This document shows, piece after piece, positions 1-30,669 of a stretch of 30,669 nucleotides of DNA; position 1 is the first letter of the stretch; each line of letters starts with the position of its first letter. A program made the translations under genes and the position numbers. The stretch is from IMG/VR virus record IMGVR_UViG_3300025128_000208, positions 1 through 30,669 of that record; one strand, given 5' to 3'. Below the pieces are notes generated by a model. The model saw nothing but the letters and a program-made list of their open reading frames with translations. It was not told the origin of the DNA and ran no database searches. The DNA comes from a virus.

Positions 1-11
1 AGGAGAACATT

Positions 12-908
12 ATGGCTAATACAAGTTTTAGCGGTCCGGTAAGATCGAAAAAAGATTTTAAACTTTACACCGAGACTGCATCGACAGGGTTAGACAGTGA
101 TAGAACTTTAGGTACAACAGCTAAAGATGCTAGAAGATTTTATTTAGAGGAATGGTTTTCACAAAGACCAGGTCTAAACGCAGATATCGACCAAGTATCA
201 ACAGTTGAAGTTCAACGTGCGTTGAATAGAAACTGGGAAGCTCTTGGAACTAACATGACTACTGCTCTAGCTACATTTGCTACAACTTCAGCAGGAATTT
301 TAGCAACAACTGCTGGCGCAGACCAAGACCAAGCAATTTTAACACCTCACTTAGATACTGCGGCGACAGCATGGGCAGGATGCTTGTGGGGAACAGAAAA
401 CGAAGTTCACTGGGAAACATCAATCATGTTACCAGCGATTGACAATCAGAACGTTTGGTGTGGTTTAAAATTAACAAATGCACCAGAAGTTGCAACAGAT
501 GCTAATCAAGCATATTTCAATTTCTTGACTGATTCAGATAATTCTGGTCAAGATTATGATGACTTTACAAAATGGCACTTTGTTTACAGTGTGGCGAATA
601 CTGATTATATCAGTCAAATACCAGTTACTGTAGCAGCAAATACGCCATATCATTTAAAAATGGAAATAGACAGCGATAGAAAAGCTACTATTTTTGTAAA
701 TGGTATACAGTACAATGTTACAAGTACTTCTGGTTCTACTGGAGGCACAGCGGTAACAGCGGTGCAACCAGGCACAGCGGCTACTAAATCTACAGCATTA
801 ACAAACGATATTGATTTAATTCCATATAATGGAATTGAAGCAAATGCTGGTGCTGCTGAAGCACTTAATACTCATTACGTCTGCATGAGCAGAAACGTAT
901 ACGAATAA
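12..908 (+). CDS. Virion structural protein with LamG/concanavalin-like domain
   Basis: A 298-residue protein preceded by a good ribosome site (AGGAGA at 1-6). Its N-terminus, MANTSFSGPVRSKKDF, resembles the start of virion proteins in uncultured marine phages. Residues about 126-235 look like a beta-sandwich of the LamG/concanavalin type: the region contains HWETSIMLPAID, KWHFVYSVANTD, and the strand pair YHLKMEIDSDRKATIFVNG that is typical of the end of such folds. It stands directly before the connector genes, so a surface, decoration or head-fibre role is likely. That role is inference. I do not think it is the major capsid protein, because I see no capsid-fold features in it, but I cannot exclude this without a profile search. 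Confidence 0.7.
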   Translation: MANTSFSGPVRSKKDFKLYTETASTGLDSDRTLGTTAKDARRFYLEEWFSQRPGLNADIDQVSTVEVQRALNRNWEALGTNMTTALATFATTSAGILATTAGADQDQAILTPHLDTAATAWAGCLWGTENEVHWETSIMLPAIDNQNVWCGLKLTNAPEVATDANQAYFNFLTDSDNSGQDYDDFTKWHFVYSVANTDYISQIPVTVAANTPYHLKMEIDSDRKATIFVNGIQYNVTSTSGSTGGTAVTAVQPGTAATKSTALTNDIDLIPYNGIEANAGAAEALNTHYVCMSRNVYE

Positions 909-920
909 TAAACTTTAACG

Positions 921-944
921 GAGCGGGGGTGAAAACCCCCTCTC
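921..944 (+). terminator. GC-rich hairpin with GAAA tetraloop between structural genes
   Basis: In the gap after the first gene, GGGGGT (925-930) pairs with ACCCCC (935-940) around a GAAA tetraloop (931-934). Outside a single C/T mismatch the stem continues as GAG (921-923) with CTC (942-944). There is no run of T after it, so it is not a classic intrinsic terminator. It could attenuate transcription, act as an RNase stop that stabilises mRNA, or do both. It lies just ahead of the ribosome site AGGAGG at 951-956. Confidence 0.55.
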
Positions 945-961
945 TCCAATAGGAGGAAAAA

Positions 962-1378
962 ATGGCAGATGCCGTAACAAGTCAAACACTAGCAGATGGC
1001 GATAGAATCGCTGTCATGAAATTCACAAATTTATCGGATGGAACTGGAGAAAGTTCAGTTAATAAAGTTGATATTTCAGCTTTAGCAGCGAGTAATGCAG
1101 GATTAACTCCTTCACGAGCTACTATTGAACAAATTTGGTATGATATTGGTGGCATGCGCGTAGCTTTGGAATGGAATGCGACAACAAATGTTGTAGCAGC
1201 AGTTCTAGGTGGAAGTGCAGCAGCAGGAAATGTTTCAGGTCACATGGATTTTAGATCTTTTGGTGGTATTAAAAATACTGAAGCATCTGGCGCTGATGGT
1301 GATATTGATTTAACAACAAGTGGTCATACTAATTTAGATCACTATACTGTTGTACTACAGTTAAGAAAATCATACTAA
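962..1378 (+). CDS. Small virion structural protein (MADxVxSQT family)
   Basis: A 138-residue protein with a strong ribosome site (AGGAGG at 951-956). The sequence is beta-rich with no signal peptide, membrane segment or charged helix. The N-terminal part has MKFTNLSDGTGESSV and KVDISAL, followed by a central DIGGMRVALEW strand and a C-terminal HYTVVLQLRKSY. I recognise this pattern as a conserved small protein of uncultured marine phages that sits between capsid and connector genes. A decoration or head-surface role fits the position, but the exact function is unknown. Its neighbours are separated from it by two hairpins, one on each side, which suggests independent expression control. Confidence 0.65.
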   Translation: MADAVTSQTLADGDRIAVMKFTNLSDGTGESSVNKVDISALAASNAGLTPSRATIEQIWYDIGGMRVALEWNATTNVVAAVLGGSAAAGNVSGHMDFRSFGGIKNTEASGADGDIDLTTSGHTNLDHYTVVLQLRKSY

Positions 1379-1385
1379 TAAATGA

Positions 1386-1402
1386 TATCGAGATCCTCGA
1401 TA
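1386..1402 (+). other. Perfect 7-bp inverted repeat in intergenic gap
   Basis: TATCGAG (1386-1392) is followed by ATC and then its exact reverse complement CTCGATA (1396-1402). It begins eight bases after the stop of the preceding gene and is not followed by a T-run. It probably forms a short hairpin in the late mRNA, acting as a weak terminator or as a barrier to exonucleases. The next ribosome site, GGAGG, follows at 1421. Confidence 0.45.
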
Positions 1403-1429
1403 CCTAAACAAATATCAAAAGGAGGCAAA

Positions 1430-1561
1430 ATGCCAAAAGGACCGGGAACATATGGAAGTAAACTTGGAAGACCCCCAAAGAAGAAAAGACTTTATAAAAA
1501 AGGCGGTACCGTAAAAAAATACAATAAAGGTGGCTCTGTAAAGAAAACGAAAAAAGGATAA
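1430..1561 (+). CDS. Very basic 43-residue protein with KGG repeats
   Basis: A short gene of 43 residues starting at ATG 1430 with a strong GGAGG ribosome site at 1421-1425. It begins MPKGPGTYGSKLGRPPKKKR and then contains two similar units, KKGGTVKKYN and NKGGSVKKTK. About 16 residues are lysine or arginine, and there is no acidic residue. I have seen similar 'MPKGPGTYGS.xGRPPKK' small proteins in uncultured marine phages, always next to virion genes. It could bind DNA or a negatively charged scaffold inside the head. The GGxV units recur in other proteins of this window, as noted in the findings. Function is unknown. Confidence 0.75.
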   Translation: MPKGPGTYGSKLGRPPKKKRLYKKGGTVKKYNKGGSVKKTKKG

Positions 1562-1566
1562 CCTAA

Positions 1567-2235
1567 ATGGCACTTTCGGGCACTAACGCTTTCAACTTGG
1601 ATGTTGATGAAGTCATACAGGAAGCTTTTGAGAGATGCGGTTTGCACGCGCGCTCGGGCTATGACTTAAAATCAGCAAGACGATCTTTAAATCTTCTGTT
1701 AGCAGAATGGGCTAATAGAGGAATTAATTTATGGACCGTTGAACTACGTACACAAACATTAACAGCAAGCACAACAAGCTATACGCTTGACTCTGATCTC
1801 ATCGATATATTAGAAGCAGTTGTTTATAAAGCTTCCGATACAACAACAGATATGGAAGTCGATCGAATCAGTCGTGCTGAATATTTAAACATTTCAAAAA
1901 AATCAACAGAGGCTGTCCCGACACAATATTACTTATTGCGCGGTCAGTCCACTCCAACATTATATCTTTATCCAACGCCCGATGCCGCTGATACATTCAA
2001 GTATTGGGGCCTGACAAAAATACAAGATGCAGGTGATTATGAAGATGAGTTGGATGTCCCTACACGTTTCCTCCCGTGTTTAACAGCCGGAATGGCTTAC
2101 TATGTGTCTTTGAAAAAGTCACCAGAAAGAACACCTTTACTCAAACAATTGTATGAAGAAGAATGGCAACGTGCTTCGGAAGAAGACAGGCCGCGTTCCA
2201 GTTTTTATGCTATACCTGAAAGGGGAGTTATTTAA
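1567..2235 (+). CDS. Head-tail connector/adaptor protein (gp4/gp11-like)
   Basis: A 222-residue protein that matches the general pattern of podovirus adaptor proteins joining portal to tail (P22 gp4, T7 gp11 and relatives). The N-terminal helical part contains VIQEAFERCGLHARSG and SARRSLNLLLAEWANRG, followed by INLWTVELRTQTLTAS, a hallmark stretch in marine phage connectors. The middle carries YTLDSDLIDILEAVVY and a beta strand pair around YYLLRGQSTPTLYLYP. The C-terminal helix holds YYVSLKKSPER and LKQLYEEEWQRASEEDRP, as in the family. It would form the ring below the portal. The gene ends in a TAATG junction with the next one. The family call is from memory of motifs, not from a search. Confidence 0.65.
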   Translation: MALSGTNAFNLDVDEVIQEAFERCGLHARSGYDLKSARRSLNLLLAEWANRGINLWTVELRTQTLTASTTSYTLDSDLIDILEAVVYKASDTTTDMEVDRISRAEYLNISKKSTEAVPTQYYLLRGQSTPTLYLYPTPDAADTFKYWGLTKIQDAGDYEDELDVPTRFLPCLTAGMAYYVSLKKSPERTPLLKQLYEEEWQRASEEDRPRSSFYAIPERGVI

Positions 2236-2441
2236 TGAAATCTGGTGATATTTACGAAAGCCCTTTAAAACAATTATTGTTTAATACTTTAGTGGAGGCA
2301 GGAAGACTAGATCCTAAAAATGTGGAAGATTCAGACGCTTTAAAACTTTTAAAAGATTTTGGTGTTGGGCCACAACTTGTTAAAAACATGGGTGGAATTG
2401 TATCCCTTAATCAAATGACACAACCGATAGGATATAGATAA
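2235..2441 (+). CDS. Small protein with C-terminal MGGIV motif
   Basis: A 68-residue protein translationally coupled to both neighbours through one-base TAATG overlaps. The first 45 residues look helical and charged, with LKQLLFNTLVEAGRLD and DALKLLKDFGVG. The tail has MGGIV at residues 52-56 followed by SLNQMTQPIGYR. There is no signal peptide or membrane segment. Position between an adaptor and another small virion protein suggests a neck-associated part or assembly factor. I do not recognise the family. The GGIV unit matches a motif that recurs across virion proteins in this window. Confidence 0.65.
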   Translation: MKSGDIYESPLKQLLFNTLVEAGRLDPKNVEDSDALKLLKDFGVGPQLVKNMGGIVSLNQMTQPIGYR

Positions 2442-2764
2442 TGGCACACGCAACGGGCAAATATGCAAAAGCAATCTCTGATAGAAGCGGAAGAGAATTT
2501 CCCTACAAGGAAATGATCAAGGAATGGAATGGATCATTTGTCCATCAATCGGAATTCGAGGCAAAGCATCCTCAATTGGATAGAAGCAAGCATACGTCCG
2601 ATGCACAAAGCTTAAAAGACGTTCGACCTTCACGAAAAGAACCAATGACTGTTTTTGTGGGTGGACAGGGATTTTTTGATCATAATGACACAATGCAGGT
2701 AGAAAAAAATAAAGCGCCTATTGTTGGAACATCAGTTGGAATAGTATCAGTGAGTACATCATGA
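2441..2764 (+). CDS. Conserved small virion-associated protein (AKAISDRSG/PYKEM)
   Basis: A 107-residue soluble protein starting on a TAATG overlap and ending in an ATGA overlap with the next gene. Its N-terminus has GKYAKAISDRSGREFPYKEM followed by KEWNGSFVH and EFEAKHPQLD. This is a pattern I recognise from uncultured marine phages, where a short protein of this kind sits between connector genes. The central SDRSG and the histidines could suggest a metal or nucleic-acid site, but no complete motif is visible. The C-terminal third (VFVGGQGFFDHND, then IVGTSVGIVSVS) looks like beta strands. Function unknown; a neck or tail position is inferred from the neighbours. Confidence 0.65.
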   Translation: MAHATGKYAKAISDRSGREFPYKEMIKEWNGSFVHQSEFEAKHPQLDRSKHTSDAQSLKDVRPSRKEPMTVFVGGQGFFDHNDTMQVEKNKAPIVGTSVGIVSVSTS

Positions 2765-3441
2765 CAACATATTCAGAATTAACAACACAGATTTTAAATT
2801 ACACGGAAGTTAGCACCGATGTGCTGACATCAACTATTACGGATGATTTCATTGAGCATACGGAAAATCGCTTATTAAGGGATTTAGATCTGGATGCATT
2901 TAAGTCACATCAATACTCAACCTTGACGGCGGACAGTCCATTTCTGTCATTGCCTGGAGGAACGACACCGGAGCCTACATCTTTGGCGACAATACGAACG
3001 GTCATGATCTATGCTTCAACTTCTTCTGCGAGAGATTTTTTGGAGCAACGCGATGTCAGTTTTATGAATGAATATTGGCCAATAAGAACATCCACCGGAA
3101 CACCAAAATATTGGTCATGGTGGGATGAAAATACGATTTATCTTGCGCCAACCCCTAGTTCTGCGTTATATGTAGAGCTGGGAATTACGAGATTACCAAC
3201 AAGACTATCCAGTTCCAATACAACCTCATGGTTGGGGAATAATGCTCCAGTAGCATTGCTTTATGGATGTCTTGCAGAAGCCTTCAAATTCTTGAAGGGA
3301 CCAGCGGAAATGCTGCAATTATATGAACAATCATATCAACGTGCTATTCAAGAGTTGATGATAGAACAACAAGGAAGGCACCGAAGAGATGAATATATGC
3401 ACGGGGCGCTACGAACGCCTTTGCAATCACATAATCCATAG
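2761..3441 (+). CDS. Adaptor/connector protein (SU10 adaptor-like)
   Basis: A 226-residue protein of the type found as the second connector ring in several podoviruses. Its start MTTYSELTTQILNYTEVST and the helix FIEHTENRLLRDLDLDAFK are typical of the SU10-type adaptor family. The pattern 'I..FI..AE.R..RDLD' at the N-terminus, a beta middle (YWSWWDENTIYLAPTP, then YVELGITRLPTRLS) and a C-terminal helix pair (ALLYGCLAEAFKFLKGP, ELMIEQQGRHRRDEY) fit that fold. It overlaps the preceding gene by ATGA, so it is probably translationally coupled. It likely binds the first adaptor or the nozzle protein encoded near 14.1 kb. The family name is from motif memory only. Confidence 0.6.
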   Translation: MTTYSELTTQILNYTEVSTDVLTSTITDDFIEHTENRLLRDLDLDAFKSHQYSTLTADSPFLSLPGGTTPEPTSLATIRTVMIYASTSSARDFLEQRDVSFMNEYWPIRTSTGTPKYWSWWDENTIYLAPTPSSALYVELGITRLPTRLSSSNTTSWLGNNAPVALLYGCLAEAFKFLKGPAEMLQLYEQSYQRAIQELMIEQQGRHRRDEYMHGALRTPLQSHNP

Positions 3442-3452
3442 GAGGATATAAA

Positions 3453-3884
3453 ATGGCAATAACCCAAGCTGTTTGCACAAGCTTTAAACAGGAATTGCTC
3501 GTTGGAACGCATAACTTTACAGCGACTACGGGTGATACATTTAAAATTGCATTGTATTCAAGTTCAGCTACTCTAAGTGCTTCAACAACTGCTTATTCCA
3601 GCTCAAACGAAGTTTCTGCTTCAGGAACCTATACGGCTGGTGGTGGATCATTAACAAATGTAACACCGACAACAAGTGGAACAACTGCTCTTACTGATTT
3701 TTCTGACATATCATTTACATCAGCGACAATCACGGCAAGAGGAGCATTGATCTATAATAGTTCTGATTCAGATAAAGCGGCTGTTGTATTGGACTTTGGT
3801 GGCGATAAAACGTCAACAAGCGGAACATTTACAATTCAATTTCCAGCAGCAGATGCAAGTAACGCTATATTACGATTAGCGTAG
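3453..3884 (+). CDS. Conserved marine phage structural protein (MAITQAVCTSF family)
   Basis: A 143-residue beta-rich protein with ribosome site AGGAGG at 3441-3446. The N-terminus MAITQAVCTSFKQELLVGTH is followed by DTFKIALYSSSATLSAST, then SNEVSASGTYTAGGGSL, and the C-terminal half has ARGALIYNSSDSDKAAVVLD and ends TIQFPAADASNAILRLA. These blocks are strongly conserved in many uncultured marine phages. The role is not established to my knowledge; the location between connectors and fibres suggests a tail or head-tail component. The sequence is dominated by Ser, Thr, Ala and Gly, as in many phage tail beta-sandwich proteins. Confidence 0.75.
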   Translation: MAITQAVCTSFKQELLVGTHNFTATTGDTFKIALYSSSATLSASTTAYSSSNEVSASGTYTAGGGSLTNVTPTTSGTTALTDFSDISFTSATITARGALIYNSSDSDKAAVVLDFGGDKTSTSGTFTIQFPAADASNAILRLA

Positions 3885-3894
3885 GAGATAAAAT

Positions 3895-5682
3895 ATGGCT
3901 TTAAAGCTAAATGATAGAGTCAAGGAAACTTCGACAACAACTGGAACAGGTACGCTTAATTTAAGTGGTGCTGTTTCAGCGTTCGAGACATTTGTTGCGG
4001 GAATCGGTGATGGTAATACAACTTATTATGCTATTGTCAATCGTGACGAAGACGAATGGGAAACTGGTCTTGGAACCGTAACCGATGCATCTACGGACAC
4101 ACTGGCTAGAACAACAGTTATTTCAAGTTCAAACAGCGATAGTGCTGTTGATTTTAGTGCTGGCACGAAAGACGTATTTTGTACCTTGCCGGCAAGTAAA
4201 GTACCATTTCTCGATGCAAGTAATGATTTAATTCTTGGAACAGGTGCGGCAGGAGTTGATTATTCTCTAAAATTTGACGGAGCAGATTCAGACGGTGTTA
4301 TTACATGGATGGAAGATGAGGATTCTTTCAAAGTGGAAGATGATCTTGTCATGGACAGTTCAAAAAGACTATATCTTTATGATGAAGGTGGAGAATATAT
4401 TTATGGTGACGGAACAGATTTATATTTAACTTCCGGCGCTGATATAAATATACCTGCCAATATTGGCATGACCTTTGGTAATGATGGAGAGAAAATTGAA
4501 GGTGATGGCACTGATTTAACTATCAGTGGAAATAATATTAATTTAACAGCTACTGCGGATGTAGTTATTCCAGCTAATGTAGGAATTACTTTTGGTACAG
4601 GAGAAAAGATTGAAGGGGACAGCACAAATTTAACTATCACCTCTGGTGCTGATATTGCGTTAACAGCTACTTCAGATATCAATGTTCCAGCAGATGTTGG
4701 TATTACATTTGGTGATGATGGAGAGAAGATTGAAGGAGATGGTACTGATTTAACCATTAGTGGTAATAATATTAAATTAACAGCAACTGCGGATGTTGTC
4801 ATTCCAGCAGATGTTGGTATTACATTTGGCAGTGGAGAGAAGATTGAAGGGAATAACACGGATTTAACGGTTACATCCGGCGCTGACATTAACTTGACGG
4901 CAACTTCGGATGTGAACATACCGTCTGACGTTGGAGTTACTTTTGGCAACGACGGTGAAAAGATCGAAGGTGACGGAACAGATTTAACAATTAGTGGCAA
5001 TAATATTAACTTGACAGCCGTTGCGGATGTTAACATTCCATCAGGCGTTGGAGTTACATTTGCTACAACAGAAAAAATTGAATCGGACGGAACAGATTTA
5101 TCAATTACAGTTGGTAGTGGTGGTGATATTAATATTGGATCAGATATTGGTTTAACATTCGGTAATGATGGGGAGAAGATTGAAGGGGATGGAACGGATT
5201 TAACTATAACCGGAAATAACATCAAGCTTACAGCTACAGCCGATGTTGTTATTCCCGCTGATGTGGGAATTACTTTTGGAACAGGCGAAAAGATTGAAGG
5301 AAATAATACAGATTTAACCATTACATCTGGTGCGGACATTGCGCTAACAGCAACAAATGATGTAAATTTACCTAATAATGTTGGAATGGTATTTGGTGAT
5401 GATGGTGAGAAGATTGAGGGTGATGGAACGAATTTAAAAATTGAATCTAGTGGAGATCTTAATCTTGCAGCAGGTGGTTCAACAAATCAAATTAAAATCA
5501 CTAACGGTGCAATCGTACCAATCGCAGATGATGACATAGATTTGGGAACTGCATCTTTACAGTTTAAAGACGCTTACATTGATGGTACGCTGGAAGCGGA
5601 TGCAATAACAATAGGTGGTACGGCAGTCACGGCAGGTGGAGCAACGAAGGGTTTTGCCATTGCTGTTGCGATCGCGCTGTGA
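3895..5682 (+). CDS. Repetitive tail fibre with alternating 38/40-residue repeats
   Basis: A 595-residue fibre-like protein with ribosome site AGGAG just upstream. Residues 1-105 form a conserved N-terminal attachment-type domain (MALKLNDRVKETSTTTGTG, then YYAIVNRDEDEWETGLGT). After a short linker, the region from about residue 183 to 520 is a tandem array centred on an EKIE motif: nine copies start at 4489, 4603, 4723, 4837, 4957, 5071, 5173, 5287 and 5407. Each unit contains DLTI(S/T), NINLTATAD or similar, and IP-(A/S)-x-VGITFG, which looks like a triple-stranded beta-helix rung pair. The C-terminus has IDLGTASLQFKDAYIDGTLE, a motif common in marine phage fibres. No S74 chaperone is visible at its end. 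Receptor binding is inferred. Confidence 0.75.
   Translation: MALKLNDRVKETSTTTGTGTLNLSGAVSAFETFVAGIGDGNTTYYAIVNRDEDEWETGLGTVTDASTDTLARTTVISSSNSDSAVDFSAGTKDVFCTLPASKVPFLDASNDLILGTGAAGVDYSLKFDGADSDGVITWMEDEDSFKVEDDLVMDSSKRLYLYDEGGEYIYGDGTDLYLTSGADINIPANIGMTFGNDGEKIEGDGTDLTISGNNINLTATADVVIPANVGITFGTGEKIEGDSTNLTITSGADIALTATSDINVPADVGITFGDDGEKIEGDGTDLTISGNNIKLTATADVVIPADVGITFGSGEKIEGNNTDLTVTSGADINLTATSDVNIPSDVGVTFGNDGEKIEGDGTDLTISGNNINLTAVADVNIPSGVGVTFATTEKIESDGTDLSITVGSGGDINIGSDIGLTFGNDGEKIEGDGTDLTITGNNIKLTATADVVIPADVGITFGTGEKIEGNNTDLTITSGADIALTATNDVNLPNNVGMVFGDDGEKIEGDGTNLKIESSGDLNLAAGGSTNQIKITNGAIVPIADDDIDLGTASLQFKDAYIDGTLEADAITIGGTAVTAGGATKGFAIAVAIAL
4489..5418 (+). repeat. Tandem EKIE-containing protein repeat (9 copies)
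   Basis: Nine in-frame units, measured from one EKIE codon block to the next, are 114, 120, 114, 120, 114, 102, 114 and 120 bases long. Two unit types alternate: a longer one with the SGADI-like loop, and a shorter one with the SGNNI-like loop, so the higher-order period is 234 bases (78 residues). One unit, starting at 5071, is shortened by 12 bases and is the least conserved (IESDGTDLSITVGSGGDI). DNA identity between units is only moderate while protein identity is high. Confidence 0.85.
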
Positions 5683-5696
5683 TATAAGGAGGAAAT

Positions 5697-6023
5697 ATGG
5701 CACAAGATTTTGAATCAACTGGAATATTGGTAACGAATAGTGAAACAACTATTTATACCTCTAATTCAGATGACGCTATTGTTGGGCTGAGACTGGCTAA
5801 TATTCTTACAACTGCAATTACAATGGATGTTTACATTGACTTGGCAGGTGCAGGAACGAACTTTTATATTTGTAAAAATTTAAGCATTCCACCGGCAAGT
5901 TCAGTTGAACTGGTTCAGGGTGGAGCTAAAATGGTTATACAAAGTACGGATGTAGTTTACGGTCTTTGCGGAACAGCGAATGGCTGTCACGTTTGGATCA
6001 GTCTAGTTGATGCAATTAGTTAA
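5697..6023 (+). CDS. Small beta-sandwich virion protein
   Basis: A 108-residue protein with ribosome site AGGAGG near 5688. Its layout is ILVTNSETTIYTSNSDDAIV, then GLRLANILTTAITMDVYIDL, then KNLSIPPASSVELVQGGAK, ending GCHVWISLVDAIS. No signal peptide or membrane segment is present. It looks like a paralogue of the protein at 17137-17481, sharing the order 'T(N/S)xxTTxYT', a strand with LR(I/L)(A/T)N, a mid-protein turn and a C-terminal ISLV/LSVLE strand. This kind of small protein is frequent beside fibre genes of marine phages and may be a fibre-base or tail-tip component. The exact role is unknown. Confidence 0.65.
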   Translation: MAQDFESTGILVTNSETTIYTSNSDDAIVGLRLANILTTAITMDVYIDLAGAGTNFYICKNLSIPPASSVELVQGGAKMVIQSTDVVYGLCGTANGCHVWISLVDAIS

Positions 6024-6035
6024 TAAGGAGGAATA

Positions 6036-6212
6036 ATGGGTGATACAGTAGGAGGTCCTATCTACATAGGTGGAGACGCTGCTGCGGATGAATTTGTTAA
6101 TGATCACGCGGCAACAATGGACGGAACGCAAGTTATTGAATCTGCTGTTCTAGCAGGGCCAGTAACATTTGCAGGAACAGTAACAATAGAAGGTAATTTG
6201 GTAATAGTATAA
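6036..6212 (+). CDS. 58-residue fibre-associated small protein
   Basis: A short gene starting at ATG 6036 after a strong AAGGAGG ribosome site at 6025-6031 and ending in a TAATG overlap with the large fibre gene that follows. The product starts MGDTVGGPIYIGGDAAAD and ends with the repeated short strands AGPVTFAGTVTIEGNLVIV, which resemble a single beta-helix rung of the kind seen in phage fibres. It may be a fibre-tip cap, a fibre-assembly helper or a free rung recombined from a fibre gene. I do not recognise it as a named family. Confidence 0.6.
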   Translation: MGDTVGGPIYIGGDAAADEFVNDHAATMDGTQVIESAVLAGPVTFAGTVTIEGNLVIV

Positions 6213-8095
6213 TGGGAACAATACAAATAGATGGTTCAACGCCAAAAATAACAGTAGGGAACGCAACCGCAGAGGATGCGACTATTCTATTTGATGGCAA
6301 CGCACAGGACTTCTATATAGCACTTGATGATTCAGCAGATGACCTTCTGATTGGACTTGGTTCAACAGTAGGTACTACGCCTGCAATATCAATAGATGAA
6401 AATCTGGCTATAAAAACTTACGGCGATATTACTATGACGGGAACTACGCCTGTATTAACCATTGGTGATGCAGGAGCAGAGGACACGGCTATCGTGTTCG
6501 ATGGTAATGCTCAAGATTTCTATATAGCTTTAGATGACTCTGCGGATGATTTATTAATAGGCAAAGGTTCAACAGTAGGTACTACACCTGCAATAGCGAT
6601 TGATAGTGATTTAAAGGTTAACATTCCAGTCACAACTGCTTCCACAAGTGCTTCCACAGGAAGTTTAACGACAGGTGGTGGTGCAGGAATTGGAGCAGAC
6701 CTATACGTTGGTGATGACGCTTACTTAATAACTGACTCGGCCGTATTAGGATTTGGTGCTGATAAGGACACCCTCTTAACACATACGGATGGAACAGGGC
6801 TAACACTTAACAGTACAAATAAGTTATGTTTTAACGATGCCTCGCAGTTTGTGCAGGGCTCTAGTGCTACTGTGTTGTCCATAGGAGCAACTGATGAAAT
6901 AGATTTAACAGCAACAGCAGTGGACTTGAATGGAACGTTGGATGTTAGTGGAACAGTAACTTGTGTTGCTATTACAGGTAGTGGAGCTGCACAATTTGAT
7001 ACTGTTGGTGTTGGTGCGGCAAAAGATTTAGGAGTTGGCTTACATATTAGAACTGCTGACAGTGGAGCTAGTGTTAATAGTAGTGGTGATGAATTGGTTA
7101 TTGAGGGAAGCGGTGGTTCAGGAATGTCCATTCTAAGTGGTACAAGTAGTGATGGTAGTATAAACTGGGGCGATAGTGGAAATAATTACATAGGAAGAAT
7201 CGTATACGCCCATAATGGCGATGAAATGAAATTTGTTTCCAATGCTGCTGTAAGACTGGTTCTCAAGTCAAATGGAGATATGGCTTTTATGGGTGCTGAA
7301 GCATTAAGTGCCGGCGATGGACTGGATGATGCTGGTGATGAGGGATTTTATTATGATGCTACTAATTATTCTCAATTTGCTCAAGACGGAACTGCTGTTT
7401 GTGATTTTAATAGGTCTGATGCCGATGATAATTCAAGAGGCATAGTAAATTTTAGAAGAAATGGTTCGGTCGCTGGTGGAATAGCGGCTACAAATTCAAC
7501 TGTAGCTTATAATACTTTTTGTGGAACTCACTTATCACAACTGATAGATGATTCTAAACCAACAATTCTTGAGGGTACAGTCATTGAAAGTATTGATACT
7601 ATTTGTGAATGGCCTATGGCTAAATTCACGATACCAGAACATACTGATGATAATGGAAATGTTATTCCAGCAAAAACCAGAAGAAGATATGTTTTAAAAA
7701 CAAACAATATCGGGGATAATATAAAATACACCTATAATGGTGTAGAGTATGACGCTGTTGTTGAAAAAGAGATTGAAAATGAGAAACTACCTAGATTTAA
7801 AATATCAGACACAGAGGATACTAATAAGATTTATGGAGTATTTTTTGATTGGATGGAAGACGACATTACAAATGATGCACAAGTAGCTTCAATAGGTGCG
7901 TTCGTTATAAGAATACATAAAGACGAAACTGTCGCTATTGGAGATTTGCTATCAAGCAAGGGTGACGGAACGGCAAAAGTACAGGCGGATAATATTTTTA
8001 GAGCAAGTACGATTGGCAAGGTGACAGCAACTAAAAAAATAAAAATACACGCAGACGATTCATACTGTGTGTCATGTACACTTCATTGTGGATAA
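6212..8095 (+). CDS. Tail fibre A: repeated beta rungs with G2-like C-terminal domain
   Basis: A 627-residue fibre. Residues 27-65 and 96-135 are two copies of a unit FDGNAQDFYIALDDSADDLL followed by a glycine/threonine loop. Residues about 171-247 form a module (ITDSAVLGFGADKD through DEIDLTATAVDLNGTL) that recurs in the two later fibre genes. From about residue 250 to 430 the protein is unique and less GC-rich. Residues 431-627 (TFCGTHLSQLIDDSKP, later VASIGAFVIRIHKDETVAIG and ASTIGKVTATKKIKI, ending HCG) look like a C-terminal folding or maturation domain resembling Peptidase_G2-type regions in marine phage fibres. That last assignment is tentative, and no catalytic residue is claimed. The gene starts through a TAATG overlap. 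Confidence 0.65.
   Translation: MGTIQIDGSTPKITVGNATAEDATILFDGNAQDFYIALDDSADDLLIGLGSTVGTTPAISIDENLAIKTYGDITMTGTTPVLTIGDAGAEDTAIVFDGNAQDFYIALDDSADDLLIGKGSTVGTTPAIAIDSDLKVNIPVTTASTSASTGSLTTGGGAGIGADLYVGDDAYLITDSAVLGFGADKDTLLTHTDGTGLTLNSTNKLCFNDASQFVQGSSATVLSIGATDEIDLTATAVDLNGTLDVSGTVTCVAITGSGAAQFDTVGVGAAKDLGVGLHIRTADSGASVNSSGDELVIEGSGGSGMSILSGTSSDGSINWGDSGNNYIGRIVYAHNGDEMKFVSNAAVRLVLKSNGDMAFMGAEALSAGDGLDDAGDEGFYYDATNYSQFAQDGTAVCDFNRSDADDNSRGIVNFRRNGSVAGGIAATNSTVAYNTFCGTHLSQLIDDSKPTILEGTVIESIDTICEWPMAKFTIPEHTDDNGNVIPAKTRRRYVLKTNNIGDNIKYTYNGVEYDAVVEKEIENEKLPRFKISDTEDTNKIYGVFFDWMEDDITNDAQVASIGAFVIRIHKDETVAIGDLLSSKGDGTAKVQADNIFRASTIGKVTATKKIKIHADDSYCVSCTLHCG
6722..6952 (+). repeat. Shared fibre module, copy in fibre A
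   Basis: This 77-codon block (tyrosine 171 onward in fibre A) corresponds to 8857-9087 in fibre B. Counted codon by codon, 30 codons are identical, 44 differ only synonymously and 3 change the amino acid (L/T, V/I and D/N). A third, more diverged copy lies in fibre C from about 10423. It is therefore a protein-level repeat with strongly diverged DNA. Confidence 0.85.
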
Positions 8096-8104
8096 GGAGA
8101 CTAA

Positions 8105-8302
8105 ATGACTTTTACTATAGACAAAAAAGAATACGATGAAACAAAACTGGATGCCAAGGGAAAGATTGCCCTTAACAACATCACTGTTTTGCTCAACGAA
8201 AAGAACGACCTAATGCACAGGTTGGAAAAAAACAAGATACTTTCTGAACACTATTCGGAAGTGTTGAAGAAGAATCTACCAAACGGAGAGGATAAAAAAT
8301 AA
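8105..8302 (+). CDS. Small charged helical protein between fibres
   Basis: A 65-residue protein with ribosome site AGGAG at 8096-8100. It is charged and predicted helical throughout: MTFTIDKKEYDETKLDAKGK, then ALNNITVLLNEKNDLMHRL, then KILSEHYSEVLKKNL. Heptad-like Leu/Ile spacing suggests a coiled coil. Short coiled-coil proteins of this style lie among fibre genes in many marine phages. A fibre-assembly chaperone or a structural spacer is plausible, but neither is shown. The last codon overlaps the next gene by one base (TAATG), indicating translational coupling to the fibre B gene. Confidence 0.65.
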   Translation: MTFTIDKKEYDETKLDAKGKIALNNITVLLNEKNDLMHRLEKNKILSEHYSEVLKKNLPNGEDKK

Positions 8303-10257
8303 TGGCTAGTGAAATTAAAGTAGATACCATATCGGAAAAAACATCCGCAGGTGGAGTTACCATTGACGGTCTTTTAATCAAGGATGGTGGTATTAGTGGT
8401 GACGTTTCTTTAATTGGAACTACGCCAACATTTACCATCGGTGATGCAGGAGCGGAAGACGCTGCATTAGTTTTTGATGGTAACGCAAAGGATTTTTATA
8501 TTGCCCTAGATGACTCGGCAGACAAACTTGTCATTGGTGAAGGCTCCACAGTTGGAACAAACAGCATTCTGACCATTACGGATGATACAGTTACAATAGG
8601 TGATGCTGCGGCCGTTGACACAGCCATTGTATTCGATGGCAACGCACAGGATTATTATATTGCCCTCGATGATTCAGCCGATGATTTATTAATAGGTAAA
8701 GGCTCGACAGTGGGCACAACGCCTGCAATATCAATTGATAGCGATTTAAAAGTTAACATCCCCGTTACAACTGCCTCTACGAGTGCTTCCACGGGAAGTC
8801 TGATAACAGGCGGAGGAATGGGAGTGGGTGCTGACTTGTATGTCGGTGACGACACTTACCTGATAACAGACTCAGCAGTTCTTGGATTTGGAGCGGACAA
8901 AGATACAACATTAACACACACGGACGGAACTGGTCTTACATTAAACTCAACGAACAAGTTATGCTTTAATGACGCTTCTCAATTTATTCAAGGCTCCAGT
9001 GCAACTGTTTTATCAATAGGTGCGACAGACGAAATAGATTTAACAGCTACAGCAGTAGACTTAAATGGAACACTAAATGTTTCTGGTGTAGCAACATTTC
9101 AAGCAACTCCCGTTTTTCCAGACGGTTCTTTGGCATTAGCTGACTTGGACATTGACGGAGCAACTGATATTGGTGCGGCGATTGTAGACGCCGACCTGTT
9201 CATAGTGGATGATGGTGCAGGAGGAACGAACAGGAAAGTAACGGCATCAAGACTTAAAACGTATGCAGGATTTGATGCAGATGCAGCACAAGTATTTAAT
9301 GAAAGTGGAAATGATGTAGACTTTAGAGTAGAATCATCTGGTTCAGCTAATATGTTTATTGTTGATGCTGGTGGTGATAGAGTAAATATTAATAAGGCAG
9401 CAGGAGCGGGTAATGGAGAACTTAATATAAGTGGTTCTCATACTACAACTCATTCCTCTGGTGAATTAACTAGTGCTGAAGCGGGAAGTGGAACGATTAT
9501 AGAATTATATAATAGTAGTGCAACGGATAATAACTATTCTGGAATTGTTATGCGTGATGCTGGTGGATTCGCAAACGGTGCTATTATGTGTATTAACACA
9601 GACCATGATGCGGCTGGTGGTGGAGATTTGACTTTCTTTACAAGACCTTTAGCTAGTGGTAATGATAATCAACAAGAAAGAATGAGGATTAGAAGTACTG
9701 GTCAAGTATTAATTACTACAGCTTCAACTATTGATGCTAATGCGTGGCTTCAAATTAAATCTGTTGAGGCAGGTTATGAGTGTATTGCTGCACAAGTTCA
9801 TACTGATGGAAATCAGATTGCAAGATGGAATAACTCAAGTGGAACTGAAGTTGGCACAATAACAGCAAATTCAAGTTCAACGGATTACAATACTTCGAGT
9901 GATTACAGGTTAAAGGAAAATGAAACTGCAATCACAGATGGTATTACAAGAATCAAGCAACTTAAACCTTACAGATTTAATTTTAAGACAGATACAAATA
10001 CAACTTTAGATGGTTTTTTTGCACACGAAGTTTCAGGCATAGTTCCTGAAGCAATTGAGGGTGATAAAGATGGAATGCGACCTGAAGAATGGTATTCTTC
10101 TGAAGATGTATTACCAGAGGGTAAAAGCATTGGAGATGTAAAAAAATATTCAGAAACTAAAATTAAACCACAAGGAATTGACCATTCAAAATTAGTTCCA
10201 TTATTAACGGCAGCTATTATTGAGCTTGAAGCAAGAGTTAAAACATTGGAAGGATAA
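8302..10257 (+). CDS. Tail fibre B with C-terminal Peptidase_S74 chaperone domain
   Basis: A 651-residue fibre. It begins with MASEIKVDTISEKTSAGGV, a familiar marine-phage fibre N-terminus. Two FDGNAxDxYIALDDSAD units lie at residues 58 and 111, followed by the shared module at 186-262 and then VATFQATPVFPDGSLALAD, which it shares with fibre C. A NESGNDVDFRVESSGSANMF block near residue 335 recurs in the fibre at 13.1 kb. The C-terminal 120 residues begin at TSSDYRLKENE (S533-D534), the S74 (endosialidase-type) self-cleaving chaperone, with LKPYRFNFK, DGFFAHEVSGIVPEAIEG and a final coiled coil LEARVKTLEG. The chaperone would direct trimer folding and be cut off. Before GFFAHEV this copy has Asp where fibre C has His. 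Confidence 0.8.
   Translation: MASEIKVDTISEKTSAGGVTIDGLLIKDGGISGDVSLIGTTPTFTIGDAGAEDAALVFDGNAKDFYIALDDSADKLVIGEGSTVGTNSILTITDDTVTIGDAAAVDTAIVFDGNAQDYYIALDDSADDLLIGKGSTVGTTPAISIDSDLKVNIPVTTASTSASTGSLITGGGMGVGADLYVGDDTYLITDSAVLGFGADKDTTLTHTDGTGLTLNSTNKLCFNDASQFIQGSSATVLSIGATDEIDLTATAVDLNGTLNVSGVATFQATPVFPDGSLALADLDIDGATDIGAAIVDADLFIVDDGAGGTNRKVTASRLKTYAGFDADAAQVFNESGNDVDFRVESSGSANMFIVDAGGDRVNINKAAGAGNGELNISGSHTTTHSSGELTSAEAGSGTIIELYNSSATDNNYSGIVMRDAGGFANGAIMCINTDHDAAGGGDLTFFTRPLASGNDNQQERMRIRSTGQVLITTASTIDANAWLQIKSVEAGYECIAAQVHTDGNQIARWNNSSGTEVGTITANSSSTDYNTSSDYRLKENETAITDGITRIKQLKPYRFNFKTDTNTTLDGFFAHEVSGIVPEAIEGDKDGMRPEEWYSSEDVLPEGKSIGDVKKYSETKIKPQGIDHSKLVPLLTAAIIELEARVKTLEG
8857..9087 (+). 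repeat. Shared fibre module, copy in fibre B
   Basis: This block is the fibre B counterpart of 6722-6952, with 74 of 77 residues identical but 44 codons synonymously different. The following stretch (9088 to about 9260) is also shared with fibre C, where residues such as PVFPDGSLALADLDIDG are identical. Confidence 0.85.
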
Positions 10258-10260
10258 GAT

Positions 10261-11976
10261 ATGGCAGAAATTCGTATAAACGCAACCGGAGGAGTCAAGC
10301 TCTATGACGCTGACGACTCGCATTACGCACAGATAGTAGCGGGAACGATTACATCGAATGTTGATGCTATTACATTAGGGCACGACACAGTTACTATTGC
10401 TGACAATCTGTCCTTGGGGTCAGATAGTGCAGTTCTTAAATTTGGTGCTGATGGCGATACTACTTTAACCCATACTGATGGAACGGGGTTAACCTTAAAT
10501 TCAACGAATAAAATTTGTTTTAATGATGCTTCTCAATTTATTCAAGGTTCCAGTAATGCAGTATTATCACTAGGGGCAACTGACGAGATTGACCTAACGG
10601 CTACGGCAGTGGACTTAAACGGAACACTAAATGTTAGTGGCGTGGCAACTTTTCAATCGACTCCAGTTTTTCCGGATGGTTCTTTGGCACTAGCTGACTT
10701 GGACATTGACGGTGGTACTGATATAGGAGCGGCATTAGTTGATGCTGATGAAATCATAGTAGATGATGGTGGCGGCGGGACTAACAGACGATGTGATATG
10801 TCAAGAGTTAAAACATATATTGGTGCTGCATCAGCGATGAATGATTTATCCGATGTCTCAATGGACATTACAAATTTTACTGATTCAATAGTTATTCAAA
10901 CGGATTCAGATGGTTCTGCTCCGACAACAGGAACTTTATCTTCTGCAACAGGCAATATAGGTATTGGTAAAGGTGTTTTTACAGCATTAACTTCTGCAAC
11001 TCATAATGTAGTTATTGGATATGAAGCAGGAGATGCAATAACTTCTGGAGAAGAAAATGTTTTCATTGGTAAAGGTGCGGGTAGTGCTATAACTACAGCT
11101 GGTGGAAATATTGCTATTGGCAAAGGTGCATATCAATATTGTGATGATGAAGAAAGTAATACTGCTGTTGGTCTTAATGCTTTAGGTGGTGGTTCGCTTA
11201 ATGGTGGTGAATATAATATTGCCATAGGAAACTTTTCACTGGATGCTCTTACATCTGGAGACCAAAATACTGCTGTTGGATATAATACAGGTACTGCTGT
11301 TACCACAGGTGGAGAAAATACTTTTGTGGGTTATAGTGCCGGTCTTGCTGTAGTAGGTGGTACTACAAATACTTTAGTAGGCAGAAATGCGGGTAGTGCT
11401 ATTACCTCAGGTACAGAAAATACCTGTGTTGGAGATAGGGCAGGTGATACAATACAAACTGGTGCAACCAATCAATTATTTGGAACAAATGTTGATGTTG
11501 ACGCTGAAGATGCTGCAAATCAAATTGTCATTGGGCATAATTTTGCAAGTCCGGGAGATAATTATTTTGCATTTGGAAAAGCAAGTAATGTTGTATCTAA
11601 CTTATTTTCAACCAATGCAAGCTGGGCAAGAAGCTCAGATGAAAGAAAAAAAAGAAACATAAACGACCAAAAATTGGGACTGGACTTTATAAATGACCTG
11701 AGAACAGTTACATTCCAATGGAAGCCGTCAAACGAATTTCCGAAGGAATGGAATGACTACAGTGAAGAAAATACTATGGATACAGATGTTGTTATGCACG
11801 GTTTCATAGCACAGGAAGTCAAGGAAGCGATGGACAAACATGGTGAAAAAGATTTCGGTGGATGGTCAGAAAATAAGGATGGTATGCAGAATACTTCAAG
11901 AGAAATGTTTGTCATTCCACTAATTAAAGCCGTACAAGAATTAACAGCAAGAGTAAAAGAATTGGAGGATAAATAA
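10261..11976 (+). CDS. Tail fibre C: IG-repeat stalk and Peptidase_S74 chaperone
   Basis: A 571-residue fibre. Residues 1-54 are an N-terminal section with MAEIRINATGGVKLYD. From D55 it contains the shared fibre module (DSAVLKFGADGDTTLTH) and then the block also present in fibre B (PVFPDGSLALADLDIDGG). Residues 231-411 hold about eleven units of the type NT-x-VG-y-x-AG, which resemble the collagen-free head repeats of trimeric autotransporter adhesins such as YadA. The C-terminal part starts at SSDERKKRNIND (S459-D460) and carries MHGFIAQEVKEAMDKHG (His513) and a coiled-coil end LTARVKELEDK, typical of the S74 self-cleaving intramolecular chaperone. The ORF ends in a TAATG overlap with the next gene. 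Confidence 0.8.
   Translation: MAEIRINATGGVKLYDADDSHYAQIVAGTITSNVDAITLGHDTVTIADNLSLGSDSAVLKFGADGDTTLTHTDGTGLTLNSTNKICFNDASQFIQGSSNAVLSLGATDEIDLTATAVDLNGTLNVSGVATFQSTPVFPDGSLALADLDIDGGTDIGAALVDADEIIVDDGGGGTNRRCDMSRVKTYIGAASAMNDLSDVSMDITNFTDSIVIQTDSDGSAPTTGTLSSATGNIGIGKGVFTALTSATHNVVIGYEAGDAITSGEENVFIGKGAGSAITTAGGNIAIGKGAYQYCDDEESNTAVGLNALGGGSLNGGEYNIAIGNFSLDALTSGDQNTAVGYNTGTAVTTGGENTFVGYSAGLAVVGGTTNTLVGRNAGSAITSGTENTCVGDRAGDTIQTGATNQLFGTNVDVDAEDAANQIVIGHNFASPGDNYFAFGKASNVVSNLFSTNASWARSSDERKKRNINDQKLGLDFINDLRTVTFQWKPSNEFPKEWNDYSEENTMDTDVVMHGFIAQEVKEAMDKHGEKDFGGWSENKDGMQNTSREMFVIPLIKAVQELTARVKELEDK
10951..11493 (+). repeat. YadA-head-like IG/VG repeats in fibre C
   Basis: About eleven units of roughly 15-20 residues, each starting with N-[TIV]-x-[IV]-G followed by a glycine-rich turn and a short Ala/Ile-Thr stretch (for example NTFVGYSAGLAVVGG). 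The pattern matches the left-handed beta-roll repeats of trimeric adhesin heads, so this part probably forms a thick trimeric segment of the fibre. Confidence 0.7.
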
Positions 11977-12305
11977 TGGCTTATTCAGATGATGCAACAA
12001 AAACATGGGTAAGTGCAATACCTACGAAAAATGCAGATGGAAATGTAATAGAGTGGCGTTGTGAGTACAAGTATACTCTAGCTGTTGAAGGTAAAGCAGA
12101 TTATGTGCATACTTTTGATAAAAATGTTAAAATTGAAGCACCCTCAAAAGCACCTTCTTCTTATACAAAAGCAGAATTATTAACCCTTATGGATAAAGAC
12201 CACTGGGATAATATGTTTACGAAAAAATATACAGTACATATAGCTACGCCTGTTGTTGAAACAACGGATGCAAGTTTTGATGTTAGTGCATTGAGTGCAT
12301 CGTAA
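11976..12305 (+). CDS. Small structural protein after fibre C
   Basis: A 109-residue soluble protein overlapping the previous fibre gene by one base (TAATG). The sequence starts MAYSDDATKTWVSAIPTKN and runs through WRCEYKYTLAVEGKADYV and HTFDKNVKIEAPSK to a helical stretch KAELLTLMDKDHWDNMF and a final beta part HIATPVVETTDASFDVS. It has no signal peptide or membrane segment. The mixed strand/helix layout and the position directly after a fibre suggest a fibre-attachment or tail-surface component. I do not recognise a named family. Confidence 0.6.
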   Translation: MAYSDDATKTWVSAIPTKNADGNVIEWRCEYKYTLAVEGKADYVHTFDKNVKIEAPSKAPSSYTKAELLTLMDKDHWDNMFTKKYTVHIATPVVETTDASFDVSALSAS

Positions 12306-12314
12306 GGAGAATAA

Positions 12315-12632
12315 ATGCTACTAGGACACACAACATTTTCCGAACAGGCCTTTCAAGATGCAAGGTTGGATGCGGTACATAATATAGAGTTCGCGGAAAC
12401 AGGATTTGGTTTAACATTTAGTACTGGATCGGAAACGGTCACTGGAACGGCGGTTGTATCACCGGACGGATCATCAGCATCATTTACCATTGGTGATGAA
12501 ACAGCATTCGGAGAAGCATTCCAAAATCTAATTACATTTAGTACAGGAGATTTAGCCCTTACTATTTGGAACGAAACAGATGACAGTGAAACATCAACAT
12601 GGACATTAGTGGATCCAGGATCCACGGATTAG
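12315..12632 (+). CDS. Small beta-rich virion protein (xTxFSEQAF family)
   Basis: A 105-residue protein with ribosome site GGAGA at 12306-12310. It begins MLLGHTTFSEQAFQDARLDA and continues with strands FGLTFSTGSETVTGTAVV, then SFTIGDETAFGEAF and TGDLALTIWNETDD. The N-terminal pattern 'G.T.FSE..F' followed by TGTAVV is common in short structural proteins of marine phages. It lacks export or membrane signals. Most likely it is a minor tail or fibre-base protein. Function has not been shown to my knowledge. Confidence 0.65.
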   Translation: MLLGHTTFSEQAFQDARLDAVHNIEFAETGFGLTFSTGSETVTGTAVVSPDGSSASFTIGDETAFGEAFQNLITFSTGDLALTIWNETDDSETSTWTLVDPGSTD

Positions 12633-12641
12633 GAGACATAA

Positions 12642-13109
12642 ATGGCGGATGATGCCAGTATAACATTGAGCGCGACAATCTTGCCGGACGAGATTTCAAA
12701 GACCATCAGTGGTTCCATGACGGTGAGTCCTGATGATGCGAATGACAAATGGTACTATAAACTAACAGCAGTAACGACTACGAGCGCTGATTTGATTGCT
12801 GGTCGCTTTATCGATTATACTGCCGTTGATCAGGATACGGACATGACAGCGGTAAGTACAAGTGATAAAGTAAAATTTTTATTTATTAAGAACACAAGCA
12901 CAGCGGACGGCATTGCTATTTGCCTTGATGGTGGAGTAGCAGCGTATAACCTGGCGGACGGTATTTTTATTGGACCATCACAATCATGGTTTGGAAGACT
13001 TCCAAACGTGACGGTTGCAAATATTCACGCAATATCCTCGGATGTGGGCGATGCGGGTGATGCAACAGCAAATGCGATTGTTGCCGCTTTAATAGATGAT
13101 GTGGCATAA
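12642..13109 (+). CDS. Beta-rich virion protein, 155 residues
   Basis: A 155-residue protein with ribosome site AGGAGA at 12631-12636. It starts MADDASITLSATILPDEISK and contains DKWYYKLTAVTTTSADLIAG, KVKFLFIKNTSTADGIAICL and DGIFIGPSQSWFGRLPNVTV, a layout of alternating strands and short loops. The order of an LFIKNTSxxDG strand followed by a glycine turn and a C-terminal ATANAIVAALIDDVA is seen in several small marine phage structural proteins. It is flanked by a small virion gene and a fibre gene. A tail-surface or fibre-base role is inferred. Confidence 0.65.
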   Translation: MADDASITLSATILPDEISKTISGSMTVSPDDANDKWYYKLTAVTTTSADLIAGRFIDYTAVDQDTDMTAVSTSDKVKFLFIKNTSTADGIAICLDGGVAAYNLADGIFIGPSQSWFGRLPNVTVANIHAISSDVGDAGDATANAIVAALIDDVA

Positions 13110-13119
13110 GGAGGAATAA

Positions 13120-14124
13120 ATGGCTTCGACATATTCAAGTATTCTTAACCTCGAGATCCAGACAACTGGAGAGAACTCGGGAACATGGGGTACGATAACA
13201 AACAACAACCTGCAAAAGCTGGAAGCGGCGATCAAGGGATATGTCTCGGTAGCAATAGCGAGCACAACAGATTCCTTGACAGCAACAGACGGAACAACAG
13301 CAGATGAAACAAGCAACGCGATTGTAAAACTGACAGGCACGCTGACAGGCAATACAACCATGCAGTGCGAGGCAGTGGAGAACTGGTACATTGTCGACAA
13401 CGCTGCGACCATGGGAACATACACGCTGGGATTCAAGCCGGCAAGCGGAACGGCGGCTTCTCTTGTGGCAGGATCAAAGCACTTGCTGTACACGGACGGA
13501 TCGACTATGTTCGATGTCCTGGACGACGCAGGAAACATCACGGCCAACGGAACATTGGATGTGGCAGGTAATGTCAATTTTAATGGCGGTACATTTGTCT
13601 TTAATGAAGCATCAGCAGACCTAGACTTTAGAATTGAATCAAATGGCGCTGCTAATATGTTTTTTGTTGATGGAGGTAATGACAGGATTGGAATCAATCA
13701 AGCATCTCCTTCCGTAACATTGGATATTGTTGGCGCTGTCAAGGCGACAGGCGCTGTTGACTTTGATGGTGGTGACTTTACATGGAATGATTCATCAGCG
13801 AATGATCTTGATTTTAGATGCGAAACAGCCGCGTTGGACGATGCGTTCTTTATTGATGGATCGGCGAACAAAGTTGGTTTTGGTTGTCAGGATCCTGCCG
13901 ATGCAATGGTTGAGATTAATCAATCAAGTTCGACAGGTGCTATTGCCTGTTTATCACTTGATCAAGATGATACAGACCAGGAGTTTATTAAGTTTGATGG
14001 CACAAGTGCCTCGGATCAAGGATCAAGCATTACAACAGATACAAGCGTGGGTTCATTGACAGGACATATTCGTGTCAACATTAATGGCACTGATTACTGG
14101 ATACCATTCTACGCGACTAATTAG
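13120..14124 (+). CDS. Tail fibre D (SGTWG N-terminus)
   Basis: A 334-residue fibre with ribosome site AGGAG near 13110. The N-terminal ~150 residues are the conserved marine-phage fibre domain: MASTYSSILNLEIQTTGENS, then GTWGTITNNNLQKLEAAIKG. A central pair of repeats follows, NEASADLDFRIESNGAANMF and NDSSANDLDFRCETAALDDA, similar to a block in fibre B. The end, HIRVNINGTDYWIPFYATN, is a typical C-terminal strand of this family. The first ~450 bases are much richer in G and C than the rest, with a boundary near 13570 that suggests domain exchange. It probably forms a trimeric fibre or spike; no chaperone domain is visible. Confidence 0.75.
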   Translation: MASTYSSILNLEIQTTGENSGTWGTITNNNLQKLEAAIKGYVSVAIASTTDSLTATDGTTADETSNAIVKLTGTLTGNTTMQCEAVENWYIVDNAATMGTYTLGFKPASGTAASLVAGSKHLLYTDGSTMFDVLDDAGNITANGTLDVAGNVNFNGGTFVFNEASADLDFRIESNGAANMFFVDGGNDRIGINQASPSVTLDIVGAVKATGAVDFDGGDFTWNDSSANDLDFRCETAALDDAFFIDGSANKVGFGCQDPADAMVEINQSSSTGAIACLSLDQDDTDQEFIKFDGTSASDQGSSITTDTSVGSLTGHIRVNINGTDYWIPFYATN

Positions 14125-14132
14125 GAGCTTAT

Positions 14133-15995
14133 ATGCCGTTAACAAAACTGCAAATAGCGCCAGGTATTGACAAGCAAAATACGGAATACGGCGCCGAGGG
14201 AAAATGGGTGGACAGTGACAATGTCCGTTTTCGCTATGGATTGCCGGAAAAGATCGGTGGCTGGGCAAAAGTTTCAAGCGACGCTCTTCTAGGAGCAACG
14301 CGAGCCGTTTTGACATGGTCTGATCTCAGTGGCATTAACTATGCCATGTACGGAACCAACAAGAAGCTCTATGCTTATTCAGAGGGAAGCTACGGAGACA
14401 TCACGCCGTCACGCGGAACGGGATCCATTACACAATTTGAAACAACGAATGCCTCAACAGCCGTTACCGTAACGGACGCTTCACACGGTGCTTTGGTTGG
14501 TGATCATGTCACCATCTCAAGTGTCAGTGCGGATGTTGGTGGAATTACACAAGCAAATCTGCAAAATGAATTTGAAATACAAACGGTTCCCAGTTCAAGT
14601 ACTTATACAATAGTGTCTCCAGCCGCGGCGTCATCATCAACGACGGGTGCGACAGCGACAGCGACCTATAATATAAATTCAGGATCAGCAACATCCATCT
14701 ATGGATATGGATGGGGTGCTGGCGTATGGAATGTATCTACGTGGAATTCATCTCGTGAGGGACTGACGGGCGCGGAGGGCGTGCTATTGCAATCATCCAA
14801 GTGGTCACTTGATAACTGGGGCGAAGATGTTTTGGTACAAAAATTTGACGGAGGACTTTATTACTGGGATACATCTGCTGGACTTTCCAGCAATGCGGCG
14901 GCAACAACGAGCGTATCGGCGGGACCGACAAAATCACGGTTCATGCTGGTATCAGGAGATGATCGTCATGTGATTTGCCTTGGAACGGAAACAACCATAG
15001 CGGATACGTCAACACAGGACAATATGTTTGTCAGGTGGTCCCATCAGGAAACAACAAATACATGGACACCGACGGCAACTAATACAGCAGGAACACACCG
15101 ACTGACAGCCGGCAACCAAATCAACATGGCGGTAAGAAGCAGAGGCGCCATCTTAATTTGGACGGATACAGCTTTGTATCAAATGCAGTTTATTGGTGCT
15201 CCCTTTACCTTTGGATTTAAGTTATTAGGTTCCAACTGCGGAGCGGTTGGCATTAACTCTGCCATAGACATTAGTGGCACGTCGTTCTGGATGGGAATTG
15301 ATTCCTTCTTCATGTTCGATGGTGCGGTGAAAAAACTACCATGCACGGTGCAGGATTATGTCTTTGATGATATTAATCCGAACGCATTAGGCGATGTCTT
15401 TTGCGCGGCGAACACGGACTTCAATGAAGTGATGTGGTTTTATCCAACGGAGGATTCATTGCAGATTGACCGGCACGTAACATACAATTACGCGGAAAAT
15501 CTATGGTACACGGGATCACTCGCGCGAAGTGCCTGGGCCGACAGGGATGTTTATTCCAATCCATATGCAACTGAATTTGACTCCGATGACACGACAGCAA
15601 CCATCTCAACAATTTATGGCAACAAGGCTGGACGAACATTTGTCTATGCACAGGAGAAGGGCGTCAATTCGTCCGGATCCGCGATGACAGCCTACATTGA
15701 ATCAGGTGACATTGACATTGGTGATGGTGACCAGTTTATGTCCGTTTCCCGTTTTATTCCGGACTTTAAGAATCAAACAGGAAATGTGGATGTGACCGTG
15801 AAGACAAGACCATACCCGGCAGGAACACAGACGAGTCATGGCTCATATGCCGTTTCTACAAGCACCACGAAACAAGATACACGGATTCGGGGCCGACAGG
15901 TTGCCATTCGTGTTGCAAGTGACGCGGTCGATGAGGACTGGCGCTACGGAACACTGCGTCTGGATATGAAACCGGACGGATTGAGAGGCGGATAA
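14133..15995 (+). CDS. Tail nozzle/stabilisation-like protein
   Basis: A 620-residue protein with ribosome site AGGAG at 14124-14128. Near the start it has LQIAPGIDKQNTEYGAEGKW, then VRFRYGLPEKIGGW at residues 31-44, a signature I recall for the large tail protein of many uncultured marine podoviruses. The body is a series of beta strands with tryptophan-rich blades (STWNSSREGLTG, SKWSLDNWGEDVLVQKF, MFVRWSHQETTNTWTP), consistent with a beta-propeller-like domain as in podovirus nozzle proteins (T7 gp12, P22 gp10 type). The C-terminal part has TYNYAENLWYTGSLARSAW and GRQVAIRVASDAVDEDWRYG. It would bind the adaptor ring and close the tail. The structural call is inferred. Confidence 0.6.
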   Translation: MPLTKLQIAPGIDKQNTEYGAEGKWVDSDNVRFRYGLPEKIGGWAKVSSDALLGATRAVLTWSDLSGINYAMYGTNKKLYAYSEGSYGDITPSRGTGSITQFETTNASTAVTVTDASHGALVGDHVTISSVSADVGGITQANLQNEFEIQTVPSSSTYTIVSPAAASSSTTGATATATYNINSGSATSIYGYGWGAGVWNVSTWNSSREGLTGAEGVLLQSSKWSLDNWGEDVLVQKFDGGLYYWDTSAGLSSNAAATTSVSAGPTKSRFMLVSGDDRHVICLGTETTIADTSTQDNMFVRWSHQETTNTWTPTATNTAGTHRLTAGNQINMAVRSRGAILIWTDTALYQMQFIGAPFTFGFKLLGSNCGAVGINSAIDISGTSFWMGIDSFFMFDGAVKKLPCTVQDYVFDDINPNALGDVFCAANTDFNEVMWFYPTEDSLQIDRHVTYNYAENLWYTGSLARSAWADRDVYSNPYATEFDSDDTTATISTIYGNKAGRTFVYAQEKGVNSSGSAMTAYIESGDIDIGDGDQFMSVSRFIPDFKNQTGNVDVTVKTRPYPAGTQTSHGSYAVSTSTTKQDTRIRGRQVAIRVASDAVDEDWRYGTLRLDMKPDGLRGG

Positions 15996-16963
15996 TGGTC
16001 AGCAAGGCAGATTATTTAGACTATATGAAAGGATCTGGCTATCTAACCAGTCCTATATTTCAACAGGGATTTGAAAAATGGGATCCAAAAGGCATTGAAT
16101 CTTTAATGCTTGAACAAAAATTTGGCTCTCCTTTAAATAAATATTGGTGGGATGCTGAAGGAATGGCAGGAAAAGATACAGGTATGTATGTTCCTGAACC
16201 AGACAAAACCTCTCAAGAAATAAAAAATGATGCTATTAGATTATTTCCAGGAGATGAAGAATCTCAAAACACATATATAAAAAATCAAACAGAAAATATT
16301 ACTAACCCTTGGCAAAAAACAATGGGTCATGAAACTAGCCATTTAGGATTTGATTATGATAACCCATTTAGAAAAGGATTAGCAGAAGTTTATGGAGGGA
16401 TAAATCCTCTTGGAGAAGAAAATTGGAATTATATGCATGATCTTATGTATGGTACTGCAAATATAAATAATCCATGGTATTTGGATTATCAAAGAAAAAA
16501 ATTAATAAATAGAGGTCTATACGATGAAAATAGAGATAGTTGGACACCAGAAACATATAATAAAATTAGAAATTCTGGACTGGTTCCTTGGCAGCAAGGA
16601 ATGCTCATGCAGGGGCCAACAACCGCGGCGGGACAGATTGCACTAGGACAAACGCCGGCTCAGGTACAGGCGCAAGGACAGGCATACGTGGATCCTGATC
16701 GTGGAAACGTACAGGCACCAACAATGACACAGCAGCAAATGGTTGAGGAAGCAATTCAAACAGGCGGAACGGTCAATCCCCATGAGGCGACGCAAGCAGT
16801 ATATACACCACCTACACCTACTGTACATTCAGGCGAAGCATCATGGCAACCAACACCTAGTGTTACTCCAAAACCACCTCCAAGAGATTACACAAAGCAT
16901 AAAGCTTATGGTCTTCGTGAAGGCGGACTTGTTGGCATTAATCACATAACAAGGAGGCTATAG
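15995..16963 (+). CDS. Virion protein with HETSH zincin-like motif
   Basis: A 322-residue protein starting on a TAATG overlap. The N-terminal ~195 residues are AT-rich in DNA and contain MGHETSHLGFD at 110-120, an HExxH zinc-metallopeptidase-like motif, with candidate third ligands E131 or E141/E142 and a further H148 in NWNYMHDLMYG. No signal peptide is present. From about residue 196 the protein becomes Gln/Ala/Pro/Thr-rich (QQGMLMQGPTTAAGQIALGQ) and GC-rich, and it ends LREGGLVGINHITRRL. It resembles an internal or tail protein with a grafted enzymatic domain, perhaps acting on peptidoglycan or on virion proteins. Without a search the protease assignment is a hypothesis. Confidence 0.6.
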   Translation: MVSKADYLDYMKGSGYLTSPIFQQGFEKWDPKGIESLMLEQKFGSPLNKYWWDAEGMAGKDTGMYVPEPDKTSQEIKNDAIRLFPGDEESQNTYIKNQTENITNPWQKTMGHETSHLGFDYDNPFRKGLAEVYGGINPLGEENWNYMHDLMYGTANINNPWYLDYQRKKLINRGLYDENRDSWTPETYNKIRNSGLVPWQQGMLMQGPTTAAGQIALGQTPAQVQAQGQAYVDPDRGNVQAPTMTQQQMVEEAIQTGGTVNPHEATQAVYTPPTPTVHSGEASWQPTPSVTPKPPPRDYTKHKAYGLREGGLVGINHITRRL

Positions 16964-17136
16964 TGGCAAAAATTACTGTTCCTATTTTACCGCAGGCAAG
17001 GGAGGAATACGATCAATCGCAACTCAATCAACTGATTGCGACACTGGAGCAAATGATCTTTATATTGAACAATACCTATACACCTGTCACGTTAGGTGAT
17101 GAGGAAGAACAACGAGCATGGTTCTTATCAGCATAA
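16963..17136 (+). CDS. 57-residue helical protein with GTG start
   Basis: A short gene whose GTG at 16963 overlaps the previous stop (TAGTG) and is preceded by a strong AAGGAGG ribosome site at 16951-16957; this spacing decides the start. The product is MAKITVPILPQAREEYDQSQ, then LNQLIATLEQMIFILNN, ending EEEQRAWFLSA. The 'YD.SQLNQLI.TLEQ..LLN' pattern is familiar from short proteins of marine phages beside tail genes. It is soluble and predicted helical. Its stop codon TAA is immediately followed by the ATG of the next gene. Function unknown. Confidence 0.75.
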   Translation: MAKITVPILPQAREEYDQSQLNQLIATLEQMIFILNNTYTPVTLGDEEEQRAWFLSA

Positions 17137-17481
17137 ATGGCAACAGCATACGCAAACTACAAAGCGATTATAACAACAAGCGAACTGACAACTCTGTACA
17201 CGGTGGGATCGGAGACGACGGCTATCATCAAGTCACTGCGCATTACCAATGTGGACGAGGAAAATGACTGCAAGATCAGGGCCTTTGTCGTGGATACGGA
17301 TAGCGTGAGCTATACACTGGAAGCAAATAGGAACGTGCAAAAGGGAACGTCAGAAGAGCTGTTTAACAGCTATTCCTTCTCAACGTCTCCTGTCGTGCTG
17401 AAGGAGTCGGAAGTATTGAAACTACAGGCGGAGAATGGCGGCGATCTGCATGCCATTTTAAGTGTTTTGGAGATATCATAA
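17137..17481 (+). CDS. Small beta-sandwich virion protein, paralogue of 5697-6023
   Basis: A 114-residue protein starting directly after the previous stop. Its order of elements is ANYKAIITTSELTTLYTVGS, then TTAIIKSLRITNVDEENDCK, a middle with RAFVVDTDSVSYTLEANRNV, and an end LKESEVLKLQAENGGDLHAI. The N-terminal 'TxxTTxYT' turn, the LR(I/L)(T/A)N strand and the C-terminal ILSVLEIS parallel the small protein at 5.7 kb, so the two genes look like old paralogues that flank the fibre region. A tail or fibre-base position is likely. No signal peptide or membrane segment. Confidence 0.65.
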   Translation: MATAYANYKAIITTSELTTLYTVGSETTAIIKSLRITNVDEENDCKIRAFVVDTDSVSYTLEANRNVQKGTSEELFNSYSFSTSPVVLKESEVLKLQAENGGDLHAILSVLEIS

Positions 17482-17521
17482 TGGGAGAAAAACTAAAAAC
17501 TAATTGCAAAAGGATGGGAAA

Positions 17522-17752
17522 ATGAGTATAAAAGATGAAACCGTATTAGCAGGAAAAAAAGCACCAAAAGTCATTCCGGTCGAGACAAAAACGACCGTTT
17601 CTAATACGCAAACAGGAAAAGAATACGCCGACGAAAAAGAAGCTCAGGCGGACGTCGATAACCCTGCAACAGCCACAAAAGCAAACGACATTCGACGAGA
17701 CGTCGCGATCACAGTTAATCAACTTGATATCTTTGGAGAGGTAAAATATTAA
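17522..17752 (+). CDS. Small acidic/basic protein, 76 residues
   Basis: A 76-residue protein, start chosen at ATG 17522, preceded by AAAGGA at 17508-17513 with eight bases of spacing; an upstream TTG at 17504 in the same frame is less convincing. Sequence: MSIKDETVLAGKKAPKVIPV, then TGKEYADEKEAQADVDNPAT, then IRRDVAITVNQLDIFGEVKY. The block 'TG.EY.DE..AQADV..P.TAT..NDIRRDV.I.V' is one I recall from small proteins in marine phages. It has no export or membrane signal. It ends in a TAATG overlap with the following large virion gene, so the two are probably coupled. Confidence 0.65.
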   Translation: MSIKDETVLAGKKAPKVIPVETKTTVSNTQTGKEYADEKEAQADVDNPATATKANDIRRDVAITVNQLDIFGEVKY

Positions 17753-18855
17753 TGCAGGGCCTAGAGTCACTCAATCAATTTAAGAAATTTGTATCATCTT
17801 TAGGTGGTCTTGGCCGCTTTGAAGACACGTACATGGTCCACGCAGCAGAAGGCGAGACCGTTGTTCCAATGGAGGTTTTGGATAAGAACCCTGTATTGAA
17901 AAAACGGTTATTCAAGAGCATGAAGGCACTTGGCATTGATCCAGGCCGCTATATTGTTGGAAATGATCTTAATTCACTCAATCCCGTAACCGGGCAACCT
18001 GAATTCTTTTTCAAGCGAATTAAAAAAGCTCTGGGCGATGTCGCAGGATATGCGGCACCGATTGTCGGGGCGATGTACGGACCAGCGGCAGGAGCTTTAG
18101 TTGGAGCCGGACTTGGCGCTTTCAAGAGGGAGAACCCGGGTGATCCAAGTCAATGGGCACAGATGGGAACGCTTGGCGGTCTTGGCGGTATAGCAAGTAA
18201 TTTAGCAGGCGGACAAAACTGGCTTGGTGGAAAAGGTCTCTCTAGCACTGGAATGAGTTTTACTGATATGTTAACAAGTCCTTTCACTAAAAAAGGAAGA
18301 GGTCAACTAGCAGATTATTGGAATCCTAAAGGATTTGACATGTTTAATAAAACAAGTGGAGAAACAGGAGATGCAGCAGATTTTTACAATAAGATAAAAG
18401 ATGATCCAAAATGGGCAGACTTTACTTCAACCGAATTGAAAAAAGAAGCATCAAAAATGGCAGGCGTTGCAAACGCTGTTAAAGGCGGCATGGATGTCAT
18501 GGAAGCAATGAAATTATTTGGAGTGACAACACTTGGAGGCGGCATATTATTAGATTGGCTCCAAGGAGAACCACAAGACGTGGGACCGGAATCACAGACT
18601 CTACCAATAGGAGTACCACATCAAGGAATTTTAAATCCACAATTACAATACGCACAAGGTGGCGTAATGGATTTACAAGGCGGAGGAGAATCAAGAGGAC
18701 CCGGAACGGGAACAAGCGATTCAATTCCAGCAATGCTAAGCGACGGAGAATTTGTCATGACGGCGGACGCAGTCAGGGGTGCAGGCGGAGGAGACCGTCG
18801 CGAAGGCGCAAGAAGAATGTACGAAGCTATGGATAGATTGGAGGCGAGAGCATAA
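17752..18855 (+). CDS. Internal virion/ejection-type protein with glycine zipper
   Basis: A 367-residue protein. Residues 30-43 (HAAEGETVVPMEVL) and 67-86 (YIVGNDLNSLNPVTGQPEFF) are conserved N-terminal blocks of marine phage internal proteins. Residues 95-124 form a hydrophobic glycine-rich segment (GDVAGYAAPIVGAMYGPAAG, continuing to GLGAF) typical of membrane-active ejection proteins. A central part (residues about 165-225) is more AT-rich and variable. YAQGGVMDLQGGGES follows, and residues ~318-345 (TSDSIPAMLSDGEFVMTADA) are a motif seen in many phage internal and tape-measure-like proteins. The C-terminal helix ends MYEAMDRLEARA. It probably belongs to the DNA ejection machinery; the exact role is unknown. 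Confidence 0.65.
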   Translation: MQGLESLNQFKKFVSSLGGLGRFEDTYMVHAAEGETVVPMEVLDKNPVLKKRLFKSMKALGIDPGRYIVGNDLNSLNPVTGQPEFFFKRIKKALGDVAGYAAPIVGAMYGPAAGALVGAGLGAFKRENPGDPSQWAQMGTLGGLGGIASNLAGGQNWLGGKGLSSTGMSFTDMLTSPFTKKGRGQLADYWNPKGFDMFNKTSGETGDAADFYNKIKDDPKWADFTSTELKKEASKMAGVANAVKGGMDVMEAMKLFGVTTLGGGILLDWLQGEPQDVGPESQTLPIGVPHQGILNPQLQYAQGGVMDLQGGGESRGPGTGTSDSIPAMLSDGEFVMTADAVRGAGGGDRREGARRMYEAMDRLEARA

Positions 18856-19772
18856 TGGCCACAGCAACAACAACACAATTACCTGTACTACCGGAATACG
18901 CACAGAAGCCAACCGTTGACATGGCTGCAACATTGCAGCAGTTGATGGGTCAGCCATTGAATGTTCCCGCACAACAGGTAGCAGGATTTTCACCAACACA
19001 AACAGCGGCGATGCAACAAGCTTTTGGAGGCATTGGGGCTTATCAACCTTACCTGCAAGCGGCAGGACTGGGACAACAGGCAGCCATGGGCGCGGCCGGA
19101 GCCGGCGTTGGCGCACTTGGAGGAATGCAATTCGATCCAAGCGGCATTCAGCAATGGATGGATCCGTACCAGGGTGCTGTCACACAGGAAGCATTAAAGG
19201 AAATTGACAGGCAAGCAGCCATGGCACAGAACCGATTGGGCGGGCAAGCCGTTCAGGCGGGCGCCTTTGGCGGATCGCGGTTCGGCATTCAGCAATCAGA
19301 GCTGGCACGAGGCGCACAAGATATGCGATCAAGGCGAATCTTCGAGGACTTGTCACGTAACTATCAACAAGCACAAGGTGCAATGCAGCAAGCAAATACG
19401 CAGCAACTGCAACAAGGACAGGCCTTCGGTCAACTCGGACAAGCCACAAGCGGCATAGCCGGTGCGATGGCGGGTCTTGGCGGACAGGCACAGGCAATGG
19501 GCCAGTCCGATGTCAATCAATTGATGGGCATAGGCGGATTGCAACAACAGCAAGCCCAACGTGGATTTGATGTTAATACGGCAAATCTACAAGCATTGCA
19601 AAATGCTCCATATCAGCAACTCTCAACTGGTGCAGGAATCATGCAACAGTTAATACCACAACTGGGCCAAGGGCAACAAACAGTGGCGCCTTTAGCTCAA
19701 ACGAATCCTTACATGCAAGCGGCAGGGCTAACGACCGGTTTCATGGGAGGACTTGGAAGCTTGATAGGATAA
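18855..19772 (+). CDS. Conserved internal virion protein with GAFGGSR motif
   Basis: A 305-residue Ala/Gln/Gly-rich protein, starting on a TAATG overlap. It contains WMDPYQGAVTQEALKEID (from residue 101) and AGAFGGSRFGIQQSELARG (around 135-153), blocks that I recall as strongly conserved among marine podovirus genomes. The middle is a long helical region with many QQ pairs (NYQQAQGAMQQANTQQLQQG), suggesting coiled coils, and several glycine-rich hydrophobic patches (GAAGAGVGALGGM, AGLTTGFMGGLGSLIG at the end). It lacks a signal peptide. It is most likely an internal or ejection protein comparable in role to P22 gp16/gp20; that comparison is by context, not sequence. Confidence 0.65.
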   Translation: MATATTTQLPVLPEYAQKPTVDMAATLQQLMGQPLNVPAQQVAGFSPTQTAAMQQAFGGIGAYQPYLQAAGLGQQAAMGAAGAGVGALGGMQFDPSGIQQWMDPYQGAVTQEALKEIDRQAAMAQNRLGGQAVQAGAFGGSRFGIQQSELARGAQDMRSRRIFEDLSRNYQQAQGAMQQANTQQLQQGQAFGQLGQATSGIAGAMAGLGGQAQAMGQSDVNQLMGIGGLQQQQAQRGFDVNTANLQALQNAPYQQLSTGAGIMQQLIPQLGQGQQTVAPLAQTNPYMQAAGLTTGFMGGLGSLIG

Positions 19773-19773
19773 A

Positions 19774-21927
19774 ATGAGCGTACTTAAAAGAAACATGTTT
19801 AATGGAGGTGGCTTCGCGCACCGCGGAACAGGGATCACGTCCGGCTTAACGCCGGTCAGGATGCATGAAGGTGGTAGAGTTGATCATAGACATGACTTCT
19901 CTGAGGACATGTCTAATGCGGAATATTTTTTACTAGATCATCGTTTTAAAAATAATCAACTAAGCGGCAGAAAAACGCAAGATGATTTTTTTGAAGAGAA
20001 CAGGGAAATGCTCAGCAAATATTATCAAAAACGAGAACCACAGAGCCGCTTAAAAGCGGCGTCACCCGCCTTACTGGCTTTATCATCAGCATTGCTGTCT
20101 GGTAAGTCCTATCAAGGCGGCGTAGGTGGTGCATTAGAAATTCTTGGTCAGGGGCTGGAAAAATCAACGCCTTACTTTGATGACATGATTAAAGCTCGTC
20201 GAGCTGAAAAAAATGAACAGCGCAAGGAACAGTTTAATCTTGACATGCAAGCGTTGGAGTGGGCGCGAGCGGACAAGGCGGCGGAAGATAAAAAATATGA
20301 ACCGATAACATTCGGAGATCAATTATTACGATTGACTCCGGACGGAACATATGAAACAATTTCTTCCAAGCCATCTAAACTTGTTGAAGCGTATGACAAT
20401 CAATTAGGGGACAATGTATTTGTTTCGGAATCCTTAATACGTGCGGACATGGAAGCGGCAAATAAAGCAACGGCTGCTGCTGGGCAAGATCTTTATGAGC
20501 AACGGTACATGGTTAAAAGAACAGTTGACAAGGAAGATTTAGTCGAAGTGTACGATACTCAAAAGAAAACATATACGTGGATTCCGGAAGATACCTTAAT
20601 GGCAATGTCTAAAAAAGCACTTGCTGATCCAGACTATAAACAACGTTACGTAGCACAAGCTCCGGAAACAGAACTCGTGACAATGTATCATAATAAGTTG
20701 AATAAAAATGTTGTCACATTTAAAACTAATGTTGTTGACAGCATCAATAAAGGCGAAGACATATATGAAGCGAAAAGAGACGGATTAGATACAGTTAAGT
20801 ACGTTCACTCAACCGCATTAGGTGCGAACATTTATGTTACGCAAGGAGAATTATTGGCTGACATGCAAAAAAGTGTGGGTGAAAGAGACTACGGTGAGCC
20901 AAAAGACAATCCTGTTTACAAAACATTCTTTGATCCATCAATAAAAGAAAATGTTTTAGCAACGGATGAAATGGTTGCGGAACGTTTAGATTCTCTTCCA
21001 CTTTTTGCCTACGAACCAAAACATACTGATAAGTCAGACACCATTTTAACAATGTGGCATAAAAAAGACAAACATAACATGTTGGTCACGGAAGCAGACG
21101 TTCTCGCTAACATGGATGCTTATGAGCCAGAACATAAGCAGGACGCAACAAAATCAGCTATAAATACAAAAACAAATAAATTAGAATTTGTGACAAATCA
21201 ACAAATTGCTGAGAGCGACGGAAAATATATACCCGCCATTATAGGCAATACGTTGACCATTGGACCGGATGGTACAGTTGTAATGAAGTCTACTTTAGTG
21301 GGCGCAGGCATGGGTGATGAAACTTCAAATAAAATGAAGGATCTGCGAACAAACTTAGATGACATAACCATTTTTGCAACAGACGTATTACGAAACATGG
21401 AAAATGATAATAACATCGACAGCGCTTTTGGTATAACTGGTTGGCTGATAGATTTTAGTAACAAATATTTAACGCAAGTTGGACTTCCCTTTAATGAACA
21501 AGTTGCAGAAGCAAGAACCGATATTGTCGAATTGTCTAATCGTGTAATGCGACTGGTTACACAGGACCAACGATTTACGAATGAGGACAGAGAGTTCATT
21601 AATAGAATGACTGGTCTAGCGGCGATGGATAAAATCCAATCCTATGATCAAGTATTAATTGGTGTTAGACAAATACAAACGATGTTGGAAGACAGAGTAT
21701 CAGAAATATCCGGCGCCCAAGGAATGAAAGCCAGCCATGAAATGGGTGTACAAGAAATGATTGCCGCTTATAATAATTACCGTAAAGTAAATAATATAGA
21801 CTGGCCTGGGTCAGATACTTTCACCATTGAATCAAATTTACCTAAATTTAATAAACAACAGCTTGCAAGAAGACTGGAACTTTTCCATCCAGGAGAGTGG
21901 GCAAAAATACAATTAGGAGAATTTTAG
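19774..21927 (+). CDS. Large virion protein with seven degenerate repeats
   Basis: A 717-residue protein. The N-terminus holds MFNGGGFAHRG and MHEGGRVDHRHDF. Residues about 90-175 are helical (SPALLALSSALLSGKSYQGG and a charged helix KARRAEKNEQRKEQFNLDM). EPITFGDQLLRLTPDGTYET introduces a repeat region at residues 203-488. Seven units share a start of type L-V-x-x-Y(D/H), a K/N loop, a V-x-V-T strand, a short helix with x-M or L-L-A-D-M, and a Y-x-P end (LVEVYDTQKKTYTWIPEDTL; TILTMWHKKDKHNMLVTEA). The C-terminal 200 residues are helical (ELSNRVMRLVTQDQRFTNED). It is likely part of the ejectosome; no enzymatic motif was seen. Confidence 0.65.
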   Translation: MSVLKRNMFNGGGFAHRGTGITSGLTPVRMHEGGRVDHRHDFSEDMSNAEYFLLDHRFKNNQLSGRKTQDDFFEENREMLSKYYQKREPQSRLKAASPALLALSSALLSGKSYQGGVGGALEILGQGLEKSTPYFDDMIKARRAEKNEQRKEQFNLDMQALEWARADKAAEDKKYEPITFGDQLLRLTPDGTYETISSKPSKLVEAYDNQLGDNVFVSESLIRADMEAANKATAAAGQDLYEQRYMVKRTVDKEDLVEVYDTQKKTYTWIPEDTLMAMSKKALADPDYKQRYVAQAPETELVTMYHNKLNKNVVTFKTNVVDSINKGEDIYEAKRDGLDTVKYVHSTALGANIYVTQGELLADMQKSVGERDYGEPKDNPVYKTFFDPSIKENVLATDEMVAERLDSLPLFAYEPKHTDKSDTILTMWHKKDKHNMLVTEADVLANMDAYEPEHKQDATKSAINTKTNKLEFVTNQQIAESDGKYIPAIIGNTLTIGPDGTVVMKSTLVGAGMGDETSNKMKDLRTNLDDITIFATDVLRNMENDNNIDSAFGITGWLIDFSNKYLTQVGLPFNEQVAEARTDIVELSNRVMRLVTQDQRFTNEDREFINRMTGLAAMDKIQSYDQVLIGVRQIQTMLEDRVSEISGAQGMKASHEMGVQEMIAAYNNYRKVNNIDWPGSDTFTIESNLPKFNKQQLARRLELFHPGEWAKIQLGEF
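20380..21237 (+). repeat. Seven degenerate ~40-residue repeats in large virion protein
   Basis: Units begin near LVEAYDNQLG, LVEVYDTQKK, LVTMYHNKLN, KYVHSTALGA, VYKTFFDPSI, TILTMWHKKD and SAINTKTNKL. The usual layout is a strand, a turn with Lys/Asn, a strand (V/I-x-V-T), a helix with D/E-x-L-L-A-x-M and, in several units, a Y-E-P or Y-I-P end. DNA identity is negligible, so this is an old protein-level duplication. Confidence 0.65.
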
Positions 21928-24900
21928 ATGGCTAGTGTTACCAAAGGGGATATTTCAAGAATTAGCATTCTTGGTACGGGAATACCAGACAAGTTTGTTG
22001 ATAAAACAAATGATGATAAAAAAATAAAAGCTCCTCCAACAGGAAAACTGTTAGCAGATACATCGAACCTTGATGCCTGGATTAAAGCGCAAGAAGCGGC
22101 GAAAGAAGCAGGAAAAGCAGACATAACAGGAAAAGGTCCCTCTAATTTAGATAATTTTTTAAATGCCGTTGATGATGGCAGTATAGATCTAAATAATCTA
22201 GATTATCAAGTTTCCGCAAAAGATATCGGCATGCAGGGTAAGTTTGACCGATTAAAATATTTGCGTTCACTTAGAAAAGATAACCGTATTACTAATACAC
22301 GTTACATTAGTTTAACGGCTCCTCTTAAATTATCACTGGAAGAGGCAGCGTTACTGGAATCACAAGAAATTGGAAGAGATGTTGATCCAACAGAAATTGA
22401 AGGCGATCCATTGCTCATGCACAAATATGGTTTTATAGAAATTGATGATGATTTAGCGGAGTCAATTGAAGAACTGCAAAGAGCAGGTGTTGATGTAACA
22501 GCAGGTGCTCCGCCTAATGTTCGTGCTCAAGTGGGAAGACAATCAGGTGAGACAGCAAAATTACAAGCATTGGAAAATTTAAAAGAAGATGGACAAATAC
22601 TTTTTTATAAACCACATAAACTTGGAATGGTTCTTACGATTCCGGAGTTCAATGAACAGGGTGCTCAAATAGGAACGCAAGATGTTTTATTTGATGAAAT
22701 AGGATTAAATGGAAAAGATTTTTTAGATATAACAAGTGAGATACCAGGTATTTTAACTAATATAGGTGCGGTAACAGCCGCTATTGTAGCTTCACCAGCA
22801 CTTGCAACAACCACTTTAGGAGTGGCGGGTCTTACAGCTATATCCGCAGCTTCTTATTTTATAGGAGCATCGGCCAGTGATCTTATCAATAGAGTGCTAT
22901 CCAAGAATCAAGTTTTAGCTGTGGATGAAATTGCAAAAACTAGAGGAATAGAAGCTGCTATAGGAGCTCTTGTTGAGTTTGCTTTAATGAGCGGTGTTAA
23001 TTTTTCAAAAGGTGTTGTTAATAAAGTTATTGGACCAATAGCTGGAGGCGGTGATGATACCATTAAAAAATATTTACAAAGCATTACACATGATAAACTG
23101 GTAACACAATATAATGCTGATGGATCAATTAAATATATAAAACAAGGTGATGTTTGGGTTCCAGCGAAAGGACCGGTTCAAATGACTCCCGGCCTCTCCA
23201 CACAGTCAAAAACAATTCAACGAGTGGAGGCGATCGCGGAAAAAGTGCCGGGAGGATCTGATATTTTAAAAACACAGCAAGAGATTATTGAAAGACAATT
23301 ATTAGAACTGGAGATGCAGGCAAAAGGCATGAAACCAATCTATCCAGAAATAGGAACGAAAGGACAAGTCACGTATGGAGGAGTAGTAGGGCCTGAAGGA
23401 CCTTTAAGACCAGGAGGCGTAAAATCTGGCGTGGAAATTGGGGAGGAAGTTTCAAACTACGTGAGTAAACAATTAAATGAGGCAGAAAAAGTAATTGGCG
23501 CGGAAAGAACAGCCATTAAAACACAAGCAAGTAATGATATGGATTCCATTGCGGCAACGCTGTCATCGGATGGTAAAACAGTTACAAGTTCATTAAAGGT
23601 GGGTGATGATGTTATAGAGACTGTAAATCAAAACTATACAAAATATATAGACGAATATGATACTAAAGTTAAAAATTTTAAAGGCATTGAGGGATACAAC
23701 GGCGATGCGATCATTGATACGTCTGGAATTAATAAGATAGCGGAGGCGGCTGAAAAAGCATACCCGACTTCATCAATAGAAAGAGAAGTAGCCGGAGAAA
23801 TAGTAAAAAAAACAAAAACAATTCTTCCTAAACAATTACAGGGTGTCTTAAATAATTTAAAAAACTTGGATGACTTAACAGTAGATCAAGCTTTTCATAT
23901 GAAAAAAATACTTAATGAACACTTATCGAGTGCTACTATTCCAACGGATTCCGACAGGCTTTTAACACAAATTATTCAGAAGATAGATAAATCCATTGCG
24001 GGAGAAATGCGTACAATGGGTATAGATGTTGTTAAAGCATATAATGATTTTGCATTATACACTATGGACGGACAAATTTATAATAATCCTACAATTAAAA
24101 AAATACTTAACGGAGAAGCTGATCCTGTAAGATTAATCACGCCTGCTTACATGAGCGGCGATATTAACACTATCCGTATATTTGAGACAGCTTTGGGAGC
24201 AGATAGTCCATTACTGAAAGATGCAAAATCAGCGGCCTTTAATGAAATGATACGAAAAGCTGAGTCATCCCTGGGAGACGGCGATTTTATCAATGCAAAA
24301 ACACTGTGGAGTCAAATCGCAGCGCTATCGGATGATGGGCAAAAACAACTGCTTGGAAAAAATTATAAAAAGGTTAAAAATTTAATTGACGTAATAGCTG
24401 CGGAAAGCGGAACTATAGACATTTCGCAATTAGCCGCCATGGACGGTCCTCTTGCAACAAAACTACAAAAAGTATTAAAGCTAGAGCAAGCAGCAAAAAA
24501 AGATTTCCAAAATAAAATTATTAAACCGTTCCTACGAAATGAAATTGATGAAACACAAATAAACACTGGTGAATTTGTCCGTCATTTTCTTAAACATGCG
24601 CAATCACCGGATATCAATAAAATCATGGGTAGATTTTCTACCGATATGCAAGAAGATATCCGAAAAAGAGTTATTCAAGAAATATTGGAGTCCGGTCGTA
24701 CGGCCGATCCTGACCTTATTCTAAAAGAAGTTGCAACAGGACAAACACCACCACACCGTGAATTGTACAATGCTATTTTAGAATTTGGTGGTAAAGACTT
24801 TAAAGAGGCGAATGCAAAATTAACCGCTATTTTAGGAAAAGAAACCTTTGACTTATTGAATGATATTGCAGGTGTTCAAGTTGCAAGACGTGTTGTCGCA

Positions 24901-25533
24901 AAGGAAGCATCAGCGGCCGGTGGACTTGTATCCGGCAGTATTATATCTAACATATTAAATTTAAAATTGGGAGCAGCATCTTCTGTTATTAAATATAGAA
25001 TAACAGCAAAATTATTAGCTAATAGAGCGACAAGAGCATGGTTTACTAGCCAACTTAAACTACCTGCAAGTGGAATGAAAACGGCAAATATTGTATTTGC
25101 TGGTCCAGAAGTGTATAAAGTTGTAACAGAAGAATTTGAAAATGAGCCTGACAATTTAAAAATAGCACTTAAAGCTTTAGATGATAATAATAAAGAATGG
25201 AAACAGCGTCATGATGAAGACAGGGAATATAATAAAAATGTTACAAGAAATCGTCAACCTATTGCAGAGTCCAACCAAAGAGTAATTCAACCAACACCTG
25301 ATCCAGGAGCAGGCGCTGTTGATACTGCGGCACAACCAGTTACGCCGGCAGTCAATGGCGCATCTAATAGATTTGCAAGTGCTGACATGTTTGGTCCAGT
25401 GGGAATGGACAGAAGCATTGATCCAAATCTCAGGGCAAAGGGACAATTTTTATTTGACTCACCGGGCGAAAGAATATTCGCCGCAAAAGGAGGAATTATG
25501 AGTACGAACAAAGCATTCCAGAGGGTAGCGTAA
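21928..25533 (+). CDS. Very large internal/ejection protein (1201 aa)
   Basis: A 1201-residue protein beginning immediately after the previous stop. The N-terminal 270 residues are mixed and charged. Residues 276-318 (LTNIGAVTAAIVASPALATT, continuing to SAASYFIGASASDLI) form a long hydrophobic Ala/Thr/Gly-rich segment, and a second hydrophobic stretch lies near 342-378 (GALVEFALMSGVNFSKGV). The centre (about 470-870) is a long helical, charged region. The last ~190 residues contain another hydrophobic patch near 995 and end FAAKGGIMSTNKAFQRVA. Length, membrane-active segments and position fit the largest ejection protein of podovirus particles. No lysozyme or transglycosylase motif was seen. 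The gene ends in a TAATG overlap. Confidence 0.65.
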   Translation: MASVTKGDISRISILGTGIPDKFVDKTNDDKKIKAPPTGKLLADTSNLDAWIKAQEAAKEAGKADITGKGPSNLDNFLNAVDDGSIDLNNLDYQVSAKDIGMQGKFDRLKYLRSLRKDNRITNTRYISLTAPLKLSLEEAALLESQEIGRDVDPTEIEGDPLLMHKYGFIEIDDDLAESIEELQRAGVDVTAGAPPNVRAQVGRQSGETAKLQALENLKEDGQILFYKPHKLGMVLTIPEFNEQGAQIGTQDVLFDEIGLNGKDFLDITSEIPGILTNIGAVTAAIVASPALATTTLGVAGLTAISAASYFIGASASDLINRVLSKNQVLAVDEIAKTRGIEAAIGALVEFALMSGVNFSKGVVNKVIGPIAGGGDDTIKKYLQSITHDKLVTQYNADGSIKYIKQGDVWVPAKGPVQMTPGLSTQSKTIQRVEAIAEKVPGGSDILKTQQEIIERQLLELEMQAKGMKPIYPEIGTKGQVTYGGVVGPEGPLRPGGVKSGVEIGEEVSNYVSKQLNEAEKVIGAERTAIKTQASNDMDSIAATLSSDGKTVTSSLKVGDDVIETVNQNYTKYIDEYDTKVKNFKGIEGYNGDAIIDTSGINKIAEAAEKAYPTSSIEREVAGEIVKKTKTILPKQLQGVLNNLKNLDDLTVDQAFHMKKILNEHLSSATIPTDSDRLLTQIIQKIDKSIAGEMRTMGIDVVKAYNDFALYTMDGQIYNNPTIKKILNGEADPVRLITPAYMSGDINTIRIFETALGADSPLLKDAKSAAFNEMIRKAESSLGDGDFINAKTLWSQIAALSDDGQKQLLGKNYKKVKNLIDVIAAESGTIDISQLAAMDGPLATKLQKVLKLEQAAKKDFQNKIIKPFLRNEIDETQINTGEFVRHFLKHAQSPDINKIMGRFSTDMQEDIRKRVIQEILESGRTADPDLILKEVATGQTPPHRELYNAILEFGGKDFKEANAKLTAILGKETFDLLNDIAGVQVARRVVAKEASAAGGLVSGSIISNILNLKLGAASSVIKYRITAKLLANRATRAWFTSQLKLPASGMKTANIVFAGPEVYKVVTEEFENEPDNLKIALKALDDNNKEWKQRHDEDREYNKNVTRNRQPIAESNQRVIQPTPDPGAGAVDTAAQPVTPAVNGASNRFASADMFGPVGMDRSIDPNLRAKGQFLFDSPGERIFAAKGGIMSTNKAFQRVA

Positions 25534-26972
25534 TGGCCAGGTATCCGGGAAACTTTACGGACAGCGACATCTTAAATGTCCCTCGACAGCTAAGAACGCG
25601 TCCAGATACTCCGATGGTGGAGCTGGCGTACGTCACTCCCAAGGAGCAGGGCATCTTGCAGGCGCTTAAGCCCGGAACTCCGCACAAGGGGCCGATGGGC
25701 ATACCGAACTATGATGAATTAGATTATTTACCTCCTGCGACTTCAGGTGGTTCATGGATGAATACACCTAGTGGTGGAGAACAACAAAAACAACCACAAA
25801 ATGTTTATCAACAAGCTGCTCAATCAATGCAACAAGCAGGTCTTTCTGGTGTTGGAGATATTTCGTCTACAACTCAGGCAGGACAACAAGCTGTTAAAGA
25901 TTATTATGAAGAAAGAGAAAAAGAAACAGGGCAACAAATGCCCCAACAGATACAAGATATAATAAGTCAAACACCAACCGTGCAGGGAATTGAAGTAATT
26001 CCTAAAGCAATAAAAGAAAAAGTTATAGACCCAATTAGAGGAGGAGTAGGTGATTTTTGGAATCAATACATGTCAGGAAGCTTGCTCACCGCGCCTTGGA
26101 AAATGCTGAAATATCCAAAGGCAAAGCAATTTACCAGTCAAAATGACTTAGCAATTATCAAAGCATTACTATCCACCGATGGGAAACTTGATCCAACAAA
26201 AGTAGATATTTATTATGAAAAATATAAAGATATTATAGAAGAAGGACTGGCTGGAACTGGAGGAGATGAAGCTGCGGATGTTTCATTTGAAGAAGCATTA
26301 GCGTCAGCGCCTAGTTTAGGAGTAGAAGGAGAAGAGTCACAGAGGAGACTGGACAAAGTATCATTTTATGATGATCAAATATTTCCACAAACCACGGGAG
26401 GACTGGAGCAACTGGCGGGAGAGACCACTTTCACTGGTGACAACCTGACGCAGGCTCAAAAAGATTTTAATCAAAAAGTATTCAACGCACGAGAAACTTT
26501 AGGAACGGAAAAACTGAGACAGGACCAGGCAGGCCAAGGAAGCGGCGCGGGAATACCGAGTCTTTACGCTGGACCAATTGATCCTCCACCAGGACTTGAT
26601 ACGGGAATTATTACTAAACCCGGCGTTGATCCGGATAATCCTTATGGCCTTCCAGATGCGTACAGCGATTGGTATGACAGTCCTTTTAATATTCCAGGAG
26701 TAGGAGGAGCGATGATAGTTCCAATAACACTTCCCGATGGAACTGTAGTGAATATGCCTGATACACACACAGCTAATCAATTCCAGCAATATTTAGACAG
26801 TTTAACAACACCGGCAACGACGACAACACCAATGCCATTTAACTATTCGCAGTGGCCACAGTTTGGACCGGCAGGCGGACCTGTTCCTAATTACGTGAAC
26901 CAAGGATTGGGACAAGGTCCTCATTTTGACTACTGGAACTCGATTGCTAATGCCTTTCCAGGAATGAGATAA
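25533..26972 (+). CDS. Virion protein with conserved N-terminus and variable tail
   Basis: A 479-residue protein. Residues 31-61 (LAYVTPKEQGILQALKPG through IPNYDELD) are conserved in marine phages, and the DNA of this part is about 52-62% GC. At residue 59-61 (near base 25707) the GC content falls sharply and the sequence becomes Gln/Pro/Gly-rich and low-complexity, with QQAAQSMQQAGLSGVGDISS, then helices such as IPKAIKEKVIDPIRGGVGDF. The C-terminal part has Pro-rich linkers (GPIDPPPGLDTGIITKPG), MIVPITLPDGTVVNMPDTHT and ends NSIANAFPGMR. It may be a virion or tail-associated protein. The last codon overlaps the next gene by one base. Function unknown. Confidence 0.6.
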   Translation: MARYPGNFTDSDILNVPRQLRTRPDTPMVELAYVTPKEQGILQALKPGTPHKGPMGIPNYDELDYLPPATSGGSWMNTPSGGEQQKQPQNVYQQAAQSMQQAGLSGVGDISSTTQAGQQAVKDYYEEREKETGQQMPQQIQDIISQTPTVQGIEVIPKAIKEKVIDPIRGGVGDFWNQYMSGSLLTAPWKMLKYPKAKQFTSQNDLAIIKALLSTDGKLDPTKVDIYYEKYKDIIEEGLAGTGGDEAADVSFEEALASAPSLGVEGEESQRRLDKVSFYDDQIFPQTTGGLEQLAGETTFTGDNLTQAQKDFNQKVFNARETLGTEKLRQDQAGQGSGAGIPSLYAGPIDPPPGLDTGIITKPGVDPDNPYGLPDAYSDWYDSPFNIPGVGGAMIVPITLPDGTVVNMPDTHTANQFQQYLDSLTTPATTTTPMPFNYSQWPQFGPAGGPVPNYVNQGLGQGPHFDYWNSIANAFPGMR

Positions 26973-27166
26973 TGGCTGATTGGGAAAAGGACATAGGAAT
27001 GCTGAAGACGGATGTCAAATACATTCGTGAAGATGTTAGCATCATGCAAAAGCAGATACGGGACTTGAACAAGACGTCCCACATGGGCCTCGGTGGCATC
27101 AAGGTCTTTCTTATTATAGGAGGAATTCTGGGAGCCATTTGGACGTTTGTCAAGCTGACAGACTAG
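26972..27166 (+). CDS. Small membrane protein, XhlA/holin-like
   Basis: A 64-residue protein starting on a TAATG overlap. Residues 1-34 form a charged helix with a coiled-coil look (DVKYIREDVSIMQKQIRDLN), and residues 41-60 (GGIKVFLIIGGILGAIWTFV) form one strong membrane segment, leaving a short KLTD tail. This arrangement (N-terminal coiled coil, C-terminal anchor) resembles XhlA-type phage lysis proteins and other small phage holin-associated proteins. It begins a run of small envelope proteins. A lysis role is plausible but not proven, and no endolysin gene is in the window. Confidence 0.6.
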   Translation: MADWEKDIGMLKTDVKYIREDVSIMQKQIRDLNKTSHMGLGGIKVFLIIGGILGAIWTFVKLTD

Positions 27167-27174
27167 GATGGAAA

Positions 27175-27375
27175 TTGAAGATAATATTTATTATGGTGAT
27201 TGTATTGATTCTATCGGGATGCTACGATATGAATACACTCAGTGTCAAACCATCAACAACGACGGTCACATACGGAAGAGACAGTAGTTCGGGCGAAAAA
27301 GACGCCAAGAATGATGTTCTGACAGCCTCTGAAAAGGAGTCCTGGACAATCAAGCAAGTATTTAAGTGGGAGTAA
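27175..27375 (+). CDS. Small lipoprotein, candidate outer-membrane spanin
   Basis: A 66-residue protein if translation starts at TTG 27175, after AGGA at 27165-27168. That start gives MKIIFIMVIVLILSGCYDMN, a proper signal peptide with Lys near the N-terminus and lipobox LSGC. The next in-frame ATG (27193) would give a much poorer signal. After lipidation on the Cys the mature part is about 51 residues, Ser/Thr/Lys/Asp-rich (TTTVTYGRDSSSGEKDAKND) and ends SWTIKQVFKWE. Small lipoproteins next to a small membrane-coiled-coil protein are typical of Rz1-type spanins, so an outer-membrane lysis partner is a reasonable guess. A superinfection-exclusion lipoprotein is the main alternative. Confidence 0.6.
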   Translation: MKIIFIMVIVLILSGCYDMNTLSVKPSTTTVTYGRDSSSGEKDAKNDVLTASEKESWTIKQVFKWE

Positions 27376-27378
27376 ATA

Positions 27379-27579
27379 ATGGAACGAATGATCATCTCAA
27401 TTATTGCAGCAGCCCTCCTGGGGCTCGGCGCATGGAACCTGAACCAAACGTTTAATCTTTCTTTGGAAATCGAAAATATCAAAGGAAAAGTTGAGACCGT
27501 TGAAAAGGGAATGAAGCAACTCAGGAACATGATTGCCAAGGACAGGCAAAAAGATAAAAAAAAGAAAAAAAATAAATGA
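27379..27579 (+). CDS. Small membrane-anchored coiled-coil protein, candidate i-spanin
   Basis: A 66-residue protein whose ATG lies just after the lipoprotein stop. Residues 4-21 (MIISIIAAALLGLGAWNL) form a single membrane anchor near the N-terminus, followed by a charged coiled-coil helix (LSLEIENIKGKVETVEKGMK) and an extremely basic end (RQKDKKKKKNK). The N-anchor plus coiled coil fits an inner-membrane spanin partner for the lipoprotein encoded just upstream, but it could equally be a small holin or a regulator. The stop is part of an ATGA overlap with the next gene. The poly-lysine tail is unusual for a protein whose C-terminus would be periplasmic. Confidence 0.55.
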   Translation: MERMIISIIAAALLGLGAWNLNQTFNLSLEIENIKGKVETVEKGMKQLRNMIAKDRQKDKKKKKNK

Positions 27580-28349
27580 AATTTACATTGACAAACTTAG
27601 CATTATTGCTGATGCTGCTAATATTAGTTTTTATATCAAAGCCCCTCATGGCGGATGATACGAATACCCAGACGAACACGTCTGGTAGCAATACAAACAT
27701 TACAGGTGGATATGAAAGCACAAGTACAACAACATATGAAGACGGCGCAACGAACACAACAACGACGAACAATGACAGCACAAGTACAACCACTAGCAAC
27801 TCAACTGTTCCCCCTCCTTCGGCCAATTCACCAAGTTACTCCAGCATGTCTCAAGATGTGTGTAGCATGGGTGTTAGCGGGTCCGTTACTACTAGTTTTG
27901 TTGGCGTATCTGGCGGCAAGCATTTTATAGACGAGAACTGTGAGCGCATCAAACTGGCGAAAGTGCTACAGGATTTTGGCATGAAAGTAGCGAGCGTGGC
28001 AATATTATGTCAGGATCACCGTGTTCATAAAGCAATGCAATCTGCTGGAACACCATGCCCTTTTGACGGAAAGATTGGAAAAGATGCACAGGCAATGTGG
28101 GACAGGTATCCCGAGCTGAGACCGGATTATGAGAATCATTTGAAAAGAACAGAAATTATTGCTAAAGTTGACGCGGAATTACTAGCACAACAATTAAAGG
28201 AAGAAGAAGCTAAAAAATTAGCTGAAGAAGTAGCTGCTGCTGCAAGAGCACAATTAGAAGCACTAAAAAAAGCGGAAGAAGAGGCAAAATTAAATGAAGA
28301 AACTATTATTATTATTGATTCTGTTCCTGTTGCCATTCACGGCGAATAG
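27576..28349 (+). CDS. Sec-exported protein with four cysteines and helical tail
   Basis: A 257-residue protein with a signal peptide (KFTLTNLALLLMLLILVFIS, cleavage likely after LMA at residue 26). The mature N-terminus (27-85) is Thr/Ser/Asn-rich and low-complexity (STSTTTYEDGATNTTTTNND). Residues ~90-180 contain a compact domain with four cysteines (96, 122, 145, 161), probably two disulfides, and the blocks ENCERIKLAKVLQDFGMKVA and AILCQDHRVHKAMQSAGTPC. The C-terminal part is a long charged helix (KEEEAKKLAEEVAAAARAQL). I recall this type from pelagiphage-like genomes as a conserved secreted hypothetical protein. It starts on an ATGA overlap and itself overlaps the next gene by 56 bases. 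Confidence 0.65.
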   Translation: MKFTLTNLALLLMLLILVFISKPLMADDTNTQTNTSGSNTNITGGYESTSTTTYEDGATNTTTTNNDSTSTTTSNSTVPPPSANSPSYSSMSQDVCSMGVSGSVTTSFVGVSGGKHFIDENCERIKLAKVLQDFGMKVASVAILCQDHRVHKAMQSAGTPCPFDGKIGKDAQAMWDRYPELRPDYENHLKRTEIIAKVDAELLAQQLKEEEAKKLAEEVAAAARAQLEALKKAEEEAKLNEETIIIIDSVPVAIHGE

Positions 28350-29484
28350 CGAGACAGTAACAACCGATAATCTTTTAAACAACTCGACTTTCGGAACAGG
28401 GACCACGTACGATACGACAGGGTGGACCGTTTCTAGTGGCACAAGTGGACATGGTAATACAACCATAGGTGGAGGAAATGCTCCAGGCGGATCTGTTGCT
28501 GCAACAGGAAATACTAACATAGAACAGACTGTGAGCTCCATCAAGACGGCTGCTGGAATGACGGTCAATGAGGTAAGAAAAGGCTGGTCATCAACCATGT
28601 CAACCGATATTTGGTATTGGAATTCCCAGAACAATACAACAACTCTCAAGCAAACAATAACGGATAATGACGGCAACGTTACCACACAGCAACGTATCAT
28701 TACGGATACGGGATGCGGAGGCATCAACTGCGGGCAATATTCCAATTATACCGACACCCACATTCAAGGATCCAATACAAAGGATGACTTCAGCATAAAG
28801 GTAGGCGTAGCAAACTCCAATAGCCTGTCCGGACATTATGGCCCTGACATTGATGATATTCAACTGAAGATTACCTACACGGACGTTCCACCCATCGAAG
28901 AAGATACGCAAGAAGAGCTTGATGAAATTACCGAGGACATTGATGATGTTGTCGAGGATATAGAGGATAATATAGTATGGGAGGACAACTTTACATTTGA
29001 GGAAGAATATGCATGGGAAGAGGATTTTTACTTTGAGGAAGATTTTAATACGGATTGGGAAACATTCGATACAACGTGGGAAGAATATGAAATAGAATTT
29101 GATGATGACATGTATTTTGAAATGGAAGAATTTGAGGATATAGGTATGCCTGAATTTGAGGAGTTTGAAACGGTCATGATGCCGGAGAATACGTTTGAAG
29201 ACATGTACATGGAGGAATTTGAAGAGTTCGAAGAATTCGAGGACGCTTGGGAGATGGAACCGGAGATGACAGAGATGGATACATTCTTTAATGAAATGAC
29301 AGAAGACGACTGGCAGGAATTTGAAGAAATGTCCGAGGATGAATTTACCGAATTTATAGAAGAAGAATTTCCAGAAGAGTTTGCTGAAATGCAAGAGGAA
29401 ATGGAAGAGGCACCGGTAGAGGAGGAAATGGTGTTTGAAGAGGAAGAAGTCGCAATGACGGAAGAACCGGAAGAAGGTTGCTAA
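28294..29484 (+). CDS. Sec-exported protein with extreme acidic C-terminal region
   Basis: A 396-residue protein with a strong signal peptide (MKKLLLLLILFLLPFTANSE), encoded inside the end of the previous gene. Residues ~25-200 form a beta-rich domain with LLNNSTFGTGTTYDTTGW, like carbohydrate-binding beta-sandwiches. Residues 202-396 are dominated by Glu, Asp, Phe, Trp, Met and Tyr (FEEFEEFEDAWEMEPEMTEM) and contain no Lys, Arg or His. The ORF stops at EPEEGC, but the acidic coding style continues in the +1 frame (see 29459-29968), so the true protein is probably longer. A cation-binding, DNA-mimic or surface role is possible but unshown. Confidence 0.65.
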   Translation: MKKLLLLLILFLLPFTANSETVTTDNLLNNSTFGTGTTYDTTGWTVSSGTSGHGNTTIGGGNAPGGSVAATGNTNIEQTVSSIKTAAGMTVNEVRKGWSSTMSTDIWYWNSQNNTTTLKQTITDNDGNVTTQQRIITDTGCGGINCGQYSNYTDTHIQGSNTKDDFSIKVGVANSNSLSGHYGPDIDDIQLKITYTDVPPIEEDTQEELDEITEDIDDVVEDIEDNIVWEDNFTFEEEYAWEEDFYFEEDFNTDWETFDTTWEEYEIEFDDDMYFEMEEFEDIGMPEFEEFETVMMPENTFEDMYMEEFEEFEEFEDAWEMEPEMTEMDTFFNEMTEDDWQEFEEMSEDEFTEFIEEEFPEEFAEMQEEMEEAPVEEEMVFEEEEVAMTEEPEEGC

Positions 29485-29968
29485 TGAAGAATCTACTGAA
29501 GAGGCTACAGACGATGTGGAAACGGAGTCAGAGCCTGAAGAAGGCACACAAGAGGTTACTGAAGATGAAAGTAAACCGGATGCAAAAGCAGATGAACCAT
29601 CAGGAAAAGTATCAACCGCAAAGTTAAAGGAGGAGCAAATCAAGACCAAATCAGTTAAAATTGATGTGGCAAAAATCAAGGAAATCATTGTGGAAGAGGT
29701 CAAAGTTGACCTCTTCTCCAACCAGGAAGCTCTACAGGAATACTCTCAGGTCACTTTTTACCAGCCCGAGCAGATTTACACCGACGTGGATACTTCTTTC
29801 TTTGACCAAATAAATATGCTAGAATACAGCAAGGAGATTTACCAGAACGTGCGTCTGGCGTCCTACATGGACAACGATCCCGTGGAAGTTCACCGTAAAA
29901 ATATGGAGAGAATTAACATGGAAAAACAACGATTATTAATTGAACTACAACAATTGAAGAACCAATAA
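29459..29968 (+). CDS. Downstream part of the acidic exported protein, +1 frame
   Basis: Open from 29459 in the +1 frame relative to the preceding gene. The first possible initiation codon is GTG 29516 (150 residues to the stop), with no clear ribosome site. Reading through a one-base skip near 29471-29477 would join EEPEE to VANEESTEEATDDVETES, which continues the acidic style without a break. It then becomes lysine-rich (KADEPSGKVSTAKLKEEQIK, VKIDVAKIKEIIVEEVKV) and ends in a charged helix (VEHRKNMERINMEK region, LIELQQLKNQ). The C-terminal helix fits the end of pelagiphage acidic secreted proteins as I recall them. Either a sequencing/assembly indel, a real mutation or programmed frameshifting explains the split. 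Confidence 0.55.
   Translation, partial: RKNRKKVANEESTEEATDDVETESEPEEGTQEVTEDESKPDAKADEPSGKVSTAKLKEEQIKTKSVKIDVAKIKEIIVEEVKVDLFSNQEALQEYSQVTFYQPEQIYTDVDTSFFDQINMLEYSKEIYQNVRLASYMDNDPVEVHRKNMERINMEKQRLLIELQQLKNQ
29693..29716 (+). other. Perfect 11-bp inverted repeat in coding region
   Basis: GAAGAGGTCAA (29693-29703) is followed by AG and its exact reverse complement TTGACCTCTTC (29706-29716). It lies inside the acidic protein's downstream part, where it encodes EEVKVDLF, about 220 bases after the frame change. The predicted RNA hairpin is strong and there is no T-run after it. It may affect ribosome movement or mRNA stability. Confidence 0.65.
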
Positions 29969-30279
29969 TGGCCGATAAAAATAAATTTATGCAAATGTCT
30001 TGGTTTGAAAGAGCAACCGATAAAAACATGCCGACAACAGAGGCAAATGAAACGGTAAGAACAGCTTCTTTTGATTTACCAGATGGAACAATTGTTTTAG
30101 TGCCAACCATAAGAATGGTAGATGGAAAATTAAAAAAAGTAAAAGATCCTGTGGGAGAAGCGCTAAAAAATGAAGATTTTTTAACAGGGTTTAAAGATCA
30201 TAATGAGGCAACAGACTTTTCTAAAATGATTAGTACTATGATAGATATGAACAGAAACGAAAACAAAAGGATAGAATAA
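29968..30279 (+). CDS. Small soluble phage protein (PTIRMVDGK domain)
   Basis: A 103-residue protein starting on a TAATG overlap and ending on another. It has MADKNKFMQMSWFERATDKN, then TASFDLPDGTIVLVPTIRMV, DGKLKKVKDPVGEALKNEDF and FKDHNEATDFSKMISTMIDM. The order 'DG..VLVPTIRMVDGKL....AL....F..F....EA..FSK' matches a small module found, often at the ends of phage structural or internal virion proteins, in the form 'NIPTIxDGKxxxxxxAxxxxxxxGxxFxxFDxxxxAxxxA'. Here it stands alone. It has no export signal or membrane segment, unlike its neighbours. A virion-associated role is inferred from the family resemblance. Confidence 0.6.
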   Translation: MADKNKFMQMSWFERATDKNMPTTEANETVRTASFDLPDGTIVLVPTIRMVDGKLKKVKDPVGEALKNEDFLTGFKDHNEATDFSKMISTMIDMNRNENKRIE

Positions 30280-30669
30280 TGAAGATAGTAGAAAAGCTCA
30301 GCACCTACGCGGCCCTGATAGGTGTCATTGGAGCCATCGGCGGTGGCTTTTATACATGGGGCCAGTTCAACACGCGGCTGGACATAATTGAAAAGAAAAA
30401 GTTTGTTGTCAACCAGACCGTTGATTTAGACCCTTTACATGATAAAATTTCAACACTCGAAGTGGAACTGATTGACAGGATTGAAGCGGGAGACACGGCT
30501 GTTGAAGCAAAGATTAAACCGCAAGACTTAACAAGTATTCTTAAATCGATACAGGAGGTGCGGGAAAAAGTGGCAGGATTACCTAAACCTGCTAATTTAA
30601 AACCTATTCTTGAAAAACTTAAAATGTTAGAAGAATACGGTTGGGAATTAGAAGAAGATATTGAAGAGT
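30279..30669 (+). CDS. Membrane-anchored coiled-coil protein, cut by window end
   Basis: Starts at ATG 30279 on a TAATG overlap and remains open to the last base, so 130 residues are visible and the C-terminus is missing. MKIVEKLSTYAALIGVIGAI, then GGGFYTWGQFNTRLDIIEKK: residues 8-28 form one N-terminal membrane anchor. What follows is helical and charged (KISTLEVELIDRIEAGDTAV, KSIQEVREKVAGLPKPAN). This resembles small membrane-anchored helical proteins near lysis genes of marine phages (an inner-membrane spanin or holin-like protein). It lies at the end of the envelope cassette. The full length and function are unknown. Confidence 0.6.
   Translation, partial: MKIVEKLSTYAALIGVIGAIGGGFYTWGQFNTRLDIIEKKKFVVNQTVDLDPLHDKISTLEVELIDRIEAGDTAVEAKIKPQDLTSILKSIQEVREKVAGLPKPANLKPILEKLKMLEEYGWELEEDIEE

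Follow-up and report, generated by a model that had tools for sequence, protein, structure and literature searches.

A candidate zincin-like metallopeptidase domain on a putatively virion-linked carrier: a conserved HExxH protein family from uncultured phages

Zincin-like domains occur in the polyvalent proteins of phages, which are believed to reach the host together with the phage DNA, and the processing of multidomain polypeptides has been proposed as their role (Iyer et al. 2017, PMC5512222). In MPTase-PolyVal (PF18818), the third ligand after HExxH is an acidic residue of a later helix, and the insert that separates the two helices varies (PMC5512222). The protein described here (the HETSH protein) likewise carries HExxH, but it is a small single-domain cargo with a tail, whereas polyvalent proteins are giant and multidomain, and its second motif is GEExWNxxHDxxY rather than the YAxEELxAE of PF18818. 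In Peptidase_M78/ImmA (PF06114), the HExxH motif aligns with that of the present family in a profile comparison, but the downstream M78 block is absent from the family. The position of the gene, after a gp10-like gene and before tape-measure/ejection-like genes, resembles the P22-type tail order, in which a gp10 hub is followed by needle and ejection proteins, but a search of 50,697 sequenced phage records returned no relative of the gene itself.

The window, i.e., the whole stretch of DNA analyzed, comprises the 30,669 nucleotides of positions 1 to 30,669 of the IMG/VR virus record IMGVR_UViG_3300025128_000208. The HETSH gene is an intact open reading frame with MGHETSHLGFD at residues 110–120, and it overlaps its neighbors by a one-base stop/start junction at either end (TAATG on the side of the gp10-like gene, TAGTG on the other). 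A previous reading of this DNA from the sequence only had reported the same ORF, coordinates and residue numbers, all of which were confirmed. The features discussed below are as follows.

14133..15995, + strand: upstream gene for a P22 gp10-like 'stabilization'/virion structural protein (phrog_3287, E=4.7e-99; matches in 117 phage records)
15995..16963, + strand: HETSH protein gene, 322 aa (ORF with ATG at 15995 and stop codon at 16961–16963)
15995..16600, + strand: conserved N-terminal domain, residues 1–202, from the alignment of eight distinct members (GC 0.32, GC3 0.18)
16328..16342, + strand: HETSH codons (H112 E113 T S H116), putative zinc ligands and catalytic Glu
16412..16450, + strand: second invariant block, GEExWNxxHDxxY, residues 140–152, with the putative third ligand E141 or E142, plus H148 (codon 16436–16438) and D149
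16601..16960, + strand: putative carrier tail, low-complexity and Gln/Pro/Ala-rich, ending EGGLVGINHITRRL
16963..17136, + strand: small conserved gene, 57 aa, forming the other boundary of the insertion site

The GC content was 32% in the domain and 51% in the tail, and the corresponding GC3 values were 0.18 and 0.33. The step from an AT-rich domain to a GC-rich tail, which had been taken as a sign of grafting, is thus real, but much of it follows from the richness of the tail in Gly, Ala, Pro, and Gln. Low GC3 was also common among the other genes of the window.

Relatives were sought in IMG/VR; loci are designated here by L numbers. Narrow peptide patterns used in early scans retrieved L002 as the sole relative, the degenerate pattern GHExSHxGxDY added L087 and L088, and a profile built from four sequences added L109–L119 (groups L109–111, L112–114, L115, and L116–119). 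Another pattern, ENWx[YHND]MxD, matched only unrelated proteins apart from L002. After repeats were removed, the family consisted of eight distinct members including the window protein, to which the other seven were 29–57% identical over the domain; pairwise identities among the eight were 29–64%. The window protein had no match in Pfam, PHROGs, NCBIfam, PDB, phage records or plasmid records, and none of the first four databases returned a peptidase-family match. When every member was compared with Pfam at E<=10, no peptidase, lysozyme or HD family was matched; matches to Ntox47 and T4_RIIA1 fell under the cut-off and were taken as chance. Scanning genomes with GHExSHxGxDY yielded 15 stretches against roughly 16 expected by our own estimate, none of which proved to be a relative on reading, and no relatives were found in 398 genomes from a single phylum or in 61 from a single order, in scans run without a positive control. 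The family is undescribed and is so far known only from uncultured viral contigs.

Since HExxH arose in 0.7% of shuffles of the HETSH protein and the window holds approximately 30 genes, the motif alone is weak evidence, and it is conservation across the family that decides. There was no second HExxH in window ORF segments of at least 120 aa, and the motif was nearly absent from the other ORFs of the family loci. The eight-member alignment contained 25 invariant columns, among them H112, E113, H116, L117, G118, Y121, G140, E141, E142, W144, N145, H148, D149, and Y152. The three HExxH residues on which the sequence-only reading had staked its case are therefore retained in all homologues. That reading had offered E131, E141/E142, and H148 as third metal ligands; the last three are invariant, but E131 varies and was dropped, and D120 was variable as well. 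Candidates for the conserved downstream third ligand expected of a zincin are thus provided by E141, E142, H148, and D149, all invariant. The spacer between HExxH and GEExWNxxHDxxY ranged from 25 to 51 residues across members, which fits a pair of active-site helices separated by an insert of variable length. A PROSITE-type zinc signature fitted five of the eight members, the window protein not being among them.

In a profile alignment, the family HExxH fell on that of M78 with a score of 23.0, compared with 18.0 for the best of 30 column shuffles (hhalign probability 2.6%, E 0.018 for a single comparison), and on that of MPTase-PolyVal with 20.1 compared with 18.4 (probability 1.2%); this control is soft because column shuffling destroys HExxH itself. 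The M78 and MPTase-PolyVal profiles matched each other with a probability of 58%. No member matched MPTase-PolyVal in Pfam at E<=10, and there was no Pfam match to Peptidase_M78. We claim membership in no known peptidase family, only a likely zincin-like mode of action. AlphaFold models from two and eight sequences were of very low confidence (mean pLDDT 51.7 and 42.9, respectively), helical almost throughout, and without a zincin fold in either case; Foldseek returned no matches with these models, which were too poor an input to be informative. The models thus speak neither for nor against a zincin fold, with HExxH on the active-site helix and a small beta sheet, and neither for nor against a clustering of H112, E113, and H116.

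The best relatives of the gp10-like protein in sequenced phages were those of DSL-LC04, the Pelagibacter phages HTVC027P and HTVC023P, and Roseobacter phages, and the genes downstream of the HETSH gene matched tape-measure and DNA-ejection families. The family gene directly followed the gp10-like gene in seven of the eight members (the window, L002, L087, L088, L109–111, L112–114, and L115). In the remaining group (L116–119), the domain lay inside a 672-aa protein, one gene from a gene that we read as the large terminase. Among 78 scorable relatives of the gp10-like gene, 69 had a gap of 3–6 bp to the next conserved gene, and the other 9 had inserts of 566–1723 bp carrying other genes; the junction after the gp10-like gene is an insertion hot spot. 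All 80 relative loci examined lacked the HETSH gene, including the nearest (L007, 87% in the gp10-like gene), which had an unrelated 381-aa gene at the same junction. This absence, together with the other inserts, marks the HETSH gene as rare, movable cargo.

The window and L002 were compared at the codon level. Synonymous sites were saturated in the gp10-like gene (pS 0.76), whereas pS was 0.31 over residues 106–155 of the HETSH protein. Over residues 106–200, 41 of 48 codons were the same against 27.9 expected from codon usage (reached in 0 of 5000 simulations), while the gp10-like gene showed 134 same codons against 119 expected in the same test. The excess of shared codons in the motif core, unlike in the flanking gene, suggests module transfer, that is, that the HETSH module was shared between phages more recently than its flank, or else that its DNA is under another constraint.

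The tail provides further information on modularity. L088 contains two HExxH genes with one small gene between them; one encodes a family member (HEMSH) and the other, gene B, a second protein with THEGIH ... RNEMMTRYLE. No match between the second domain and the HETSH family was found by BLAST, nor did hhalign link it to the window family, but the last 84 residues of the two proteins were 82% identical. Two different HExxH domains on near-identical tails indicate that the tail is a reusable carrier, and the earlier suggestion of an enzymatic-type domain joined to a carrier gains support from this locus. L115 also has an L088-type tail (71%). A GG[IL] motif occurred within about the last 30 residues in all eight members, as well as at the C-terminus of gene B and in the L023 and L083 inserts; in these loci, its density over the final 30 residues was approximately double that inside proteins, a modest enrichment coming partly from the same genes. 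A broader reading, which we offer only tentatively and regard as somewhat less than evenly probable, is that a common C-terminal tail ending in GG[IL]xxL acts as a virion-loading tag for exchangeable, unrelated enzyme-type domains, the two distinct HExxH peptidase-like domains among them, and that the junction after the gp10-like gene serves as an effector slot of these marine phages.

Taken at slightly better than even odds, our preferred reading is that the HETSH protein is a zincin-like metallopeptidase domain of approximately 200 aa on a flexible, virion-linked carrier tail. Zinc would be bound by H112 and H116 and water activated by E113; one of the two glutamates in the invariant GEE block (E141 or E142) would serve as third ligand, with N145, H148, and D149 surrounding the site. 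The carrier tail, with its GG[IL]-type end, would anchor the enzyme on the phage tail or on the ejection apparatus, and the gene, as cargo lodged between the gene for the gp10-like tail protein and the next one, would be exchanged between phages. Judging from gene position and the shared tail, the protein is probably carried by the phage particle, and the enzyme is probably exposed at, or delivered through, the tail during infection. Its target could be a host protein or a cell-wall peptide, or it may process a co-delivered virion protein. The comparisons themselves establish the invariance of the motif, the insertion hot spot, one tail on two distinct HExxH domains, and a core shared recently; zinc binding, peptidase activity, residence in the virion, delivery and substrate are inferred.

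Other functions were weighed against the same data. A non-catalytic structural or adaptor domain, i.e., a tail accessory whose histidines bind metal for stability, would suit a gene sitting between tail genes and the low-complexity or coiled-coil character of the other inserts at the site, which lack catalytic motifs; we consider it improbable, since invariance is focused on polar residues of catalytic type (H, E, D, N, Y) in a domain that is otherwise only ~30–50% identical. Slightly less probable still is a different metal-dependent enzyme, with H112/H116 and H148-D149 making up an HD-type phosphohydrolase or nuclease-like site to which E113 would be incidental. In its favor, H148-D149 shows the same invariance as HExxH and lies 32–36 residues downstream in the window, and the low-confidence models are nearly all helical; against this, no invariant Asp follows D149 as a fourth HD ligand, E113, H116, E141, and E142 are likewise invariant, no HD family was matched, and the second L088 gene has HExxH without HD.

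The two remaining candidates reinterpret single motifs. E113 could be the catalytic acid of a lysozyme-superfamily muramidase with an HE[TS]-type motif, and the first low-confidence model does have a lysozyme-like helix ending just before H112-E113; this is very unlikely given that invariant H112, H116, H148, and D149 would not be required and that no lysozyme family was matched. Membrane-active virion enzymes of the HDxxY type exist in other viruses, and the invariant HDxxY (HDLMYG in the window protein) could by analogy denote a phospholipase A2-like domain. The stretch where a glycine-rich calcium loop would be expected is, however, the variable insert of 25–51 residues, and HExxH would be left unexplained, so that we give this explanation the least credence of all.

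If the metallopeptidase reading is correct, the few enzymes that may travel inside the particles of tailed phages would gain an undescribed metallopeptidase-like family. Likewise, a modular loading tag and swap site, if real, would allow relatives of the phages that infect SAR11 and similar marine bacteria to vary what reaches the host.

Several other features of these loci were observed. At the hot spot, one undescribed insert family (L023:3561–4595 and L083:2192–3088, 48% identical) combines a hydrophobic stretch, PGANIALGGAS...MIPGPLGYLGLGAET, with a GGIVS motif at the C-terminus; its assignment as an ADP-ribosyltransferase was dropped because the HxT motif was not common to both inserts. 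Another insert family (L025, L048, L062, L023:2875–3561, and L079:4846–5568) is Gly/Pro-rich with a coiled-coil-like block, FGEQLxGFGDQMTGYQDALG...LDSVDKGLGSLGNQIASLE. In L112:3809–5398, the HETSH family member carries as an N-terminal fusion a MPFKSEKQRRYLWANEPEIARDW segment, which is probably a small stand-alone phage protein elsewhere. Several large proteins (L087, L092, L111, L112, and L116) have the short motif GGR[VIP]G[FY] in common. In the window, positions 3895–5682 encode a predicted fibre-like protein built from repeats that are almost identical (GITFGDDGEKIEGDGTDLTISGNNI...), opposite which the other strand also has a long open frame, and positions 28294–29484 encode a protein with a signal-like N-terminus and an extremely acidic, Trp/Phe-rich C-terminal half (WEEEF..., FEEFE...).
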